Source of the DNA: Natronococcus sp. CG52
Lineage (GTDB): Archaea > Halobacteriota > Halobacteria > Halobacteriales > Natrialbaceae
Assembly: GCF_023913515.1 (NCBI RefSeq)
Contig: NZ_CP099391.1
Coordinates: 1,488,001 to 1,552,000, forward strand
Direction: 5' to 3'
DNA: 64,000 nucleotides
Shown here: positions 1-64,000 of the stretch, piece after piece
How positions within the stretch are numbered: the first letter of the stretch is position 1
Layout: each line of letters begins with the position of its first letter
Notes under the pieces: generated by a model
Database searches by the model: none
The model's input: the letters and a program-made list of their open reading frames with translations, nothing else
Told to the model about the DNA's origin: nothing
Translations under genes and position numbers: made by a program

Positions 1-595
1 CCTCTTCGGCCCGATGGAGCGTCTCGCTGCAGGTCGACTTGGCGATGTCCAGATGGTCGGCCAGTTCCGTCAGCGAACAGCGACGCGGGGTGTCGTAGTA
101 CCCCTCGTCGACGGCCGTGACGGCCACTTCGAGCTGTCGTTCCGAGAGAAGCTGACTCTCGTAGAGCCGCTCCCGGACCTGTTCGATCCGATACCGGAGG
201 CCGGCCCGCTCGAGTCGGTCGGCGAGCGCTGCGAGCTGTTCTCGCGACCCGGTGACGTCGATCACCGCCTCGCCGTCCTGGATTTCGACCGGGAGATCGA
301 TCGGAATTCCGGACTCGCGAGAGGAGAACAACAGCAGGGGGGCCGTCGTGTCGAAGTGAACCGTCGTCTCGTCGTCGGTCCGTCCGGCGGTCGAGAGGTT
401 CGAAATCTGCGGGTGATCGTCCAGCTCGCCGACCGCCTCGGTGACTTCGGAGCCGGTGAGGCGAACGAGCGCGAAGCCCGATCCCGCGCCCGGGACTGCC
501 TCGAGCATTCGGAACGTCGTCTCGGGGTAGGCCGTCGAGACCTGCCACATCCAGACCTGCTCGGGCATCGTGATGGTGAGTGTCGCCTGGGCCAT
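1..595 (-). CDS. HTH-10 (bacterio-opsin activator type) transcriptional regulator, 3' end cut off
   Basis: Reading the minus strand from an ATG at 595 gives MAQATLTITMPEQVWMWQV and stays open to the window edge (about 198 codons). The first 150 residues form the sensor-like domain usual in haloarchaeal bat-type regulators. From about residue 155 comes the HTH: ERQLEVAVTAVDEGYYDTP, then SLTELADHLDIAKSTCSETL, the signature of the HTH-10 family. These proteins bind DNA and regulate transcription in the cytoplasm; the target is unknown. The C-terminus and stop lie outside the window. The family call is firm, the function is not known. Confidence 0.85.
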   Translation of the reverse strand, partial: MAQATLTITMPEQVWMWQVSTAYPETTFRMLEAVPGAGSGFALVRLTGSEVTEAVGELDDHPQISNLSTAGRTDDETTVHFDTTAPLLLFSSRESGIPIDLPVEIQDGEAVIDVTGSREQLAALADRLERAGLRYRIEQVRERLYESQLLSERQLEVAVTAVDEGYYDTPRRCSLTELADHLDIAKSTCSETLHRAEE

Positions 596-726
596 GCGAA
601 CGGGTATCCCTACGGTCGTCACGGGGAATACCACCATCCACATTCCTACGGCGTGAGAACACACGGCGAACATGTTCCCCTGATGTCCCCCGCCGCTTCG
701 AAGGCAGTAGTCCGTCCGAGGGGTCG

Positions 727-1632
727 TCAGCGCAGGTGATCGAGCAACAGGTCGGTCGTCCGCTCCGGCTCCTCGTGGGGAACCCAGTGACTCGTCTCGG
801 GGAGGCGTTCGAGCCGACCGCGCTCGCAGAACTGCACGCTCGCGAGTCCGAGTTCGGGGACGAGCGCCTCGTCCTCCTCGCCCCAGACGACGACCGTCGG
901 CTGCTCGAGGGGGGGTCCCGCGGCGCGTCCGGCGGGTAGCGTGCGAGCGCCCGGTACCAGTTCAGCATCCCGGTGAGCGCGCCCTCCCGTCCCCAGGCCC
1001 GACGGTAGTGAGCCAGCTCCGCTTCGGCGAACGTTCCGGGGGGACGCGGTCTCCCGCAGCGCTCGCTCGAGGAGTCGGAAGTCGCCGACTCGACAGAGTC
1101 CCTCCGGGAGCCACGGCAACTGGAACGCGAGCACGTACCAGCTTCGCCGAAGCTGTTCGGGATTCGACGCGAGTTGCTGGCGAAACGCGACCGGATGAGG
1201 CGCGTTGATGATGGCCAGGCGGTCGACGACGTCCGGGTACCGGAGCGCGAGATCCCAGCCGACGGCGCCGCCCCAGTCGTGGCCGACGACGTGTGCCGTC
1301 TCGCGGCCTTCGCTCGCGATCAGGTCGACGATATCCCTCGAGAGATCCCGGAGCTGGTACGCCCGCACGTCCTGTGGCTTCTCGCTCAGGTTGTACCCCC
1401 GTTGATCGGGGACGACCACCCGGTAACCGGCCTCGACTAGCGGTTCGATCTGTTCCCGCCACGCGTACCAGAACTCGGGAAAGCCGTGGAGCAACACGAC
1501 GAGCGGATCGTCCGCGTCGCCGGCGGTAACGGCGTGCAGCCGAACCCCGTTCACCGTTCGGGACGTCGATGTCGCCTCGGCGAACGAGAGGATCGACGCG
1601 TCCGTCTCGAGGGGCGCTGGAGGCGCGTCCAT
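727..1632 (-). CDS. alpha/beta hydrolase, epoxide-hydrolase-like, with two compensating frameshifts
   Basis: A 301-aa ORF with the alpha/beta-hydrolase layout: oxyanion HGFPEFW near residue 49, nucleophile Asp119 in GHDWGG, acid region VVWGEEDEAL and catalytic histidine region SHWVPHEEPE near the end. This fits soluble epoxide hydrolases or haloalkane dehalogenases. Between the cap domain and VVVWG about 40 residues are nonsense (arginine-rich), while another frame there reads TFAEAELAHYRRAWGREG and ALTGMLNWYRALARYPPDA, a typical cap sequence. Shifts in the G runs at 1038-1043 and 909-915 would restore a normal 301-residue protein. The gene is either miscalled at two homopolymers or really scrambled in the cap. 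Confidence 0.8.
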   Translation of the reverse strand: MDAPPAPLETDASILSFAEATSTSRTVNGVRLHAVTAGDADDPLVVLLHGFPEFWYAWREQIEPLVEAGYRVVVPDQRGYNLSEKPQDVRAYQLRDLSRDIVDLIASEGRETAHVVGHDWGGAVGWDLALRYPDVVDRLAIINAPHPVAFRQQLASNPEQLRRSWYVLAFQLPWLPEGLCRVGDFRLLERALRETASPRNVRRSGAGSLPSGLGTGGRAHRDAELVPGARTLPAGRAAGPPLEQPTVVVWGEEDEALVPELGLASVQFCERGRLERLPETSHWVPHEEPERTTDLLLDHLR

Positions 1633-1850
1633 ACGTCCGGTTCCGGTTCGCGGCCGGATTTACGTACCGGTCGCGGAAGGGACTCCCGTCTCGGCTGGTC
1701 GGCGCGAAGTGATCCGTGCGAACGCGTTCGACACTTCCGTTTCCGGAGAGTCAGCCGCTCTCGTCTCGCCGCCGAAACGCCGGAGCCGAGCACGCGCTCG
1801 AGCACGGAGATCAGAAAGCCCGACCACGCGCTCGCCACGGTCGAACCGTG

Positions 1851-1976
1851 TCAGGTCCAGGCTCGAAGACAGTCCGCCGAGCAGAAGTACAGATCGACGG
1901 ACTCACCGGGGGTGGAGTCGGTGTGCGTCGTCAGCGTGTACGCGACCTCGTCGGTTCGACAGTTGTCACAGCCCAT
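1851..1976 (-). CDS. small CxxC zinc-finger protein (41 aa)
   Basis: An ATG at 1976 opens a 41-aa ORF beginning MGCDNCRTDEVAYTLTTHT and ending LYFCSADCLRAWT. The spacing is CxxC, then 28 residues, then CxxxC: a single zinc-binding fold. It resembles the short CPxCG-type and DUF7576-type zinc fingers common in haloarchaea (family from memory). The acidic, low-lysine composition and two paired cysteine motifs argue for a real gene. It stands alone between the hydrolase and tfb. Function unknown. Confidence 0.65.
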   Translation of the reverse strand: MGCDNCRTDEVAYTLTTHTDSTPGESVDLYFCSADCLRAWT

Positions 1977-2091
1977 ACCGAACCCGACTGGAGAACGGGA
2001 TATGATTATGCACCGATTAGCGCGCTGCCATCGCAGTTAGCGACTGATTACGACGGGCGCAATCCGACGTTGATACAGAGCGACTGGCCGC

Positions 2092-3069
2092 TCAGACCGG
2101 CGCACCTTTCTCGGCCTCGAGCAGTTCGTGGTACCGGTTTCGGATGGTGACCTCGGAGATGCTGGCGACCTCGCTGACGTCGTTCTGGGTGACCTTCTCG
2201 TTGGTCAGCAGTGCGGCCGCGTACATCGCGGCGGCGGCGAGGCCGACCGGGGACTTGCCGCTGTGAACTTCCTCCTCCTTGGCCGTCTGCAGGAGGCCGC
2301 GGGCCCGTCGCTCGGTCTCGTCGGAGAGGCCGAGGTCGCTCGCGAACCGCGGGACGTAGCTCTCGGGGTCCGCGGGCTGAACCTCGAGGCCGAGCTCCCG
2401 AATGACGTACCGGTACGTCCGGGCGACCTCGTCCTTTTCGACGCGGCTGACGGCCGAGATTTCGTCGAGGCTGCGCGGCGTGCCGGCCTGACGGGCGGCC
2501 GCGTACAGCGACGAGGTCGCGACGCCTTCGATCGAGCGGCCCGGGAGCAGGTCCTCCTCGAGGGCGCGGCGGTAGATGACCGACGCGGTTTCGCGGACGT
2601 TCTCGGGGAGGCCCAGCGCGCTGGCCATCCGGTCGATCTCGCCGAGAGCCTGCTTCAGGTTGCGCTCTTTGGAGTCGCGGGTGCGGAACCGCTCGTTCCA
2701 GGTGCGAAGCCGCTGCATCTTCTGGCGCTGGCGACTCGAGAGGGACTTGCCGTAGGCGTCCTTGTCCTGCCAGCCGATGTTCGTCGAGAGCCCCTGGTCG
2801 TGCATCATGTTGGTCGTCGGGGCGCCGACGCGGGACTTCTCGTCCTTCTCGGCGGCGTCGAACGCTCGCCACTCGGGACCGCGATCGATCTCGCCCTCGT
2901 CGACGACGAGCCCGCAGTCCTCACAGACCGTCTCGGCGTGCTCGGCGTCGGAGATGACCCGACCGCCGCACTCCGGACACTCTTCGCGCTGTTCCGCCTG
3001 CTCGTCCGTCTCCTCACGTTCGCTCGAGCGTCGCTCGTCGCTCCGGGTTCGGATAGTGGATTCTGTCAT
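2092..3069 (-). CDS. tfb: transcription initiation factor IIB (TFB)
   Basis: A 325-aa TFB, which bridges the TBP-promoter complex to RNA polymerase. The N-terminal zinc ribbon has C31, C34, C49 and C52. It is followed by the B-finger/linker (EWRAFDAAEKDEKSRVGAP) and two cyclin repeats, each ending in the usual helix set (SIEGVATSSLYAAARQAGTP; SPVGLAAAAMYAAALLTNEK). I chose the ATG at 3069 because residues upstream of it do not resemble TFB and a TATTTAAG box lies at 3141-3134. Haloarchaea carry several TFB paralogues; which one this is cannot be told. It is divergent from gatCA. Confidence 0.96.
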   Translation of the reverse strand: MTESTIRTRSDERRSSEREETDEQAEQREECPECGGRVISDAEHAETVCEDCGLVVDEGEIDRGPEWRAFDAAEKDEKSRVGAPTTNMMHDQGLSTNIGWQDKDAYGKSLSSRQRQKMQRLRTWNERFRTRDSKERNLKQALGEIDRMASALGLPENVRETASVIYRRALEEDLLPGRSIEGVATSSLYAAARQAGTPRSLDEISAVSRVEKDEVARTYRYVIRELGLEVQPADPESYVPRFASDLGLSDETERRARGLLQTAKEEEVHSGKSPVGLAAAAMYAAALLTNEKVTQNDVSEVASISEVTIRNRYHELLEAEKGAPV

Positions 3070-3133
3070 CTGTGGGAAAATCCAGCCGGGGTAGGCTGAA
3101 AACGCTCTACTCCTTCGTAATGTAGTCGATGCA

Positions 3134-3141
3134 CTTAAATA
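3134..3141 (-). promoter_or_regulatory. TATA box of tfb
   Basis: TATTTAAG on the minus strand, a canonical archaeal TATA element. It predicts a transcript start near 3113 and a leader of roughly 45 nt before the ATG at 3069. Confidence 0.6.
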
Positions 3142-3222
3142 CTCCGATAGTATTGCGCGCGTTTCAGCGACTATACCGCCGTTACGAGCGGATCGAGAAA
3201 TCGCCTCACCGTCGGCGGTATC

Positions 3223-3234
3223 GAAACCCTTACT
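3223..3234 (+). promoter_or_regulatory. promoter of gatCA
   Basis: The element GAAACCCTTACT is centred about 28 nt before the gatC ATG at 3259. That spacing predicts a leaderless transcript and supports this ATG over the in-frame one 12 nt upstream. Confidence 0.5.
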
Positions 3235-3258
3235 CTCCGGAGGCCGGTGAGATCTCGT

Positions 3259-3537
3259 ATGAGCGACGACGCCGTCAGTCCCGAGGAGGTCCGCCACGTC
3301 GCGGAGCTGGCTCGCGTCGACCTCGCGGACGACGAGGTCGACCAGTTCACCCGGCAGTTCGCGGACATTCTCGAGTACTTCGAGACGCTCGACGAGGTAC
3401 CGGAGGTCGACCGCGACGCGGATCTGACGAACGTAATGCGTCCGGACGAGAAACGCGACTCACTCGACCGCACCGAGGCGCTCCGAAACGCCTCCGAAAC
3501 CGAGGACGGCTACTTCAAAGGCCCGAACGTCTCCTGA
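3259..3537 (+). CDS. gatC: Asp-tRNA(Asn)/Glu-tRNA(Gln) amidotransferase subunit C
   Basis: A 92-aa GatC, the small subunit that holds GatA and GatB together in the amidotransferase converting mischarged Asp-tRNA(Asn) or Glu-tRNA(Gln). It shows the family start SPEEVRHVAELARVDL, the helix QFTRQFADILEYFETLDEV and the conserved end LRNASETEDGYFKGPNV. Its length is normal. It lies 2 nt upstream of gatA, so the two are co-translated. The start at 3259 is favoured by the promoter spacing. Confidence 0.95.
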   Translation: MSDDAVSPEEVRHVAELARVDLADDEVDQFTRQFADILEYFETLDEVPEVDRDADLTNVMRPDEKRDSLDRTEALRNASETEDGYFKGPNVS

Positions 3538-3539
3538 TC

Positions 3540-4811
3540 ATGTCGGCGAACATTTTCATCACGGAGGAGGAGATCGACGGCGACGACGACGGTCCGCTGG
3601 CCGGCACGACGGTCGCAATCAAGGACAACATCTCCACCGAGGGCGTCCGGACGACTTGCGGCTCGCGGATGCTCGAGGAGTACGTCCCGCCCTACGACGC
3701 GACGGTCGTCTCCCGACTCAAAGAGGCGGGGGCGACGATCGTCGGCAAGGCGAATATGGACGAGTTCGGGATGGGGACGACCAACGAGACCTCCTACTTC
3801 GGTCCGACGGACAACCCGGCGGCACCCGGCCGCGTCCCCGGCGGGTCCTCCGGCGGCTCGGCCGCTGCGGTCGCCGCCGGCGAGGCCGACGTCGCGCTCG
3901 GCACCGATACGGGCGGCTCGATCCGCTGTCCCGCCGCGTTCTGCGGCGTCGTCGGCATCAAGCCGACGTACGGACTGGTCTCGCGGTACGGACTGGTCGC
4001 CTACGGCAACAGTCTCGAGCAAATCGGCCCCTTCGGCGAGACCGTCGAGGACGCCGCGGAACTGCTCGACGCGATCGCCGGCAGCGACGAGCGTGATGCG
4101 ACTACCCACCCGGAGGGTGACGACTCGAGCTACGCCGACGCCGCCACCGGCGAGGTCGACGGCCTTTCGATCGGCGTTCCCACGGAGCTACTCGAGGGCG
4201 CCGACGAGGGCGTCGTCGAGACCTTCTGGGACGCGATCGCCGATCTCGAGGAGCAGGGCGCCGAGTACCACGAGGTCAGCCTCCCCTCCGTCGAGCACGC
4301 CGTCGAGGCCTACTACGTGATCGCGATGTCCGAGGCGTCCTCGAACCTCGCCCGGTTCGACGGCGTCCGCTACGGCCACGACGCCGACGTCGAGGGCAAC
4401 TGGAACGAGACCTTCTCGCAGGCACGCAAGGAGGGCTTCGGCGACGAGGTCAAGCGCCGGATCCTGCTCGGCACCTACGCGCTCTCGGCGGGGTATCACG
4501 ACAAATACTACAAGAAGGCCCAGGACGCCCGCGCGTGGGTTAAACAGGACTTCGACGAGGCGCTCTCGGAGGCCGACGTGCTCGCGTCGCCGACGATGCC
4601 GGTGCCGCCGTTCGAACTCGGCGAGAGCCTCGACGATCCGCTCCAGATGTATCTCGCCGATGCCAACACGGTGCCGGTCAACCTAGCCGACCTCCCTGCG
4701 ATCTCGGTACCCGCCGGCGAAACCGACGGTCTCCCCGTCGGCCTCCAGCTCATCGGTCCGGCGTTCGGCGAGGAGCAACTGATCCGCGCCGGCAGCGCGA
4801 TCGATCGATAA
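3540..4811 (+). CDS. gatA: Asp-tRNA(Asn)/Glu-tRNA(Gln) amidotransferase subunit A
   Basis: A 423-aa amidase-signature enzyme. It hydrolyses glutamine and passes the ammonia to GatB. The Ser-cisSer-Lys triad is visible: Lys in VAIKDNIST, the Gly/Ser-rich loop GGSSGGSAAAVAAGEADVAL, and the nucleophile region GTDTGGSIRCPAAFCG. It begins MSANIFITEEE, somewhat shorter at the N-terminus than bacterial GatA, as is common in haloarchaea. The ATG at 3540 follows the gatC stop by 2 nt. gatB is not in the window. Confidence 0.96.
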   Translation: MSANIFITEEEIDGDDDGPLAGTTVAIKDNISTEGVRTTCGSRMLEEYVPPYDATVVSRLKEAGATIVGKANMDEFGMGTTNETSYFGPTDNPAAPGRVPGGSSGGSAAAVAAGEADVALGTDTGGSIRCPAAFCGVVGIKPTYGLVSRYGLVAYGNSLEQIGPFGETVEDAAELLDAIAGSDERDATTHPEGDDSSYADAATGEVDGLSIGVPTELLEGADEGVVETFWDAIADLEEQGAEYHEVSLPSVEHAVEAYYVIAMSEASSNLARFDGVRYGHDADVEGNWNETFSQARKEGFGDEVKRRILLGTYALSAGYHDKYYKKAQDARAWVKQDFDEALSEADVLASPTMPVPPFELGESLDDPLQMYLADANTVPVNLADLPAISVPAGETDGLPVGLQLIGPAFGEEQLIRAGSAIDR

Positions 4812-4858
4812 CCCGTTTCGGTCGGGACGATCCGCTATCTGGTTGGATATCCGAACGG

Positions 4859-4869
4859 TTTATTTTTAT
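4859..4869 (+). promoter_or_regulatory. TATA box upstream of the 4918 gene
   Basis: An A/T-only run (TTTATTTTTAT) in GC-rich surroundings. A start near 4887 would give a leader of about 30 nt before the GTG at 4918. Confidence 0.45.
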
Positions 4870-4917
4870 ACACCGTTCGCGAATGGTAGGCCACTGAACG
4901 GATTACGCAGGTGGCAT

Positions 4918-5331
4918 GTGATAGAGATTGCACCGGACGAAGAGGTCGCGTTCGACGAGTTCGCTCGCGTCTGTGATCTCGTCGACGGTTACTTCGACGA
5001 GACGATCGACGAGGTGGCGATACAGACGCCGGTGTCGCGACGGCAGCTCGTGGCAATCCTCGCGAGGGTACAGCTCTCCGGCCGACAACGCGCGGTCGAG
5101 AGCGGCATCCAGCAAGCCGACGTGGTGTATCGGTCGCGCGAGGAAACGTTCCTCTGGTTCACCGACGAGTTCTGGACCGACATCGGCGGGCAGCACGACC
5201 TCGACGCCGACGAGCGGCGAGCCGCTCGAGCGGTTCACCGGCGGGTGATCGGCGTCGTCGACGGAGACGACGCTCGGGACCGTGATCCGTTCGTGCTCGT
5301 CGGACGGTTCGGGCCGTACGAATCGCCGTGA
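4918..5331 (+). CDS. uncharacterised haloarchaeal protein (137 aa)
   Basis: I do not recognise this protein. It is acidic and soluble-looking, with no signal or membrane segment. It begins VIEIAPDEEVAFDEFARVCD and has a helical middle (RRQLVAILARVQLSGRQRAV) and an aromatic stretch ETFLWFTDEFWTDIGG. I chose GTG 4918 because the TATA box at 4859-4869 rules out the longer frame opening at 4843, which lies upstream of the promoter. It is on the same strand as gatCA but has its own promoter. Composition is typical of real haloarchaeal coding sequence. Confidence 0.65.
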   Translation: MIEIAPDEEVAFDEFARVCDLVDGYFDETIDEVAIQTPVSRRQLVAILARVQLSGRQRAVESGIQQADVVYRSREETFLWFTDEFWTDIGGQHDLDADERRAARAVHRRVIGVVDGDDARDRDPFVLVGRFGPYESP

Positions 5332-5389
5332 GCGGCGTCCGCTTCGGCCGGTCGAGTCCGATCGTCGATCGACTCGAAGAGAGCGGCCG

Positions 5390-5740
5390 TTACTCCTCGT
5401 ACGCGAGATTCATGATCCACTGCGAGAAGGCGTCGCTGTTGGGATCGACCTCGTCCTCGCCGATGAACGGCGAGAGCATGTCGCCGGCCATCAGCAGGGT
5501 GAAATCGAGGTCCCGTGCGGTCGGCGAGATGTAGTAGGTGTTGTGGCCGTTGTAGACGGTTTCCTCGCGGTCGACCAGTTCCTTCTCGACGAGCGATTCG
5601 ACGATTCGGCTCCCCTTGCGCGAGGAGACGTCGAGTTCCTTCCAGAAGTCGCTCTGGTGGATACCGCCGGTCTCGCGGACGAGTTCGAGTCCGGCACGCT
5701 CGTCTTCGGAGAGCTCTGATTCTGTCGCAGAGACGCTCAC
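5390..5740 (-). CDS. winged-helix transcriptional regulator
   Basis: A 116-aa protein with a MarR/Lrp-like winged helix: SEDERAGLELVRETGGIHQS, then DFWKELDVSSRKGSRIVESL as the recognition helix region, and the wing VDREETVYNGHNTYYISPTA. The C-terminus (DFTLLMAGDMLSPFIGEDEV) is acidic and may dimerise. The GTG at 5740 is preferred: GGAGAGGTG sits 6 nt before it, and its first bases overlap the stop of an upstream 16-aa ORF as GTGA. A GTG at 5749 is the alternative. The DNA target is unknown. Confidence 0.8.
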   Translation of the reverse strand: MSVSATESELSEDERAGLELVRETGGIHQSDFWKELDVSSRKGSRIVESLVEKELVDREETVYNGHNTYYISPTARDLDFTLLMAGDMLSPFIGEDEVDPNSDAFSQWIMNLAYEE

Positions 5741-5787
5741 GGTGACCACCTCTCCGTGCTCGCCGCTACGGGCGCGAGTGCGTTCAT
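5737..5787 (-). CDS. leaderless 16-aa upstream ORF coupled to the winged-helix regulator
   Basis: Encodes MNALAPVAASTERWSP. A TATA box (CATTTAAG, 5819-5812) lies 28 nt before its ATG, the spacing of a leaderless transcript, so this ORF would be the first thing translated. Its TGA overlaps the regulator's GTG start as GTGA, the usual arrangement for translational coupling. The peptide resembles nothing I know; the role is inferred from position only. Confidence 0.5.
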   Translation of the reverse strand: MNALAPVAASTERWSP

Positions 5788-5811
5788 ACTCGTATGAGGC
5801 AGGGCGAGCCG

Positions 5812-5819
5812 CTTAAATG
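5812..5819 (-). promoter_or_regulatory. TATA box of the uORF/regulator transcript
   Basis: CATTTAAG on the minus strand, overlapping the TAA stop of the upstream NRDE gene. Its distance to the ATG at 5787 is right for a leaderless start. Confidence 0.55.
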
Positions 5820-6580
5820 TGCCCTTCGCGCTCTTCCAGCGAGTCGGTTCCGACCGCGACCGACTCGTAGCTCGTCTCGCAGGGCGGCTCCGGAGCGAAC
5901 GCGTACCGAGACCGTTCGCCCAGGGCGATCAACGAGGAGGAACGGGTGCCGAACCCGTCCCCGTGAACGCAGACGCCGTACTCGTGATCCCCGAGCACCG
6001 TTCCGGCTCGCTCGAGCCACTCCTCGGCCGTCTCGTCCGATTCAGCGGCCAACTCGCGACGCAGCCTGCGACCGTTTTCCGCCTGTTCCCGCGCCGCATC
6101 GGGCCGGATCTCTGGAACCCGAGCGTCGTCGTCGACCGCGACGTTGACGACGACGTGGACGCCGGGGTCGAAGTCGGTTCGCTCGAGGTCGCCGCCCCAC
6201 TCGTAACAGAACGCGTCCGTCTCGTCCGCGATTACGAGGTAGAACCCCTCGTACTCCCGGCTCTCGGTCTGCTCCTCGACGATCGTCGCTGCGTCGGCGG
6301 CGGAGCGGGCCTCGAGGACGTCCGCGACGAGCAACCCGCGGGATCGTTCACCCGCGAGGTCGGCGTCGCCCCACCGGTTCGTGATGCCGGCGAAGACGCC
6401 GAACTCGTTGTAGCCGATCCAGGTCCCGCCCGCTTCGACGTCCCGCGGCGCGACGATTCGCGGCTTCTCGCGGTAGACGTCGGGCGGCAGGGACTCGCGC
6501 TCGAGCGCTTCGTCACGGTTTGCGGCGACTGCGACGGGTGTCTCGTCGAAGACCTGCCAGGCGAGCGTGAGCGTACACAC
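5813..6580 (-). CDS. NRDE (TANGO2) family protein
   Basis: A 255-aa protein with the Cys-2 start MCTLTLAWQVF and the name-giving motif AANRDEALERE, followed by GGTWIGYNEFGVFAGITNR, all diagnostic of the NRDE/TANGO2 family. The N-terminal cysteine could serve as an Ntn-type nucleophile. TANGO2 proteins in eukaryotes and bacteria have been linked to heme or lipid handling, but the archaeal role is not established. The protein is cytoplasmic with no signal. It is followed directly by the regulator transcription unit. Confidence 0.9.
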   Translation of the reverse strand: MCTLTLAWQVFDETPVAVAANRDEALERESLPPDVYREKPRIVAPRDVEAGGTWIGYNEFGVFAGITNRWGDADLAGERSRGLLVADVLEARSAADAATIVEEQTESREYEGFYLVIADETDAFCYEWGGDLERTDFDPGVHVVVNVAVDDDARVPEIRPDAAREQAENGRRLRRELAAESDETAEEWLERAGTVLGDHEYGVCVHGDGFGTRSSSLIALGERSRYAFAPEPPCETSYESVAVGTDSLEEREGHI

Positions 6581-6653
6581 GGTCCGGGATAGGAGCGCGA
6601 ACGCCTTAACTTCGCGTCTGTTCGACGGCTTCGAGGCGCGGTTCGCGAGTAGA

Positions 6654-8276
6654 TTACGACGACCGCGACCAGTCGGAAACGTCGATTCCCGACTCGAGCA
6701 GGCGCGTTCGCGTCGCCTCGCGGTCGACGGTCCCCGACGGCGTCCGCGGAAGCGACGCGACGACGGCGATCATCTTCGGCCGCTTGAATCCCGCGAGGCG
6801 ATCGTCGCAGTGGCCGAGGACGGACTCGAGGGCCAGCGATTCGGCGGCGGTCTCAGACCGGCCTCCAGCCGGTCCGTCGGCTCCCTCGGGAACGACGAGC
6901 GCGCCGACGCGTTCGCCCCACTCGCGGTCCTCGAGACCGACGACGGCGGCGTCGGCGACGCCTGGATGCGAGCGCAGCACCGCGACGACCTCGCCTGGGT
7001 CGACGTTCTCGCCGCCGGTGACGATCCGGTCGCTTCGGCGGTTGAGCACCCACAGCCGGCCGTCCTCGTCGGCGTAACCGACGTCGCCCGTGTAGAGCCC
7101 CCGGCCGCCGAACGCTGCGTCGGTTCGCTCGGGCTCGAGGTAGCCGGGCGTCACCGTCGGCCCCGAGACGACGAGTTCGCCCGGTTCGCCTATCGGAACT
7201 CCCTCCCCATCGTCGTCGACGACCGTCACGTCGGCGAAGAGGAGCGGCTGGCCGACGGTCCCCTCCTGAGTCCGCGTCTCGGCGGGCGTCGCCGTGGCGA
7301 TCTGGGAGGCCGTCTCGGTCATTCCGTAGGTCGGGTGAACCGGCACGTTGGCCGCGTGGCAGCGCTCGAGCAGTTCGCTCGAGGCCGGCGCGCCGCCGAG
7401 GAGAACGAACCGGAGCGCCTCGGCGGGCTGCCAGCCGGCGTCGAGCAGCCGCTTGCACATCGTCGGTACCAGGGAGACGCCGGTCGCGTTCTCGCGCTCG
7501 AGAATCCGGGCCGTCTCGCGCGGTTCGAACGCGCGCTGGATCACGACGGTGGTACCGTAGAGCACGGACCGAACGACGGGGGCCAGCCCGCCCATGTGGT
7601 ACATCGGGAGACAACAGAGCCACCGGTCGTCCGGATCGACGCCGAGCCGGAACGCGGAGGCCGTCGCGCTGGCGACAAGGTTTCCGACGGTCAGTCGCAC
7701 TCCCTTCGGCTCGCCGGAGGTCCCGGAGGTGAACATGATCAGTTGCGTCTCGTCGCGCCCGAGCGAGACTGGTTCGACGGTCCGATCCCCCTCGAACTCC
7801 GACTCAGTTTCGCGCCGGTCCGAGTACAACGCCCGGACCCGCTCTATCTCGGGATCGTCGACGGACCAGACGCACTCGCCCTCGAGCGCCGCCTCGTCCG
7901 CTAGCTCGAGCGCGCTCGATTCGGTCCCCGCCTCGCAGACGATCGCCTCGAGCCCCGTTCGGTCGACCTTCGCGGCGAGTTCACCGGTCGTCTCGCGGAC
8001 GTTCAGCGGAACGACCGTCGCGCCGAGTCGCATCGCGGCGAAGAAGACCGTCGCGAACGCGGGCCGGGTGTCCATCAGGACGCCGAGCCGATCGTTTTGG
8101 GGGTTCCCGAGCGCTCGCCGGATACCTCGAGCGGCGTCGTCGACTCGCCGGTCGAATTCCCGGAAGCTCCAGCGATCGTTCGTCTCCATATCGACCACAG
8201 CCGTTCGCTCGGGCGTCGCCCGGACACGGTGTGTCACCAGGTTGTGAGTCGGCCAGTCGACCGGCGCGCCCGTCAC
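6654..8276 (-). CDS. menE: 2-succinylbenzoate--CoA ligase
   Basis: A 540-aa adenylate-forming enzyme. It activates o-succinylbenzoate to its CoA thioester in menaquinone synthesis. Motifs: P-loop IMFTSGTSGEPKG, YGMTETAS, the A8 hinge YTGDVGYADEDGRLWVLNRR and the C-terminal lysine in AGFKRPKMI. The GTG at 8276 overlaps the menC stop as GTGA, and the protein starts with the normal motif DWPTHNLVTHRVRATPERTA. It is the last gene of menA-menC-menE. The neighbouring men genes make this call firm against other acyl-CoA ligases. Confidence 0.93.
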   Translation of the reverse strand: MTGAPVDWPTHNLVTHRVRATPERTAVVDMETNDRWSFREFDRRVDDAARGIRRALGNPQNDRLGVLMDTRPAFATVFFAAMRLGATVVPLNVRETTGELAAKVDRTGLEAIVCEAGTESSALELADEAALEGECVWSVDDPEIERVRALYSDRRETESEFEGDRTVEPVSLGRDETQLIMFTSGTSGEPKGVRLTVGNLVASATASAFRLGVDPDDRWLCCLPMYHMGGLAPVVRSVLYGTTVVIQRAFEPRETARILERENATGVSLVPTMCKRLLDAGWQPAEALRFVLLGGAPASSELLERCHAANVPVHPTYGMTETASQIATATPAETRTQEGTVGQPLLFADVTVVDDDGEGVPIGEPGELVVSGPTVTPGYLEPERTDAAFGGRGLYTGDVGYADEDGRLWVLNRRSDRIVTGGENVDPGEVVAVLRSHPGVADAAVVGLEDREWGERVGALVVPEGADGPAGGRSETAAESLALESVLGHCDDRLAGFKRPKMIAVVASLPRTPSGTVDREATRTRLLESGIDVSDWSRSS

Positions 8277-9334
8277 TCGTTCCACACCCCCTCGACGCCG
8301 AGTCCCTTCGCCTGCGGGACGACCGCCGAACCGTTCTCGAGCAGGACGGGATCGCGGCCGAGGTCCTCGGCGAGCAGCTCTCCGGTCGCCAGCCCGCAGG
8401 CCGGCAGATCCGGGATCGCCGCCGCGAGGTGGACCGCACCCGTTCGGGCGACGACGCCGTCGATCGTCGTCGTCACCAGCGGCGTGATCTCGAGTTCGGC
8501 GATCCACGCGGTGATCTGCTGGGCGACGTCGAGTCCGCCGAGGGCCATCGGTTTGATCGCGAGGACGTCCGCGGCCCGGGCTTCGCAGATCGCGTCGACG
8601 CCGTGCTCGAGCAGCCCCTCGTCGAGGGCGACCGCGACGCCCTTCCCCCTGAGTTCGGCGTGGCCCTCGAGCGCCCCGGCCGGCAGCGGCTGTTCGACGA
8701 TCGACACGCCGACGTCGGCGAAGGCCTCGATCGCGGCGGCGGCTTCGTCGTAGGACCAGGCGCCGTTCGCGTCCGCGCGGAGTTCGACGTTAGGACCGAC
8801 GGCCTCACGGACGCGGCGTACTCGTTCGACGTCCTCGTCGACGCTTCGGCGGCCGACCTTGAATTTGCAGCAGTCGAAGCCGCGGTCGACGGCGCGTCGT
8901 GCCGCCGTCACGCTCTCGTCGACCGATCGATCCCCGATCGTCGCGTTCACCGGAACCCGCGCGACGAGCGCGTTCGGGCTGAAGTAGCGGTAGAGCGGCG
9001 TCGACTCGGTCGAGGCCTCGAGATCCGCGAGTGCGAGCGAAACGCCGTGTCTCGCGGCGACCGCCTCGTCGACCGCCGCCAACGCCTCCCTCGCGCTACC
9101 GCTCCGGATCGTCCGCTGTGCCCGCTCGAGCGCGGCGGCGCAGTCTTTTCGGGACTCCGTCCAGCCTGGAAGCGGGGTCGCCTCGCCGTAGCCGACCGCC
9201 CCGTCGCTGTGCCGGGTAACGCGAACGAGGAATCCGTCGCGGGAGCCGATCGTTCCGCTCGCGGTCTCGAGCGGCGTGGCTAGCGGCAGCGAGAACGGAC
9301 GGTGCTCGAGGTCGAGTGTCGGTTCGTCGGTCAT
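8273..9334 (-). CDS. menC: o-succinylbenzoate synthase
   Basis: A 353-aa enolase-superfamily enzyme that dehydrates SHCHC to o-succinylbenzoate. Catalytic and metal ligands can be placed: Lys in CCKFKVGR, Asp in LRADANGAWS, Glu in SIVEQPL, Asp in VALDEGL and Lys in DVLAIKPMALGG. The start ATG at 9334 overlaps the menA stop as ATGA, and the end overlaps menE as GTGA, so the three genes are one translationally coupled operon. Length is normal. A dipeptide epimerase is the main alternative and is excluded by context. Confidence 0.92.
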   Translation of the reverse strand: MTDEPTLDLEHRPFSLPLATPLETASGTIGSRDGFLVRVTRHSDGAVGYGEATPLPGWTESRKDCAAALERAQRTIRSGSAREALAAVDEAVAARHGVSLALADLEASTESTPLYRYFSPNALVARVPVNATIGDRSVDESVTAARRAVDRGFDCCKFKVGRRSVDEDVERVRRVREAVGPNVELRADANGAWSYDEAAAAIEAFADVGVSIVEQPLPAGALEGHAELRGKGVAVALDEGLLEHGVDAICEARAADVLAIKPMALGGLDVAQQITAWIAELEITPLVTTTIDGVVARTGAVHLAAAIPDLPACGLATGELLAEDLGRDPVLLENGSAVVPQAKGLGVEGVWNE

Positions 9335-10272
9335 AGCAGCACGAACCCTCCGGCGAACAACAGCGCGTACATCGCGAGCAGTTTCCCGGTCTGCTCGAGG
9401 GCGGGGTTGAGCGCCTCGCCGTCGGTCCGCGTCAGGACGGTTCGCGCGATCAGCGCGGCGTAGGGAAGCGTCACGAGGGGCAACAACACTTCGGGACCGA
9501 ACCCTTCGCCGAGCCAGAACCACAGCGGCGTGAGGTAGGCGAGCGCGAGCAGGGCAGCGAACTCGAGACGACTCCACCGATAGCCGAGGCGGACGGCGAG
9601 CGTCCGCTTTCCGGTCTCCGCGTCGGTTTCCCTGTCGCGGATGTTGTTCACGACCAGGACGGCCGTCGAGACGCCGGCGATGGGGAGGCCGGCGAGGATC
9701 GACTCGCGGGTCACCGTCCCCGCAGGAACCGTCGTCGTGAACGGCTCGAGGTGGGCGGCGGCCTGGACGTAGTACGTCCCGGTCACGGCGACGAGTCCGA
9801 AGAAGACGAAGACGAACGGGTCGCCGAGGCCGTGGTATCCCAGCGGGTACGGTCCGCCCGTGTAGGCCCATCCGCAGCAAACGCTCACGAGACCGATCAC
9901 GAGAATCGGGACGCCGCCGACGTAGACGAGGTAGGTTCCCGAGAGGATCGCCAGCGCGAACGTGACGATCGTCGCGAGTTTGACCCGTTCCGGAGCGATG
10001 AGTCCGGACTGGGTGACCCGCGTAAAGCCCTCCCGATCGTCGGTATCGGCGCCCTTGATCGCGTCGTAGTAGTCGTTCGCGAAGTTGGTTCCGATCTGGA
10101 TCAGTGCTGCACCGATTACCGCCATCAGCGCCGGTATCGGGGCGAAAACGCCCTCGTAGACCGCGAGTCCGGTCCCGACGATGACGGGCGCCGCCGCTGC
10201 GGGCAACGTCTGCGGGCGTGCGGCTATCACCCACGCCTTCGTCCGCGAAATATCGACTTCCGCCGTGCTCAT
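9331..10272 (-). CDS. menA: 1,4-dihydroxy-2-naphthoate polyprenyltransferase
   Basis: A 313-aa integral membrane prenyltransferase (UbiA superfamily) with about eight or nine hydrophobic segments. It attaches the isoprenoid tail to DHNA, giving demethylmenaquinone. Both Asp-rich sites are present: [16 protein letters not shown] near residue 65 and [20 protein letters not shown] near residue 210. Start [20 protein letters not shown] is standard. It is first in menA-menC-menE. Menaquinone is the respiratory quinone of haloarchaea. Confidence 0.95.
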
Positions 10273-10347
10273 TGCTCGAGTAGTCCCACTCGAGGAAGTG
10301 TCAACGTTGGCATTGCGGTCGAGAGTGAGCGACCGACCACCGGTGCG

Positions 10348-11136
10348 TTACCGACGGGAATGGCGGACGAGCAGCGTCGCGATACCGAGGATCGCTGCGA
10401 TCGCGGTGAATCCGGGAACGGAATCTGCATCGTCGCCGTTACCCTCGGTCGTCGTCTCGTCCTCGTCTGCGTCGTCGCTCGCGTTCGACTCGTTCGCCGC
10501 CGGTTCGTCCGCGAGTGTGACACCCTCGGGGTCGTCGTCGCCGTCGAGGGCGTCCTCCGGTTCCGCCCCCTCGTCGGGCTCCGCGCCGCCCTCGACGTGG
10601 ACCGTGGCGTCGCGTTCGACCGTATGCTGCGGGTAGTCGGTTATCAGCATCGTCGACGACTCCGTGATTTCGATCCTCTCCGTCGTCGGCTCGGCGTCGT
10701 CGGCCACCTCGAGCGTGAGCGTGGCCGCGGTTCCGGTTCCCTTTGTCCCGTCGCCGGACGGCGTTCGCTCCTGACCGATCGTTACCGTCCCCGCCTCAGC
10801 CTCGATCCCGGCCGCCCCTTCGACTTCGGCGTCCGGATCGTCGCCGGCGAGCATCGGTCCGTGCTCGACGTCCGTCACCGTGAAGACGGCGGGGTCGTAC
10901 GCGACGGTAGCGGACAGGTTGTCGATCCCGTTACCGCTGTAGTCGCCGTGATCGCTCACGACGAGTTCGAGCGTGACGGTCTCGCCCGCGTCGGCGTCGA
11001 CCTCGCCGGAATCGAAGGAGACGACGGTTATCCCGTCGCCGGCGCTGGCCGGCGCTGCGGCGATCCCGAGTGCGAGCGTGAGACAGCAGACGAGTGCGAG
11101 CGCGACGGCGGCGCGCGGCGGCGATCGCCCGGTCAT
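10348..11136 (-). CDS. cohesin-domain surface protein with PGF-CTERM anchor
   Basis: A 262-aa exported protein. Residues 1-32 are a Sec signal (ALALVCCLTLALGIAAAPAS). Residues 35-175 form a cohesin-type beta-sandwich (VSFDSGEVDADAGETVTLEL, NLSATVAYDPAVFTVTDVEH). A low-complexity Asp/Glu/Thr spacer follows, then DSVPGFTAIAAILGIATLLV and RHSRR, a PGF-CTERM tripartite tail. By family knowledge this is processed by archaeosortase A and lipid-anchored in the envelope. The ATG at 11136 overlaps the upstream P19-like gene's stop as ATGA, so the two are co-translated. Its ligand is unknown. Confidence 0.85.
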   Translation of the reverse strand: MTGRSPPRAAVALALVCCLTLALGIAAAPASAGDGITVVSFDSGEVDADAGETVTLELVVSDHGDYSGNGIDNLSATVAYDPAVFTVTDVEHGPMLAGDDPDAEVEGAAGIEAEAGTVTIGQERTPSGDGTKGTGTAATLTLEVADDAEPTTERIEITESSTMLITDYPQHTVERDATVHVEGGAEPDEGAEPEDALDGDDDPEGVTLADEPAANESNASDDADEDETTTEGNGDDADSVPGFTAIAAILGIATLLVRHSRR

Positions 11137-12425
11137 CGTTCCTCCGGAACGGTTAGCTCGAGGGGTGGCATCTCGAGAAACGCCGTCTCGTACCCCTGGT
11201 GGCGAGCGACCTGCGGGGGCGAGTCGATCGTGACCGTCACCGAATCGCCCGGCCGGATCGACGACAGCGACGCGCCGTAGTGGAGGTCGTACTCGCCGTC
11301 GATCGTCTGCTCGAGCGGCGATTCGGCGACGACGGAGCCACCCCGTTCGACCGTTGCGCTGAGGGACATGTCCGCGAGCGGGACGCGGTTGTACGGCGTC
11401 CGCGGCGAGACGAGCAGATACCGGTCGTCGCCGTCGGCCAGCCGGGATTCGGACTCGAGAAGGGTTTCGAGAAACGCTGCGTCGCCACTTCGCGGCAGAT
11501 CCGTCGTCGACTCGGGGACGTCGTCGCCGTCGGAGTCGACGAGGAGCGTCCCGGGGTATTCGCCAACGCCCGGGAGCGCGGAGTAGGGGACGCGGTACCA
11601 ATCGTCGTGACCGTGCGCTTCGTCCCCCTGGTCCCCATCCTCGCCTTCGTCCGTATCCCCTCGCTCTCCGTCCTCGTGGTGCTCGTCCTCGTCAGCTGAG
11701 CCGCCGTGGTCCATCGGCTCGAGGGCGCCGCGTTCGCCCCACAGGCTCTCGTCGAGGTAGTCGACGCCGCCGACGACCTCCTCGCGGAACGCGTCGTCGT
11801 AGACGAACTCGAACGTCGCGGTTTCGCGTTCCTCCAGTCGCCCCTCGAGTTCGCCGGTCTTCCGAGTCGAGAGCGGCGGAACGGTCACCTCGACCGTGTA
11901 CGTTCCGTCCTCGGGGAGGGGAACGTTGTCGCCGAAGTGAAAGCCCATCTCCTGGGAGATCATCGCCCACGGCGACCGCGGGGAGCCGACCCGTTCGCCG
12001 TCGCGCTCGAGGCGAATCTGTGCGCCCTCGTCGACCGGGAGGACGGTCCCGGTCGCCTCCTCCCAGAGGACGAACATCATGTGGACGCCGCGACCGTCGT
12101 CGGGGCTCTCGCGCGAGATCGCGTCGCCCGCGCCGTCTCCGGCGACCAGCCAGAACGGGTGGGGGTACGAGAGCATCGGTGCGAGCCTGTACCCCCCGGC
12201 GTCGACGGGCTCGAGCATCCGCATCGCCTCGCGGTGCGTGGGGACGTACACCGCCTCGGGCGGATCTTCGACTCGGACGGTCTCTGGAACGGCCGATACG
12301 TCGTCTTCGTCGTCCTCGTCGGTTTCGGTGTCGTTTCCGAGACAGCCCGCGAGCGCGAGCGTCCCCGTCGCTACGCCTGTTCGTCGAACGAAGGTACGTC
12401 GGTCGATGGTGTCTCGATCCTGCAT
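11133..12425 (-). CDS. Tat-exported P19/Tp34-like iron-transport lipoprotein with two domains
   Basis: A 430-aa protein with Tat signal DRRTFVRRTGVATG and lipobox LALAGC. Residues about 50-200 resemble the P19/Tp34 periplasmic iron-uptake family (SPWAMISQEMGFHFGDNVPL, then a TYTVEVTVPP strand). After a His/Asp/Glu-rich linker (EDEHHEDGERGDTDEGED and DEAHGHDDW) a second, weaker P19-like or DUF7350-like domain follows (DGEYDLHYGASLSSIRPGDS). P19 proteins bind Cu/Fe and feed FTR1/EfeU permeases, but no permease is adjacent. It lies in a minus-strand operon with a DyP peroxidase upstream and the cohesin protein downstream. Confidence 0.75.
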   Translation of the reverse strand: MQDRDTIDRRTFVRRTGVATGTLALAGCLGNDTETDEDDEDDVSAVPETVRVEDPPEAVYVPTHREAMRMLEPVDAGGYRLAPMLSYPHPFWLVAGDGAGDAISRESPDDGRGVHMMFVLWEEATGTVLPVDEGAQIRLERDGERVGSPRSPWAMISQEMGFHFGDNVPLPEDGTYTVEVTVPPLSTRKTGELEGRLEERETATFEFVYDDAFREEVVGGVDYLDESLWGERGALEPMDHGGSADEDEHHEDGERGDTDEGEDGDQGDEAHGHDDWYRVPYSALPGVGEYPGTLLVDSDGDDVPESTTDLPRSGDAAFLETLLESESRLADGDDRYLLVSPRTPYNRVPLADMSLSATVERGGSVVAESPLEQTIDGEYDLHYGASLSSIRPGDSVTVTIDSPPQVARHQGYETAFLEMPPLELTVPEER

Positions 12426-12532
12426 GGATTGTCGGTCGTGGTAGTCGTCTGGTGCGTTCAGATCGGCCCTACGAGCCAGTATCGGTTTGCGGCCGGGCCG
12501 ATCGAACGGGGAGTCGGCGGCCGTCGTTCGCG

Positions 12533-13807
12533 TCAGCGGTCGGCGACCGGATTCGCCGGCGGCAGCGAGCGCAACGACCGCGGCGGTAGCAGGTAGTTCC
12601 CGCGCCGATCGACGAAGACGTAGTGACGAATTCCGTTGTTCGCAGAGGGAACGTCGAGATCCGCCCCCGTCATCGCCTCGCGGACCCGGACGAAATCGCC
12701 GATCCGTCGCTGGAGGGCGATGAAGTGGAGTCCGGGACGATCCCCGTCGACGGTGTTGACGTCCCGTCGCAGGAGCGACGGCTCGCCGTCCTCCCTGGCT
12801 CGAGCCGCCTTCTGGGCGTGGCCGACGACGTTGTGCTCGCGGGCGTCCGCTTCGGTCGCCTCGATTCGCTCGTCGGTCAGCCCGTTCGACGCGGCCAGCT
12901 TCTCGCCGACGTCGCCGACCCGCTCCTCGACGGCGTGCTCGCGGCTGAACAGTTTCGCGACGCGCTGGAAGTGATTATCCTGCTCGAACCACGTCTCGAG
13001 CTGAATCGCCATCGAGGAGACGTGCTGGGTCGTTCCGCCGGCGAAGGGGCCCGACTCGATCGTCACGCGGTCCTCCGTCGCCTGGCTTCGATCGAAGCCC
13101 GCACGAAAGCCCATGAAGAACGGCGCCTCTTCGGGGATCGATTCGGGAACCCCTGGAACGGCCGTGTGGTCGGCAGGGAGCCCCTCGCCGACGAATCCGG
13201 TCCGGCGGTGTTCCTCGAGTCGGTCGAAGGCGTCCGCGAGCGGCGTCTCGATCTCCACTCCGTTGGCCGTCTCCCGGTCGCCGAACAGCGCTTCCTCGGC
13301 CTCGAGGACGACCCGCGAGCGGTCGCTCGCGAGGTGTAATACGGCGTCGTACCCGTCGAACGTCGGCTCCTCCTGATCGGTCAGCGCGACGGGTTTCGGG
13401 AGATCGGCCGACTCGGGCAGCGACGTATCGAACCGGTCGAAGTACGCCGGCGTGTAGCCGAGCGTGAAGACCAGTCCCTCGTTGCTCCACTCGTAGGCTC
13501 GTTCGAGCGTTCGTAACGCGTCTTCGGTCGTTCCTCGGGCGTCCTCGTCGACACCGTCGGTGAGCGACAGCGCGATCAGAACGTGGTGGGCCGGCGGCCG
13601 AACGTTGCCGTGGTCGTCCGTCGGCAGGACGTCGTTCCAGGCGTGTTGTCGGTCGGGAAGCGAGTCGTAATCGCCGGTTCCCGTCGGCACGTCCGCACCC
13701 TCGGCGGTGAGTTCGAGGCAGGCGCTGAGCGCGCTCGCACCGCCGGCGGCGACCAGCGCGCGCAGCGTCTGTCGTCGCGAAAGCGAGGCGCGATCGAGGG
13801 ACGTCAC
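12533..13807 (-). CDS. Tat-exported DyP-type peroxidase-like protein (DUF7405-like)
   Basis: A 424-aa protein with Tat signal LSRRQTLRALVAAGG and a Cys at ALSACLEL that may be lipidated. The body fits the dye-decolorising peroxidase fold: an early strand HVLIALSLTDGVDEDARGTT, the segment EEAPFFMGFRAGFDRSQATE, the helix QHVSSMAIQLETWFEQDN and the C-terminal core RRDVNTVDGDRPGLHFIALQ. Divergence from classical DyP is large, and I cannot assign the heme-ligand histidine with certainty. EfeB, the DyP of the EfeUOB iron system, is the closest functional analogue. It is first in the operon with the P19-like and cohesin genes. Confidence 0.7.
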   Translation of the reverse strand: MTSLDRASLSRRQTLRALVAAGGASALSACLELTAEGADVPTGTGDYDSLPDRQHAWNDVLPTDDHGNVRPPAHHVLIALSLTDGVDEDARGTTEDALRTLERAYEWSNEGLVFTLGYTPAYFDRFDTSLPESADLPKPVALTDQEEPTFDGYDAVLHLASDRSRVVLEAEEALFGDRETANGVEIETPLADAFDRLEEHRRTGFVGEGLPADHTAVPGVPESIPEEAPFFMGFRAGFDRSQATEDRVTIESGPFAGGTTQHVSSMAIQLETWFEQDNHFQRVAKLFSREHAVEERVGDVGEKLAASNGLTDERIEATEADAREHNVVGHAQKAARAREDGEPSLLRRDVNTVDGDRPGLHFIALQRRIGDFVRVREAMTGADLDVPSANNGIRHYVFVDRRGNYLLPPRSLRSLPPANPVADR

Positions 13808-13888
13808 TACGCGATCGTCCGGGAGCGAACGAACAAAGCATTTCGTTTCCGTACAGCAAAGACCGCTATCGGTGACCGCACCTGCGGC

Positions 13889-14782
13889 TCAGTAGTGCCA
13901 CGGATAGTCGTCGAAGTCGGGTTCGCGGCCCTCGACGAACGCGTCGCGGCCCTCCTTCGCCTCGTCGGTCATGTAACCCAGTCGCGTCGCCTCGCCGGCG
14001 AACACCTGCTGGCCGACCATCCCGTCGTCGGTCATGTTGAACGCGTACTTGAGCATCCGCATCGCCGTCGGGCTCTTCGCGTTGATCCGGTCGCCCCACT
14101 CGAGGGCCGTCTCCTCGAGTTCCTCGTGCGGGACGACCTCGTTGACCATCCCCATCTCTTCGGCCTCCTCGGCGCTGTACGTTTTGCCGAGGAAGAACAC
14201 TTCGCGGGCCTTCTTCTGGCCGATCTGCTTGGCGAGGTAGGCCGAACCGAAGCCGGCGTCGTAGCTCGCCACGTCGGGGTCGGTCTGGAGGAACTTGGCG
14301 TGCTCCTCGCTGGCGAGCGTCAGGTCGCAGACGACGTGCAGCGAGTGGCCGCCGCCGACGGCCCACCCCGGAACCACGCAGACGACGACCTTCGGAACGT
14401 GGCGGATGAGTCGCTGGACCTCGAGAATGTGCAGTCGTCCCTGTTCGGATGCACGGTCTTCATCACCCTCGTACTGGTATCCGTCCTCGCCGCGGATCGT
14501 CTGGTCCCCGCCGGAACAGAACGCCCAGCCGCCGTCCTTCGGGGAGGGACCGTTCCCGGTCAGCAGGATGCAGCCGACGTCGGTCTGGCGTTTGGCGTGG
14601 TCCAGGGCGTCGTACAGTTCGTCGACCGTTCCCGGCCGGAACGCGTTGCGAACCTCGGGTCGGTCGAAGGCGATCCGGACCGTTCCGGAGTCGACCGCCC
14701 GGTGGTACGTGATGTCGCGAAAGTCCCGATCGACGTCCTCGATCGGCTCCCACTGCTCCTCGTCGAAGAGTTCCGAAACCAT
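13889..14782 (-). CDS. menB: 1,4-dihydroxy-2-naphthoyl-CoA synthase
   Basis: A 297-aa crotonase-family enzyme that cyclises o-succinylbenzoyl-CoA to DHNA-CoA. Family signatures: GWAFCSGGDQTIRGEDGYQY, the oxyanion/turn VPGWAVGGGHSLHVVCDLTL, and SYDAGFGSAYLAKQIGQKKA. The conserved C-terminal tail ends EPDFDDYPWHY. The ATG at 14782 gives the usual start MVSELFDEEQWEP. It stands alone, 3.6 kb from menA and 10 kb from menD, separated by unrelated genes on both sides. Confidence 0.96.
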   Translation of the reverse strand: MVSELFDEEQWEPIEDVDRDFRDITYHRAVDSGTVRIAFDRPEVRNAFRPGTVDELYDALDHAKRQTDVGCILLTGNGPSPKDGGWAFCSGGDQTIRGEDGYQYEGDEDRASEQGRLHILEVQRLIRHVPKVVVCVVPGWAVGGGHSLHVVCDLTLASEEHAKFLQTDPDVASYDAGFGSAYLAKQIGQKKAREVFFLGKTYSAEEAEEMGMVNEVVPHEELEETALEWGDRINAKSPTAMRMLKYAFNMTDDGMVGQQVFAGEATRLGYMTDEAKEGRDAFVEGREPDFDDYPWHY

Positions 14783-14874
14783 TGGCTCGAGTTTGGTGGC
14801 CGTCGGGTGAAATAGGTTCGCGTCGCCGGCCGGCGCGCTCCGAACCTCTCCGGGAGGCGACGGTCTTCGCGCCG

Positions 14875-16743
14875 TTAGTCGTCGCTTCCGCCCCCGGGAG
14901 CGCGATCGAAGCCGACGGCCTGCCCGTCGCGGTTCGGATCGGCCGCGCCGATCAGCCGGTCGCCGTCGACCTGGATCGCCTGCACGTTGCCGAGTTCGCT
15001 GGGTTCGTCGTCCCAGACCTGTCCCCACTCCGCGGTCGTCTCGCGGACGTGCTCCGGAACCCCTTCGTCCCAGATGATATCCATGCAGTCGTTCGTGAAG
15101 ATCGTCGGCTCGGTGATCGACTCGAGCGGATCTAGGCCGTAGACGTAGTGGTGAAGCAGCGTCTGCGCGACCGAGGTGATGATCGTCCACCCGCCCGGCG
15201 ATCCCACGGTGAACTCGGGCGTGCCGTCGCGCAGGACCATCGTCGGGCTCATGCTACTCAGCGGGCGCTTCCACGGTTCGACCTCGTTCGGTCCGCCGGG
15301 TTCGGCGTCGAAGTCCGTCAGTTCGTTGTTGAGCATGAAGCCGCGGCCGGGAACCATCATCCCCGACCCCATGAACTGCTCGATCGTCGAGGTGTAGGCG
15401 ACGGCGTTGCCGTCGCCGTCGACGACCGAGAAGTGGGCGGTCGATCCGGGAATCTGATCGACGAACGCGCCGGTCACCGCCGCCTCCGCACCCGGCGGCA
15501 CGCCCGGATCTACGCACTCGCCGGCGCCGTAGTCCGCGAGCGTGTTCCCGAGACAGACCTGCGCCGCGCGACTCCGGAGGTACTCGTCGTCCAGCAGCCC
15601 CTCGATCGGAACGTCGACGAACTCGGGGTCGCCCATGTACTCGTCCCGGTCGGCCCAGGCCAACCGCGTCGTCTCGGCGATCAGGTGGAACGCCTCGGGC
15701 GAGCGGAGGTCGTACCGGTCGATCTCGAGGAACTCGAGCATCCGGAGGACGGCGGCGACGACGCTCGGTCCCGAACTCGGGAGCGGTTGGCCGACGATCT
15801 CGACGTCGTACCACTCCTTGCGGACGGGGTCGTCGATCGTGACGTCGTACGCGGCGAGGTCGTCGGTGGTCATGCTGCCGCCCGCGTCCTGGACCGTCGC
15901 CGCGAGGTCCTCGGCGATCGGTCCTTCGTAGAACGCCTCGGCGCCGTCGCGTTTGATCCCCTCGAGCGTATCCGCGAGGTCCGCGTTGACCAGCGTGTCT
16001 CCGGCCTCGAGCGGCTCTCCGTCATCGTCGGAGAAGACCTCCCTGGCCTCGTCGTTGAACTTCTCCCAGTTCTCCTCGATCTCCCTGGCCAGGATCGCGT
16101 CCACGGTGAACCCGTCTCGGGCGAGCGTGATCGCCGGTTCGACCAGCCGCTGGCGGGAACAGGTGCCGTAGCGTTCCAGCGACGTCTCGAGTCCCATCAC
16201 GGTACCCGGAACGCCGACGGCCTGTCCCTGCTGAATGCGTTCGTCGAAGGGGATCGGCTCGCCGTCGTCGTCGAGGAACATGTCCGCCGTCGCGCCCTGG
16301 GGCGCTCGCTCGCGGCTGTTGACGACGTCGACCTCGTCTTCGTCGGCGCTGTAGACGACCATGAAGCCGCCGCCGCCGATACCGGAACCGTGTGGCTGCG
16401 TGACCGTCAGTACGTACTGGAGCGCGACGGCGGCGTCGATGGCGTTGCCGCCCTCGCGCAGAACCGTGGCGGCGACCCCGGAAGCGATCGGATCGACGCT
16501 CGAGACCATCCCGTCGCCTGCGGTCACCTGCTGGCCGCACGTGAACTGCGGTTGCTCGCAACTGAAGCCGGGGACGTCGGTGACCTCCTGGACGTCCGCG
16601 CCTGCAATAGTCGAACCCCCGAGGGTGAGCGCACCGGCGGCGACTCCCGTCCGCGAGAGGAACGCTCGACGCCGGAGGCCGGATGACTCTCTCGTCTCGT
16701 CCGTGTGGTTCTCGTTCGCTGATTGCGTGTGATCTCGTGACAT
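14875..16743 (-). CDS. ggt: gamma-glutamyltransferase, Tat-exported
   Basis: A 622-aa gamma-glutamyltransferase. It removes or transfers gamma-glutamyl groups from glutathione-like peptides outside the cell. A Tat signal LRRRAFLSRTGVAAGA opens it. The mature part has VTQPHGSGIGGGGFMVVYS, the autoprocessing/catalytic Thr in IPGSTAHFSVVDGDGNAV, and YTSTIEQFMGSGMMVPGRGF. The N- and C-terminal chains would be cleaved before that Thr. The ATG at 16743 just precedes the Tat motif; longer in-frame extensions run into the AT-rich promoter. It is divergent from an exported carboxypeptidase. Haloarchaea contain gamma-glutamylcysteine, a plausible substrate. Confidence 0.92.
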   Translation of the reverse strand: MSRDHTQSANENHTDETRESSGLRRRAFLSRTGVAAGALTLGGSTIAGADVQEVTDVPGFSCEQPQFTCGQQVTAGDGMVSSVDPIASGVAATVLREGGNAIDAAVALQYVLTVTQPHGSGIGGGGFMVVYSADEDEVDVVNSRERAPQGATADMFLDDDGEPIPFDERIQQGQAVGVPGTVMGLETSLERYGTCSRQRLVEPAITLARDGFTVDAILAREIEENWEKFNDEAREVFSDDDGEPLEAGDTLVNADLADTLEGIKRDGAEAFYEGPIAEDLAATVQDAGGSMTTDDLAAYDVTIDDPVRKEWYDVEIVGQPLPSSGPSVVAAVLRMLEFLEIDRYDLRSPEAFHLIAETTRLAWADRDEYMGDPEFVDVPIEGLLDDEYLRSRAAQVCLGNTLADYGAGECVDPGVPPGAEAAVTGAFVDQIPGSTAHFSVVDGDGNAVAYTSTIEQFMGSGMMVPGRGFMLNNELTDFDAEPGGPNEVEPWKRPLSSMSPTMVLRDGTPEFTVGSPGGWTIITSVAQTLLHHYVYGLDPLESITEPTIFTNDCMDIIWDEGVPEHVRETTAEWGQVWDDEPSELGNVQAIQVDGDRLIGAADPNRDGQAVGFDRAPGGGSDD

Positions 16744-17052
16744 GAAGTGGTGCGCCGTCCGTACGCTCAATATTATTGTTAAAAACCGTTTCGGGAAATA
16801 TAGACTATCGAATGAGTGTATTTTCGGGTTTGCGAACGATCGGTACTGATCGATACCGGGCGAGCGTCTCGGTTCGACTGGAGTCAGCAAACGTACCGCT
16901 GATCGAAGTAATAGCGCCGCTTTCCGGTAGTATCGGAGTCGTATTACTTAAAGGAAATTAATGAAAGCGATATTTAAATCTATTCGACAAAGTCAAAATA
17001 TGTTGATTGCGGGAACTCGTATATCTGTGGTAACTCCTCCATCGAGTGTATC
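16744..17052. promoter_or_regulatory. divergent promoter region of ggt and the M14 carboxypeptidase
   Basis: About 310 bp, visibly richer in A/T than its flanks, with no convincing ORF. For ggt there is an AATAATATT-type box near 16770-16780. For the carboxypeptidase, GATATTTAAAT lies near 16968-16978. No operator palindrome stands out. Confidence 0.5.
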
Positions 17053-18063
17053 ATGCATCGACGTGACACACTCAAGCTGGTCGGTGGAATCGGCGGCGCG
17101 AGCCTGGTCGGATCCGGTCTCGTCAGCGCCGAACGGACGTGGGCCCGCGAAGAGACTCGCCGCTGGTTCACTCACGGCGAACTGCTGAACGAGCTCGATC
17201 GCATCGAACGGAACGCGACCGGGAGCGTCGAACTCGAGCAGATCGGCGAGAGCCTCGAGGGCCGCGAACTCGTCGTCGCGAAAGTCGGTAGCGGCGAGAC
17301 GGACGTCTTCATCACGACCGAACAGCACGGCGACGAGCCGACGGGGACGAACGCGATGCTCAAAGAGCTCCAGCACCTCTCGAGGAGCGGTTCCGACTAC
17401 GCCACGACGGTGCGCGAGGAACTCACCGTACACGTCCTGCCGATGCATAATCCCGACGGCGGGATGCGCAACCAGCGGGAGAACGCGGACGGCGTCGACC
17501 CGAACCGCCAGCACCACTACGAGCCCGGTTCGACCGACAACCCCTCGCCGGAGACGCAGGCGATGATCGACTACGTCACGGAGCTCGACCCGCTGTGGGT
17601 CGCCGACCTCCACACGCAGGGCGGGCCGTACTACGGCGACGGCGACAACCCCGGTGATAACTACACTTCCTCGAACTTCTGGCCGATTAACGAGAACGCG
17701 GATCCAGACGCAGTAGCGCTCTCTCGCCGGCTGAACGTCGCGATGTGGGACGAAGTCGAGGGCTTCGCGAACCGCCAGCTGTCCGTCTATCCCGGCGGCA
17801 CGGGAGGGAACATCGCCCGCAACGCGTACGGCATCCGCGGCTACGGCAGCGTCCTGAACGAGATGACCGGTCAGATCCCGGACAAGGGAGAGCGGATGGA
17901 GGGCCAGATGATCCGGCAGTGCCGGAAGGAGAACCGGGTTATCCTCCTGGAGACCGCTAACGGGACGGTGTTCGACCGGGATCCCGGCCGAACGGACGAA
18001 ATACCCGACCGTCCGGGGTGGAACGAGGGCGGCGAGTGGCCCTGGGAGAACAAGCCGGAGTAG
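17053..18063 (+). CDS. M14 family zinc carboxypeptidase, Tat-exported
   Basis: A 336-aa protein with a Tat signal (MHRRDTLKLVGGIGGASLVG) cleaved around residue 27. The M14 zinc site is visible: His and Glu in ITTEQHGDEPTGTNAM, and the third His in WVADLHTQGG. The substrate-binding segment is MHNPDGGMRNQRENADGVDP with Asn/Arg after it, and the catalytic Glu is likely in VILLETANG. It would remove C-terminal residues from peptides outside the cell. It is divergent from ggt, so the two may act together on extracellular peptides or gamma-glutamyl compounds. Confidence 0.88.
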   Translation: MHRRDTLKLVGGIGGASLVGSGLVSAERTWAREETRRWFTHGELLNELDRIERNATGSVELEQIGESLEGRELVVAKVGSGETDVFITTEQHGDEPTGTNAMLKELQHLSRSGSDYATTVREELTVHVLPMHNPDGGMRNQRENADGVDPNRQHHYEPGSTDNPSPETQAMIDYVTELDPLWVADLHTQGGPYYGDGDNPGDNYTSSNFWPINENADPDAVALSRRLNVAMWDEVEGFANRQLSVYPGGTGGNIARNAYGIRGYGSVLNEMTGQIPDKGERMEGQMIRQCRKENRVILLETANGTVFDRDPGRTDEIPDRPGWNEGGEWPWENKPE

Positions 18064-18111
18064 TCGGCACGCGGCCGTGACGCCCTGATCCTTCCGCTTC
18101 TTTCGGTTTGA

Positions 18112-18504
18112 GCCTCGAACGGACACCGGGCGCTCGTTTCGGATCCCGTAACCGATGGTTCGCGCGGTGTCTCTTCCTCGAGTAGAAACGACTACGGAAA
18201 CACGCTGTACGACTTCGAGGACCCGGAAAACGCCAGGAAAGTTCGCCGCACCGAACAACAACAAGTTCGACGGCACCCGGAGCGGACTCTACTACCGGAC
18301 ACGGAGGGCGGCCTGACGGGATTCGAAGTGATCGACGACGGCGGGGGGTATCCCGAACCCCGGACTCCGGATGCCGTTCTTTCAGTGGCCTCGAGCGGTG
18401 GGGGTCCCCTCGCGGATGTAAATTTCGGAAGCGGCGCTCGCCCGTTCGATCTCGTCGATGGGCGTCAGCTCGTGGTCTCGTGCTCGGCGCGGACCGATCA
18501 GTAG
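18112..18504 (+). pseudogene. possible frameshifted gene remnant
   Basis: The stretch between the carboxypeptidase and phoU has no intact gene, but protein-like segments alternate between two frames: NDYGNTLYDFEDPENAR, then KFAAPNNNKFDGTRSGLYYR one frame over, then DTEGGLTGFEVIDDGGGYP back in the first. Read together they look like a piece of a normal acidic haloarchaeal protein. The first frame is open from 18112 to TAG at 18502 but has no start codon. I cannot name the family. Confidence 0.35.
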
Positions 18505-19157
18505 ATCAGTTCGTCGTCGTTTTCGACCATGTACAGCGTTCGCGCGGCGATGTTGACCGCGTGATCGCCGACGCGCTCGAGGTCGCGGATCGTCAGTAAC
18601 ATCCGGGACACGTCCTCGAGAAGCGGTTCGTCGCCGGCCTCGGTCTCGAGCAGGTCCTGGATGACGACCTCGCTCGCTCGTTCGCAGAGCGCGTCGATCT
18701 CGTCGTCGTCGGCCGCGACCTCGTGTGTTGCCGCGGCGTCGTCGCTCGCGTAGGCCGCCATCGCGTCCTCGATCATGTCGATCGTCTCCTCGCCGACGTA
18801 GGCGATGTCGATGTCCGAGTACCGATCCCGCTTCGCCTGCTGGGTGTACTCGCCGATGTTCACGGCGAGGTCGCCGATACGCTCGAGATCGGTGATGATC
18901 TTGAACGACGCCGCGATGAACCGCAGGTCGCCGGCGACGGGTTGCTGGAGCGCGAGCAGGTCGATGCACTCCTGTTCGAGCTCGAGGTACAGCTCGTTGA
19001 TCTCGTGGTCGCTCGCGACGATCGACGCTGCGAGTTCGTCGTCCTTCCGTTCGTACGCCTCGAGGGCTCGTTGCAGCCGTCGACGGACGGCGTCGCTCAT
19101 CTCCACCACGTTCGTGCGCAGTTGCTCGAGTTGCTGCTGGTAGTCAGTTCGTGCCAT
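18498..19157 (-). CDS. phoU: phosphate signalling protein PhoU
   Basis: A 219-aa protein of two PhoU three-helix repeats. The paired signature motifs are SFKIITDLERIGDLAVNIGE near residue 85 and LLTIRDLERVGDHAVNIAAR near 185, with E/D residues that bind metal clusters. PhoU links Pst transport to signalling and restrains phosphate uptake. It is last in the pstS-pstC-pstA operon and its start overlaps the end of the preceding 62-aa ORF by 14 bp, so it is probably translationally coupled. Length is normal. Confidence 0.95.
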   Translation of the reverse strand: MARTDYQQQLEQLRTNVVEMSDAVRRRLQRALEAYERKDDELAASIVASDHEINELYLELEQECIDLLALQQPVAGDLRFIAASFKIITDLERIGDLAVNIGEYTQQAKRDRYSDIDIAYVGEETIDMIEDAMAAYASDDAAATHEVAADDDEIDALCERASEVVIQDLLETEAGDEPLLEDVSRMLLTIRDLERVGDHAVNIAARTLYMVENDDELIY

Positions 19158-19332
19158 GGGTAGTCGAATTTTCAGCGAGATAGTTTCCGACCCGGTTTTC
19201 TACGTCGATCGATGGCGCGGGTAACGAACCGATCGCGTCTTTCTCGCCGGTCGAATCGAGGGCGGCGTTCTCGCCGCGATCGGGTCGCGATTCGGTGCTG
19301 CTGTCAAATGTGGAAGTGGTGTCGTAACTCAT
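19144..19332 (-). pseudogene. 62-aa ORF in the pstB position: apparent internally deleted PstB
   Basis: Encodes MSYDTTSTFDSSTESRPDRG at its start and LPAPSIDVENRVGNYLAEN near its end. In Pst operons the ATPase gene pstB sits between pstA and phoU; here only this ORF does, 6 nt after pstA and overlapping phoU. From memory, haloarchaeal PstB proteins have a similar Ser/Thr/Asp-rich extension followed by an LPAP-x-IEVEN strand before Walker A, and end in RVEDYITGKFG-like sequence. The ORF looks like these two ends joined. No Walker A, Q-loop, signature or Walker B is present. Confidence 0.5.
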
Positions 19333-19338
19333 AACCGC

Positions 19339-21057
19339 TCACTCCTGGCGCTGGTACCTGTTTCGCAGGATGATTGCGGACCCGTTCAGCATCAACAGCA
19401 CGACGAGCAGCGTGACGACCCCTGCGGCGAGAACGCCGTACCTGAAGTCGGCGTCGATCAGTCGCGACCAGGAGTAGATCTGTCGGGGCATCGCGCTGGA
19501 CAGACCGAAGAACGAGTCGGGCGGTACGCGGACGACCGCGGCCATTCCGATCATCAGGAGCGGAGCGGTCTCGCCGATCGCGCGGCCGAGCGCGAGAATC
19601 GTTCCCGTCAGAATGCCGGGCATCGCTCGCGGCAACACGACGCTGCGGACGGTTTGCCACTTCGTCGCACCCATCCCGTACGAGGCCTGCCGAAGCGACT
19701 CCGGCACGCCGCGGATCGCCTCCTGTGCGGAGACGATGACGATCGGCAGGATCAGCAATCCGACGGTCAGCCCGCCGACAACGATGATTCCGGACTGCAT
19801 CCCGATTCCGCGGACGAACAGCGCGAGCCCGAGCACGCCGTAGACGACCGACGGCACGCCGGCGAGGTTCGCGATGTTGATCTCGATGAGTTCGACGAGC
19901 GAACTGGGTCGTCCCTGACTCGGGCTGTACTCCTCGAGGTAGACCGCGGCGCCGACCCCGACCGGGAACGCCGCGACGGCGACGACGACGAGCATCATCA
20001 CCGATCCGACGAGCGCGGGGTAGATCCCCGCATCGCGCGGCGTCGTACTGTGACCGGACGTCAGGAACTGCCAATCGAGCCAGAGATCCGGACCGGCGAA
20101 GCCGAACGTTTCGACGACGACGGCGCAGGCTACCGCGCCGATCCCGACGGCGACCGGGAACGCCAATCCGGCGACCCCCTCGCCGCGACGGAGGACGGAC
20201 TCGACGTACAGGCCGGTCGGTACCCCGACGACCGTCGCTCCGATGATCCACGCGGTCGCCGAGAGGCCGATCGCCGGTGCGGCGACGAGCCCGAGGCCGG
20301 CGGCGGCGACGGTCGCGCCGCCGGCGAGCGCTGCGCTTCGGTCGCTGGCCCGAACGCGCCGGATGTACCGGGCGGCTGCCGCGGCGATCGGAATCGTAAA
20401 CGCCAGGAGAAGGGATACCGGCGCGATCGGCAAAACGGGAAGCGAGAGAATCAGGCTCCGCAGGCTCGGAACGAGGGACGGGACCGAGACCGAGAGGTGA
20501 AACAGTTCTTGCCCGAGCAGCGGCGTTCGAACGGGGTAGTCCACGCCGAATCCCGGAACGCCGACGACCGCGAGGATCGGAACGAGCACCGCGACTGCGG
20601 TTCGTTCCGAGACCGAGGCCGAGCTCCCTCGGAATCGCGTGTGAGCCCCGAGCAGTCCGTACGCGACCCCGGCAGCGATTACGAGCGCGAGCCACTCGCG
20701 GGGAGCGATGACGTGTCTGAAGACGATGACGACGCCACCGCCGAGCAAGGTCGTCACGATCGGCGCGCCGAGCGCCGTGTACGCGACCTCGCCGGCCCGC
20801 GTATCGCGCCGGTAGTAGTACGCCGCGAGAACGACTGCGGGCAGAACGATCGTCCCGACGACCGTGAGGAGCCAACCGGTGTCGGCCGTGGCCGGCTGGA
20901 TCGCGTCGTTGAACACGTACAGCAGGAACACGAACACGAGCGCGAGGGCGAGCATCGTCGCACCGAGACAGGACAGCTTGAACGCGGTGCCTCGGAGTTG
21001 GCTGACCCGCCCTTCGGCTCCGAACCAGCGTCCGGTTCTCTTGTCGGCGGCTCCCAT
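19339..21057 (-). CDS. pstA: phosphate ABC transporter permease PstA
   Basis: A 572-aa membrane protein, about twice the bacterial length. The first ~280 residues are an extra block of roughly eight hydrophobic segments. The C-terminal half is the usual PstA: AVYLEEYSPSQGRPSSLVEL, IEINIANLAGVPSVVYGVLG and the ATPase-contact EAA loop RQASYGMGATKWQTVRSVVL, followed by LGRAIGETAPLLMIG. It pairs with PstC to carry phosphate across the membrane. Its partner ATPase is not encoded next to it. Confidence 0.93.
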   Translation of the reverse strand: MGAADKRTGRWFGAEGRVSQLRGTAFKLSCLGATMLALALVFVFLLYVFNDAIQPATADTGWLLTVVGTIVLPAVVLAAYYYRRDTRAGEVAYTALGAPIVTTLLGGGVVIVFRHVIAPREWLALVIAAGVAYGLLGAHTRFRGSSASVSERTAVAVLVPILAVVGVPGFGVDYPVRTPLLGQELFHLSVSVPSLVPSLRSLILSLPVLPIAPVSLLLAFTIPIAAAAARYIRRVRASDRSAALAGGATVAAAGLGLVAAPAIGLSATAWIIGATVVGVPTGLYVESVLRRGEGVAGLAFPVAVGIGAVACAVVVETFGFAGPDLWLDWQFLTSGHSTTPRDAGIYPALVGSVMMLVVVAVAAFPVGVGAAVYLEEYSPSQGRPSSLVELIEINIANLAGVPSVVYGVLGLALFVRGIGMQSGIIVVGGLTVGLLILPIVIVSAQEAIRGVPESLRQASYGMGATKWQTVRSVVLPRAMPGILTGTILALGRAIGETAPLLMIGMAAVVRVPPDSFFGLSSAMPRQIYSWSRLIDADFRYGVLAAGVVTLLVVLLMLNGSAIILRNRYQRQE

Positions 21058-21112
21058 CAGCGGCTTACCCCCGTCGATTCCGGCAGTTTCGTTTCGTCCC
21101 GTCGAACGGCTT

Positions 21113-22048
21113 TCATTGGTACTCCTCCCGGTAACGTGCGGCGATTCGGTTGCTCAGTAGGTTCATGGCGAACGTGATGAAAAACAGCGTCAGTCCGATC
21201 GCGAACATCGAGTAGAACTCCGGCGTACCGCCGGTGGCGTCGCTCGTGACCGCGTGAACCATCGCGGCGGTCATCGTCTGACCGGAGTTGAAGAGGTTCG
21301 CGAAGGGGTTCGTTACGTTCAACATCCGCGCCTGCATCCCGCCGGCCATCACGACGATCATCGTCTCGCCGATCGCTCGCGAGAGCGCGAGGATGTACGA
21401 CGAGAAGATCCCGGAGATCGAGGCGGGGATGACGATTCCGGTCGACACCTCGTACTTCGTCGCGCCGAGGCCGTACCCGGCCTCTCGCAGGGAGTCCGGC
21501 ACCGCGCTCATCGCGTCCTCGCTGATCGAGGAGACCATCGGAATGATCATGATTCCCACCATGATCGACGCGGAAAGCAGGTTGAACAGGCTCAGGTCGA
21601 GCCCGACCGCTCGCAGCCACGGCGTCAGATACACCAGCGCGAGGTAGCCGTAGACGACCGTCGGGATGCCGGCGAGGATCTCGAGCGACGGTTTCAGGAT
21701 CGATCGCGCCCGGTCGCTCGCGTACTCGCTCAGGTAGACCGCGGCCGCGGTGCCGACGGGGATCGCGACCATCGCCGAGACAACCGTGACGATCAGCGTC
21801 GCGCTCACCAGCGGCAGGACGCCGAACGTATCACGGCTCGACTGCCACTCCGTGCCGGTGAGGAACGCGACGGCGTTTACCTGTCGAAAGAACGTGACTG
21901 CGTCCACTGCGAGCGTGATCACGATGCTGACGGTCACGAACGCGGTCAGTGCGGCACAGCCGAACAGCAGCCACTGGTACAGCCGTTCTTTCTCGGTTCG
22001 TCCGTCGACCGACCCGGTGAGGTCGGCACTTATTGAATCAGTACTCAT
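21113..22048 (-). CDS. pstC: phosphate ABC transporter permease PstC
   Basis: A 311-aa permease with about six membrane segments. Signatures: AVYLSEYASDRARSILKPSL, EILAGIPTVVYGYLALVYLT, and the EAA loop REAGYGLGATKYEVSTGIVI with LSRAIGETMIVVMAGG. I chose ATG 22048 (MSTDSISADLTGS); an in-frame ATG at 22072 would add eight residues. It lies between pstS and pstA and forms the channel with PstA. Confidence 0.94.
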   Translation of the reverse strand: MSTDSISADLTGSVDGRTEKERLYQWLLFGCAALTAFVTVSIVITLAVDAVTFFRQVNAVAFLTGTEWQSSRDTFGVLPLVSATLIVTVVSAMVAIPVGTAAAVYLSEYASDRARSILKPSLEILAGIPTVVYGYLALVYLTPWLRAVGLDLSLFNLLSASIMVGIMIIPMVSSISEDAMSAVPDSLREAGYGLGATKYEVSTGIVIPASISGIFSSYILALSRAIGETMIVVMAGGMQARMLNVTNPFANLFNSGQTMTAAMVHAVTSDATGGTPEFYSMFAIGLTLFFITFAMNLLSNRIAARYREEYQ

Positions 22049-22094
22049 TTTGAAAGATAAGTGTTGAATCAAGCGGCGGCGTCGATCGGGGCCG

Positions 22095-23069
22095 CTAGTC
22101 CCCCGCGGCGTCCTCGAGGGCGGCCATATTTTCGTCGACCTGGTCCTGGTTCGCCGGGACGTACCCGATCTCCTCGGCGATCCAGTCGGCCGACGAGTTC
22201 TCGATGTAGAACTCCATGAAGTCGTAGACGGGGTCCTGATCGAGGGATTCCGCGGCGGGGTAGACGAACAACGGACGAGCCATCGGGTAGCTCGGGTTGT
22301 TCAGTCCCGGTTCGATGCAGTCACCGTCCTCGTTCTCTTTCACTTCGAGCGCCTTCACGCGGTCCTCGTTCTCGGCGTAGTAAGCGTAGCCGAAGTAGCC
22401 GATCGCGTGCGGGTCGTCCTCGAGCCCTTCGACGATGATGTTGTCGTCCTCCGTCGGTTCGTAATCGGTGCGGTGGTCCCCCGCTTCGCCGACGACGTTC
22501 TCCGTGAACCAGTCGAACGTCCCTGAGGTCGTGTCGGGACCGTAGAGGACGAACTCCTCGTCCGGCCAGTCGTCGTTGACGTCCTGCCAGGTTTCGGCGC
22601 CGTCTTCCCGCCAGATCTGGGCCATTTCGTCAAAGGACATGCAGTCGACCCAGTCGTTCTCCGGACTGACCGCCATCGTCAGCGCGTCGCCGCCGACCTC
22701 CATCTCGATCGGCGTGACGTCGTTCTCCGCGCAGCTATCCTCCTCTTCGGATTTGATCGGCCGGGAGGCGCCGTTGATATCGGCTTCGCCGGGACAGAAG
22801 TGGTTCTCGAAGCCGCCGCCGCTCCCCGTGGAGTCGACGGTAACGTTGACGCCCGGGTTCTCGTCCATGAACCGCTCGGCCATCGCGTCCGAGATCGGAA
22901 ACACCGTGCTGGAACCTTTGACGACTACCTCCCCGTTACCGTTGCTGCCGTTTTCCGCGTCAGTTTCGGAACAGCCGGCGACTGCAACCGCACCCGCGGC
23001 GCCGGTCGCACCGAGGAACTTCCGTCGTGAGACACCGTCCACCCAACGTCCGTGCTGGTTGTCAGCCAT
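22095..23069 (-). CDS. pstS: phosphate-binding lipoprotein PstS
   Basis: A 324-aa substrate-binding protein with a Tat motif VSRRKFLGATGAAG and lipobox AVAGCS, so it is exported folded and anchored outside. The phosphate-site motifs are VKGSSTVFPISDAMAERFMD, STGSGGGFENHFCPGEADIN and GPDTTSGTFDWFTENV. ATG 23069 is used; a GTG directly before it (23072) is possible. First gene of the operon, behind a strong TATA box at 23124-23115. Confidence 0.95.
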   Translation of the reverse strand: MADNQHGRWVDGVSRRKFLGATGAAGAVAVAGCSETDAENGSNGNGEVVVKGSSTVFPISDAMAERFMDENPGVNVTVDSTGSGGGFENHFCPGEADINGASRPIKSEEEDSCAENDVTPIEMEVGGDALTMAVSPENDWVDCMSFDEMAQIWREDGAETWQDVNDDWPDEEFVLYGPDTTSGTFDWFTENVVGEAGDHRTDYEPTEDDNIIVEGLEDDPHAIGYFGYAYYAENEDRVKALEVKENEDGDCIEPGLNNPSYPMARPLFVYPAAESLDQDPVYDFMEFYIENSSADWIAEEIGYVPANQDQVDENMAALEDAAGD

Positions 23070-23114
23070 CACGTGATCGATTCGAGAGGTGATAAAAGTA
23101 CGATGCTATGTGAT

Positions 23115-23124
23115 CTATATATCG
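23115..23124 (-). promoter_or_regulatory. TATA box of the pst operon
   Basis: CGATATATAG on the minus strand. It predicts a transcript start around 23090-23095, leaving a leader of about 20-25 nt before the pstS ATG. Confidence 0.55.
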
Positions 23125-23378
23125 TAAAAGAGCCGCACGTTTCGATATAGCCCGGTTTTTGACCCCTCGATGGATTTGATCCGCGTCTCTAAATACCCCG
23201 ATACAGGTGCAAGTCGAGCCGAAAAGGAAATGCCTTCGTCGGTCTCGGAAGTCCGTATTTCGAGTGCAGACGGAGCTGAGTCCCGGTGGTCCGACTCCGG
23301 TCGGTGGGTGCACCTCCTCGGTCCGGCTCGCGCTCCCGAGTACCGATGATGCGGAATTACACATATCTATATAGTCCT

Positions 23379-23390
23379 ATAGCATGCTAT
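23379..23390. promoter_or_regulatory. 12-bp perfect palindrome, candidate operator
   Basis: ATAGCATGCTAT, self-complementary, within the A/T-rich centre of the pst divergent region. A partial match (GATGCTATGTGATC) lies beside the pstS promoter. A site for a pho regulator is possible but unproven. Confidence 0.35.
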
Positions 23391-23496
23391 CACACACAAC
23401 GTATCTGAATATCCAAAAGAATTCCACATATTCGAGTGTTGCGCCCTATATTGCCGTTTAGAACCGTTATCGGTACTGCTCTATAGATTCAGCCAG

Positions 23497-23506
23497 GTTT
23501 ATATTC
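23497..23506 (+). promoter_or_regulatory. TATA box of the AbrB-PhoU gene
   Basis: GTTTATATTC lies about 27 nt before the ATG at 23528, predicting a leaderless message. Confidence 0.6.
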
Positions 23507-23527
23507 TCCCTGCCGAAACCGGCGTGT

Positions 23528-24523
23528 ATGGAGACGCGAAAAGTCCAGGTGACCGGGGGGTCGACGTACACGGTTTCGCTCCCGAAGACGTGGGCGACGG
23601 AGAACGGGATCAGCAGCGGGACGACCGTCGAGATCTACTCCGAGGACGAGTCGCTGTTCGTCACGCCGCAGCGCGATACCGACCACCACGAGGGAACGCT
23701 CGAGGTATCCACGCTCGACGACGAGCAACTGGTACGAGCGATCCTGACGATGTACGTCAGCGGCTTCGACATCATCCGACTCGAGGCGAATCGGATCACG
23801 ACGGAGCAACGACGGGCGATCCGAACCGCAATCCAGGGCCTCATCGGCGTCGAGGTCGTCGAGGAGCAGAGCGACTGCGTCGTCGTCCAGGATCTGCTCG
23901 ACTCTGCGGAGCTGTCGATCGTCAACGCCGTCTCTCGGATGCGCCTGATCGCTCGAGCGATGCTCGACGACGCGATCACCGCCCTCGTCGAAAACGACGA
24001 CGACATCGCCCACGACGTCATCGAACGCGACGACGACGTCGACCGACTCTTCCTCGTCGTCTCGCGGGTCTTCCGAGCGACGCTCCGGTCGCCGCGCGCG
24101 GCCGAGGGGCTCGGCGTCTCCCGCGAGGACTGTTTCGACTACCACTCGAGCGCTCGCCAACTCGAGCGCGTCGCCGACCACGCCGTCAAGATCAGCCAGC
24201 TAGCGCTCAAACTCGACGACATCCCCGAAGCCGTCGCGGAGGCGCTGTACGAACTGCACACCGACGCCGCCGGCATCATCGAGAAGTCGATGGACGCGCT
24301 GTTCGCCGAGGAGAGCGCCGAGGCGAACGAACTCGGACACGACGCGCTCGAGGCCGTCCCCGAAATAGACGAACACACCCGGCACATCGACGAGATACTG
24401 CGCGAACTCGACCCCGTTCAGGCGCAGTTACTGGGTCTGATCCTGGACTCGATCTCGCGAAGCGCCGACTACGGCGGAAACATCGCCGAGACCGCGCTCC
24501 AGAAGGCGGCACCGAGACCGTAA
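23528..24523 (+). CDS. AbrB/SpoVT-domain PhoU family regulator
   Basis: A 331-aa protein. Residues 1-50 are a SpoVT/AbrB-type DNA-binding domain (METRKVQVTGGSTYTVSLPK, TWATENGISSGTTVEIYSED). The rest is two PhoU-like helical repeats (RQLERVADHAVKISQLALKL near 215, ISRSADYGGNIAETALQKA at the end). Such fusions occur in archaea, often near pst genes, and probably read phosphate-transport state and act on transcription. It is divergent from pstS, with its own leaderless promoter. Target sites are unknown. Confidence 0.88.
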   Translation: METRKVQVTGGSTYTVSLPKTWATENGISSGTTVEIYSEDESLFVTPQRDTDHHEGTLEVSTLDDEQLVRAILTMYVSGFDIIRLEANRITTEQRRAIRTAIQGLIGVEVVEEQSDCVVVQDLLDSAELSIVNAVSRMRLIARAMLDDAITALVENDDDIAHDVIERDDDVDRLFLVVSRVFRATLRSPRAAEGLGVSREDCFDYHSSARQLERVADHAVKISQLALKLDDIPEAVAEALYELHTDAAGIIEKSMDALFAEESAEANELGHDALEAVPEIDEHTRHIDEILRELDPVQAQLLGLILDSISRSADYGGNIAETALQKAAPRP

Positions 24524-24822
24524 CCGCCGCTCTTCGGCCGTCGCTTCTTCACACTCGAAACGCCAGACCTCAGTCAGTTCGGCAGCAGTTCTGCTTCGAC
24601 AGATCTCCGAACGGATTGAGGCAACGTATTTAGTATACCACCATAGAGTTTATTCGTTGGAGCTCGGTCACTGTGGCGACAGCCTTTGCCGCGATTATCA
24701 CGGTCAGTACGACTGGAGCGCCGACTCGAACGGACGCCTGTCCGCGAACGGCGGACTCGCCGCTAGCTGGCGGGTAATCGAAAACGACTTCGATCGAACG
24801 AGTAGTCACCGCTCGGGAGGCC
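24524..24822. other. intergenic stretch, no gene identified
   Basis: About 300 bp between two convergent genes. An A/T-rich box (GTATTTAGTATA) lies near 24631-24642. A frame from a TTG at 24657 runs on into the 3' end of menD but turns arginine-rich and is not credible as a gene. Confidence 0.4.
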
Positions 24823-26628
24823 CTACGAGTCCGAACCGCGTGCTAAGTCGTCCGAAACCGCGGTTCGTCCCTGCGCCTCGAGTTCCTCGCGGCGTCGGTG
24901 ACTCGACTCGGACTCGAACTCGAGCGAGAGCACCTGCGTCCCCTCGGACTCGAGCGAGCGGCGGTACGCGTCCGAGAACTCGACGGGTGCAACGCGTTCG
25001 AACTCGAGCCCGTACAGCTCGGCGAGCGCGTCGAACTCGAGTCCGTGTGGCGTCTTGAACTGCGACGTAAACGGCGGGTCGAACTCCTCGATCGGGAGTT
25101 TGTGGAAGATCCCGCCGCCGTCGTTGTCCAGCAACACGATCGTCGCGTCGACCCCGCAGCGGTCGACCGCGAGCAGCCCGTTGGCGTCGTGGTAGAGGGC
25201 GAGGTCGCCGGTGACGAGCACGAGCGGGTCGTCCGTCGCGCTACCGGCGCCCAGCGCCGTGCTCGTGATCCCGTCGATCCCGCTCGCACCGCGGTTGGCG
25301 AGAACCGTGAGATTCGCCGTTCGCGGGCGAGCAAACCGGTCCGCATCTCGAATCGGCATGCTGTTCGAGACGAAAACGGTCGTCGGATCGGGTGCGTCCT
25401 CGAACACCGACGCGAGGATCGCCCCCTCGAACGGGGTCTCCTCGAGCGCGCCGGGTTCCAGCGCGGCGTCCCGAACTCGCCAGTGGTGTTCCTCCGCCCG
25501 TTCGAACCGCTCGAGCCACTCGGCACTCGAGTTCGGTACGGTCGCTCCGCCGTCCTCGTCGAATCGCTCGAGCAGGGCAGTGACGACGGAGTCCGGCGTC
25601 GCGGCCAGGAGATTGGTCGCAGTGAACGTCGCCTCGCGCCACTCGCCCGCGGGGTCGACCAGGTACTGGGCGGCGTCGGCGTCCCGGAGGGCGTGTCGAA
25701 GCGGCTTCGACGTCGGCGAGGCGCCGATCCGGAGAACGACGTCGGGTGCAGGGAGTTCGTCGACGTAGTCGTCGTACCCCCCGAAGACGGGGCCGTCATC
25801 GACGTGGACTCCGAACCGGAGGTTCGAGAGCGGATCGGCGAGAATCGGCGCGCCGACGCGTTCGGCGAGGGAGGTCACCGGTTCGGGCTCGAGATCGACG
25901 AGATCCGCGGGGTCCGCCGGACCGGCGACGAGCAGCGGACGGTCGGCGTTCGCGAGCGCACGCGCGAGGTCTCGAACGGAGCTGTCGTCGGGTGTCGGTC
26001 GGCCGCCGCTGGTCTCGACGAACGCTCCCTTCCGGCCCCTCCCGGCGAGCGTTTCTGCGAAGGCGTCGGGGACGTCCCCGGTTTCGGTCGGCTCGAGCGG
26101 CTTCCGGAACGGACAGTTCAGGTGTACCGGCCCCGGCGGAGTTCCCGTCGTCGCCGCGAGGGCTCGAGCGGCCGTCGTCCGAAGACTCCGAACTTTTCGC
26201 TCGTCGGCCTCGGGTTCGGGGAGTTCCGCGTCCCAGCGAACGGCGTCGCCGTAGAGTTCGACCTGGTCGATCGTCTGGTTCGCGCCGCTGTCTCGAAGCT
26301 CCGCCGGTCGGTCGGCGCTCAACACGAGCAGCGGGACTCGAGCCTGATTCGCCTCGATAACCGCCGGGTGGAAGTTCGCTGCGGCGGTGCCGGAGGTGCA
26401 GACCAGGGCGGTCGGCTCCCCGGTGCGACGGGCGCGACCGAGCGCGAAGAAGGCCGCCGAGCGCTCGTCCAGGTGCGAGAAGACCTCGACGTCGGGATGC
26501 TCGGCGAACGCGACGGTCAGCGGCGTCGATCGGCTTCCCGGTGCGATACAGACCGCCTCGAGCCCGCCCTTCGCGAGTTCGTCGACGAGGGTGCGACCCC
26601 AGAGCGTCGCGCGGTTCGGGGCACTCAT
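24823..26628 (-). CDS. menD: 2-succinyl-5-enolpyruvyl-6-hydroxy-3-cyclohexene-1-carboxylate synthase (SEPHCHC synthase)
   Basis: A 601-aa ThDP enzyme joining isochorismate and 2-oxoglutarate. Motifs: CIAPGSRSTPLTVAFAEHP, the ThDP-activating glutamate region HLDERSAAFFALGRARRTGE, ALVCTSGTAAANFHPAVIEA, and the ThDP/Mg site VTGDLALYHDANGLL with LLDNDGGGIFHKLP. The ATG at 26628 (MSAPNRATLWGR) overlaps the menF stop as ATGA. Length is normal. Two-gene operon with menF. Confidence 0.95.
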   Translation of the reverse strand: MSAPNRATLWGRTLVDELAKGGLEAVCIAPGSRSTPLTVAFAEHPDVEVFSHLDERSAAFFALGRARRTGEPTALVCTSGTAAANFHPAVIEANQARVPLLVLSADRPAELRDSGANQTIDQVELYGDAVRWDAELPEPEADERKVRSLRTTAARALAATTGTPPGPVHLNCPFRKPLEPTETGDVPDAFAETLAGRGRKGAFVETSGGRPTPDDSSVRDLARALANADRPLLVAGPADPADLVDLEPEPVTSLAERVGAPILADPLSNLRFGVHVDDGPVFGGYDDYVDELPAPDVVLRIGASPTSKPLRHALRDADAAQYLVDPAGEWREATFTATNLLAATPDSVVTALLERFDEDGGATVPNSSAEWLERFERAEEHHWRVRDAALEPGALEETPFEGAILASVFEDAPDPTTVFVSNSMPIRDADRFARPRTANLTVLANRGASGIDGITSTALGAGSATDDPLVLVTGDLALYHDANGLLAVDRCGVDATIVLLDNDGGGIFHKLPIEEFDPPFTSQFKTPHGLEFDALAELYGLEFERVAPVEFSDAYRRSLESEGTQVLSLEFESESSHRRREELEAQGRTAVSDDLARGSDS

Positions 26629-27974
26629 CTGAGCTCGTCGAGGATCGGTCGGAACTTTAGCTGTACCTCCTCCCACTCCTCGGTCGGATCGCTGTCGGCG
26701 ACGATGCCGTTGCCCGCGAACAGCGTCACCGTCTCGTCGGCGGCGAGTCCCGATCGAATACCGACCGCGAACTCGCCGTCGCCGGCGGCGTCGAACCAGC
26801 CGATCGGCGCGGCGTACCAGCCGCGGTCGAACGACTCGATCTCTCGAATCGTCTCGAGGGCCGCACGCGGCGGCACGCCGCCGACCGCCGGCGTCGGGTG
26901 CAGCGCCTCGACGAGGTCGAGAATGTGAGTGTCCCGCTCGAGCGTCGCCGCGATCGGCGTCTGCAGGTGCTGGATCGTCGCCAGCTGACGAATCGTCTGG
27001 TCGTCGATCGCGAGTTCGCGCGCGAGCGGTTCGAGCTGGTCGCGAATTGACTCGACCACGAGGCCGTGTTCGCGCTGGAACTTGTCGCTGTCGACCATCC
27101 GCTCGACGTACTCGTCGTCCTCCTCGGGCGTGTCACCGCGCGGGACGGAGCCCGCGAGCGCCTCCGTCTCCACACGGTCGCCGCGTTTCGAGACCAGTCG
27201 CTCGGGAGGCGCACCGAAGAACGTGCCGCCGCCCTCGCGACCGATCAGGAATCGATAGCAGTTCGGGTACCGGCGGCGCAACCGTTCGAGCGTCGCGGGG
27301 ACGTCGACCGGCCCGTCGAGTTCGACCGAGAGCGCCCGCGCGAGGACGACCTTCGTGAGGTCGCCGTTCGCGATTCGCTCGAGCGCCGTCTCGACCTGGC
27401 TCTGCCACGCCGCGGGCGCGGTCGTGCGGCCCGTCGAGCGAACGCCGGGACCCGACCCGCTCGGCCGCATCGCCGGCAGGTCGCCCAGTCGTTCGTGCCA
27501 GTCCTCGAGCCGACGCATCGCCTCGCTCTCTCCCGGTGCGACAGTCGTGAGCCAGGTGCCGTCGTCGCTCCGGGTGACGAGAACCTGCGGAACGACGAAC
27601 GAGGCCGCCTCGAAGCCGCTCCACCGGGTATCTGGCTCGTGAGCGTCGTGAAACGAAAAACCGCCGAACGCGCGCGGACGTGCGACTGCAGGGCCGACGT
27701 GATCGAGGCCGTCGAACGCCGCGGCGGCCTGCGTTCGAATCTCGTCGAACCGCTCCGGGCCGCTGGCGGCGAACCGGGAGGCGACGCCGCGGCCGACGAC
27801 CTCGAGGCCGACGGGCGTCGCCCACTGAATCCGACACGCGTCGCCGGCGTCGACGATCGCGCCGAAGGAAACGTCCTCGAGTTCGCGACTCCGACTCACC
27901 AGCTCGATACTCTCTTCAGTGGTCGCCGGCCGTGAGTCGCCAGTCAGTTGTCGCCCGCCCGACGTTCGGTCCAT
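26625..27974 (-). CDS. menF: isochorismate synthase
   Basis: A 449-aa chorismate-utilising enzyme making isochorismate, the first menaquinone step. Motifs: the general-base lysine region NGDLTKVVLARALSVEL, ETEALAGSVPRG, LHPTPAVGGVP, and the catalytic/Mg region SFDRGWYAAPIGWFDAAGDG with FAVGIRSGL. ATG 27974 (MDRTSGGRQL) is used; an in-frame start lies 9 nt upstream. A TATA-like GAATAGTTAG lies near 28013-28004. It is the promoter-proximal gene of menF-menD. Confidence 0.93.
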   Translation of the reverse strand: MDRTSGGRQLTGDSRPATTEESIELVSRSRELEDVSFGAIVDAGDACRIQWATPVGLEVVGRGVASRFAASGPERFDEIRTQAAAAFDGLDHVGPAVARPRAFGGFSFHDAHEPDTRWSGFEAASFVVPQVLVTRSDDGTWLTTVAPGESEAMRRLEDWHERLGDLPAMRPSGSGPGVRSTGRTTAPAAWQSQVETALERIANGDLTKVVLARALSVELDGPVDVPATLERLRRRYPNCYRFLIGREGGGTFFGAPPERLVSKRGDRVETEALAGSVPRGDTPEEDDEYVERMVDSDKFQREHGLVVESIRDQLEPLARELAIDDQTIRQLATIQHLQTPIAATLERDTHILDLVEALHPTPAVGGVPPRAALETIREIESFDRGWYAAPIGWFDAAGDGEFAVGIRSGLAADETVTLFAGNGIVADSDPTEEWEEVQLKFRPILDELR

Positions 27975-28026
27975 CGAACGCACGTCGGGACTGCCACGCC
28001 TTCAGCCTAACTATTCGATCGACTCG

Positions 28027-28632
28027 TTAGCTGTATCGCTCCTCGTTCCACGGATTCGCCGTCTCGGAGTAGCCGCGTCGCTCCCAGTAGCCCGGTTCGG
28101 GTTCGGCGAGGAACTCGATCCCGTCGACCCACTTGGCACCCTTGTAGGCGTACTTGTGTGGTGTGACGACCCGAAGCGGACCGCCGTGGTCCGCCGGTAG
28201 CTCTTCACCGTCGTAGGCCCACGCGAAGAGGACCTCCTCGCGGAGACAGTCCTCGAGCGGCAGGTCCGTGGTGTAGTCGTCGAGTGCGGAGAACATGACG
28301 TGGACTGCATCGTCACGGATGCCGGCTCGTTCGGCGATGGTAGGGAAGGGAACCCCCGTGAACGCGCAGTCGAACTTGCTCCAGCCGGTCACGCAGTGGA
28401 AGTCCTGGCGCTGGGTCACGGTCGGGAGCTCTCGGAACTCCTCCCAGGAGAAGGAGAGCTCCTCTTCGACGGCGCCGGTGACGGTGAACTCCCAGGTTTC
28501 GGGATCGAACTCCGGCGTGCCGCTCTTCGAGAGCACCGGAAAGGCGGACGTTTCGCGCTGTCCCGGCGGCAGCCGCTCCTCGCCGAACTCCTGATAGAGT
28601 TCCGTAACGTCGGTTGCGTCGTTCGTGCTCAT
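28027..28632 (-). CDS. sulfite-oxidase-type molybdopterin oxidoreductase (short, YedY-like)
   Basis: A 201-aa single-domain protein of the oxidoreductase molybdopterin-binding family. The Mo-ligating cysteine is in DFHCVTGWSKFDCAFTGVPF, and the cofactor/arginine segment in PADHGGPLRVVTPHKYAYKG with AKWVDGIEF. It has no dimerisation domain, heme domain or Tat signal, so it acts in the cytoplasm. The substrate is unknown; MsrP/YedY-like reduction or another sulfur substrate is possible. ATG 28632 is the first credible start. It appears to be a single-gene unit. Confidence 0.88.
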   Translation of the reverse strand: MSTNDATDVTELYQEFGEERLPPGQRETSAFPVLSKSGTPEFDPETWEFTVTGAVEEELSFSWEEFRELPTVTQRQDFHCVTGWSKFDCAFTGVPFPTIAERAGIRDDAVHVMFSALDDYTTDLPLEDCLREEVLFAWAYDGEELPADHGGPLRVVTPHKYAYKGAKWVDGIEFLAEPEPGYWERRGYSETANPWNEERYS

Positions 28633-28926
28633 ACACGAGCGTCGGGTTCCGATCACGTAGGTGTGACGCTGGCGGCGTCACCGACCGGCAGACGGCCGCC
28701 CCGACGTCCGGAACGCCGAGGACGATTCCAGTCGCCGTACCTGAGCACACGATCGTGCGGGATGATAACTATAATCGCGATAGGATCTCTCGAGGGAAAC
28801 GTCGAATTTGCCAGACGGCGCTGTCGTCGAAACGGGACGAAATAGTCGAACCGGCGTCACAATTCGGGGGTACCTCGCGAAACCCTCGCCATCCATTAGT
28901 AGCGTCTCGCCGACTGTGCTCCCTGT

Positions 28927-29226
28927 ATGGCTAGTAAACAGCAGATGGCAGACCGTGAAATGTCAGGACAGAAAGCAGAGGAGGTCGGCGAACAGGCTAT
29001 CGGCCCCGCGGCCATCGCATCCGCCGCCTCGGTCGGACTGTCGTGGTACTACTTTTTCATCCGCGGCGACCGCCAGCGAGGGATATTCGTGGGGCTCTGG
29101 CCGCCGACGATCCTCGCGTTCGCGAGCTACTTCAATCAGCGAAAGATGCGCAAACAGCTCGATTCGGTCATGCAACCGGGCACGACGCTCAAGAACGCGA
29201 TCGATTCCATGATGGGGAACAAGTAA
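28927..29226 (+). CDS. small membrane protein (99 aa), uncharacterised
   Basis: I do not recognise the family. A polar N-terminus (MASKQQMADREMSGQKAEEV) is followed by two hydrophobic segments (about residues 26-48 and 54-67: AIASAASVGLSWYYFFI; GIFVGLWPPTILAFASYF), a basic turn NQRKMRKQLDS and an amphipathic end. The topology is probably a hairpin with both ends in the cytoplasm. A weak TATA element (CCATTAGTAG) lies about 30 nt before the start. Confidence 0.7.
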   Translation: MASKQQMADREMSGQKAEEVGEQAIGPAAIASAASVGLSWYYFFIRGDRQRGIFVGLWPPTILAFASYFNQRKMRKQLDSVMQPGTTLKNAIDSMMGNK

Positions 29227-29363
29227 CCTCGTCCCCGTTCGGTCCCCCGCCGACGCGACTCGGCCAGTAATGCAGGACGATCGCCCTGGACATCACGACA
29301 GGGGAACAATAGTTTCACGCGAGAAATTTTTTCTTTCCCATCGACGTAGATTCCCCGTCAGAG

Positions 29364-29371
29364 CTAAATAC
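29364..29371 (+). promoter_or_regulatory. TATA box of the RHH gene
   Basis: CTAAATAC at 27 nt before the ATG at 29395; predicts a leaderless message. Confidence 0.5.
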
Positions 29372-29394
29372 CCCCTCGCCGAAAGCGGAATCAG

Positions 29395-29622
29395 ATGCCG
29401 AAAGTAGAGATCACCATCCCGGAACACCTCGAGATGCAGATCGCGCAGATGGTCGAGCGGGGCGAGTTCGTCAACCGTGAGGAAGCGATCGAGGACCTCC
29501 TGTCGACGGGCATCAAAGCCTACAAGACCAGCGGACCGATGGACGAGGACGACGAAGGAGGAATGGGTAGCGGACTCGAAGACGACGGAATGATGGGCCA
29601 CGACGACGAGTACGTCTTCTAG
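29395..29622 (+). CDS. ribbon-helix-helix (CopG-like) protein
   Basis: A 75-aa protein. Residues 1-45 are a ribbon-helix-helix fold: strand PKVEITIPEHLEMQIAQMVE, then helices through GEFVNREEAIEDLLSTGIKA. The last 30 residues are Gly/Met/Asp-rich (DEDDEGGMGSGLEDDGMMGH) and probably disordered. Such proteins bind DNA as dimers; similar haloarchaeal proteins are known only as CopG-like. It ends 3 nt from a convergent gene. No toxin partner is adjacent, so an antitoxin role is unlikely. Confidence 0.8.
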   Translation: MPKVEITIPEHLEMQIAQMVERGEFVNREEAIEDLLSTGIKAYKTSGPMDEDDEGGMGSGLEDDGMMGHDDEYVF

Positions 29623-29625
29623 CTT

Positions 29626-29820
29626 TTACAGACCGAGCGCGAGCAACGGAATCCCGAACGCGATCAGGATCCCGACGAGCGTGACTGCAATGCCGACGCC
29701 GACGTCGCGCGTCGTGTAGTCGCCCATCGGCGCGGTCGTTCTGTCGGCCTCGAGGTCGTGGCCGACGTCGGCTCCCGAGTCGTGATCAACCGCAGGATCG
29801 GTGTCGTTGTCGTCTGCCAT
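29626..29820 (-). CDS. small single-span membrane protein (DUF7550-like)
   Basis: A 64-aa protein with an acidic N-terminus (MADDNDTDPAVDHDSGADVG) and one C-terminal membrane helix (VGIAVTLVGILIAFGIPLLA). This acidic-head, single-span layout is seen in many short haloarchaeal proteins; the DUF name is from memory. It is convergent with the RHH gene with a 3-nt gap, so the two transcripts probably overlap at their 3' ends. Confidence 0.7.
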   Translation of the reverse strand: MADDNDTDPAVDHDSGADVGHDLEADRTTAPMGDYTTRDVGVGIAVTLVGILIAFGIPLLALGL

Positions 29821-29940
29821 ACCTGCGTGTTGCCGACTCGGGATCTTAAAATCACCTACAGCGATTCGAGCGACTGCGTTCGGGACGGTTCCTCCCCTCC
29901 GAGATCGCTCCCGCAGCGATCGGTTGTTCGATCCAGACGG

Positions 29941-29949
29941 CTTTACTAC
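29941..29949 (+). promoter_or_regulatory. TATA box of hisF
   Basis: CTTTACTAC, centred about 30 nt before the hisF ATG; predicts a leaderless or nearly leaderless transcript. Confidence 0.45.
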
Positions 29950-29975
29950 TCCGGGTGCCAACGTCGAGATAGCAA

Positions 29976-30791
29976 ATGGCCCTGACCAAGCGAGTCATCC
30001 CGTGTATCGACGTCGATCTCGACGAGGACGGGAACCCGGCGGTCTACACCGGCGTTCACTTCGAGGATCTGAAATACACCGGCGATCCGGTCGAGATGGC
30101 CCGGGCGTACAACGAGGCGGGCGCCGACGAGTTCGTCTTCCTCGACATCACCGCCTCGGCGGAGGGACGAGAGACCATGCTCGACGTCGTCCGCGACGTC
30201 GCCGACGAGGTCTTCATCCCGCTGACCGTCGGCGGCGGCATTCGGACCACCGACGACATCAAGGAGACGCTCCGGGCGGGCGCCGACAAGGTCTCGATCA
30301 CGACCGGCGCCCTCGAGCGACCCGAACTCATCACCGAGGGCGCGCGCGCGTTCGGCAGCCAGTGTATCGTCATCAGCGTCGACGCCAGACGGCGGTTCGA
30401 CGAGGAGGGCGAACACTACGTCGAGGTCGACGGCGAGTCCTGCTGGTTCGAGTGCACCAAGAAAGGGGGTCGCGAGGGAACCGGCATCGACGTCCTCGAG
30501 TGGGCCCGAGAGGCCGAAACCCGCGGCGCGGGCGAACTGTTCGTCAACTCGATCGACAAGGACGGCACCAAGGACGGCTACGACGTTCCGCTGACGAAGG
30601 CGGTTTGTGACGCCGTCGACACGCCGGTTATCGCCTCGTCGGGCTGTGGCGGTCCCGAGGACCTGTACGAAGTGTTCACCGAGGCCAACGCCGACGCCGG
30701 CCTCGCGGCGTCGATCTTTCACTTCGACGAGCACTCGATCCGGGAGTGCAAGGAGTACCTGGACGAGCGCGACGTTCCGGTTCGACTCTGA
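29976..30791 (+). CDS. hisF: imidazole glycerol phosphate synthase cyclase subunit HisF
   Basis: A 271-aa (beta/alpha)8 barrel. It cyclises PRFAR to IGP and AICAR with ammonia from HisH. The catalytic Asp residues lie in [20 protein letters not shown] (strand 1) and [20 protein letters not shown]. Phosphate-binding loops are [18 protein letters not shown] and [17 protein letters not shown]. Length is slightly above the bacterial norm because of an acidic insert ([20 protein letters not shown]). hisH is not nearby. The last 39 bp recur twice downstream. Confidence 0.97.
30753..30791 (+). repeat. hisF 3' tail, copy 1 (inside hisF)
   Basis: The last 12 codons of hisF plus TGA, encoding [12 protein letters not shown]. 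This is the original, in-gene copy of a 39-bp unit that recurs at about 200-bp spacing. Confidence 0.9.
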
Positions 30792-30954
30792 ACCGCGAGC
30801 GATGCGCGCTTCGGAGGGTGAAGGCCGAGAACCGCAAAAGGCGAACGACGAGCGTCTGCAACCGCAAGTGATCAACGCGAGCGAGCGGCTTTTTGGTGCA
30901 GATTTTTGCGCGAGGGTGAAGCGAAGCGAACCCGAGTGGAAAAAGGTGCTAACG

Positions 30955-30993
30955 GAATACCTGGACGAGCGCGACGTTCCGGTTCGACTCTGA
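30955..30993 (+). repeat. hisF 3' tail, copy 2
   Basis: Near-identical to copy 1: it encodes the same [12 protein letters not shown] and TGA, with one synonymous GAG to GAA change, and the match continues a few bases past the stop (ACCGCGAG). It is 202 bp downstream of copy 1. Confidence 0.9.
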
Positions 30994-31155
30994 ACCGCGA
31001 GGCGCGACCGAGGTGAGCGCCTCGGAACGCGAACGGGGAGGAATGACCCGTGAGCGGACGTGACCCGGAAGCGAGCGAAGCGAGTGAGCGTGTTTTTGGT
31101 CCCGGATTTTGCTCGAGCGGCGGCTACGCCACCCGAGAGGAAAACGGTGGCAGCG

Positions 31156-31194
31156 GAGTACCCGGACGAGCGCGGCGTCCCGGACCGACACTGA
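31156..31194 (+). repeat. hisF 3' tail, copy 3 (degenerate)
   Basis: Encodes EYPDERGVPDRH and TGA, clearly related to copies 1 and 2 but with several substitutions. It lies 201 bp after copy 2, so the array has a constant period. Confidence 0.8.
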
Positions 31195-31260
31195 ATCAGC
31201 CTTCGGGAGCGCCCTCGGTGGGTCGTCTATCACACCGTCGCATTTTCGCGCCGATTGCGA

Positions 31261-31692
31261 TCACTCCTCGAGCGCACCCCACGACCGCGTCTCGTCGACG
31301 CGGATCGCGATGATCGGTCCCTCGTGGAGGTCGTGGTCGTCGTACTGCTCGTAGGTCGACCGGAGCGCCCGAACGGCCGCTTCGTGGCCGCTCTCGTCCG
31401 GGCGGATCACGTCGGCCCGTCCGCGGACCTGTACCCACGCGAGACGAGACCAGTCCTCGCTGTAGCGGTCGACGAGCACCGTGATCCACGGGTTCGACCG
31501 AACGTTCCGAACCCGCCGGAGTTCCAGCGTCGATTTCGGCTTCTCGTCGATCGCCGAGACGAGTCGTAACCCGTTCGCCCCGTCGACGAGCGCGTAACAG
31601 ATCGGAACGGCGTGCGGTCGGTTCCGTGCATCGACCGTCGCCAGCGTTCCGACTCGAGCCCGCTCGAGAAACGCTCGCTCTGCCGGCATCAT
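31261..31692 (-). CDS. PPOX-class F420/FMN-dependent oxidoreductase-like protein
   Basis: A 143-aa split-barrel flavin-type protein: RAFLERARVGTLATVDARNR, then PHAVPICYALVDGANGLRLV, SAIDEKPKSTLELRRVRNVR, and WVQVRGRADVIRPDESGHEA. This layout fits the pyridoxamine-5'-phosphate-oxidase-like F420-dependent oxidoreductases (TIGR03668-type, from memory). Haloarchaea make F420. The substrate is unknown. Two adjacent ATG codons (31692 and 31689) can serve as start. Stop lies just beyond the hisF repeat region, convergent with it. Confidence 0.82.
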   Translation of the reverse strand: MMPAERAFLERARVGTLATVDARNRPHAVPICYALVDGANGLRLVSAIDEKPKSTLELRRVRNVRSNPWITVLVDRYSEDWSRLAWVQVRGRADVIRPDESGHEAAVRALRSTYEQYDDHDLHEGPIIAIRVDETRSWGALEE

Positions 31693-31783
31693 ACGAAGAC
31701 GACAGCGACGAGCGGGAAAACGCTGGTCCCGGACCGGAGCGCCCTCGCCGTTCGACGGGCCAGCGAGATCGGTATCCAATACC

Positions 31784-31791
31784 CTTATAGC
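31784..31791 (+). promoter_or_regulatory. TATA box of the zinc-ribbon membrane protein gene
   Basis: CTTATAGC centred 27 nt before GTG 31815, supporting a leaderless GTG start. Confidence 0.55.
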
Positions 31792-31814
31792 GCCGCGGCC
31801 GCGCCGTTGTACCA

Positions 31815-32648
31815 GTGAAGTGGCGGTGCACGTGGTGTGGTAAACCACACGCGGAAGACGACCCTCCCTGTGACGAGTGCGGACACAACACCTTCGAGAA
31901 GGCGGTCGTCCGACAGGGCGAGGAGGGGCCACCACGGACGGAGACCGTCGACACCGGCACGACCTACGTCTGGCGCTGCCAGAACTGCGGCCGGGATCAC
32001 GTCAAGAACAACCCTCCCTGCGCTCGTTGCGGCGAACACGACCTCGAGAAGACCGAACAGAGCTACGACGATGCCGATCGCGACCTCGACGTTCCCGGCT
32101 GGCTCGAGGTCGCGAAACCCTACGTTCCGGCGTTCGCCGTCATCGGACTCGTCGCGCTCCTGTTCGCGACGGGCATCATCTCGCCCTCGATCCTGCCGGG
32201 AATCGGTCATCCTGCTCCGCCGGACGCGCCCGGCGAGGGATCCGCGGCCGCCGGACTCGACCTCGAGCAGACCGAACTGCTGGTCCACGAGCGACTCGAG
32301 ACCGAACGAACCGGCGGCGAGACGCAGTACGACGACGACCTCGCGGCGTTCGCGGAGTACCACAACCGGGCGTCGATCGCACGGGAGTACGAGGGCGCGG
32401 ATCCCGATCCAGCCGGACTCGACGAGTTCGGCGTCGACTGTAGCGTCGACCCCGCCGGGACGTCGCTATCGCTCACCGGATCGTCGATCGACGACTACGA
32501 CGACGAGGCGGCGCTCGCCGACGATATCGCCGCCGCGTTGCTCGCCTCGGATCTCGGCGACGACGTTCGGGCCGGCCATCCGAGAGCGGGACTCGACGTC
32601 CACGCGACCGACGACGGCACCGCCCACGTCACCTACGTTACCTGCTGA
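31815..32648 (+). CDS. double zinc-ribbon membrane protein, CAP/SCP-like C-terminal domain possible
   Basis: A 277-aa protein. Two zinc ribbons open it: CTWCGKPHAEDDPPCDECGH and CQNCGRDHVKNNPPCARCGE. A membrane helix follows (AFAVIGLVALLFATGIISPS, about residues 108-130). The outer domain contains ELLVHERLETERTGGETQY, then DDLAAFAEYHNRASIAREYE, which recalls haloarchaeal CAP/allergen-V5-like domains (an inference from the E/H spacing). GTG start (KWRCTWCGK) is fixed by the promoter position. The ribbons would face the cytoplasm. Function unknown. Confidence 0.75.
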   Translation: MKWRCTWCGKPHAEDDPPCDECGHNTFEKAVVRQGEEGPPRTETVDTGTTYVWRCQNCGRDHVKNNPPCARCGEHDLEKTEQSYDDADRDLDVPGWLEVAKPYVPAFAVIGLVALLFATGIISPSILPGIGHPAPPDAPGEGSAAAGLDLEQTELLVHERLETERTGGETQYDDDLAAFAEYHNRASIAREYEGADPDPAGLDEFGVDCSVDPAGTSLSLTGSSIDDYDDEAALADDIAAALLASDLGDDVRAGHPRAGLDVHATDDGTAHVTYVTC

Positions 32649-32730
32649 ACCGGATTTTCGGCCGGAACGGAGACGCTGCTCTCGAGAACGAGTGTGAAAC
32701 GCGACGAGAAGGGTCCGATTCGAAACCGGG

Positions 32731-33015
32731 TTACGCTGCGGCCTCGAAGGCGTCACGGAAGCTGGTCGCCTTCTCGCGGACGTCGACCGCAGCCTCCTCC
32801 AGGGCCTCGAGGGGATCGACGCCGCTCTCGGTCTTGATCGTCAGGATCGGCTCCGTCTGCCCACCGGACTGTTCGGGATTCACGTCGTACGTTGCCGCGC
32901 TCACGTCGTCGTGCTCGAGGAGGGCGCCTTTGAGGACGTTCATGAACGTGTGATCCTCGCCGGCGATCTCGATCGAGAGTTCATCCTCGCTGCTCTCGGT
33001 GACCCGCAGTTCCAT
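32731..33015 (-). CDS. rpoL: DNA-directed RNA polymerase subunit L (Rpo11)
   Basis: A 94-aa subunit that pairs with RpoD (Rpo3) to start polymerase assembly, equivalent to eukaryotic Rpb11. The signature [20 protein letters not shown] matches the family, with [20 protein letters not shown] in the C-terminal helix. ATG 33015 gives the normal start [16 protein letters not shown]. The gene is divergent from the rhomboid gene. Confidence 0.96.
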
Positions 33016-33100
33016 GTCCGTTCCTGGGGTCGTCAGCCGCTTGTACCTTTCCTTTTCGACCCCTCTCGTCGGCGCACGATCGTCACGAACGCGGAGAAAT

Positions 33101-33110
33101 TCATATATGG
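33101..33110 (+). promoter_or_regulatory. TATA box of the rhomboid gene
   Basis: TCATATATGG centred about 27 nt before ATG 33131. An upstream in-frame ATG (33107) lies inside this box, which excludes it as start. Confidence 0.55.
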
Positions 33111-33130
33111 ATACGGCCAAACCACAGGAC

Positions 33131-34939
33131 ATGGATCCGATCGCGGTCGCGGTCGCGGGACTCGTCGCGGCGGCGCTGCTCGGTTCCGTAGCGGTCGTCC
33201 GGCGACTTCACCGGCCGGATCGTCCGTGGCTCGAGGTCGCACGGACGCGACTCGTGATGGGCGTCCCGTGGGGGTCGTTGGTCGTGATCGGCGCGGTCTG
33301 TTTCGTCTATCTGTTCGTCCAGGACGGGATCACGAACGTCAGGGAACCCGTCACCGTTCCGTACCGAGCCTGGTCGTACTTCTACCCGCTCGGGATGCTC
33401 ACCGCGTCGTTCTCTCACGTCGGGCCGACGCACCTCATCGGGAACGTCCTGGGTGCGGCCGTCGTCGCACCGATCGCCGAGTACGCCTGGGGCCACTACC
33501 CGGACGAACGCGAGAACGGGGCGGCCGACTCGTGGCGAACCGATCCCCGGGTGCGCGCGCTGGTCGTCTTCCCGCTGGTCGTGTTCGCGATCGGGCTGGT
33601 TACCAGCCTCTTCGCACTCGGGCCCGTGATCGGCTTCTCGGGACTCGTCTTCGCGTTCGCCGGCTTCGCCATCGTCCACTACCCGATCGTGACGCTCGTC
33701 GGGACGCTCGGCGTGCAGGGGGCGCTCCTGACGATCGTTCGGGCGCTACGAGATCCCGTCAGTGTCTACGTCGCCGAGCCGAGTCCGCCGGGGCCGCCTA
33801 CGTGGGCGACGATCGCCATCCAGGGACACGCGCTCGGGTTCTTCATCGGCCTCGTCCTCGGAATCCTGGTGCTACGGCGCCGCGGTAGTCGCCCCGACCC
33901 GCTCCGCCTCTGGATCGCCATCCTGCTGTTCGGCTTCGCCAAGTCGCTGTGGGCGATCTACTGGTTCGGCGGCGACAACTCGTTCGTCCTCTTTCAGGGG
34001 CCGGGGGTCGTCGTCGTCGCGGTGCTGGCCGTCCTGATTACGCTCGCGGTCGCCGGCTCCGAGCGGTCGGTCGTTCCACGGCGATTCCGATCGGACGATA
34101 CCCGCTCGAGAACGGTCGGGGACGGATCGTCGCCCGACGTGCGACCGCTCGAACTCGTCAACGGCCGTTCCGGCCACACCGACGCCGCCGCACGGCTCGA
34201 GCGGATCACAGAACTCGCTCGCGGTACGCGGACGGCCGAACGGACGTCCGGTCCGAGTCTCCGCCGAACTGCGTTCCTGGCGATTCTCGTCGTGACCGCG
34301 ATGCTCGCCGGAATCGCCGTCCCCGCCAATCTGCTCGTCGTCGAGGGTGCCGACCCGACTTCGGAGTCACACGTCGAAATCGACGGGTACACCGTCGAGT
34401 ACGCCGAGAGCGTCGAGAACGAACTCGTCTCGCCGGTCGCCGTCGGCCCGTTCGACGACGCCGTCACCCTCGAGTCCAGCGGGGTGATCGTTTCGAGCGA
34501 TCAGCGCCAGATCTGGCTCGAGGCGGTGACGAGCCAGCGACTCGCCTTCACCGGCGAGGAGACGATCTACGTCGGCGGCCTCGGCTGGCGGGAGGCCGTC
34601 CACGTCGAGCGAGTCGGCTGGGAACCGATCGGGAACGAGACGGTCTATCAGGTCTGGATTCGGGAAGACGGCGCGGAGCGCCAACTCGCTTACGAGTCGA
34701 ACAGTTCAGCGGCGGACGTCCGTATCGACGGCCGTACCGTCGCGGTCGCCTCCGAGGACGGCGAGTTCGTCCTCGAGGTGACTGCAGCCGAGACCGATAC
34801 CGTCACGACCGCGCCGATCCCCGAAGAGAACGAGTCGACCGAGGCGGACGGACTCACCTTCGAGCGCGACGACGGGACGATCTACGCGATCTCGGACGGC
34901 ACGGAGGTCGCCCTCGCGGCCGAGGAGACGTACGACTAG
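33131..34939 (+). CDS. rhomboid family intramembrane serine protease with a large C-terminal domain
   Basis: A 602-aa protein. The rhomboid core is in the first 300 residues: a long N-terminal helix, [20 protein letters not shown] (the H/N helix), the catalytic Ser in [17 protein letters not shown] and the His in [17 protein letters not shown]. Another membrane helix (about 365-390) precedes a soluble beta-rich domain of some 210 residues, probably outside. ATG 33131 is chosen because the TATA box overlaps the earlier ATG. The C-terminal domain may select or anchor substrates. The stop overlaps the convergent methyltransferase by 4 bp. Confidence 0.88.
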
Positions 34940-35559
34940 TCCCACTCGATCCGGAATACTTCCGCCTCGAGCGTCGCCTCCGCCTCGGTGTGAAAGTCGA
35001 ACCGCTTGGCGATCGGGAACGCCGCACGAAATCCGTGCGTGACCTCGCCACCCTCGTCGGCGGCGAACGATTCGACGAACGATTGACTTCCCTCGTTGTG
35101 GATCGTGTAGGAGACGTCCGCGATCGTTCGGGTCGTCTCGAGAAACTCCCGGTCGGCGTGACGATTGCCCCGTTGTGCCCCGAACGGCGGGTTCGAAAGG
35201 ACGGTCGCGTCGGTGATCGACAGCGGATGACGCGTAACGTCACCGCGGACCCAGTCGATCGCGGCGGTCGCGTCGACGCGCGCCGCGTTCTCGCGAGCCA
35301 GCGCGAGCGCGCCGGCGTCGACGTCGACGCCGACCACCCGGCCGGCGCCCGCCAGCGCGCCCGCGACCGCGAGCATCCCCGTTCCGGTTCCGAGATCGAC
35401 TATCGGCCGCTCGAGATCGCCCTGCAGGCTCGCGAGGTGACAGATGTGGGCGGCGATCTCGGGCGGCGTGAGATACTGTTCGAGCGTCGCAGACGGCTCG
35501 GCGAAGTCCTCGAGCGACTCGAGCCGACGGGCGAGCGTGCGCCGGGAGGGGCCGGACAT
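34936..35559 (-). CDS. METTL5-type N6-adenine methyltransferase
   Basis: A 207-aa class I methyltransferase. SAM site: PIVDLGTGTGMLAVAGALAG and VGVDVDAGALALARENAA. Catalytic motif NPPF in ATVLSNPPFGAQRGNRHADR, the pattern of METTL5 proteins, which methylate one adenine of small-subunit rRNA. The N-terminal TLEQYLTPPEIAAHI is also typical. Cytoplasmic. It is convergent with the rhomboid gene, sharing 4 bp, and 10 nt after the next minus-strand gene, so probably in one operon with it. Confidence 0.92.
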   Translation of the reverse strand: MSGPSRRTLARRLESLEDFAEPSATLEQYLTPPEIAAHICHLASLQGDLERPIVDLGTGTGMLAVAGALAGAGRVVGVDVDAGALALARENAARVDATAAIDWVRGDVTRHPLSITDATVLSNPPFGAQRGNRHADREFLETTRTIADVSYTIHNEGSQSFVESFAADEGGEVTHGFRAAFPIAKRFDFHTEAEATLEAEVFRIEWD

Positions 35560-35569
35560 TACGCCGGCG

Positions 35570-35971
35570 TCAGTGCTCGATCGTAATGGGCCCGTCGAGT
35601 TCCAGTTCGATACCCTCGCGTTCGGCGCGCTCCGCGCAGGCTGCGAGCGCCGGACTGACCTTCTCGACGTTGGCGACGTCGTCGGCCGAGACCGTCACGG
35701 AGCCGACACCGAGGAACGCGCCCGCACGAACGTAGCCTCTGATTCGATTGATCTCGTCCTGCGTGGCGAGCGAGCAGTCCTCGTCGAAGCAGGCGTCGAC
35801 GGTCAGGCCCGCCGGGAACAGCCCTTCCTGGGTCAGTTCCCGCTTGAGACCGCGAAGGTATCCGGGCGCCGTCGACTCGAGCGCCGACGCCTCGAGGGTT
35901 ACCGGCGTGACGTCTGCGGGTCGGCAGCGATCGATCGGCGACTCGAACTCGGACGATGGGGTGGTGCTCAT
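35570..35971 (-). CDS. uncharacterised haloarchaeal protein (133 aa)
   Basis: A small acidic protein I do not recognise, probably cytoplasmic. The C-terminal half (AGAFLGVGSVTVSADDVANV, then SPALAACAERAEREGIELEL) suggests a mixed alpha/beta fold. It has cysteines at CFDEDCSLAT but no clear metal site. ATG 35971 is chosen because a TATA-like CTTTTTGTA at about 36007-35999 gives leaderless spacing; two ATGs further upstream exist. It shares its direction and a 10-nt gap with the METTL5 gene, hinting at a translation-related role. Confidence 0.7.
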   Translation of the reverse strand: MSTTPSSEFESPIDRCRPADVTPVTLEASALESTAPGYLRGLKRELTQEGLFPAGLTVDACFDEDCSLATQDEINRIRGYVRAGAFLGVGSVTVSADDVANVEKVSPALAACAERAEREGIELELDGPITIEH

Positions 35972-36102
35972 TACCAGCACATACATAGGCTGCATACAAA
36001 AAGTTTGTTAATACCCCACAGTAATACCTGCCCGACGAAGGGGCTCGAACTGAGTCCGATTCGGCGGGGCGATAGTTATCTACTGCTTGGTAGGTTCAAA
36101 TA

Positions 36103-36110
36103 GAGTTAAG
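36103..36110 (+). promoter_or_regulatory. TATA box of the 56-aa zinc ribbon gene
   Basis: GAGTTAAG lies 27 nt before ATG 36134; predicts a leaderless transcript. Confidence 0.5.
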
Positions 36111-36133
36111 AACGGGCCGGAACAGGGACAGAT

Positions 36134-36304
36134 ATGGACCAGTGTCCACGGTGTCAGAGCCCGCTCGAGGAGCTCTCGTTGGGAGAGGTTGCGACGGTTA
36201 CGTGTTCCCGCTGCGGGTACGCGGACGTTCCCGTGGAGCACGAGCGTCTCGGTCACGAGGGAGAATCCTGGCGCGACGCGCTCAACCGCTTCTACGAGGA
36301 GTAA
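36134..36304 (+). CDS. small zinc-ribbon protein (56 aa)
   Basis: Starts MDQCPRCQSPLEELSLGEVA and carries a second cysteine pair in VTCSRCGYADVPVEHERLG, so CPxC...CxxC, a full zinc ribbon. It ends ESWRDALNRFYEE. The TATA box spacing and acidic composition support a real gene. Short CPxCG zinc ribbons of this type are abundant in haloarchaea; some affect growth or biofilm, but this one cannot be assigned. It is convergent with the actin-like gene. Confidence 0.75.
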   Translation: MDQCPRCQSPLEELSLGEVATVTCSRCGYADVPVEHERLGHEGESWRDALNRFYEE

Positions 36305-36377
36305 CGCCGAGCGGGTCTCGTAACTCGAGCGTATCCGGAGAGCATCTCGCTCGAAAAGAGTCGAAAACCGAACCCCG

Positions 36378-37409
36378 CTACTCGTTCGCTGCCGCTTCGA
36401 CTTCCTCCGCCTCCTCCTTGTCGTGGTCGACGTCCTCGTCGGAGCGGGCGGCGACGAGGCCACCGCGCGCGACGCTGTACAGCGGCTCGTTGGCGTGAGA
36501 GACGCCGCTGATCGAGAACGGAATGTTCGCGTCCTCGAGGTGGTCGCGGAACAGGTCCTCGAAGCCGCTGGGGCTCGAGGTTCCGCCGGTGACGACGACG
36601 GGAACGTCGAGTCCCTCCTCGACGTCCTCCTCGTCGACTTCCGTGACGATGTTCTCGATGACGTAATCGAGCAGGTTCTCGTAGTAGATCGACAGTGCGC
36701 CCTCGACGCCGCCGACGTCCGTCGTGAAGTCGAGTTCGAAGTCGTTCTCCTTGATCGAGGTGACCTTGTCGACCGGCGTCCCGGTCGCGCGCGCGGCCTG
36801 CTCGTCGACCCAGTCGCCGCCGCGGGCGACGGAGAACTTCATGACGGGCACCGCGTAGTAGGACAGACAGACGTTCGTCATCCCCGCACCGAAGCTGATG
36901 CCGAGTCCGGTGAAGTTGTTGTCCGCGAGCTCGGAGTAGATGACGGACATCCCCTCATTGATCGGTTCGGAGTCGTATCCCATGTCGTTGAGGAACGACT
37001 CGATCGTTTTCTGGTGGTACAGCGTCGAGAGATCCGAATCGATCGGATCGGCCGGTGACGAGAAGTACAGCTTCTCGTCCGGGTACGCAGGTTCTCCGAC
37101 GACCTGTTCGATGATGAGCTTCATCATCGGGATCGCGCTCTTCTCGTCGTTCGAGAGGATCCCGTGTTTCATCGGTCGGCGCGTCTCCTTGTTGAAGATG
37201 TTCGCGAAGTTCAGGGCGTCGTCGCCGACGACGTACACCTTGTCGTCCTTGCGGATGTGAAGAACCTCGCTTCGTGAGAGCATCTGCTCGGCCATATCCG
37301 AGTACTCGATCTCTACGAAGGAGTTTCGCTGCTGTACGAACACCGTGTCGTTTCCATCCTGCTGTGCTGACAGGATATTCATCGTTCCGACGTCTAGGCC
37401 TTTGGCCAT
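36378..37409 (-). CDS. salactin-like actin-superfamily ATPase
   Basis: A 343-aa protein of the actin/MreB/Hsp70 superfamily. Phosphate-1 loop [20 protein letters not shown], phosphate-2 region [20 protein letters not shown], and adenosine motif [19 protein letters not shown]. From memory it is close to salactin of Halobacterium salinarum, an actin homologue that forms dynamically unstable filaments growing from the cell poles. The ATG at 37409 is set by a TATA box 27 nt upstream. The C-terminus is a charged Glu-rich tail. It follows, on the same strand, a membrane protein gene. Confidence 0.85.
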
Positions 37410-37430
37410 ATTGGCCAAGGTAACTGATTC

Positions 37431-37440
37431 GTTATAAGTC
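37431..37440 (-). promoter_or_regulatory. TATA box of the actin-like gene
   Basis: GACTTATAAC on the minus strand, 27 nt before ATG 37409: a leaderless start and an independent promoter from the upstream gene. Confidence 0.6.
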
Positions 37441-37505
37441 TAGTGTCCCGACTGTCTTAATTTGATGAGAGTTCGAGAGGAATACGTCTCTCGAGGAGCT
37501 GATCG

Positions 37506-38417
37506 TTACTTCCGCGCGACCAGCGTGCGGAACCGACTGAGGAGTGCCGAGACGACTCCAGCGGACCGTGATTCCTCGTCGGCGGCGGCCTCCCGGCGCT
37601 TCTGTTCGCGAAGTTCCTTCAGTTTCGTCGTCTGGTCGTCGACGGTCGAACTCGAGGTCGTCTTCTTCGTCTCGCCCCCTTTCAGCCCCTTGAGGCCGTC
37701 GACCTGCGCGTCGACACCCGAGGAGCGGGTCGTCTTGGTTCCGGCGCTCGCGTCGATCGAGACGCCCTCGAGATCGTTCTCGGAGAAACTCAGCCGCTTG
37801 TGTTCGGTCTTTTCGACGCCGCCCCAGGAGAGTTCGACGTCCTCCATCGCCTCGTCGATGTCTCGCTGGACGTCGGCGTCGGATAACTCGTCCTCCTCGT
37901 CCGCGTCGTCGATCTCGACCGTTTCCGCCTGTCGCGCGAGGTCGAGGTAGTGAGCGACGAGCGCCGCGCCGGTCGACGCGATGAGCCCGGACAGTCCGAC
38001 TGCGTACGTCGCGACGACCTCGACCGTGTAATCGACGTCGCGGACGAAGTGCCAGTTCGTGGGGTAGGCGTAGAGGAATCCGCTGACTGCGACCGCGGTA
38101 ATCACGGCGCCACCGATCGACGTGTACAGCATCCGGCGCTCGGACGGCAAGAGAACGACGATTCCCAGCATCATCGCCGGGAGCGAGAGCATTCCCAGCG
38201 CGTACGCCGGCTGAATCCAGTTGTAGTACGCGCTGTCCAACGTGTGTGCTTCGTGCGTGCTTCCCCAGAGGAAAAGCACGAGCGCCGTCACCGCGATCCC
38301 GATACCGCCGAAGAAGAGACCGAATCCGACGTAGACGTCGGTTCGTCCCTCCGGTTCGCCGATGTACCGACGGTAGAGATCGAAGAGGTATCCATCAGGG
38401 GGCTGTTCCGCTGCCAT
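37506..38417 (-). CDS. four-span membrane protein with long charged C-terminal tail (DUF7139-like)
   Basis: A 303-aa protein. Four hydrophobic segments lie between about residues 30 and 155 (GFGLFFGGIGIAVTALVLFL, YALGMLSLPAMMLGIVVLLP, SIGGAVITAVAVSGFLYA, VVATYAVGLSGLIASTGAAL). The remaining ~145 residues are cytoplasmic, charged and Ser/Thr/Lys-rich, with a predicted helix DDQTTKLKELREQKRREAAA. This tail could bind a cytoskeletal partner; its neighbour is the actin-like gene. The DUF name is from memory. A TATA-like GTTTATGAG lies near 38466-38457. Confidence 0.75.
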   Translation of the reverse strand: MAAEQPPDGYLFDLYRRYIGEPEGRTDVYVGFGLFFGGIGIAVTALVLFLWGSTHEAHTLDSAYYNWIQPAYALGMLSLPAMMLGIVVLLPSERRMLYTSIGGAVITAVAVSGFLYAYPTNWHFVRDVDYTVEVVATYAVGLSGLIASTGAALVAHYLDLARQAETVEIDDADEEDELSDADVQRDIDEAMEDVELSWGGVEKTEHKRLSFSENDLEGVSIDASAGTKTTRSSGVDAQVDGLKGLKGGETKKTTSSSTVDDQTTKLKELREQKRREAAADEESRSAGVVSALLSRFRTLVARK

Positions 38418-38852
38418 TGACTCCCCGTTTACACTCCAGTACTATGACTGTTGGGCTCATAAACAGGTAGTGTTTCATGAATTTCACCGACCGTGAAAGC
38501 GGTCACGACAGGTCTTCGGGTTCTAGAAGGCGATATATCGGCACACCGATCGGAGCGACTCCGCCAAACCCTTATACTTCTGATATATTATGGCGTGGCA
38601 ACCGTTTACTACAGGTGCGTGTGCAGCACGACAACTTCAGTTCTCAAGATTGTCCCTAAACCACCGGTAGGGAAACTATAAACGCCCGAAAGGCTCGTTT
38701 CCGATATCGGTTTTGGTGAGAGGACTGATTGGATGGCGCGGCCGTTTTTCTCACGATATTCCGACTCAACCATCGGTATTTTGGCGAGTTATGAGACAGC
38801 GTTTCCGTCGATCCGAGTAGAGTTATCTCGATTACTACTGTTGTAGTTCCGC
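38418..38852. other. intergenic stretch, no gene identified
   Basis: About 435 bp, less GC-rich than most of the window. A promoter-like CCTTATACTTCTGATATATT lies near 38572-38591 on the plus strand, but no credible coding frame follows. A small RNA is possible. Confidence 0.4.
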
Positions 38853-39917
38853 TCAAGTTGTGACAAACTCAACATTGGTAAACTCAAACCGTGTCCCACC
38901 GCTCTCGCTGTCGGTGAGTGTCCAGTCCCAGTCGTACAAATCGGCAAGCTGTATGACGACCGTGAGACCGAGTCCCATCCCGCGTGATCTCGTAGTAAAG
39001 CCCGCCTCAACCACGTCGTTGTGGGTATCCTCGGGAATACCGGGACCGTTATCCTCTACGTAGAACCCGTCTTCGAGATCGCCAATACGAACGGTCACCC
39101 CCTTCTCACTGTGTTCGATGCTGTTTCGAAAGAGGTTCGCCAGCAGATGCTGCATGTGGATCGGGTTACCTCGAATCGTCTGTACGGTATTCACGACGAG
39201 TGTCGCTGACTCCGTTTGGATTGAAAGCTCGTCCCACATTCTCGCGGCCAGCGCCGCAATCACAGTCGGTTCGTCGTCAATGTTTACTTTCGATCCTCGC
39301 ACGGTGACGAGCAGAATGTCGATCATCTCCTCGATTCGCTCGTGAGCGAGTGCTACCTCCTTCGCGGCATCTTCGTTTCGGGGCTGGGACTGCTGGTGGT
39401 ACCCCTTGGCGATCGCCAGTGGGTTGCGAAGTTCGTGTGCGAGCAGCCTCGCGAAGTTTTCTAACCGGTTGTTCTGATAAGCGAGTTCGCGGCTTCGTTG
39501 CTCGGCTTCACGCGCACGTGTTTTCGCCTTCGCGTCGTAGATTCCCGTCCCGAAGCCAGCACCGCTACCGAGTGCTGTAAGAATGAGGGCGTTGGGGACG
39601 AGATTGGTGAGGCCGCTGACAAGTCCGCTGAGTGCGAGAATTCCACCCATCACCCCGGCCCCGGCGAGGCACCAGCCTGCAATACGGTCGTAGAGCGCAG
39701 GATGAATAGTAGCTCGGGGTAACCGATACCCGCCATAGAGGAGCACAGAACCAGGGATCGCCGTCAGCAAGGACACGACCACTACGATTTCGAACGGCAT
39801 TTCCCCAGCGGTCTGTATCAGTGGGAAAAGCGCAGCAAGCGCGACGTACATCACTCCGAGAGCGACGATGACTCGTCTTCCGTTGGCTGCCGAGAGAGTC
39901 CAAAGAGATTCTCGCAT
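38853..39917 (-). CDS. membrane sensor histidine kinase
   Basis: A 354-aa kinase. Four N-terminal membrane segments (residues about 15-130) are followed by a short coiled stretch. The H-box is FARLLAHELRNPLAIAKGY, the N-box QHLLANLFRNSIEHSE, and the G-boxes VEDNGPGIPED and GMGLGLTVVIQLADLYDWDW. It has no PAS or receiver domain, so the membrane part is the likely sensor. ATG 39917 is the first start that gives a natural signal-anchor. No response regulator is adjacent. Codon use is less GC-biased than in neighbouring regions. Confidence 0.9.
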   Translation of the reverse strand: MRESLWTLSAANGRRVIVALGVMYVALAALFPLIQTAGEMPFEIVVVVSLLTAIPGSVLLYGGYRLPRATIHPALYDRIAGWCLAGAGVMGGILALSGLVSGLTNLVPNALILTALGSGAGFGTGIYDAKAKTRAREAEQRSRELAYQNNRLENFARLLAHELRNPLAIAKGYHQQSQPRNEDAAKEVALAHERIEEMIDILLVTVRGSKVNIDDEPTVIAALAARMWDELSIQTESATLVVNTVQTIRGNPIHMQHLLANLFRNSIEHSEKGVTVRIGDLEDGFYVEDNGPGIPEDTHNDVVEAGFTTRSRGMGLGLTVVIQLADLYDWDWTLTDSESGGTRFEFTNVEFVTT

Positions 39918-40186
39918 TGCTACCACAAGAAAATGTGGATTTATTACATTATTGGCCTTTTGCTGATGAGATCGCCACTCAACGGGACAGTTCGTGGCTG
40001 CCGTGATAGTCTCGGCGGAAGACACAGAAAGCGAACGAGCGTCAGCCCAGCTTCGATTGAGTGTAGGAATCCCAATACGAGCCGCCGATAATAGTACTAT
40101 CACAGATGCTACAGGTCCAGCGCGTCGGGCGTACTGCATCACACCAGCGGACAAACGCTACTGGTCTTCGGCCGTTTTCGTCCTGC

Positions 40187-41089
40187 TTACCGAGTCTGTT
40201 TCTCCCACGAGGGAGTCGTCGAGACGGGACGCCTACTCGTGGCGAAGTCACGGGTTAAGCGCGGTGGTCCAGTAAATGCGATCGAGAGCGCGATGAGCCC
40301 GAACACCGTTATACCGATAATGCCGCCCTCGCTGGCAACGAGTTGTCTGAGAACGGCATCATCGGTGGTTGCGTACCCGACGAGCCCAACTGCGTTGAAC
40401 ACGCCGTGGAAGATGGCCGCGGGGAGAACGGATTTCGATCGAACGACGATGTAGGTGAACAGCGGGGCCAAAGCGATACACGCGACCGTGAACGCGACGA
40501 TGCCGATGATCGGGAACGACGGATAATTGTGCCCGGCAAAGACGAGTGGCGCGTGCCAGATCCCCCACGCGGCACCGATCGCTAGCGACGCCTTCCAGAA
40601 TCCCAGCGGGGCAAGCTCCCATAAGAGGTAACCCCGCCAACCGAACTCTTCACCGAAACCGAAGATCGCATTGAACGTCGCACCAATCGCTACGACGATA
40701 CCCCACGCAGCGAACGCCCAGAACACTCCCGACGGAAGGCCGACTTCGGCCGCTGTATCGAGTGATGAGTTGAACGTTACGCCCGGTACGCCGAGCGAGA
40801 GCACCGTTATCACGCTGAGAACCGGGAGTGGCAGGATCGCGGCCAGAGCGAGCCACCGCTTCCGCCCGATCCGGAGACCGACGTCTGAGAGTGCGATCCC
40901 ATTGTGCAGGCACACAGTCAGTCCGGCGATCCCGGGCGTGAACATGTAGAGTGGTCCAACCGCTACGATGTTGATACCCGTAACGCGGGTGATGGCGGTG
41001 AATCCCAGGGCGAGCGCTGTCAGGATGACGAGGAACTCCGCGAGGTTGCGCGTATCGATGCCTTCCGGTGTTGAGAGGGGCCTGTTCAT
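40187..41089 (-). CDS. CPBP family intramembrane metalloprotease
   Basis: A 300-aa protein with about eight membrane segments. The Abi/CPBP motifs are present: EE in IFGFGEEFGWRGYLLWELA, then His in WGIWHAPLVFAGHNY, and FHGVFNAVGLVGY. These are Rce1-related proteases, with roles in bacteriocin self-immunity or processing of membrane proteins; the substrate here is unknown. It follows a DUF1648-like gene with a 5-nt gap, so they form an operon. Confidence 0.88.
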   Translation of the reverse strand: MNRPLSTPEGIDTRNLAEFLVILTALALGFTAITRVTGINIVAVGPLYMFTPGIAGLTVCLHNGIALSDVGLRIGRKRWLALAAILPLPVLSVITVLSLGVPGVTFNSSLDTAAEVGLPSGVFWAFAAWGIVVAIGATFNAIFGFGEEFGWRGYLLWELAPLGFWKASLAIGAAWGIWHAPLVFAGHNYPSFPIIGIVAFTVACIALAPLFTYIVVRSKSVLPAAIFHGVFNAVGLVGYATTDDAVLRQLVASEGGIIGITVFGLIALSIAFTGPPRLTRDFATSRRPVSTTPSWEKQTR

Positions 41090-41094
41090 TGGGA

Positions 41095-41499
41095 TCACAG
41101 GTTGAGGACAATGATGACGAGTTGGCCCGCGACAACTGTTCCGAGGATCAGCAGGACACAGATGTCGTAGATGGCGTGGAATTCGTCGAAATCGTCGATC
41201 TCGCCGGGACGCTCCAGGTGCGTCTCGAGCCACCGTGATCCGACGTATAGGCCCGCTACAATTGCTGGAAACGCTACGAGCATAGGTAAAGTCGAGATGT
41301 GTTCTGGTCCGTAGTGTTGGAAGGTTCCGACGGTCCATCGGATCCGGACGGTATCTGCAAGGTGACTGTAGGAAACGATGCTGAGGACGACGCTTACGAG
41401 GGCGATTACGAGCCCGCCGAGCGTCGTCAATCGCACTCGTACTGGGTTTTCAGCGGCGGTGTGTGCTGCCATAGGTGGAGTGACGGAGGGGAGTCGCAT
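41095..41499 (-). CDS. DUF1648/SdpI-like membrane protein
   Basis: A 134-aa protein with three membrane segments (LTTLGGLVIALVSVVLSIVS, ISTLPMLVAFPAIVAGLYVG, ICVLLILGTVVAGQLVIIVL). The segment YSHLADTVRIRWTVGTFQHY followed by a helical hairpin resembles DUF1648, found in SdpI-type immunity proteins. The start may be ATG 41499 or ATG 41472 (125 aa). It lies directly before the CPBP gene and divergent from an HTH gene. Pairing of an SdpI-like and a CPBP protein recalls peptide-toxin immunity modules. Confidence 0.7.
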   Translation of the reverse strand: MRLPSVTPPMAAHTAAENPVRVRLTTLGGLVIALVSVVLSIVSYSHLADTVRIRWTVGTFQHYGPEHISTLPMLVAFPAIVAGLYVGSRWLETHLERPGEIDDFDEFHAIYDICVLLILGTVVAGQLVIIVLNL

Positions 41500-41573
41500 A
41501 ACGGGTCGAGCACAATTTCAGTCCCTGTAGTTATGCTAATCTCTTTAAAATGTAGCCACGAAAGGAGGGTGTT

Positions 41574-41918
41574 GTGAGTGAGGATGATGATATCGACCGA
41601 TTTGCGGCCGTGCTGGAAGACCCGACTGCACGGGCAATCCTCACTGAAACGAGTCAAGGACCAATGTCAGCAACCACACTGAGCGAACGCTGTGGCGTCT
41701 CCGAACCGACGATCTACCGCCGTCTGGAGGATCTTCGGGAGTGCGACCTGCTCATTGAGCGGACGAAACTCGATACGGACGGCGGCCATCATCGAACCAT
41801 GTACGCGACAAACTTCGAACGACTCACGGTCGAGCTTCGAGACGGACAGTTAGTTCTCGAGGTTGATCGCCGTGAGGATCCAGCCGATCGATTCACGCGG
41901 CTTATCGAGGGGATGTGA
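41574..41918 (+). CDS. ArsR-like winged-helix regulator
   Basis: A 114-aa protein with GTG start (MSEDDDIDRFAAVLEDPTAR). The HTH is AILTETSQGPMSATTLSERC followed by the recognition helix GVSEPTIYRRLEDLRECDLL and wing. The pairing of such a regulator with a DUF7521 membrane protein just downstream is common in haloarchaea (from memory). The target is perhaps the same locus, since it is divergent from the DUF1648-CPBP operon and their promoters share about 75 bp around TTTAAA at 41545-41550. Confidence 0.83.
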   Translation: MSEDDDIDRFAAVLEDPTARAILTETSQGPMSATTLSERCGVSEPTIYRRLEDLRECDLLIERTKLDTDGGHHRTMYATNFERLTVELRDGQLVLEVDRREDPADRFTRLIEGM

Positions 41919-41919
41919 C

Positions 41920-42243
41920 GTGCGCCTTCCGCTCCTCCAACTCTGGGAGCCTGCGATGCCACCGGACTGGGTCATTGTGTTCCAACAGGGGACACAGATC
42001 CTGAGCGTTATCATTGGCATCTTCATCGCGTATCAGGCCTACCGCGGCTACAGACGGAACAACAGCCGTCCGATGCTATTCATCGCACTCGGTTTCGTGC
42101 TCGTACTTGCCGTCCCGTTCTGCATCTTCCTCCTGTACGGAATTTTTCCGGGTATACCAGTAGCAGTGGTCATCATCGCCTCACAATCGAGTCAGGTGTC
42201 AGGGCTGCTAGCGATACTGTATGCTCTCTGGATGCCACCGTAA
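41920..42243 (+). CDS. DUF7521-like membrane protein
   Basis: A 107-aa protein with three membrane segments (VIVFQQGTQILSVIIGIFIA, LFIALGFVLVLAVPFCIFLL, SQVSGLLAILYALWM). Between them is the charged turn YQAYRGYRRNNSRPML, characteristic of these HTH partners. The GTG at 41920 follows the regulator stop by 1 nt; ATG 41956 (95 aa) is an alternative. It may sense a membrane or envelope signal and act with the upstream regulator. Function unknown. Confidence 0.7.
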   Translation: MRLPLLQLWEPAMPPDWVIVFQQGTQILSVIIGIFIAYQAYRGYRRNNSRPMLFIALGFVLVLAVPFCIFLLYGIFPGIPVAVVIIASQSSQVSGLLAILYALWMPP

Positions 42244-42464
42244 TCGACCGATAGATCCGCTGTATTCGGCAGTTGTTTGTGACAGACGTCAGACAGATAG
42301 CTAGTAATCGTGGTACGTTGTCCGCCTGTACTCACTCGAAGGATGCCAAACCTATCTCTCGAGAAAAACTTCGATAGAGCCACAGGAGTAGTTCGTCGAC
42401 CGCTCGAGTTGCCCTCGCAGTACAAGCGGGGTCGCGGACGTCGTCTAACACGAGAAGCGCCGCC

Positions 42465-42472
42465 GTTATACG
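42465..42472 (+). promoter_or_regulatory. TATA box of dph2
   Basis: GTTATACG centred 27 nt before ATG 42495; a leaderless start. Confidence 0.55.
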
Positions 42473-42494
42473 TCCGTGGCCGTTACGACGGACA

Positions 42495-43544
42495 ATGAGC
42501 CAGGAGTCGGAGTACAGCGAAGGGGACCTCAGAAACGTGGGGATGAGCCTCAAGCACGATCGAGAGTGGGACTACGAACTCGACCGCATCCTCGAGGCGA
42601 TCGAGGAGCGCGACGCGGCGAAGGTCGGGCTGCAGTTTCCCGAGGGGCTGAAACGACGCGGTCCGAAGGTCGCGGACGACCTTCGCGAACTCGCCGACGA
42701 CGACGTGACGTTCATGCTCTCGGGCCAGCCGTGTTACGGCGCCTGTGACCTCGACACGTATCTGATGAAACGCACCGACGTGTTCGTCCACTTCGGCCAC
42801 TCGCCGATGAAGAACACGGACAAGGTGATCTACGTCCCGCTGTTCTCGAACGTCGAAGTGCAGCCGATCATGGAGGAGGCTCTCGACACGCTCGAGGACC
42901 CCGAGGAGACCGAGGGCGTCGGCCTCGTCACCACGGCCCAGCACATGAACCGCTACGAGGAGATGACCGAGTTCCTGGAAGAACGAGGCTACGAGGTCCA
43001 GAGCCGTCGCGGCGACGACCGACTCACGCACGAGGGCCAGGTCCTGGGCTGCAACTACGCGAGCGCTGACGTACCCGCGGACCAGGTACTCTACGTCGGC
43101 GGCGGCAAGTTCCACCCGCTCGGTCTGGCGATGGAACACCCCGACAAACACGTCGTCATCGCCGACCCGGTCAACAACGTCGTCACTCCCGCGGACACGG
43201 AGAAATTCATGAAACAGCGCTACGGTGCGGTCCACCGCGCGATGGACGCCGAGAAGTGGGGCGTCATCTTCTGTACGAAGATCGGGCAGGGTCGCTGGGA
43301 GCAGGCCGAGCAGATTCTCGACGACAACGACAACGCCTACCTCATCACGATGGACGAGGTGACCCCCGACCGGCTCCGAAACTTCGACATGGACGCGTTC
43401 GTCAACACCGGCTGTCCGCGGATCACGACCGACGACGGCCCGCAGTTCCACAAGCCGATGCTGACGCCCGGCGAGTACGAGATCGCCGTCGGCAACAAGC
43501 CGCTCGAGGATCTCTCGTTCGACACGTTCCACGGCACCTGGTAG
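42495..43544 (+). CDS. dph2: diphthamide biosynthesis radical SAM-type enzyme Dph2
   Basis: A 349-aa enzyme starting diphthamide formation on a histidine of EF-2 by transferring the 3-amino-3-carboxypropyl group of SAM. The three cysteines binding the 4Fe-4S cluster are in SGQPCYGACDLDTYLM, VLGCNYASADV and FVNTGCPRITTDDG. The early motif KVGLQFPEGLKRRGPKVADD is typical. Archaeal Dph2 works as a homodimer. It is a single gene with its own promoter. Confidence 0.95.
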   Translation: MSQESEYSEGDLRNVGMSLKHDREWDYELDRILEAIEERDAAKVGLQFPEGLKRRGPKVADDLRELADDDVTFMLSGQPCYGACDLDTYLMKRTDVFVHFGHSPMKNTDKVIYVPLFSNVEVQPIMEEALDTLEDPEETEGVGLVTTAQHMNRYEEMTEFLEERGYEVQSRRGDDRLTHEGQVLGCNYASADVPADQVLYVGGGKFHPLGLAMEHPDKHVVIADPVNNVVTPADTEKFMKQRYGAVHRAMDAEKWGVIFCTKIGQGRWEQAEQILDDNDNAYLITMDEVTPDRLRNFDMDAFVNTGCPRITTDDGPQFHKPMLTPGEYEIAVGNKPLEDLSFDTFHGTW

Positions 43545-43685
43545 GACCCTACCGGAACCGTCGATCGAGGCTCCCGCTCAGTCGCCGTCCGGGTACTCCT
43601 CGGTGTTATTTCGCCGGTCTCTCCCCGTTTCGTCGACGGTTCATCGATAATCGATTTCACTCAACAAATCGGAGCCGCGTGTCGA

Positions 43686-44459
43686 TCAGTCGTGCGCTTC
43701 GTCGGCTGCATCGCTCGACACCTCGTCCGCTCGGACCTGGGTCAGAAGGTTGTAGCGACGGCAGACGTCGGTCCAGTCGACGACGTTCCACCACTCCTCG
43801 ACGTAAGCGCCGCGGTCGTTCTCGTACTGGAGGTAGTAGGCGTGTTCCCAGACGTCGAGGGTCAGGATCGGAATCGCACCCTGGTGAGCCAGTTCGTTCT
43901 GGGACTCGACCTGTCCGATCACCAGGAGGTCCGCGACGGGTTCGTAGAACAGCATCGCCCACCCGCCGCCTTCGACGTTCTCCGCGGCCGCGGTGAACTC
44001 GTCTCGGAACGCCTCGAACGAACCGAACTGCTCCTCGAGCGCCGAGCGCAGTTCGCCGTCGGGTTCGCCGCCGCCGTCGGGGCTCATGTTCTGCCAGAAG
44101 ACGGTGTGGTTGACGTGGCCGGAGAAATTAAAGGAGAAGTCCCGCTTTGCGGCCTTGATATCCTCGAAATCGCCGCCGGAGCGCATCTCCTCGAACTCAT
44201 CGAGCGCAGCGTTCGCCCCCTCCACGTACGCCTGGTGGTGCTCGCTGTGATGGAGTTCCACGATGCGCTCGTCGATGTGGGGCTCGAGCGCGTCGTACTC
44301 GTAGGGAAGTTCCGGTAGAGCGTACCGTCCGTTCTCCGTCGCGTCGGAGTCCTCCTCGGCCGTCGCGGTCGATCCCACTAGCGCGAGGCCGGTGAGCCCG
44401 CCGATCGTTTGGAGAACGTCGCGGCGTTGTCCCGTCGGGAGAATCGAGTCGTTCGTCAT
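43686..44459 (-). CDS. Fe/Mn superoxide dismutase with a Tat-like signal
   Basis: A 257-aa protein whose last ~210 residues are a complete Fe/Mn SOD: ELPYEYDALEPHIDERIVEL, metal ligands in VELHHSEHHQAYVEG, VNHTVFWQNMSPDGGG, LTLDVWEHAYYLQYENDRGA. The usual haloarchaeal SOD is ~200 residues and cytoplasmic. This one adds ~45 residues at the N-terminus with a twin-arginine signal (TGQRRDVLQTIGGLTGLALV, then GSTATAEED), so it is probably exported and dismutes superoxide outside the cell. The C-terminal ~30 residues are an acidic extension. Confidence 0.9.
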   Translation of the reverse strand: MTNDSILPTGQRRDVLQTIGGLTGLALVGSTATAEEDSDATENGRYALPELPYEYDALEPHIDERIVELHHSEHHQAYVEGANAALDEFEEMRSGGDFEDIKAAKRDFSFNFSGHVNHTVFWQNMSPDGGGEPDGELRSALEEQFGSFEAFRDEFTAAAENVEGGGWAMLFYEPVADLLVIGQVESQNELAHQGAIPILTLDVWEHAYYLQYENDRGAYVEEWWNVVDWTDVCRRYNLLTQVRADEVSSDAADEAHD

Positions 44460-44650
44460 GCGCTCTTGAGCTCGACGGTTCCGCCGATCAAAGTTTACCC
44501 GGAAATAGAAAGGATTGAAATTAACGGACGGATCAATGAGAGTAATCTCCCGGAGTCAATTCCTGTCGAAGGGCGATCTCCTCACTCGTTCGACTCACGG
44601 TACTCGCGGAGACAATAACACTTACCCAGTCGGTCCGCACATCCTCGAGT

Positions 44651-45484
44651 ATGACGCGAAGCGACTGGGACGACTGGCTCGTCCGCGACATCGAAGCGGC
44701 GACACCGGGCGGCGTTTCGATATGGTATCTCGGCTGTAACGGATTCGTACTCAAGGACCGCGAGGGAACGACGATCTTCATCGATCCCTACGTCGGCCTC
44801 GGCGATCCGCCACGAACCGTTCGCATGATTCCGGTGCCGTTCGATCCGGCGGACGTGGCCGAGACGGACGCGATCCTCGCGACCCACGAGCACACGGACC
44901 ACGTCCACGGACCGAGCCAGGCGCCGATCCTCGAGAACACCGGTGCGACCCTGTACGGACCGGACGACAGCCTGGCGGTCGCACGCGAGGACGAGAACTG
45001 GACCGAGGAGTGGGACATAACCGACGAGCAGTTCACCGAAGTTAGCGAAGGAGAGAGTCTCGACATCGGAGCGTTCACCCTTCATGTCGAGGAGGCACAC
45101 GATCCGGACGCGACCAATCCCGTCAGTTACGTCCTCGAGCACGACGCGGGAACGTTCTTCCACGGCGGCGACACGAAACCGACCGAGGAGTTCGAACGGA
45201 TCGGCGCGGAGTACGACATCGACCTCGGCGCGCTCGCCTTCGGTACCGTCGGCCAGATCCCCGACAAGGAGACGGGAGAGCCGAAACGGACGCGCTGGTA
45301 CAACGACGAGAACCAGATCGTCGAGGCGGCGGCCGCCCTCGAACTCGAGGCGCTCCTGCCGAGTCACTGGGACATGTGGCGCGGTCTGACCTCTGATCCG
45401 AAGGTGCTCCACCACCACGCGAAGAGTTTCGAGTACCCGCGCCGACTGGAACTCGTCGAGATCGGCGATCGCGTCGACCTCTGA
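44651..45484 (+). CDS. MBL-fold metallohydrolase (UlaG-like)
   Basis: A 277-aa metallo-beta-lactamase-fold enzyme. The HxHxDH motif is in AILATHEHTDHVHGPSQAPI; further ligands are in HVEEAHD and TFFHGGDTKPTEEF, and the final His in LLPSHWDMWRGL. The closest relatives I know are UlaG-type L-ascorbate-6-phosphate lactonases, whose 'SHWDMW' end is similar. The true substrate in haloarchaea is unknown. Cytoplasmic, apparently a single gene. Confidence 0.85.
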   Translation: MTRSDWDDWLVRDIEAATPGGVSIWYLGCNGFVLKDREGTTIFIDPYVGLGDPPRTVRMIPVPFDPADVAETDAILATHEHTDHVHGPSQAPILENTGATLYGPDDSLAVAREDENWTEEWDITDEQFTEVSEGESLDIGAFTLHVEEAHDPDATNPVSYVLEHDAGTFFHGGDTKPTEEFERIGAEYDIDLGALAFGTVGQIPDKETGEPKRTRWYNDENQIVEAAAALELEALLPSHWDMWRGLTSDPKVLHHHAKSFEYPRRLELVEIGDRVDL

Positions 45485-45515
45485 TACGTATATCAGAACT
45501 GATACTGTCCGCACA

Positions 45516-45526
45516 ATTTATAGTAA
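45516..45526 (+). promoter_or_regulatory. TATA box of the coiled-coil protein gene
   Basis: ATTTATAGTAA, about 27 nt before ATG 45548; a leaderless start. Confidence 0.6.
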
Positions 45527-45547
45527 TGGTCTGGTAACGTTGGCGCC

Positions 45548-47203
45548 ATGAGTAGCACCGCCGACACGGACGACGTGATCGAGGTCAGTGCCGATGGGTT
45601 GACCGTCCGAAAGCGGTTCGCGGCCGACGAGTTTCCCGTCCCGGCGATCAGGTTCGAGATCGAGTCGGACCACGACGAACCGGTCACATTCCGCCTCTCC
45701 GAGGAGATCCCCGAATCGTTCCCGATGGACAAGGTCGGATTCCACCCCGACTACTACAGCGACGACTGGACGGCGTTCCAGGACAACCACGTCGAGTTCA
45801 CCGGGACGCTCGAATCCGGCGAACCGCTCGTAACCGTCTACGGAATCCGGATCGACGACGAGAGCGTCGTGACCGAGTTCCTCACGGAGCCGACGGTCGT
45901 CGAGGTCAGTTCCGAGGACGCGGCCGACTCGGACGCCGACGCGATCAGCGACGACGTCATCGAGACGATCGTCGGAGACGACCGCAATCAGGCGGTCAAA
46001 GACATGATCTCGGGCGAGTCCGATTCCGTTCCGGGCCTCGAGGACGAGGAAGATCTGGATCTCGATCTCGAGGACGGCGTGGACTCGACCGACGAGGGAA
46101 CGGAGCGCGAGGACGACGAGCCGGACATCGCACTTGGGTTCGAAGAGGACGAGATCCCCGAAGCAGAGGAGGACGAGGCGATCGAAGCCGCGCCGCCGGA
46201 CGAGCAATCACTCGATCTCGGTCTGGAGACCGACGAAGCCGACGACGACCCGGAGCCGTCCGAACTCGATCTCGGCCTCGAGGACGACGCCGATATCGAG
46301 CCATCGGAAGACACCGCACCCGACGACGTCGAGACAGACACGGAGACCGCCGCCGAGGAGAGACCGGACGTCGACACCGAGGACGGAGACGGTGGTACGG
46401 AGACCGCAGTCGGTGACGACGACGCGGACGAGGCCGATCTCGAGGCCGGCGAAGCCGACGAGGAGCCGGCAGCCGAATCGCCGCCGACGGACGTCGAAGA
46501 CACTGACGCTGAACCGGCCACACCTGACGAGCCGCCCATAGCTGACGAGGACGAGGGCCTCGACGACGAGTCGACCGCCGAAGCGAACGAGACCGACGCG
46601 GCAGAAGACGAGTCCGCCGACGAACCCGCTATTGCACTCGAGGGTTCGATCGGCGATCGACTCGCAACCGAGATTCGCCAGGGAATCGTCGACGAGGAGG
46701 ATCTCGAGGTCCTCCGTTCGGAACTCCATCTCGAGCCTTCGGGGTCGGAGACCGCGAAGGTCGAGCATCTCCAGTCACGGGTCGAGGAGGTCGCCGCCTA
46801 CACCGACGCGCTGGAAGCGTTCCTCGACGAACAGGGAACCGGCGAACAGCTAATCGAAGAACTTCGAGACGAGTTGGCATCGTTCGAGGACGACATCGCC
46901 GCGATGGACGACCGACTCGAGGGCACCGAATCGCGCGTCGACGGTGTCGAAACCGACGTCGAGTCGCTGACCGACTGGACCGCCGACCTGGAAACCGATC
47001 TGGGCGAGGTCACGGACGACGTCGAGACCGTAGAGACCGACCTCGAAAACGTAAACGACGACGTCGAAACGGTCGACGAACGCGTCGACGACCTCGCAGA
47101 CGACGTGGACGACCTCGAGGACGATCTCGCGGACGTCCGGGAAGGGCTGACGGACATTCAGGACTGGCGCGATCAGCTTGGTTCGATGTTCTCGGACAGC
47201 TGA
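45548..47203 (+). CDS. acidic protein with N-terminal beta domain, disordered linker and C-terminal coiled coil
   Basis: A 551-aa protein I cannot assign. Residues 1-120 form a compact, probably beta domain (VIEVSADGLTVRKRFAADEF, then VTFRLSEEIPESFPMDKVGF). Residues about 125-360 are almost entirely Asp/Glu/Ala/Ser with little order. After a short helical domain (IGDRLATEIRQGIVDEEDLE), residues 430-545 are heptad-like repeats of the type VDDLADDVDDLEDDLADV, a long coiled coil. No signal or membrane segment. The design suggests a scaffold or tether. Own promoter. Confidence 0.75.
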   Translation: MSSTADTDDVIEVSADGLTVRKRFAADEFPVPAIRFEIESDHDEPVTFRLSEEIPESFPMDKVGFHPDYYSDDWTAFQDNHVEFTGTLESGEPLVTVYGIRIDDESVVTEFLTEPTVVEVSSEDAADSDADAISDDVIETIVGDDRNQAVKDMISGESDSVPGLEDEEDLDLDLEDGVDSTDEGTEREDDEPDIALGFEEDEIPEAEEDEAIEAAPPDEQSLDLGLETDEADDDPEPSELDLGLEDDADIEPSEDTAPDDVETDTETAAEERPDVDTEDGDGGTETAVGDDDADEADLEAGEADEEPAAESPPTDVEDTDAEPATPDEPPIADEDEGLDDESTAEANETDAAEDESADEPAIALEGSIGDRLATEIRQGIVDEEDLEVLRSELHLEPSGSETAKVEHLQSRVEEVAAYTDALEAFLDEQGTGEQLIEELRDELASFEDDIAAMDDRLEGTESRVDGVETDVESLTDWTADLETDLGEVTDDVETVETDLENVNDDVETVDERVDDLADDVDDLEDDLADVREGLTDIQDWRDQLGSMFSDS

Positions 47204-47307
47204 GTAGCCACTGAAAGCCGGTGTGCTCCCGTTCGCACAGTCGCGGTGCGATCGGTGTGAACATTTCAGTTGGTACTATCATCTCCGTTTCGCTGGAAAC
47301 GCAACTC

Positions 47308-47314
47308 GTTTATC
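47308..47314 (+). promoter_or_regulatory. TATA box of the HisG-like gene
   Basis: GTTTATC, about 27 nt before ATG 47338; leaderless. Confidence 0.5.
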
Positions 47315-47337
47315 CGTCGCTCGTTGAGAACTGATCG

Positions 47338-48261
47338 ATGGGTGAGACGATCCCGATCGCAGTTCCGCGGAAGGGCCGGCCGCTCGAGTGCGTGCTCGAT
47401 CGTATCGCTGCACGTCTCGACGTGCCGACCCTCGCGGACGACATCACGTCGACGCTTCGACACGAAAAAGCACGGACGAAAGGCACCGTCGACGCCGAGG
47501 AGGACGTGTACCATCGTCTCGCCACCTACAGTACCGTCGACGATCCGAACGAACCCGAGTACACGCTTCTTCGTGACGACCGCGCCGGGAAACCACGACG
47601 GATCGTCTTCGACAGCGTGACGATTCCGCTCGACGACGCAGATACCGTTTCAGAGGAGATGTCGGTCCAGCTCGTCGGTCGCGAAGAGCCGTTTCGCGCG
47701 CTGCGAACCCACGAGTTCGCGCTCGGGTTCGACAGCGCCGACCTGGTCCTCGAGGAGGTCGTCGGACTCCGGCCGGAGCCCCTCGACCGAATCGCCGACA
47801 TTAACGCCCGAATCGACCCCGTCGACACCGACGTGCGGGTCGTCACTGGTCTGGGAGATACCGTCTACCACACCCTGATGGCGACCCCCGAAACGGCGCC
47901 GCCGTCCGAATCGATCGACCGGGACTTTCTCGAGGCCTACGAGGGGCCGCTCTGTATCGAACCCCGGTACGAGCGACTGGTCCAGGCCGTCCTCGGCACG
48001 AAAACCCTCGACGGCGTCGAGTTCCACTACCCTGCGAACGGTCGCGAAGAAGAGGCGGCGATCGCCGAGACCGGCCTCGGCGTCTATCTGACGGTGACCG
48101 GCTCGACCGCCCGCGACCACGGCCTGTTGCTCGGCGAGCAGTTGTTCCCGAGCGAGACGGTGATGCTCGAGAACACGCCCGAGGTTACCGAGACGGTCGC
48201 CGCGGTCCGGTCAGTGCTGGCAAACGGTACTGCGGAGACGGAACTCGCAGTCACTCACTGA
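47338..48261 (+). CDS. HisG-like / type-2 periplasmic-binding-fold protein, uncharacterised
   Basis: A 307-aa cytoplasmic protein. The start IPIAVPRKGRPLECVLDRIA resembles the N-terminus of ATP phosphoribosyltransferase HisG (AVPxKGR). MSVQLVGREEPFRALRTHEF and ALGFDSADLVLEEVVGL fit the domain crossover of HisG-like binding-protein folds, while the C-terminal half (FLEAYEGPLCIEPRYERLVQ) is less recognisable. The HisG catalytic residues are not clear, so it may be a paralogue with another role. No his genes are adjacent. It is a single gene with its own promoter. Confidence 0.55.
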   Translation: MGETIPIAVPRKGRPLECVLDRIAARLDVPTLADDITSTLRHEKARTKGTVDAEEDVYHRLATYSTVDDPNEPEYTLLRDDRAGKPRRIVFDSVTIPLDDADTVSEEMSVQLVGREEPFRALRTHEFALGFDSADLVLEEVVGLRPEPLDRIADINARIDPVDTDVRVVTGLGDTVYHTLMATPETAPPSESIDRDFLEAYEGPLCIEPRYERLVQAVLGTKTLDGVEFHYPANGREEEAAIAETGLGVYLTVTGSTARDHGLLLGEQLFPSETVMLENTPEVTETVAAVRSVLANGTAETELAVTH

Positions 48262-48460
48262 TCCGTTCGGTTCTTCCTGTTTTCCTCGAATCACCGTCAT
48301 ACAGCCGTTAGAGCTTCGGCTACGCTAGTATTTGTAACCTGACTCGAGAAGCTGTATCGATCAAATTCGATATAGCATTACAGAGTTTATCTGTCCGGTG
48401 TCGGCCACCACAACGCTAACGAATTACACGTTTCGAATATGTCAGTTTCGCAGAGGCGCT

Positions 48461-49501
48461 CTACAGAAGCGAATAGATGTTCGCCTCGTAGACCGTCCGC
48501 ACCTGGTCGCCCCAGTTGTGCGTGTAGGTATCGATGACGTCGCTGGCGACGTCGCCGCGGAGGTACTTGACGACGCCGCGATCTCCCGTTCGATCCCGGA
48601 GGTGCGTCGTGAAGAAGTGTCTAAAGTAGTGGGGCGTCACGTTTTCCGTCGCACCTCCGCCCGTTCGATACCAGCCGCGTTCGCGAGCGTGTTTTTCGAC
48701 GATGGACCGAACGTCGGACGGCTGCAGTCGCTCTCCCCAGGCGCCCCTGGTGTTGAGGAACAGCGGCTCGGCCGGTGAAACCGGGTCCGGACGGATCGCT
48801 ACCCACTCGAGCAGCGCTCGTCGGAGTTCGGCGTCGACGGGAATCACCGTGTCCCGCTCGCGCTTGTTCGAGGCGCTTCGCTCCTCGCCGTTGACGATCC
48901 GACCGCGAGCGGGCTCCGCGGCGACGAACACCGACGCCGGACGGCGCTCGAGCTGGACGCGCGGCGTCCACTCGAGATCGAGTTCCGGCACCTCGAGGTG
49001 ACAATCCCGTAGGTCGAGATTACAGAGTTCGCCGACGCGCATCCCCGTTTTCAGGTGGGTGACGATCACGGCGCGCTCGAGCGGGTGGGAGACCGAATCG
49101 ACGAACGACCGCATCTCCGGCACCGAAATGTCCCGACGAGTCGGATTCGTGTCGATGGACTCCGAGAGTTCCTCCATCACCAGTACCATCGGATTTTCTT
49201 CGAAGACGCCGACCTGGGTCATGTAGTCGTAGAACCGGTTGAGATAGGACGCGTACGTCGCGATCGTGCTCGGTTCGAACCGATCGCGGAGCGAGTGCAC
49301 CCAGGCCATGCACTCGCGCCGGCCGATCGCGGAGACGCCCTCGCCGTCGTCGAAGCGGTCGCGAACGAACTCCTCGAACTGCCGGAGGACGCGCTCGTAG
49401 GCCACGAGCGTCCGTTCGCTCTTCCCGTGATAGCGCTGGTCGTCGAGGAAGTACGCGATCGGATCCGCGACCTCCTCGGGCGCGTCGGTCCTAGTTGCCA
49501 T
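48461..49501 (-). CDS. tyrosine recombinase / integrase
   Basis: A 346-aa recombinase. The N-terminal SAM-like DNA-binding domain is ERTLVAYERVLRQFEEFVRD. The catalytic residues are Arg in HLKTGMRVGELCNLDLRDCH, His-xx-Arg in TPHYFRHFFTTHLRD, and the Tyr nucleophile in VIDTYTHNWGDQV. It cuts and joins DNA in the manner of XerC/D. It overlaps the upstream DUF5805 gene by 11 bp, a pairing I recall in other haloarchaea. No tRNA or other phage genes are nearby, so it may be a chromosomal recombinase. Confidence 0.88.
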   Translation of the reverse strand: MATRTDAPEEVADPIAYFLDDQRYHGKSERTLVAYERVLRQFEEFVRDRFDDGEGVSAIGRRECMAWVHSLRDRFEPSTIATYASYLNRFYDYMTQVGVFEENPMVLVMEELSESIDTNPTRRDISVPEMRSFVDSVSHPLERAVIVTHLKTGMRVGELCNLDLRDCHLEVPELDLEWTPRVQLERRPASVFVAAEPARGRIVNGEERSASNKRERDTVIPVDAELRRALLEWVAIRPDPVSPAEPLFLNTRGAWGERLQPSDVRSIVEKHARERGWYRTGGGATENVTPHYFRHFFTTHLRDRTGDRGVVKYLRGDVASDVIDTYTHNWGDQVRTVYEANIYSLL

Positions 49502-49880
49502 CGTCCCCGACCATCGTGTATCCGCCGTGGCGACCGCTGTACCGAATTCGGTTCTCGGCCTGGAGCTGTTCCAGCGCGTCGTCGAGCCGCGACTCGATGT
49601 CGTCGCTGACCGCCTCGAGGAGTTCGTTCCACGAATACGTGTCAGACGAGAGTAATTCGAGGACGCGTGTTTCGAGGCCGTTACCCCGAGGGTTTTCGTC
49701 CGGAGAACCGGGTTCCTCGCGATCGCCCTCGAAGCCGCGACGGCCGGCCTGGACCATCGTTCGGACGTACTCGCTCTGACTCATCTCGAGATCGTCGGCG
49801 TGATCCTGCCACTCGGATTTCTGATAAGACGGGACGTAGGTCTTGACGACGGCGCGGGAAGTATCGGCCGAATCACTCAT
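49491..49880 (-). CDS. DUF5805 family protein, RHH-type and winged-helix parts
   Basis: A 129-aa protein. Residues 8-45 resemble a ribbon-helix-helix (VVKTYVPSYQKSEWQDHADD, then LEMSQSEYVRTMVQAGRRGF). After a polar linker a winged-helix-like domain follows (TRVLELLSSDTYSWNELLEA, then DDALEQLQAENRIRYSGRHG). ATG 49880 gives MSDSADTSRAVVK; an ATG at 49910 is possible. It overlaps the integrase gene by 11 bp and probably acts as its DNA-binding helper or regulator. Known to me only as DUF5805. Confidence 0.8.
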   Translation of the reverse strand: MSDSADTSRAVVKTYVPSYQKSEWQDHADDLEMSQSEYVRTMVQAGRRGFEGDREEPGSPDENPRGNGLETRVLELLSSDTYSWNELLEAVSDDIESRLDDALEQLQAENRIRYSGRHGGYTMVGDDGN

Positions 49881-49973
49881 ACACGACCGATCAAACTCCG
49901 AGACCTTCAATCCTCCTATTGAATGAGATAAGGGACGTTATCTTACTTGACGTCCCAAAATATGCGCCAGATT

Positions 49974-49984
49974 TAGTACTATAG
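49974..49984. repeat. TAGTACTATAG, copy 1
   Basis: Contains the palindrome TAGTACTA. First of three related elements in a 75-bp A/T-rich stretch upstream of the DUF5805-integrase operon. Confidence 0.5.
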
Positions 49985-50002
49985 GATTAGCTAAAGGTCG
50001 AT

Positions 50003-50014
50003 AGAGTACTATAG
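50003..50014. repeat. AGAGTACTATAG, copy 2
   Basis: Shares AGTACTATAG exactly with copy 1, 29-30 bp further out. Confidence 0.5.
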
Positions 50015-50038
50015 CTTGAGATCTAATTATCCGATTTG

Positions 50039-50046
50039 TAGTACTA
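50039..50046. repeat. TAGTACTA, copy 3
   Basis: The palindromic core only. With copies 1 and 2 it forms a cluster that could be recombinase or regulator sites. Confidence 0.45.
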
Positions 50047-51567
50047 CCAAACGAGATATTGATCGAAAAACACAGAGTTCCGGAGGTCGGACTCCGGTCG
50101 AGAACGGAACTCGCTCGGGTTCGAGAGGGGAAATCCGTGTGTCTGTCTCGTGGTAATTCGTCACTGTTCGTGCCGTCATCAGGTCGCAACTGTCCATCCG
50201 GCGACGAGCGGAGCACTCGTCCGCACGTCGACCTGTGGTAGTTTCTCTCGTCCGAACGAAGTGGCCGGCTTCGAGGTCCGTTCCTGCTAACCGGGAGCGT
50301 GCCAGAGACGGAACTCGAGAACGATTCCCCCTCCGCTACGGGGCTCGAAGCTTCCCGGGCCGGCCGGCAGTTCCGCCGGTGTCGTTCGACCGGAACAAAC
50401 TCCGAGATAGAAACCGCGTCTTTCAGGATTAGTACGCGCCCGTGAAGTCGCGTGTTGGCTTCCCGACGTCGGAGGTTGTGACACCCAACTCCTGACCTGA
50501 TCCAGTTCGACTCGTCGAACATCGGTCGCCGAGACGCATCGATTAGAGACAGCCGAGTATTTCTGACCGGATTCGGCGGCGCGGCGAGACTCCCGCGTCC
50601 CGGAGCTCTCGATTTCGAACGGAAGAGAGCCTATAGCAGCGCCACATAGCGTCGTGAGCGGGTTTGTTCGGATATCGAGGAGGGCGTTGAAGAACGCGAC
50701 TCGAGCGATCACTCGGCAATTCACGGTCGAAAGGCAACCGCAGAACCGACGAGCGAGGTCGTTCGTTCGACGTTCGTTCGATCGGCCTCATCGTCTCCGC
50801 CGCGGCTCCCGGTGGGTCCGAGCACTCCCGCGTGAACGCAGGTGCGCCGTTGCGGGAGTTGGTCGTGTCTTTCGGTCACTCCTACGCACGCAGTGCTCTC
50901 TGTCTCCTTACGACCCGGAACGAGGCACGGACGACGGGCCAGCAGACTTCTCTCGGACGGGACGGCGGCCCCGTATCAGAACCCCGTGGTTGGCCCGTTT
51001 GGCGACTGGACTCCGGTTCGAGCCGTCCGTCCCGGGGCGACGAAGACTACGCCAGTTCCCGTTTCCGTGGGTCGGAGAGGCGTCCGCCGATCGGGAGATT
51101 CCACACCGGATGAGTGCCGGTATTGCGAAGGTGATGGGTGACCAGACGAACGGGTCTCGTCGGTCCTGCTGGTCGAGCGTTCGATCAGCGGATTTCGCTT
51201 CCCGCCGGGCTGTCGCTATCGGTCATCGGCTCGTATCGCCAGAAGCCGGGTGGCACCCTCCGAGATCGAACGGCAGTTCTCGAGGAGATCGGACCGGCAG
51301 CGACGCGATCGAGAAGCGTTCGGCAATACTCTGATTCGAACAGAAGTGGGATGGAGATATTTACTATAATTCGAGTTCTTGTTAGATATCCCGGCGGTCC
51401 GAATCGGACGTGTGAATCATATACCGATATACAGAAAGATCGAAGACGGTGTCGGTCGAACTCGAGGACGATACGCCCGTCTGGGGGAGTGTAGGCCCTC
51501 GTTTATCGGGTCTTCGGTACCGAGCAGAAATCGGACTCGAGTGAAAACGGAACTCGTCGACGCGAAC

Positions 51568-53145
51568 CTACGTCGATTCGGTCTCGGATCGATCGTCCTC
51601 ATCGCTCGAGACCGAGCGCTGGAACCACTCGCCGACCGTTCGCTCTCGTTTTCGCGCGCGAAGTCGTTCCTGCAGGTGATCTTCGATGTGTCGCTGCAAC
51701 TCGAGTCCCCTGTCGGCGTCGATATCGTGTGCGATGGCCGCTCGCCCGAGAAACGAGGCGGAACTCGCGGTGTCGGCCGTGACGCTGGCGAGTCGCCGCC
51801 GGCGCTGGAAGATGGACTGAGTGTGGACCACTGCCTGGACGCGGTAGTAGGGGACGACCTTCGTCGATCGGTTCCAGAATCCGGTCCGCGTGAGGACGTA
51901 GCGGTCGCCGGCGCGGTAGCCGCGGTTCGACCACTTCAGGTGGGCGGCGACCGGAACGAGGGCGAGCAGGCCGGCGAGCAGGTACCAGCGTTCGACGAAC
52001 GTGACGCTGGCGAGCAGGTAGCCGATGCCCACCACGACGGCGACGACCAGGAGGTACCGGACGCCGTATCGCTCCCGCGCCCGTTTCGGCGGCGCCTCGA
52101 GGTCGACGTCGCCGAAGGGTTCGATCGAGCGGGCGAGACCGACGACCCGGTCGAACCTGGCGAGGGGAATCGCGGACTCCGATCCGCGGCTTCCCGACTG
52201 GCCGGGCGCGTAGCCGGCGGTTTCGACGGCCAGCGCGCCGTAGCCGAACCACCGGAACGGAATTCGTTCGGAGATCGTCAGCGTCTGGACCTTCTCGAGC
52301 GGAATCGTCCCGCTGTAGCGCTGAATCAACCCGCGCTCGTAGTAGAGTTCGTCGTCGACGCGCGTGAGCCGGAAGCCGTAGTACCGGTTGAAGGTCAGGA
52401 CGGCGCTCACGACCCAGGCGGCGAGCAAGAAGAGCAGAACGGCCCACGCGATCGCGGCGACACCGCTACCGGGACCGGGAATCCCCTCGACGAGGTCGAC
52501 CGGAATCAGCGTCGTCGGGTCGAAGCCGCTGACGAACGAGAGGGCGATCCCGCCGAGGAGGCTGGCTCCGGGGTCGATCGTGAACACGCTCAGGATCGCG
52601 AGTTCTCGAGGCTGAATCTCGAAGAGGAGTTCCTCTTCGGCGTCCGACTCGTCGTCGACCGCGTCGCGATCGGTCTCGTCGGTTGCCGTTTCGCGTTCGT
52701 CCTCAGCCCGTTCGCCGTGACGGAGTTGCCGTCTGAGCCGCCGGGCCTCGTCTTCACCGACGTACTGCAGCGAAACCTCCGTCTGTCCGCCGCCCGCGGT
52801 TTCGATGTGGACGGCGGCGACGCCGAGCGCCCTGCTGAGAACCGTCTGTCGAATGTCGACGTTCTGAATCCGCCGGAGCGGAACCTCGCGATCGCGCCGC
52901 GCGACGACGCCCGAGGCGACGTCGAACGTGTCCGCGGTGAGTTCGTACCGGAATCGTTCGTAGTAGGCGACCTCGTAGACGATCGCGACGACGATCCCGG
53001 CGAGAACCATGCCGCCGACCGAGAGGGCGTTCGGTCCGGCACCGCCGGGAGAGGCGACTATCCCCGCGATAAAAAACAGCAGGCCGACGTTCACGCTGCG
53101 CGAGATCGAGCGAACCGCGATCGACACCGGATGGAGTTTCTTCAT
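51568..53145 (-). CDS. bacterial-PH-domain membrane protein, YdbT-like (copy 1)
   Basis: A 525-aa protein with three bPH_2 domains, each preceded by a pair of membrane helices. Domain cores: YELTADTFDVASGVVARRDR with VPLRRIQNVDIRQTVLSRAL; RVDDELYYERGLIQRYSGTI with PLEKVQTLTISERIPFRWFG; YVLTRTGFWNRSTKVVPYYR with VQAVVHTQSIFQRRRRLASV. An acidic linker lies at about residues 150-175. The start overlaps the partner gene's stop as ATGA. YdbS/YdbT-like pairs are envelope proteins linked to resistance against peptides in bacteria; the archaeal role is unknown. Confidence 0.85.
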   Translation of the reverse strand: MKKLHPVSIAVRSISRSVNVGLLFFIAGIVASPGGAGPNALSVGGMVLAGIVVAIVYEVAYYERFRYELTADTFDVASGVVARRDREVPLRRIQNVDIRQTVLSRALGVAAVHIETAGGGQTEVSLQYVGEDEARRLRRQLRHGERAEDERETATDETDRDAVDDESDAEEELLFEIQPRELAILSVFTIDPGASLLGGIALSFVSGFDPTTLIPVDLVEGIPGPGSGVAAIAWAVLLFLLAAWVVSAVLTFNRYYGFRLTRVDDELYYERGLIQRYSGTIPLEKVQTLTISERIPFRWFGYGALAVETAGYAPGQSGSRGSESAIPLARFDRVVGLARSIEPFGDVDLEAPPKRARERYGVRYLLVVAVVVGIGYLLASVTFVERWYLLAGLLALVPVAAHLKWSNRGYRAGDRYVLTRTGFWNRSTKVVPYYRVQAVVHTQSIFQRRRRLASVTADTASSASFLGRAAIAHDIDADRGLELQRHIEDHLQERLRARKRERTVGEWFQRSVSSDEDDRSETEST

Positions 53146-53630
53146 ACGGCGTCTTCACCCTCGCTCTCGATCGCGAGTCGCCGCAGTTCCTCGCGGAGTT
53201 TCTCGGCTCGTTCCGGTGTCAGTCCGGGAATCGCTACGTCGGCGCTTCGAGACCCCGCCGTGTAGACGACGACCGTCGAGAGTCCGGTCGTCCGCTCGAG
53301 CGGTGATCGCCGGGAGTCGACGTGCTGGACGCGGACGTACGGGACGACCGTTTTGATACGAGTGAAGACGCCTCGCTCGATGAACAGGCCGTCTTCCTGT
53401 ACCTCGAACCGCCAGACGGAGTAGCGGAGCCAGGCGACGACGAGACGAACGATAGCCAGGATCACGGCGAGCGCGACGGCTCCCGGGACGAGCAGGTCCG
53501 GTGGGTTGCCCCAGAAATCGGTGATAGAGAGCAGCAGTGCTCCCCCCACGATGAAGCCGCCCGCGAGACCGGCCCGAAAAACCGCCACGATGAGCCAGAC
53601 GACGCGGACCCGTGGGTTGAGTCGTTCCAT
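53142..53630 (-). CDS. bacterial-PH-domain membrane protein, YdbS-like (copy 1)
   Basis: A 162-aa protein: two membrane helices (residues about 10-60) and one bPH_2 domain (WRFEVQEDGLFIERGVFTRI, then KTVVPYVRVQHVDSRRSPLE and TTGLSTVVVYTAGSRSADVA). It ends RLAIESEGEDAV and overlaps the YdbT-like gene as ATGA, so the two are made together and probably form a complex. A second, similar pair lies at 61888-64000. Confidence 0.87.
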   Translation of the reverse strand: MERLNPRVRVVWLIVAVFRAGLAGGFIVGGALLLSITDFWGNPPDLLVPGAVALAVILAIVRLVVAWLRYSVWRFEVQEDGLFIERGVFTRIKTVVPYVRVQHVDSRRSPLERTTGLSTVVVYTAGSRSADVAIPGLTPERAEKLREELRRLAIESEGEDAV

Positions 53631-53683
53631 AGCTACCGAGATGTTCGGTATGAGAATAAAGAGTGGGATAGCGGGTCCGGGCG

Positions 53684-54151
53684 TCAGACGATGTCACGAG
53701 CGCGAAGGAACGACACCTGGCGATACATCCGGCAGCCGAGACAGAAACCGGTCGCCGCCGCGAGTCCGGCAGCCAGTCCGACCAGTGCAGCGACGGCGAA
53801 TCCGAGCGTGGGGACGTCCGCGATGAGCAACAGGGTCGCGAGTCCGGTACCCGCCGCACCCAGGAGTTTCGCGAATCGGTGCGGTGACGCGGCCTCACGG
53901 TGCTCCGGTCGACCGACGAGCGGGATCATGATCCGTTGCCAGAGGAACCGGTACAGGTCGAGCCGCCAGCCGGAGAGCACCGAGACGCCGAGGATCACGG
54001 CGACAGCAGCGACCAGTATCGGCTCACTCAGCCCGACGCCGAGTAACAGGAGCGTTGCGGTAATCGACTGGCCGAATCGGGGGGCTCGAGGGTCGACGAG
54101 CGTGACGCTCGAGTCGGTCGTCCGATCGGCCTGTGATCGTGTACTGGTCAC
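53684..54151 (-). CDS. DUF4395-like membrane protein
   Basis: A 155-aa protein with GTG start (VTSTRSQADRTTDSSVTLVD). The motif VDPRAPRFGQSITATLLLLG opens DUF4395 proteins. Four membrane segments follow, then the cysteine motif GFCLGCRMYRQVSF at the C-terminus, also typical and possibly metal- or redox-active. Longer in-frame starts upstream give an arginine-rich, implausible extension. It precedes the PH-domain pair on the same strand with a 53-nt gap. Function unknown. Confidence 0.78.
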   Translation of the reverse strand: MTSTRSQADRTTDSSVTLVDPRAPRFGQSITATLLLLGVGLSEPILVAAVAVILGVSVLSGWRLDLYRFLWQRIMIPLVGRPEHREAASPHRFAKLLGAAGTGLATLLLIADVPTLGFAVAALVGLAAGLAAATGFCLGCRMYRQVSFLRARDIV

Positions 54152-54273
54152 ACACCTGTTACGCGCTCGGACCGTATGAGTGCGCGGGCGTTGCAGAAGC
54201 AGACCGGATGTAACGTAGAACGGTTCGGGAGATACCGTAGAACGGTCGAACCGAAATCGTCGCGCGGTCGACG

Positions 54274-54507
54274 TCAGTGCGTTGCGGTCCTGAGGTCGTC
54301 GATCTGGTACAGGTCGTCCTGCAGTCCCGTCCCGTCGCACTCTTCGTTCGGACAGTCGTAGTGCCAGCCGTCCTGGGTCGCGTCACCCTCGCGGAATCGC
54401 TCGCCACAGACCTGACAGAACAGCTGTCCTTTCTCGCAGGTGTCTCGGTGGAGTTCCAGCGCGAGTTCCGTCTGGAACGACTGATTACAGTCTCGACAGG
54501 TGCGCAT
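54274..54507 (-). CDS. zinc-finger protein (HVO_2901-like, 77 aa)
   Basis: Starts MRTCRDCNQSFQTELALELH, a C2H2-like finger (C4, C7, H20, C25), followed by QLFCQVCGERFREGDATQDG and WHYDCPNEECDGTGLQDDL, a second cysteine set (CxxC...CxxxxC). This double-finger layout is that of the HVO_2901 family (name from memory). ATG 54507 is used because the upstream extension is basic. Single gene; nucleic-acid or protein binding is likely. Confidence 0.82.
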   Translation of the reverse strand: MRTCRDCNQSFQTELALELHRDTCEKGQLFCQVCGERFREGDATQDGWHYDCPNEECDGTGLQDDLYQIDDLRTATH

Positions 54508-54809
54508 ATTTCGTCTGACGCGAGCGGACCTCAAAATTGCTTGGGTTCGTTTCTTCCGTCCGGATTGCCAGTGATTCGGCTCCGCTACGCCGGTTTACCG
54601 CGAACAGACTGGGAAAAAAGAAGTATCGAACGCACTGTGTACTCGAGAGCGTGTTTCTCGGATTCCGGTAGCTGTGTGAATCATCGACATTGTCGAAATA
54701 CCGTCGGGAAACACTGTCTATTGATCGAGAAGTTTGGCCGCGGGTCGGTATCAGTTCGATCGACGAGGGACGAACGCGAGCGGCGAGTCCGCGGTCGCGC
54801 TTTATCCGG
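54508..54809. other. intergenic stretch, no gene identified
   Basis: About 300 bp between two minus-strand genes. An A-rich run (GGGAAAAAAGAAG) lies near 54610-54622. No credible ORF. Confidence 0.4.
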
Positions 54810-56219
54810 TCAGTCGTCCTGACCCAGGATCCCGCGGTGGGTCATCTTCTCCGGGTCGAGCACTTCGTCGGCCTCCCCCTCGTCGAGATAGCCCTTCTCG
54901 AGGACGACCTCGCGGACGGTTTTGTCCTCCTTGAGCGCGGTCTTGGCAACCTCGCTGGCCTTATCGTAGCCGATGTGGACGTTGAGCGAGGTGGCGAGCG
55001 CCATCGACTGCTCAACCTGGTCCTCGCAGTGCTCGCGGTTGGCCTCGAGCGGGTCGACGAAGCGCTCGGCGAAGACCCGGCTCGAGTTCGAAATCAGTTC
55101 CGCCGACTCGAGGAAGTTGTGCGCCAGCACGGGCTTGTAGAGGTTGAGGTCGATCTGGCCCTCGGCGGCGCCGGCGGAGACGGCGGCGTCGTTGCCGACG
55201 ACCTGTTTGTGGACCTGGTTGACCGCCTCGGCGACGACGGGGTTGATCTTGCCGGGCATGATCGAGGAGCCGGGCTGGTTCTCGGGCTGTTCGATCTCGC
55301 CGAGTCCGTTCCGGGGTCCGGAGGCCAGCAGTCGAAGATCGTTGGCGATCTTGTTCAGCGAGCCGGCGACGACGCGGAGTGCGCCGTGAGCTTCGGACAT
55401 CGCGTCGTGGGCGGCCTGGGCCTCGAAGTGGTTGTCCGCTTCTCGGAACTGGACGCCGGTCTCCTTCGTGATGTACTCCGCCGCGCGGCCGGGGAACTCC
55501 TCGTGGGTGTTCAGTCCCGTACCGACTGCGGTGCCGCCGAGTGCGAGCTCCGCGAGGTGATTTCGGACCTTGTCGACGCGGTCGAGTCCCTTCTGGATCT
55601 GCGCGCGGTAGCCGCCGAACTCCTGGCCTAACGTGACGGGCGTGGCGTCCTGCAGGTGGGTCCGACCGGTCTTGACGACGTCGTCGAACTCCTCCTCTTT
55701 GGCCTCGAGCGCCTCCCGAAGCGTATCGAGGGCCGGGATGACGTCTTTCTCGACGGCCTCGAGGGCGGCGACGTGCATCGCGGTCGGAATGACGTCGTTT
55801 GACGACTGGCCGTAGTTGACGTGGTCGTTGGGGTGGACGACGCGGTCGCCGATCTCCGCGCCCATGAGCTCTGCGGCGCGGTTGGCGATGACCTCGTTGG
55901 CGTTCATGTTCGAGGAGGTGCCGGAACCGGTCTGGAAGACGTCGACCGGGAACTGGTCGTCGTGCTCGCCGGCGATGACCTCGTCGGCGGCCTCGACGAT
56001 CGCCTCGACGACGTCGTCCGCGACCAGTCCGAGGTCGCGGTTGGCCTGTGCGGCCGCCTTCTTGACGACGCCGAGCGCGCGGACGAACCGCCGGCCGAAG
56101 CTGATCCCCGAGATGGGGAAGTTCCGGATTGCGCGCTGGGTCTGGGCGCCCCAGTAGGCGTCTGCCGGCACCTGCATCTCCCCGAGGCTGTCGCGTTCGA
56201 CTCTGTAGTCCTCGCTCAT
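54810..56219 (-). CDS. fumC: class II fumarate hydratase
   Basis: A 469-aa fumarase of the TCA cycle converting fumarate and malate. Superfamily motifs: TGSGTSSNMNANEVIANRA, HPNDHVNYGQSSNDVIPTAM (His/Ser region), TGRTHLQDATPVTLGQEFGG, and the signature loop QPGSSIMPGKINPVVAEAVN. Start MSEDYRVERDSLGEMQVP is standard; C-terminus EKMTHRGILGQDD. Aspartase is an alternative in this superfamily, but the sequence fits FumC better. Single gene, divergent from the ABC operon. Confidence 0.95.
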   Translation of the reverse strand: MSEDYRVERDSLGEMQVPADAYWGAQTQRAIRNFPISGISFGRRFVRALGVVKKAAAQANRDLGLVADDVVEAIVEAADEVIAGEHDDQFPVDVFQTGSGTSSNMNANEVIANRAAELMGAEIGDRVVHPNDHVNYGQSSNDVIPTAMHVAALEAVEKDVIPALDTLREALEAKEEEFDDVVKTGRTHLQDATPVTLGQEFGGYRAQIQKGLDRVDKVRNHLAELALGGTAVGTGLNTHEEFPGRAAEYITKETGVQFREADNHFEAQAAHDAMSEAHGALRVVAGSLNKIANDLRLLASGPRNGLGEIEQPENQPGSSIMPGKINPVVAEAVNQVHKQVVGNDAAVSAGAAEGQIDLNLYKPVLAHNFLESAELISNSSRVFAERFVDPLEANREHCEDQVEQSMALATSLNVHIGYDKASEVAKTALKEDKTVREVVLEKGYLDEGEADEVLDPEKMTHRGILGQDD

Positions 56220-56382
56220 GTGTAGAGCGTTTCCCGCCGGGTGCGTAAAATCCACCGGTCCGGTCTCGAGCGCCCGTCCCGGCGCGGTTCTCCGGCGCCC
56301 GTATCGGATAGAGCCATTGTAGCCGTTACAAATCGGGTTACTATAACAATTCACTCGCCGCAGAATTAATAATCGAAAACCA

Positions 56383-56390
56383 TTAAGTAT
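56383..56390 (+). promoter_or_regulatory. promoter of the sugar-type ABC operon
   Basis: TTAAGTAT after an A/T-rich tract; predicts a transcript start near 56413, only a few nt before ATG 56419. Confidence 0.5.
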
Positions 56391-56418
56391 CCCCTCCGTA
56401 ATACGGATAGCGTGTACA

Positions 56419-57693
56419 ATGACTGATAAGGGAATATTCTCCCGACGAACGCTTCTCGAGGGTGCCGGAGCTGCTGGAACCGCGAGCCTCGTTGCGCTCG
56501 CGGGATGTACGGGTGGTGAAGGCGACGGAGACGATACGCTCGAAGTGCTCCACGGGTGGACCGGCGGTGACGGTGCCGAGGCGGCCGACGCGCTCTTCGG
56601 TGCGTTCGAGGACGAACATTCCGATATCGACCTCGACGAGCAGCCGATCGGCGGCGGCGGTAACGAGAACCTCGATCAGACGGTTGCGAACCGTCTCCAG
56701 GGGGGTGACCCGCCGAGTTCGTTCGCGGGCTGGCCCGGCGCGAACCTCGAGCAGTACGACGGCGTCCTCGGCGACATCGAGTCCGAGGTCTGGGACGAGG
56801 CCGAACTGAAAGACACTCACGCCGAGGAAGCGGTGGAACTCTGTCAGTTCGACGGCGGCTTCTCGGCGGTGCCGATCGGCTCCCACCGACTGAACGACCT
56901 CTTTTACAACGTCGAGGTCCTCGACGAGGCGGGCGTGGACCCGGGCTCGATCGACAGCGCCGACGCGTTCATCGACGCGCTGGACACCGTCGACTCCGAG
57001 ACCGACGCGACGCCGCTCGCGATGTCGCTCGAACCGTGGTGTATCCTCCAGACGTGGGCGCAGACGATGCTCGGCGAGCACGGTTACGACGCCTACATGA
57101 GTTTCATCGAAGGAGACGGTGAGGAGGACGCCGTTCGATCGACGTTCGAGACGCTCGAGGAGATCCTCGACAACTACATCAACGCTGACGCTGCCTCGGT
57201 CGACTTCACCGAGGTCAACCAAGACATCATGAGCGGCAACGCTGCGTTCATCCACCAGGGCAACTGGGTCGCCGGCGCGTACATCGCGGAGGAACTCGAG
57301 TACGGCGAGACGTGGGACGCGATTCGATACCCCGGAACGGAAGACTACTACACGCTGCACATCGACTCGTTCATCTACCCGGGCGACAACCCGAGCCCCG
57401 AGGCAACCGCCGCCTGGCTGCGATTTGCCGGCGGCGAGACGGCCCAGGTCGCGTTCAACCAGTACAAGGGATCGATTCCGACGCGACTGGAGGTGCCCAC
57501 GGACGAGTTCAACGCCTACCTCACGGATACGATCGAGGACTTCGACGACGCGTCGGAGAAGCCGCCGACGCTCGCACACGGCCTCGCCGTCGATCAGAGC
57601 ACCCAGTCCGACCTCCAAGGGGTACTCAACGATAACTTCGCGGACCCCTACGACGTGGACGGCGCGACGGATGGGTTCATGAACGCCTTCTGA
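56419..57693 (+). CDS. ABC transporter substrate-binding lipoprotein, sugar type
   Basis: A 424-aa family-1 extracellular solute-binding protein. Tat signal FSRRTLLEGAGAAGTASLVA and lipobox VALAGCTG. Mature part: LEVLHGWTGGDGAEAADALF, GGDPPSSFAGWPGANLEQYD, MSGNAAFIHQGNWVAGAYIA, and the hinge/C-terminal GSIPTRLEVPTDEFNAYLTD. Family and operon suggest a mono- or oligosaccharide, with glucose uptake the nearest haloarchaeal parallel, but the ligand cannot be read from sequence. First gene of a four-gene operon. Confidence 0.9.
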   Translation: MTDKGIFSRRTLLEGAGAAGTASLVALAGCTGGEGDGDDTLEVLHGWTGGDGAEAADALFGAFEDEHSDIDLDEQPIGGGGNENLDQTVANRLQGGDPPSSFAGWPGANLEQYDGVLGDIESEVWDEAELKDTHAEEAVELCQFDGGFSAVPIGSHRLNDLFYNVEVLDEAGVDPGSIDSADAFIDALDTVDSETDATPLAMSLEPWCILQTWAQTMLGEHGYDAYMSFIEGDGEEDAVRSTFETLEEILDNYINADAASVDFTEVNQDIMSGNAAFIHQGNWVAGAYIAEELEYGETWDAIRYPGTEDYYTLHIDSFIYPGDNPSPEATAAWLRFAGGETAQVAFNQYKGSIPTRLEVPTDEFNAYLTDTIEDFDDASEKPPTLAHGLAVDQSTQSDLQGVLNDNFADPYDVDGATDGFMNAF

Positions 57694-57710
57694 CCACGAA
57701 TACCAGTTTT

Positions 57711-58724
57711 ATGAAAGGCGTTCTAGAACTATTGCGTAGCGTCCGGCGCGGTCGAAACGCGGGGCGGGACGGCGCCGAGAGCCGTCACCGCGAGCGCCCG
57801 GTCAGGACCGACGGCGGGGCCGTCGACGAGCGATCGTCGCTCCGTCGCTGGCTCGACAGCGATCTGGTGCAGTCGGCACCGTTCTGGCTCCCGCCGTTCC
57901 TCCTGATGGGCTTTTTCGTCTACGCCGCGATCGGGTGGAACGTCCTGCTCTCGCTGACCAGCTACTCCGGGTTCGGTGATCCCGACTACAGCGACCTCAG
58001 CTTCGGGAACTACTGGGCGATGCTGGAGGACCCCCAGATGTGGTCGGCGACGTGGAACACGTTCGTTCTGCTCGTGGGATTCACCCTGGCGTGTCTGGTC
58101 GTCGGACTCGTGCTTGCGCTGCTGCTCGACCGCGAAATCCGCTTCGGCAGGTCGCTCCGGACGATCTACCTCCTCCCGTTCGCCCTGTCGTTCATCGTCA
58201 CGGCTCAGTTCTGGCGGTGGATGTACAACGTCAACAACGGCATCGTCAATGAGTTCGTCGGGATATTCGGTCTCGGACCGTACAGCTGGCTGGGGAGCCC
58301 GCGCCTCGTGCTCGGGTCGGTGATCTTCGCGCTCGTCTGGCAGTTCAGCGGCTACACGATGATCATCTACCTCGCCGCGCTCCGATCGATCCCGAACGAC
58401 CAGTACGAGGCCGCGCGGGCCGACGGCGCCAGCACGCTCCGGATGTACCGGCGCGTGATCATCCCGCAGTTACGGCCCGCGATAGTCAGCGCGTCCGTGG
58501 TCCTGGTGCTGTTTGCATTGAAGGCGTTCGACTTCCTGTACGCGATCTCGGACGGCTACCGGCCCCGACGCGGAGCGGACATCCTGGCGACGAAGATGGT
58601 TCGCGAGTCGTTCGGTCGATCGGAGTGGGCGTACGGGTCGTCGATCGCGCTCGTGCTGTTCGTGTTGTCGCTGGCGGTCATCGCCCCGTACCTGTACAGC
58701 CAATACAAGCGAGGGAACCTATGA
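57711..58724 (+). CDS. ABC transporter permease, MalF type
   Basis: A 337-aa permease with six membrane segments after a charged ~60-residue N-terminus. The EAA loop is YEAARADGASTLRMYRRVII, followed by PQLRPAIVSASVVLVLFALK. It also has the conserved FVYAAIGWNVLLSLTSYSGF near the start. The ATG at 57711 is 17 nt after the binding-protein stop. The stop overlaps the next permease as ATGA. It forms the channel with that protein. Confidence 0.93.
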   Translation: MKGVLELLRSVRRGRNAGRDGAESRHRERPVRTDGGAVDERSSLRRWLDSDLVQSAPFWLPPFLLMGFFVYAAIGWNVLLSLTSYSGFGDPDYSDLSFGNYWAMLEDPQMWSATWNTFVLLVGFTLACLVVGLVLALLLDREIRFGRSLRTIYLLPFALSFIVTAQFWRWMYNVNNGIVNEFVGIFGLGPYSWLGSPRLVLGSVIFALVWQFSGYTMIIYLAALRSIPNDQYEAARADGASTLRMYRRVIIPQLRPAIVSASVVLVLFALKAFDFLYAISDGYRPRRGADILATKMVRESFGRSEWAYGSSIALVLFVLSLAVIAPYLYSQYKRGNL

Positions 58725-59647
58725 GCGAAAAGTCAGTTACGACCGAGACGCCGACTGCAACGGACCGCGCGACCGATCGGATCAACCTCGGACGAGTAGG
58801 GCTGTACGCAACCCTGGTCGGTCTCGTCGGCTTCTACCTCGTTCCAATCGAGTCGGGATTCGTGACGTCGATCAAGACCTCGGAAGCGGTGCGAGAGACC
58901 CTGCCCTTCTTCCCGCCCGGTCCCAGCGGGACCACGGTCGAGAAGTGGCAGGTCGCGTTCGACTTTCTCGCGCCCGGGATGGTCAACAGCGTGCTGTTTA
59001 CGATCCCGTCGACGATTCTCTGTGCGATCCTCGGCAGCATGGCCGCCTACGGCCTGACGCTGGTCAACTGGCGCGGCCAGATCGCCGTGCTCGCGCTGTT
59101 CATCGCGGGCATCTTCGTCCCGTACCAGGCGGTGATCGTTCCGCTCTACGAGTTCTGGACCCAGTGGGCCCAGCTGGAGGCGCGACTCGCGTTCCTGTGG
59201 GGGCTGCCGCTGCTCGCCGAGCACCACGCGACGATCCTCGAGCTGATCATCACGCACACGGCGTACGGGGTTCCGATCGTGACGCTGCTGTTCCGTTCGC
59301 AGTACAAGACGATGTCCCAGGAGATGATCGAGGCCGCGAGGCTCGACGGCGCGTCGGTCTGGCGGATTTACCGCCGGATCGTCCTGCCGCTGTCGGTCCC
59401 GATGTTCGCGGTCGTGTTCATCTTCCAGTTCACCCAGATCTGGAACGAGTTCCTGTTCTCGCTGACGATCATCGGGAGCGTCAACAATCCTGCCGCGTCC
59501 GCGACCCTGATCCTGTCGGGGCTGGGCGAGGCGCTCGAGGGAACCGACTACCCGCTGCGGATGGCGGGGGCGTTCATCACGGCGCTGCCGACGCTGCTCG
59601 TCTACGTGCTGTTCGCCGACAAGTTCGCGGAGGGCGTGCAAGTATGA
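58721..59647 (+). CDS. ABC transporter permease, MalG type
   Basis: A 308-aa permease with six membrane segments. The EAA loop is MIEAARLDGASVWRIYRRIV, then LPLSVPMFAVVFIFQFTQIW. Start ATG 58721 (MSEKSVTTETPTATD) overlaps the MalF-type stop as ATGA. The stop in turn overlaps the start of a 13-aa ORF as ATGA. It pairs with the preceding permease. Confidence 0.93.
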   Translation: MSEKSVTTETPTATDRATDRINLGRVGLYATLVGLVGFYLVPIESGFVTSIKTSEAVRETLPFFPPGPSGTTVEKWQVAFDFLAPGMVNSVLFTIPSTILCAILGSMAAYGLTLVNWRGQIAVLALFIAGIFVPYQAVIVPLYEFWTQWAQLEARLAFLWGLPLLAEHHATILELIITHTAYGVPIVTLLFRSQYKTMSQEMIEAARLDGASVWRIYRRIVLPLSVPMFAVVFIFQFTQIWNEFLFSLTIIGSVNNPAASATLILSGLGEALEGTDYPLRMAGAFITALPTLLVYVLFADKFAEGVQV

Positions 59648-59685
59648 CCGACCGACGACCGACTTCGAAGAAATGGAGGCTCTGA
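59644..59685 (+). CDS. 13-aa ORF linking the MalG- and MalK-type genes
   Basis: Encodes MTDRRPTSKKWRL. Its ATG overlaps the permease stop (ATGA), and its TGA lies 2 nt before the ATPase ATG. The ribosome-binding sequence GGAGG for the ATPase is inside it. It may keep ribosomes moving across the gap; the peptide itself is probably unimportant. Confidence 0.35.
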   Translation: MTDRRPTSKKWRL

Positions 59686-59687
59686 CG

Positions 59688-60860
59688 ATGGGAGAAACGC
59701 AACTCGACGACATAACGAAAGTGTTCACTGACGACGACGGCGGCGATATCGTTGCCGTCGACGAGGTATCGATCGACATCGAAGACGGGGAGTTCCTCGT
59801 TCTCGTCGGCCCGTCCGGCTGCGGCAAGTCGACGACGCTGCGGATGATCGCGGGACTCGAGACGATCACGGACGGCGCGATCCGTCTCGACGATCGAGTG
59901 GTCAACGACCTGCCCGCGAAGGACCGGAACATCGCGATGGTGTTCCAGTCCTACGCGCTCTACCCGCACATGACCGTCCGGGAGAACATGTCGTTCGGGC
60001 TCGAGGAGTCCACCGATCTCCCGGACGACGAAATCGCCACTCGGATCGAGGAGACCGCCGAGATGATGGGAATCGGAGACCTGCTGGACCGAAAACCGGG
60101 AGAGCTCTCGGGCGGACAGCAACAGCGCGTCGCGCTCGGGCGTGCGATCGTCCGCGAGCCGGCGGTGTTCCTGATGGACGAACCGCTCTCGAACCTCGAC
60201 GCCAAACTCCGCGCGCAGATGCGTACCGAGCTCCAGCAACTCCAGGAGGAACTCGAGACGACGACGGTCTACGTCACCCACGACCAGACGGAAGCGATGA
60301 CGATGGGCGACCGCATCGCCATTCTCAACGACGGCGAACTCCAGCAGGTCGGGACGCCGCTCGAGTGCTATCACGAACCCGCAAACGTGTTCGTCGCGGA
60401 CTTCATCGGCGAACCGGCGATGAACTTCTTCGACGTTACGCGCCGCGACGCGGACGGCGAGGGTACCGTGCTCGTCGGCGACCCCCTCGAGTACGCCGTC
60501 TCAGCCGACGTCTCGACGGCGATCGGCGACCGTACCGAGGTCGTCCTCGGGGTGCGTCCGGAGGACGTCGGCATCGAAATCAGCGACGGAGAGCGACGGC
60601 GAGAAGACGGTCACGCCGTCCCCGCGACGGTCACCGTCGTCGAACCGACCGGCGACGAGAACATCGTCTACCTGACGCTCGGCGAGGGCGACGGCGAGAC
60701 GGCCATCGCGACGATCGACGGAATGAGTCGGATCGAGTCCGGCGAACGCGTGGTCGCCTACATCCCCGAAGACGCGATTCACGTCTTCGACGCGAAAACC
60801 GGCGAAGCGCTACACAACCGCCGCGTCGAGAGCACCGAGCCCCGAGCGCCGAACATCTGA
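59688..60860 (+). CDS. ABC transporter ATPase, MalK/UgpC type
   Basis: A 390-aa ATPase that powers the two permeases. Walker A VGPSGCGKSTTLRMIAG, Q-loop MVFQSYALYPHMTVRENMSF, signature LSGGQQQRVALGRAI, Walker B VFLMDEPLSNLDAKLRAQM, H-loop VYVTHDQTEAMTMGDRIAIL. Residues about 235-380 are the OB/TOBE domain. ATG 59688 (MGETQLDD) is chosen over ATG 59673 because GGAGG lies 8 nt upstream of it. Last gene of the operon; such ATPases are sometimes shared among transporters. Confidence 0.95.
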   Translation: MGETQLDDITKVFTDDDGGDIVAVDEVSIDIEDGEFLVLVGPSGCGKSTTLRMIAGLETITDGAIRLDDRVVNDLPAKDRNIAMVFQSYALYPHMTVRENMSFGLEESTDLPDDEIATRIEETAEMMGIGDLLDRKPGELSGGQQQRVALGRAIVREPAVFLMDEPLSNLDAKLRAQMRTELQQLQEELETTTVYVTHDQTEAMTMGDRIAILNDGELQQVGTPLECYHEPANVFVADFIGEPAMNFFDVTRRDADGEGTVLVGDPLEYAVSADVSTAIGDRTEVVLGVRPEDVGIEISDGERRREDGHAVPATVTVVEPTGDENIVYLTLGEGDGETAIATIDGMSRIESGERVVAYIPEDAIHVFDAKTGEALHNRRVESTEPRAPNI

Positions 60861-60994
60861 TCGTCGAAACGGCTCGTCGGCTCTCGATGGGGTTCGCGCC
60901 GACTGACTCTTCCGATACTGCTTCGTATCGCCGCTTTTCGTCTCCGTCCGCATCTACGTGCGCTGCACTTCGACGCGAGCGTCGTTCGAACGCC

Positions 60995-61702
60995 TCACCG
61001 TGACTTCGACGCCGATCGGTCGCCCGACGCTCGAGCGTAGCCGATACCGACGGCGCGGGCACCCGCGACGTGGAGGTAGGCGGCGACCGCCGCAGCGATC
61101 AGTCCCAACGCGTCACCGCGGCGGACGGCCGTGACGGCGAACCACGTCGCGAGTACGACGAGCGAAAACCCGACCGTCCAGCGCAGGAAGTACGCGGGGT
61201 CGGTTAGCACGGGGAGCAGGGTGTCGGCCTCGGCGGCCGCTCGCAACCGCCCGGTCGACGCGCTCGCGGCTACCGCGACCGGATACACGTACGTACACGC
61301 GACGAAAAAGAACACTAGCGCGGTCGACGAGACGAGCGAGAACAGTCCCGCCCCGTTCTCGAGCGCCTCCGGCGTCTCCGTCAACGAACGCGCCAGCAGG
61401 GCGGTCGACGGAACGAGCACCGCAACCGCCAGCGCGAGGGCTCCGAGACCGGGTCGGACTACCGCCCGCACGGACGGCCGCGGTCTCCGCTCGTCGGAAA
61501 CGAGCACGAACGACGTCGTTCCGAAGAAGACGACGACGCCGATGAGCGCGACGGTCGCGGGTACGAGCGCGAGCGTCGCGGGTACGAGCGCCGCCGCGTA
61601 CCGCAGCCCGACCGCGATCGCGACGACGCTGATACCGCTCCTGAGCAACGTCGCTCGTCCGATCTCGTCGCCGACCGGGTACCGAAGCGCATCGCCGATC
61701 AT
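60995..61702 (-). CDS. DUF4013-like multispanning membrane protein
   Basis: A 235-aa hydrophobic protein. It starts MIGDALRYPVGDEIGRATLL, the typical opening of haloarchaeal DUF4013 proteins (family from memory), and has six or so membrane segments (GISVVAIAVGLRYAAALVPA, LALVPATVALIGVVVFFGTT, GALALAVAVLVPSTALLARS, SSTALVFFFVACTYVYPVAV, FSLVVLATWFAVTAV, LGLIAAAVAAYLHVAGARAV). The ATG at 61702 is the first matching this opening. Function unknown. It lies downstream of, and on the same strand as, the second PH-domain pair. Confidence 0.75.
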   Translation of the reverse strand: MIGDALRYPVGDEIGRATLLRSGISVVAIAVGLRYAAALVPATLALVPATVALIGVVVFFGTTSFVLVSDERRPRPSVRAVVRPGLGALALAVAVLVPSTALLARSLTETPEALENGAGLFSLVSSTALVFFFVACTYVYPVAVAASASTGRLRAAAEADTLLPVLTDPAYFLRWTVGFSLVVLATWFAVTAVRRGDALGLIAAAVAAYLHVAGARAVGIGYARASGDRSASKSR

Positions 61703-61887
61703 ATCCGTCCCCGGCGACGCTCCTCGATCGGTCGATCGATCCCTTCCGTACCCATACGCGGCGAGTGGGGCGGTCGGGGCAAAAACGTCGCGGTCCCGGC
61801 CGTGACGCCGCGGACGGACGCCGACTCCGTCAGTGCAGTTCGCTCTCTCTATCGCCCCGTTTACCGTACGCGGTGAAATTACGCCGA

Positions 61888-63606
61888 TCAGGTAAAATCC
61901 ACCGAAAACCCGACGTCGTCGGCTCGAGCGCGCTCTCGCAGGGCCGACTGCAGGCGCTTCCGTCCGGTCCCGTGTGCGGCGCGCGCGTCCTCGAGATCGA
62001 CGTCGTAAACGGTCGGCGTCGCCCAGAAGAACGTGCGCGAACTGGCGGTGTCGACGACCAGCGACGCCAGCCCGAGCCGGCGCTGGAAGATCGACCGTCG
62101 CGTCGTGACGGTCTGGATGCGGTAGTACGGGATCACGGTCGTTCGCCGACGCCAGAATCCGCGTCGAATCACCAGATGGTCCTCCCCGACGTAGTAGCCG
62201 AGGTGGGTATACCGCAGGTGCGCCGCCGGCGGGACCGCCACGAAGACGACCGCGGCGAGGTACCAGCGCTCGAGCGGCGTCACCTGGGCGATAACGAACC
62301 CCGCGGCGACGATCACGGCCGCGATCAGCGAGTACCGGACGAGATACCGGCGGCGGGCCAGCGGCGGCGGGCTCTCGAACTTCGGCGTCTCGACGCCCGT
62401 GAGGGTCTCGGTGAACCGGTGGACGTGCGACGTGCGGGCCAGGGGGACGGCGGACTGGCTTCCGCCGCTGCTGTCCGGACCGTAGCCGGCAGTCTCGACC
62501 CACAGGCCGGCGTACTCGATCGCCCGCTGGATCGGGTTGTCGGTGACCGTCACCGACTGGACCTTCTCCACCGGAATCGAGCCGCTGTAGCGCTGGAGGA
62601 GTCCGCGCTCGTAGACGAAGTCGTCGCCGACGCGGCCGAGCCGGAAGTCGTAGTACGTGGCGAACGTGTAGGCGACGCTGACCAGGTAGGTGATGACGAT
62701 CCCGTTGATCGCCGAGACGACGGTCAACACGCCGTAGCTCCGGGCGTCGCCGGTCGTGAGGTCTTCCGGTCCGCCGAACGGCTGGGAGAGGGCGACGAGC
62801 ACCTCGAGGATCGTGTCCGTCGCGAGGAAGAATACGAAGCCGACCGCCGCGACTGCGGCGGGTCGCAGCGTCGTCAGCGAGTAGAGGAGCAGTTCCCTGG
62901 ACTCGAGTTCGAACAGTTGCTTTCGCCGGGGTTCGCGCTGGCGACCGGACGAGGGGGCCGGTCGCGGTTCCGCGGACTGACGGTCGGTTTCGATCGGCGA
63001 GGGTCGCTCGTCTTCGTGCGACTCGGCTGGAGCCTTCCGGCTTCTCGTCGCGTCGGCGTCGGCTCCGGGCGCGCTCGACTCCGTCGGCGCTTCCGACTCC
63101 GCGTGCTCCGGCGGTGTGTCCGCTTCCGTCTGCTCCGTCGCGGGCGCATCGGAGCGACCGTTCACCCGGGCCGTCCGGCGCCGGATCTGGTGCTGTAATC
63201 TGTCGGCTTCGGACTTGCTGACGAAATTCAGGGCAGCCTCGCTGCTCCCGCCGCCGGCCGTCTCGACGGTGAGGACGGCGAGGCCGAGCACCCGCTGCAG
63301 GACGCCCTGCCGGACGTCGACGTTCTGGATCCGGCGGTACGGGATCTCCCGGGAGCGACGAGCGAACACGCCGGAGGCGACGTCGAACGTGTCCGGCGTG
63401 ACCGCGTACGCGAACCGGTAGTAGTAGACGACGCCGTAGCCCGCGCCGAGGAGAAACCCGAGCAGCGCGACGAACGGCAACCAGGACATACTGGCGAAAT
63501 CGAAAACGCCCGCGAGTCCGATGACGAGAAAGACCGGGACCCAGAGCCAGAGTAACCCGTACTGGACGGCGTACGTGATCGCGCTGAACGAATGGAGTCG
63601 GTTCAT
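61888..63606 (-). CDS. bacterial-PH-domain membrane protein, YdbT-like (copy 2)
   Basis: A 572-aa paralogue of the protein at 51568-53145, with the same three PH domains and helix pairs: YAVTPDTFDVASGVFARRSR with IPYRRIQNVDVRQGVLQRVL; RVGDDFVYERGLLQRYSGSI with PVEKVQSVTVTDNPIQRAIE; LVIRRGFWRRRTTVIPYYRI with QTVTTRRSIFQRRLGLASLV. The hydrophilic linker after the first domain is about 45 residues longer than in copy 1 and Pro/Ser/Glu-rich. Its ATG overlaps the partner's stop as ATGA. Confidence 0.85.
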   Translation of the reverse strand: MNRLHSFSAITYAVQYGLLWLWVPVFLVIGLAGVFDFASMSWLPFVALLGFLLGAGYGVVYYYRFAYAVTPDTFDVASGVFARRSREIPYRRIQNVDVRQGVLQRVLGLAVLTVETAGGGSSEAALNFVSKSEADRLQHQIRRRTARVNGRSDAPATEQTEADTPPEHAESEAPTESSAPGADADATRSRKAPAESHEDERPSPIETDRQSAEPRPAPSSGRQREPRRKQLFELESRELLLYSLTTLRPAAVAAVGFVFFLATDTILEVLVALSQPFGGPEDLTTGDARSYGVLTVVSAINGIVITYLVSVAYTFATYYDFRLGRVGDDFVYERGLLQRYSGSIPVEKVQSVTVTDNPIQRAIEYAGLWVETAGYGPDSSGGSQSAVPLARTSHVHRFTETLTGVETPKFESPPPLARRRYLVRYSLIAAVIVAAGFVIAQVTPLERWYLAAVVFVAVPPAAHLRYTHLGYYVGEDHLVIRRGFWRRRTTVIPYYRIQTVTTRRSIFQRRLGLASLVVDTASSRTFFWATPTVYDVDLEDARAAHGTGRKRLQSALRERARADDVGFSVDFT

Positions 63607-64000
63607 ACGGCGTCGTCGGCCTCGCTCTCGACGGCCAGTTCGCGGAGCGTATCCTGCAGGTTCCGCGCCCGCGTCGGCGGCAGTCCGGGGATCCGGACGT
63701 CCGCGTTCCGCGAGCCGGCAGTGTAGACGACGACGCTCGAGAGGCCGAGCGCCCGTTCGACGGGGCCAAACTGCGTGTCGACGTGCTGGACGCGGACGAA
63801 CGGGACCGCCGTCTCGACGAACGTGATGACGCCGCGCTCGAGGTAGAGCGCGTCCGACTGGAGTTCGAACTGCCAGACCTGGTAGAGCCGGATCGCGTAG
63901 GCGGCGCCGAGTGCGATCGCGACCGCGACCACGCCCACCAGTCCGGCCGTCGGGACGGACGTGATCCACCGGTCGACGGCGCCGAGAACGGCGCCGAGAA
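63603..64000 (-). CDS. bacterial-PH-domain membrane protein, YdbS-like (copy 2), 5' end cut off
   Basis: The frame is open to the window edge, so the N-terminus is missing. What is visible is the second membrane helix (TAGLVGVVAVAIALGAAYAI) and the PH domain (FELQSDALYLERGVITFVET, PFVRVQHVDTQFGPVERALG, LSSVVVYTAGSRNADVRIPG), ending in ESEADDAV, much like the copy at 53142-53630. It is coupled to the YdbT-like gene by ATGA. Confidence 0.85.
   Translation of the reverse strand, partial: LGAVLGAVDRWITSVPTAGLVGVVAVAIALGAAYAIRLYQVWQFELQSDALYLERGVITFVETAVPFVRVQHVDTQFGPVERALGLSSVVVYTAGSRNADVRIPGLPPTRARNLQDTLRELAVESEADDAV

Follow-up and report, generated by a model that had tools for sequence, protein, structure and literature searches.

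A co-inherited haloarchaeal gene cassette joins a DyP-like and a two-domain P19-like protein with a cohesin-domain partner

What might a DyP-like protein, a P19-like protein and a cohesin-domain protein do together at the surface of a haloarchaeal cell? The question is raised by a minus-strand locus of Natronococcus sp. CG52, which we analyzed within a window of 64,000 nt (NZ_CP099391.1, assembly GCF_023913515.1, positions 1,488,001–1,552,000 of the forward strand). The ORF listing of the window gives successive minus-strand ORFs of 424 aa (GTG start), 430 aa and 262 aa. The first two, members of the Pfam families DUF7405 and DUF7350, are separated by a gap of 107 nt, and the last two share 4 nt (ATGA, 11133–11136), the cohesin ORF being read from the ATG at 11136 to 10348. 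All three proteins carry export signals: an RR pair and a lipobox Cys in the DUF7405 (C30) and DUF7350 (C28) proteins, and in the cohesin protein a hydrophobic signal peptide at the start and a hydrophobic anchor at the end. Coordinates and signals thus confirm the preliminary description of this locus as three exported minus-strand proteins, the last two overlapping by ATGA. The features, in window positions, are as follows.

12533–13807, minus strand: DUF7405 gene, Tat/lipobox-exported DyP-like protein, 424 aa (TIGR01413, E = 3.6e-5, and PF20628, E = 8.8e-4, both below the curated cut-off)
12818–12820, minus strand: His330, predicted equivalent of the proximal heme ligand His329 of E. coli EfeB (His in 42/42 homologues; collinear with EfeB)
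12764–12769, minus strand: Arg347-Arg348, predicted equivalents of EfeB Arg347/348 (distal Arg), 42/42
13100–13102, minus strand: Ala236, at the position of the DyP catalytic Asp (EfeB Asp235, GXXDG motif); among 42 sequences Ser 34, Ala 5, Gly 2, Asn 1
11133–12425, minus strand: DUF7350 gene, Tat/lipobox-exported two-domain P19-like protein, 430 aa (Pfam profiles)
11790–12272, minus strand: N-terminal P19-fold domain, residues 52–212, with His115, Met117, Met155, Met160 and His163 (fold searches; residues in 45/45)
11586–11714, minus strand: His/Asp/Glu-rich interdomain linker, residues 238–280 (composition)
11142–11528, minus strand: C-terminal DUF7350 domain, residues 300–428, with His382 and an RHxxxET motif (His409 at 11199–11201); assigned by homology to the N-terminal domain
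10348–11136, minus strand: cohesin-domain protein, 262 aa, with signal peptide and C-terminal membrane anchor (Pfam)
10621–11007, minus strand: cohesin domain, residues 44–172 (PF00963, E = 2.2e-10; sole cohesin match in the genome)
10351–10428, minus strand: C-terminal anchor with VPGF, weakly PGF-CTERM-like (TIGR04126, 13.5 bits, cut-off 24.5; ArtA gene elsewhere in the genome)

Profile searches in 194 genomes of the class detected DUF7405 in 173 and DUF7350 in 168. Both families are present in 168 genomes and neither in 21, DUF7405 is found alone in five, and DUF7350 never occurs alone, being missing from all 21 genomes without DUF7405 (in this table G187 was assigned by elimination, as the remaining genome). 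The Fisher p of the co-absence is inflated because the genomes are related, and many of the losses fall in genus g22. The family to which the window belongs is represented by 61 genomes, 58 of them with DUF7405. Of these 58, 37 have DUF7350 immediately downstream in the same orientation, four have it close by on the opposite strand, and 17 do not have it nearby, the last figure counting against a one-cassette explanation. The neighbor counts are based on 75 DUF7405 rows, with one half of a split gene omitted together with DUF7350 rows that are partial or match the N-terminal half only.

A cohesin gene follows directly downstream of DUF7350 at 25 places in 24 genomes (of the 37 genomes common to both samples); the cohesin rows are from family f1, mainly from these 37 genomes, and G043 contributes only a minority of its 15 rows. 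All 24 junctions that were measured between the two genes fall within −17 to +5 nt, and the cohesin-DUF7350 pair stands without DUF7405 nearby at four places. In G062 a cohesin-like neighbor is present, but Pfam gave no cohesin beside DUF7350.

Trees and ligand counts were derived from 48 loci, made up of the window, L001–L007 and loci chosen for showing the pair or the trio, two loci of G143 with the genes apart among them; removal of near-identical rows left 42 DUF7405 and 45 DUF7350 sequences. Both trees and counts describe these chosen loci, since selection was by presence of pair or trio. Cohesin-linked DUF7405 proteins form one clade (24/24 rows, support 98/90), and cohesin-linked DUF7350 proteins likewise form one clade (24 cohesin rows and one row without cohesin, support 99/99). 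Pair and trio were thus found in many genomes outside that of CG52 and the locus is not a chance arrangement: the trio is a co-inherited cassette rather than a single-genome quirk. A cohesin in an iron-type operon, described beforehand as unusual, is the norm within one clade, which spans three families.

The 424-aa protein matches the DUF7405 profile with an E value of 2.8e-149, far above the cut-off. Its similarity to DyP-type peroxidases is weaker, with 19.5 bits against a cut-off of 20 for Dyp_perox_C (PF20628) and 23.2 bits against 100.5 for the NCBIfam model TIGR01413. At E ≤0.01, PF20628 is matched by 13 of 37 DUF7405 members and TIGR01413 by 5 of 37. Alignment of the DUF7405 profile to that of EfeB is also weak (hhalign 2.9%, E = 0.016), although the score of 25.8 lies above the ≤23.1 reached in 60 shuffles. 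Searched against the PDB, the profile returned weak matches only, the best of them (best E = 0.04) named deferrochelatase, and phmmer with a single DyP-like sequence gave no match in the PDB. An AlphaFold2 model built from 7 sequences reached a pLDDT of 30.6, too low to be usable, and the DyP fold is therefore assigned from sequence profiles.

His330, Arg347 and Arg348, aligned to EfeB His329/Arg347, are each invariant in the 42 DUF7405 sequences, and the distal Arg has a known role in DyPs. The catalytic Asp of the GXXDG motif is absent from all 42. Thus, the DUF7405 protein keeps the proximal His and distal Arg of EfeB, but never the catalytic Asp235. The name "DyP peroxidase", given at the outset, holds as far as DyP-like and is too strong with regard to "peroxidase", because the Asp is missing throughout. 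The lipobox indicates that the protein is probably lipid-anchored.

The second protein is a full member of its family, likewise far above the cut-off (DUF7350, E = 7.7e-55), and also passes the threshold of the Iron_transport/P19 family (PF10634, E = 2e-4, 22.0 bits, cut-off 21), which is matched by 36/36 DUF7350 members at E ≤0.01. The structural model is of moderate confidence, with a mean pLDDT of 49.4 overall and ∼42–91 by block in the N-terminal domain. For this domain the first 22 Foldseek rows are all P19, FetP, FtrA or Tp34, and the best VIA-align matches are the P19 family including HftA (against FetP, Z 13.4, rmsd 3.4, 139 residues). Moreover, its profile aligns to FtrA with an E value of 2.3e-6. 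The C-terminal domain alone yields no direct hit to P19 at the profile level. It is homologous to the N-terminal domain, with an hhalign value of 94.3% (E = 1e-7, score 49.2 versus ≤20.2 in 40 column-shuffled controls) and of 93.7% in a second comparison of the two domains. The proposal of a two-domain P19-like protein is supported, the P19 fold being seen for the N-terminal domain.

The copper-site ligands of P19 are His42, Met88, His95 and His132′, of which His132′ comes from the other subunit; such donation of a ligand His across the dimer was reportedly described by Chan and colleagues in 2010. By sequence, three of the equivalents lie in the N-terminal domain of DUF7350 and the fourth, the trans His, in the C-terminal domain only: the trans position of the N-terminal domain has no His, and the C-terminal His409 is present in 45/45 sequences. 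His115, Met117, Met155, Met160 and His163 are likewise invariant (45/45), as is His89. We therefore read DUF7350 as a single-chain P19 pseudo-dimer with one putative metal site. The acidic iron patch of P19, given as Glu3, Glu44, Asp46 and Asp92 in passages of PMC9174327, is not kept. Its Glu44 is replaced by Met in all 45 sequences, Asp46 by Thr, Val, Ser or another non-acidic residue, and the place of Asp92 is variable. The Met at the Glu44 position makes the predicted site look copper-like, and the loss of the patch counts against a P19-type iron site, so that iron cannot be taken for granted and copper is a strong competitor.

Between the domains, residues 237–281 (45 residues) contain 5 His and 18 Asp/Glu, as expected for the His-rich linker noticed earlier. 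At least five linker His are found in 20 of 24 cohesin rows and in 0 of 21 others, a difference whose Fisher p (5e-9, kinship ignored) we set aside because the cohesin rows form one clade and may reflect one event.

For the cohesin protein an archaeosortase-processed PGF-CTERM anchor had been proposed. In favor of this, VPGF and ArtA are present in the window's genome; however, the anchor profile stays below its cut-off and the PGF motif occurs in 12 of 24 cohesin partners. In genus g31, a DUF7282 protein of the same layout occupies the place of the cohesin gene.

No FTR1/EfeU permease was found in the CG52 genome or in any of the 194 class genomes by a search that was positive in 4 of 14 control genomes, which bears out the remark that the locus lacks a permease. 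A DtxR-like palindrome pattern had no match upstream of DUF7405 in 42 loci, and a metal-regulated promoter of the DtxR type was rejected on this ground. Also counting against the proposed role, no DyP- or P19-like protein is named in the text on the iron-starvation proteome of Haloferax volcanii or in the table of its 19 most affected proteins (PMC11349517, section 3.3). Both DUF7405 and DUF7350 are detected in this laboratory species.

Taken together, sequence and in part structure predict two Tat-type lipoproteins and a membrane-anchored beta-sandwich protein on the outer face of the membrane. Their substrate is probably extracellular iron or copper, dealt with in a way that differs from the bacterial pathway known so far. 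The initial label of an iron/heme surface module is supported in part. Tentatively, and at somewhat less than even odds, we regard the trio as one extracytoplasmic cassette, an FTR1-free haloarchaeal variant of the bacterial EfeB/P19-type metal module, the pseudo-dimer working included. The P19-like protein would be a dimer fused into one chain, in which His115, Met155 and His163 of the N-terminal domain and His409 of the C-terminal domain, reaching across the interface, would form a single site for a metal that is probably copper, or iron via copper. The His/Asp-rich linker could gather metal ions, the DyP-like protein would carry heme and, instead of being a classical peroxidase, act as the redox or heme-iron-releasing partner, and the cohesin-like protein may hold the DUF7405/DUF7350 pair at the surface. 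The metal would then be taken in through an importer encoded elsewhere. A wider version, possible but on the doubtful side, is a pan-haloarchaeal FTR1-free relay, either ferroxidase or metalloreductase, in which an Asp-less DyP descendant and a P19 pseudo-dimer, with one copper-type site built from both halves, feed an importer, one clade having gained a surface partner of cohesin fold and a linker whose His residues collect metal.

Copper rather than iron could be the purpose of the system. At the surface, the fused P19-like protein would act either as a chaperone for copper or in Cu(I)/Cu(II) redox chemistry, with copper oxidized or detoxified by the heme partner. The ligand set (His115, Met117, Met155, His163 and His409, with the invariant Met160 and His89) is copper-like, the change of Glu44 to Met and the His-rich linker point the same way, and CrdA, a copper protein, and PcoC are among the structural neighbors that rank behind P19. 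We consider this somewhat unlikely. Bacterial P19 proteins bind copper too while serving iron uptake (passages of PMC9174327; also PDB titles), and among the annotated conserved neighbors no copper ATPase or regulator was recognized. Alternatively, DUF7405 might strip iron from heme like a deferrochelatase, as reported for EfeB, held at the surface by the cohesin protein, with the P19-like protein passing the iron on. Loss of the Asp235 equivalent with retention of proximal His and distal Arg would suit such an activity, as would the deferrochelatase names among the weak PDB matches, but EfeB deferrochelation is reported beside a peroxidase role (PMC9174327, in part) and heme binding by DUF7405 is itself a prediction. 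We regard this reading as unlikely.

A role in oxidant defense or in a menaquinone-tied respiratory side branch, with the heme protein consuming peroxide, appears very unlikely: in the window and in many relatives the trio does have a menB-like gene on one side and menA/menC/menE-like genes on the other, all in one orientation, but pair or trio occur in other surroundings outside that set, and the missing catalytic Asp speaks against peroxide consumption. The cohesin had further been suggested to organize a surface assembly. A scaffold that recruits dockerin-bearing enzymes beside the metal proteins by cohesin-dockerin pairing is very unlikely, despite a genuine cohesin match and a single dockerin match in the CG52 genome. 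Of the 24 genomes with the cohesin-DUF7350 pair, 13 have a dockerin match and 11 have none, and a cellulosome-type assembly was rejected for this reason; each protein has a single cohesin domain, not many, and the DUF7282 protein of genus g31 takes its place.

Compared with EfeUOB, the trio likewise sets a Tat-exported DyP-like protein next to an extracytoplasmic metal protein, and DUF7405 retains collinear equivalents of the EfeB proximal His and distal Arg. In contrast, EfeU/FTR1 is absent, the partner is P19-like instead of EfeO, and DUF7405 has Asp235 replaced and carries a lipobox. With the P19 family (C. jejuni P19, E. coli FetP, FtrA, T. pallidum Tp34 and HftA; PF10634) DUF7350 shares the extracytoplasmic location, the N-terminal fold and most metal-site residues. 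It differs in its two domains in one chain, the trans His in the C-terminal domain only, the Met for Glu44, the linker, the lipoprotein nature and the lack of adjoining FTR1/FetM/FtrC. The cohesin resembles those of cellulosomes (PF00963) in its domain match, but it is single, membrane-anchored and translationally coupled to a metal protein, in genomes often without dockerin.

Pfam assigns no function to DUF7405 or DUF7350. A literature search covering few subscription papers returned no paper naming either family, none for "cohesin domain" with "haloarchaea", and for "Dyp-type peroxidase" with "haloarchaea" only papers off-topic by title; among the matches listed for Halobacteria with EfeB and P19, none was, judged by title, on a DyP/P19-like pair. 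New here are the joint cassette, the internal duplication of DUF7350 and the ligand pattern. Two families without function, found in about nine of ten sampled haloarchaeal genomes, thereby gain a proposed joint role and a few defined residues as targets for mutagenesis, and DUF7350 also gains a fold. As haloarchaea lack FTR1, it becomes a testable question how a DyP/P19-type pair could work without this permease, and a fused P19 pseudo-dimer, if true, would allow each half-site to be studied in one chain.

The trio lies as one minus-strand set at 10348-13807 of the window (haloarchaeal; 1488001-1552000 of contig 1, genome 4.74 Mb), confirming the arrangement in the preliminary description, whose reading of it as a surface iron/heme module is borne out in part. 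The genes and their flanks are:

12533-13807, minus strand: DUF7405 gene (DyP-like protein)
11133-12425, minus strand: DUF7350 gene (two-domain P19-like protein)
10348-11136, minus strand: cohesin protein gene
13889-14887: menB-like gene (enoyl-CoA hydratase), one flank of the trio
9331-10272: UbiA (menA-like), the other flank

The DUF7350 and cohesin genes share an ATGA overlap. In the DUF7405 and DUF7350 proteins, an N-terminal twin-arginine motif precedes a lipobox Cys (C30 and C28, respectively) that is invariant in their alignments (A3 and A4); the cohesin protein begins with a signal peptide and has a hydrophobic anchor at its C-terminus. On its own strand the trio is flanked by menaquinone biosynthesis genes (6654-10272 and 13889-14887), likewise in many relatives; beside UbiA are menC/menE-like genes, one enolase-like with a weak MenC match and one AMP-binding.

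Of the 194 class genomes, 173 carry DUF7405, 168 DUF7350 and 81 a cohesin match. DUF7405 and DUF7350 are lost together: all 21 genomes lacking DUF7405 also lack DUF7350, with five carrying DUF7405 alone and none DUF7350 alone, these losses being concentrated among related genomes, which makes a p-value for the association unreliable. Gene order is also kept outside this genome. In the window's family, where 58 of 61 genomes have DUF7405, DUF7350 follows it directly 3′ in 37/58 (same strand, no more than 2.5 kb away), is near it on the opposite strand in 4 and is not a neighbor in 17. The cohesin gene comes immediately after DUF7350 at 25 places, spread over 24 of the 37 family genomes common to both samples, and DUF7405 is also there at 21 of these places; the 24 loci measured have −17 to +5 nt between the DUF7350 stop and the start of the cohesin gene. 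Loci L089, L090, L091 and L105 have a tandem pair of DUF7350 genes after DUF7405. In genus g31 of another family (f7; L104 and L106), the gene beside DUF7350 encodes, instead of the cohesin, a secreted protein that has a pair of DUF7282 domains along with a signal peptide and a C-terminal anchor; the order is DUF7350, DUF7282 protein, DUF7405.

Phylogenetic trees place the 24 cohesin-linked DUF7405 rows on one side of a branch (98/90; n=42) and the cohesin-linked DUF7350 rows in one clade (99/99; n=45), whose sole member without a cohesin is L001. This clade covers three families, f1 (the window's own), f4 (L079) and f7 (L072, L073), which suggests that the trio was transferred or retained as a whole. 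A linker rich in His (at least 5) is present in 20/24 cohesin-linked versus 0/21 other DUF7350 rows, and may go back to one change in the ancestor of the clade.

DyP profiles match DUF7405 weakly. Compared with E. coli EfeB by hhalign, DUF7405 is collinear along almost the full length, again weakly (2.9%, E 0.016, score 25.8; at most 23.1 in 60 shuffles). By motif (GHAQKAAR...LLRR versus DSHIRLANPR...LMLRR), DUF7405 His330 and Arg347/348 correspond to EfeB His329 and Arg347/348, and are kept in 42/42 sequences. In contrast, the catalytic-site Asp235 of EfeB (GFKDG) aligns with DUF7405 residue 236 (GFRAG), which is Ser in 34, Ala in 5, Gly in 2 and Asn in 1 of the 42 sequences, and never Asp. 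Because the His and Arg residues are invariant and the Asp is missing, DUF7405 is likely to bind haem, whereas classical DyP peroxidase chemistry appears unlikely; the proposed name, DyP peroxidase, claims too much.

The two-domain P19-like architecture of DUF7350 holds up. PF10634 is matched by 36/36 members of alignment A4 (E up to 0.01), and the N-terminal domain profile matches Brucella FtrA (2.3e-6). In the predicted model, which is of moderate confidence (mean pLDDT 49.4; 10-residue blocks of the N-domain 42 to 91), the N-terminal domain shows a P19 fold: the 22 top-ranked Foldseek matches are exclusively P19, FetP, FtrA or Tp34 chains (best E 3e-5), and VIA-align 2 superposes it on FetP with Z 13.4 and rmsd 3.4 over 139 aligned residues. 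No P19 match of its own was found for the C-terminal domain by profile search; the two domains are homologous to each other, at 94.3% by hhalign (E 1e-7; score 49.2, where 40 column-shuffled versions reached 20.2 at most) and at 93.7% in another comparison.

In bacterial P19, the His of RHxxxET is donated across the dimer. Alignment with a Vibrio P19 places its HxE motif at DUF7350 His115-x-Met117, and the Met and His of its MVASDGPH stretch at Met155 and His163. Opposite the RHxxxET motif of P19, the N-terminal domain of DUF7350 reads GR(F/L)xxxxT, with Phe (30), Leu (8) or a gap (7) and no His at this position in 45 sequences; RHxxxET is found in the C-terminal domain, its His being His409 in 45/45, with D replacing E in 6. 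These residues are most simply read as a fused dimer, both halves lying in a single chain and sharing one complete putative metal site. The acidic iron patch of P19 comprises Glu3, Glu44, Asp46 and Asp92, according to a published account (PMC9174327). In DUF7350, the Glu44 equivalent is Met in 45/45, the Asp46 position holds Thr, Val, Ser or some other non-acidic residue, and the Asp92 position varies. As the patch is not kept and Met117, Met160 and His89 are invariant, the ligand pattern favors copper, or iron handled through copper. In a related system, Cu-bound FtrA oxidizes Fe2+, as the FtrB paper reports (PMC11966278).

The absence of a permease extends far beyond the window: FTR1 was found neither in its genome nor in any of the 194 class genomes, while four of the 14 control genomes matched. 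Thus, across the class sampled, a pair of EfeB/P19 ancestry works without its usual channel. Later import steps for the cassette's metal could be taken by a siderophore ABC transporter; several parts of such transporters rise under iron starvation in Haloferax volcanii, as reported in PMC11349517. A possible importer candidate is an integral membrane protein (up to 9 hydrophobic stretches) convergent to the pair in L089, L090, L091, L101 and L102, which had no match in a Pfam scan of the L089 protein.

The trio's cohesin is the only cohesin match in its genome, which has one dockerin match, on contig 3. Since 11/24 trio genomes have no dockerin match, a cellulosome part is unlikely, and with it a surface assembly of that type organized by the cohesin; we regard the domain as a carrier-like beta-sandwich that would bind a partner or tether at the surface. 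Archaeosortase anchoring fares less clearly: the archaeosortase gene and the anchor are present, but as the PGF motif occurs in only 12/24 cohesin partners, their constant feature is a membrane anchor, not sorting. In one family genome (G043), cohesin and dockerin matches are clustered in large numbers at 470364-491884 of contig 1, which suggests a genuine cohesin-dockerin surface system in archaea, separate from the trio.

Pair loci without cohesin share a conserved element around ACCAGAAC, frequently within ...TTCGAGAnCnnnACCAGAACC..., upstream of DUF7405 (L089, L090, L092-L095, L101, L102, L104-L106). It lies 62-73 nt 5′ of the DUF7405 RR codon, at near-fixed spacing about 30-35 nt 5′ of the start codon. 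This is the expected location of a core promoter, and the cohesin loci did not show the element there. Its 8-mer occurs in 11/42 upstream regions versus 0.6 expected. In seven loci (L004, L072, L073, L074, L076, L078 and L079), a mostly divergent Tat/lipobox beta-propeller-like lipoprotein is encoded near the trio or a cohesin-DUF7350 unit, with weak matches to surface-layer and cytochrome d1 propellers and thiocyanate dehydrogenase.

Follow-up and report, generated by a model that had tools for sequence, protein, structure and literature searches.

In Halobacterium salinarum, the pst1 and pst2 operons for phosphate import carry their own pstB, the gene for the ATPase. Pst permease operons without an ATPase gene are nevertheless on record, as the PstS3-PstC2-PstA1 operon of Mycobacterium tuberculosis has none and the orphan PstB-type ATPase PhoT is thought to complete the importer (PMC7761784, PMC13192937). 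In a further group of type I importers, those for sugars, one ATPase (MsmX or MsmK) powers several systems whose operons lack an ATPase gene (PMC7658222).

Like the M. tuberculosis case, the haloarchaeal locus described here has pst permease genes but no gene for the ATPase. It differs in that a scar still marks the lost gene, that the loss is found again in several archaeal genera, and that pstB1, the candidate for sharing, is preceded by a promoter with a box of its own. Whereas MsmX and MsmK serve bacterial sugar importers, the importer in this case is a haloarchaeal one for phosphate, and sharing would take place among paralogous systems for one substrate. The locus is also comparable to pst1 and pst2 of H. 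salinarum as a haloarchaeal Pst system with promoter boxes. A literature search, with subscription papers mostly outside its reach, found no report of a shared Pst ATPase in haloarchaea.

Operon layout and promoter element

In the window, i.e., the whole 64-kb stretch of DNA that was analysed, the minus strand carries pstS, pstC, pstA, a 62-aa ORF, and phoU in this order, and no pstB lies between pstA and phoU, as the preliminary description had it. The genes for PstS (22095-23072, with a TAT signal; TIGR02136), PstC (21113-22072; TIGR02138), and PstA (19339-21057; TIGR00974 over residues 327-569) are thus encoded together, each scoring above its NCBIfam cutoff, and they are followed by phoU (18498-19157, 219 aa; TIGR02135, E 4e-51, above cutoff). 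Where an in-operon ATPase gene would complete the Pst importer, there is only the 62-aa ORF (19144-19332, minus strand), which starts with ATG, has zero family matches in Pfam or NCBIfam, and contains none of the ATPase motifs. PstA is of the long haloarchaeal form (572 aa), and its EAA coupling region is intact. Its residues 1-320 (20098-21057, minus strand) form a long membrane-like N-terminal extension that has no Pfam match and evolves faster than the PstA core. Upstream of the operon, a divergent gene (23528-24523, plus strand) encodes a fusion of an AbrB/MazE-type domain with PhoU domains, and is likely a regulator of the pst operon.

A phosphate-box-like element, TATATAGATCACATAGCATCGTACTT, lies upstream of pstS (23096-23121, minus strand). 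Its pattern, TATATAGN4CATAGNAN3TANTT, matches at this single site in the window and at none in 100 shuffles. In all the loci compared (1.72 Mb, biased to pst regions), the core TATATAGN4CATAGNAN3TA occurs in 27 distinct copies, 15 before pstS, 12 before pstB, and none elsewhere, at 20-30 nt from the start codon; loci with the element include L193, L229, L230, L240, and L241. Copies precede pstS of the window and pstS1, and pstB1 has a copy of its own inside the pst1 operon. According to a passage in PMC6560208 that cites Furtwangler 2010, pho-boxes are essential for regulation at the H. salinarum pst promoters. By its distribution in these loci, the core is a strong candidate for a haloarchaeal phosphate box.

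The 62-aa ORF as a remnant of pstB

A congener, G008, carries two operons that allow the ORF to be traced, one without pstB on contig 1 (hereafter G008C1) and one with an intact pstB on contig 2. Over a stretch that runs from the end of pstA into the beginning of the ORF, the window DNA is ~80% identical to both. The first 67 nt of the ORF (19266-19332, minus strand) match the start of the intact contig 2 pstB without gaps, with a score of 58 against a maximum of 42 in 3000 dinucleotide shuffles, so that the ORF begins, as had been proposed, with the N-terminal extension of a PstB. The proposed likeness of its end to a PstB C-terminus also holds, in degenerate form (19158-19195, minus strand): the last ~40 nt resemble the C-terminal DNA of 20 intact pstB genes (shuffle P 0.0035 for the best score and 0.0005 for the mean) and match the remnant in G008C1 (P 0.0013 by shuffles). 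The latter is itself a clearer pstB remnant (IGNPEYDRVEDYTTRTFG; score 80, reached in 0 of 2000 shuffles). The end of the operon in a third genome, G001, also resembles the remnant in G008C1 (0 of 3000 shuffles) but shows no direct match to the window end (P 0.92). The 62-aa ORF is a remnant of pstB at both ends, its 3' end being linked through the sister operon G008C1.

The way in which the gene was lost appears to differ from what had been suggested. In 17 of the 20 intact pstB genes, a TAA stands 2 nt ahead of the phoU ATG; in the window and in G008C1 it is replaced by TAC, directly before phoU. There is also a 1-nt shift relative to pstB and, because of this shift and the lost stop, the ORF does not end ahead of phoU but shares 14 nt with it. 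That one clean deletion between GAAAAC repeats removed the missing part in frame finds no support, since the 5'-side breakpoints of the window and G008C1 differ, which points to more than one deletion, and the original stop is gone; we have dropped it as the sole mechanism. We also considered that the ORF is retained as a translational leader for phoU and rejected this, as the PstB-less operons of genomes G080 and G051 have no such ORF.

PstB-less operons and solo pstB genes in relatives

Junctions of pstA and phoU without PstB are found in seven genomes of the family, namely that of the window (G000), G008 (contig 1), G006, G001, G080, G051, and G048, four of which are probably N. jeotgali C17 (G006), N. 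pandeyae (G001), Natrialba hulunbeirensis (G080), and Halopiger djelfimassiliensis (G051). In a tree built from the PhoU of 51 loci, the window falls into one clade with G001 and G008C1 (support 99/96), and the seven PstB-less loci are most simply explained by four changes of state, of which well-supported branches force at least two. Remnants of pstB were undetectable at the 5' and 3' ends of the gap in N. jeotgali C17, and on the 3' side of the gap in G080 and G051. Five other genomes (G060, G062, G064, G122, and G129), whose operons seem to lack PstB when only the downstream side is considered, were left out of the count of losses because their pstB-phoU stands upstream of pstS.

The PhoU of G001 is 92% identical to that of the window, whereas the PstSCA upstream of it is of another type, with a PstA only 50% identical (loci L059 and L197; G001 C5). 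This combination suggests an exchange of permease cassettes at about the time of the pstB loss or later. In the pst2 operon of N. jeotgali (L078 2818-4001; L230 3052-4226), an ORF resembling, by eye, a luciferase-like monooxygenase occupies the pstB2 slot between pstA2 and phoU.

The genome of the window does encode PstB elsewhere. Family searches identified two intact genes above the TIGR00972 cutoff (C1:2396660 and C1:2392585), 0.88 Mb from the scarred operon and within two tandem complete operons (C1:2.391-2.400 Mb). By the same searches, the genome has three PstA/PstC pairs to two PstB, and permease sets thus outnumber ATPases, as a shared ATPase would require. Near both ends of its contigs C1 (4277 / 3940560) and C2 (28998 / 386258), there are pairs of matches with equal scores, which suggest a terminal overlap of uncircularised contigs.

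Separation of the two gene types extends beyond this genome. In 73 genomes of the family, 29 of the 146 PstA have no PstB in the 700 nt that follow, and 32 PstB do not come immediately after a PstA; operon order or a contig end explains some of these cases. In G012, a single contig, the sole PstA and the sole PstB are 471 kb apart; in G051, one PstB lies 11.8 kb and 835 kb from two permease sets and adjoins neither; and G074, G118, and G131 each have a PstB-less pstSCA together with a solo pstB. The ATPase gene is thus separable from the permease genes. In G008, G006, and G048, pstB1 has been retained without an adjoining pstS1C1A1. G013 was rejected as a genome without PstB, as its PstA falls at a contig end.

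Source of the ATPase

Taken together, the remnant, its recurrence in relatives, the solo PstB genes, the common promoter element, and the constrained permeases favour a supply of PstB in trans, which was also the best supported of the three alternatives in the preliminary description (a dead transporter, a borrowed ATPase, or an assembly error). The operon is that of a high-affinity phosphate ABC importer (pstSCA-phoU), and deletions have left of its own ATPase gene, pstB, a 62-aa scar without function. PstS, PstC, and PstA would still be made from a promoter that bears the box common to other pst genes, and PstC and PstA would recruit a PstB dimer from another locus, the likeliest being PstB1 (with its own box, at C1 ~2.397 Mb) and/or PstB2 (C1 ~2.393 Mb). 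Such recruitment is plausible in that PstB cores are ~80-89% identical between types, and in their coupling region PstA/PstC hardly differ from ATPase-bearing relatives and from PstA2. We consider it probable, from the sequence comparisons, that PstB1 and/or PstB2 power the permease in trans; assembly with them, actual transport, and a phosphate response of the element are what we infer from these comparisons.

The alternative that survives best is that the operon is a pseudo-operon in the course of being lost, with a permease that is dead without pstB and only phoU, perhaps with PstS, retained. Between the window and G008C1, dN/dS is 0.31 for pstA, 0.245 for pstC, 0.18 for pstS, and 0.23 for phoU (NG86, which is rough on GC-rich DNA). 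The values for pstA and pstC are above those of the pst2 operon in the same species pair (0.09-0.24), and the core of PstA has 0.22 versus 0.05 in ATPase-bearing pairs; G023 pstC was left out, its codon alignment being out of frame. Constraint is therefore relaxed relative to ATPase-bearing relatives and a slow decay is possible, and the pstB remnant is itself decaying. All values are nonetheless well below 1, and pstA and pstC have kept the same lengths in the two species, without gaps, stops, or frameshifts, at dS ~0.3. For pstA, ~3.3 stops would be expected without constraint and none is seen, an outcome shared by 11 of 500 unconstrained runs; for pstC or phoU singly, the stop test is not significant. 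The permeases are thus under constraint, looser than in ATPase-bearing relatives. With the promoter element retained, PstB-less operons recurrent across genera, and genomes such as G012 having no PstB beside any pst permease, a dead permease is unlikely.

It is less likely still that an ATPase-less PstSCA senses phosphate and signals by way of the adjacent PhoU instead of importing. Such a role would fit phoU following in all seven PstB-less operons, and the divergent AbrB/MazE-PhoU fusion gene upstream. However, phoU also stands behind an intact pstB in most relatives, and a solo pstB has been retained where permeases lost theirs, although a sensor would need none. An assembly error that dropped ~750 bp of a real pstB, suggested by the unusual gap and nothing further, is hardly credible, because the sister genome has a remnant of another size with the identical stop-loss base and five further, independent genomes have no pstB at the same position.

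A point against supply in trans is that G008 carries an intact type-I operon as well, on a different contig, and the scarred copy in that genome may be of less importance. For the family as a whole, we lean toward a Pst ATPase (PstB1, under a separate promoter with a phosphate box) that has become a shared unit and powers several phosphate permeases, which could explain both the repeated loss of permease-adjacent pstB and a free exchange of pstSCA cassettes. Operon membership would then say little about the ATPase that powers a given permease, and intact operon, scarred operon, and solo ATPase would be successive natural stages in the dependence of an ABC importer on a shared motor. For haloarchaea, the comparison also supplies a specific candidate phosphate box.

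A further arrangement occurs in G132 (C1:2892439-2897269), G133 (C1:941981-946847), and G135 (C1:2653501-2658395), where a tandem pair of PstA is followed by one PstB, behind the second; each of these genomes also has a distant solo pstB.
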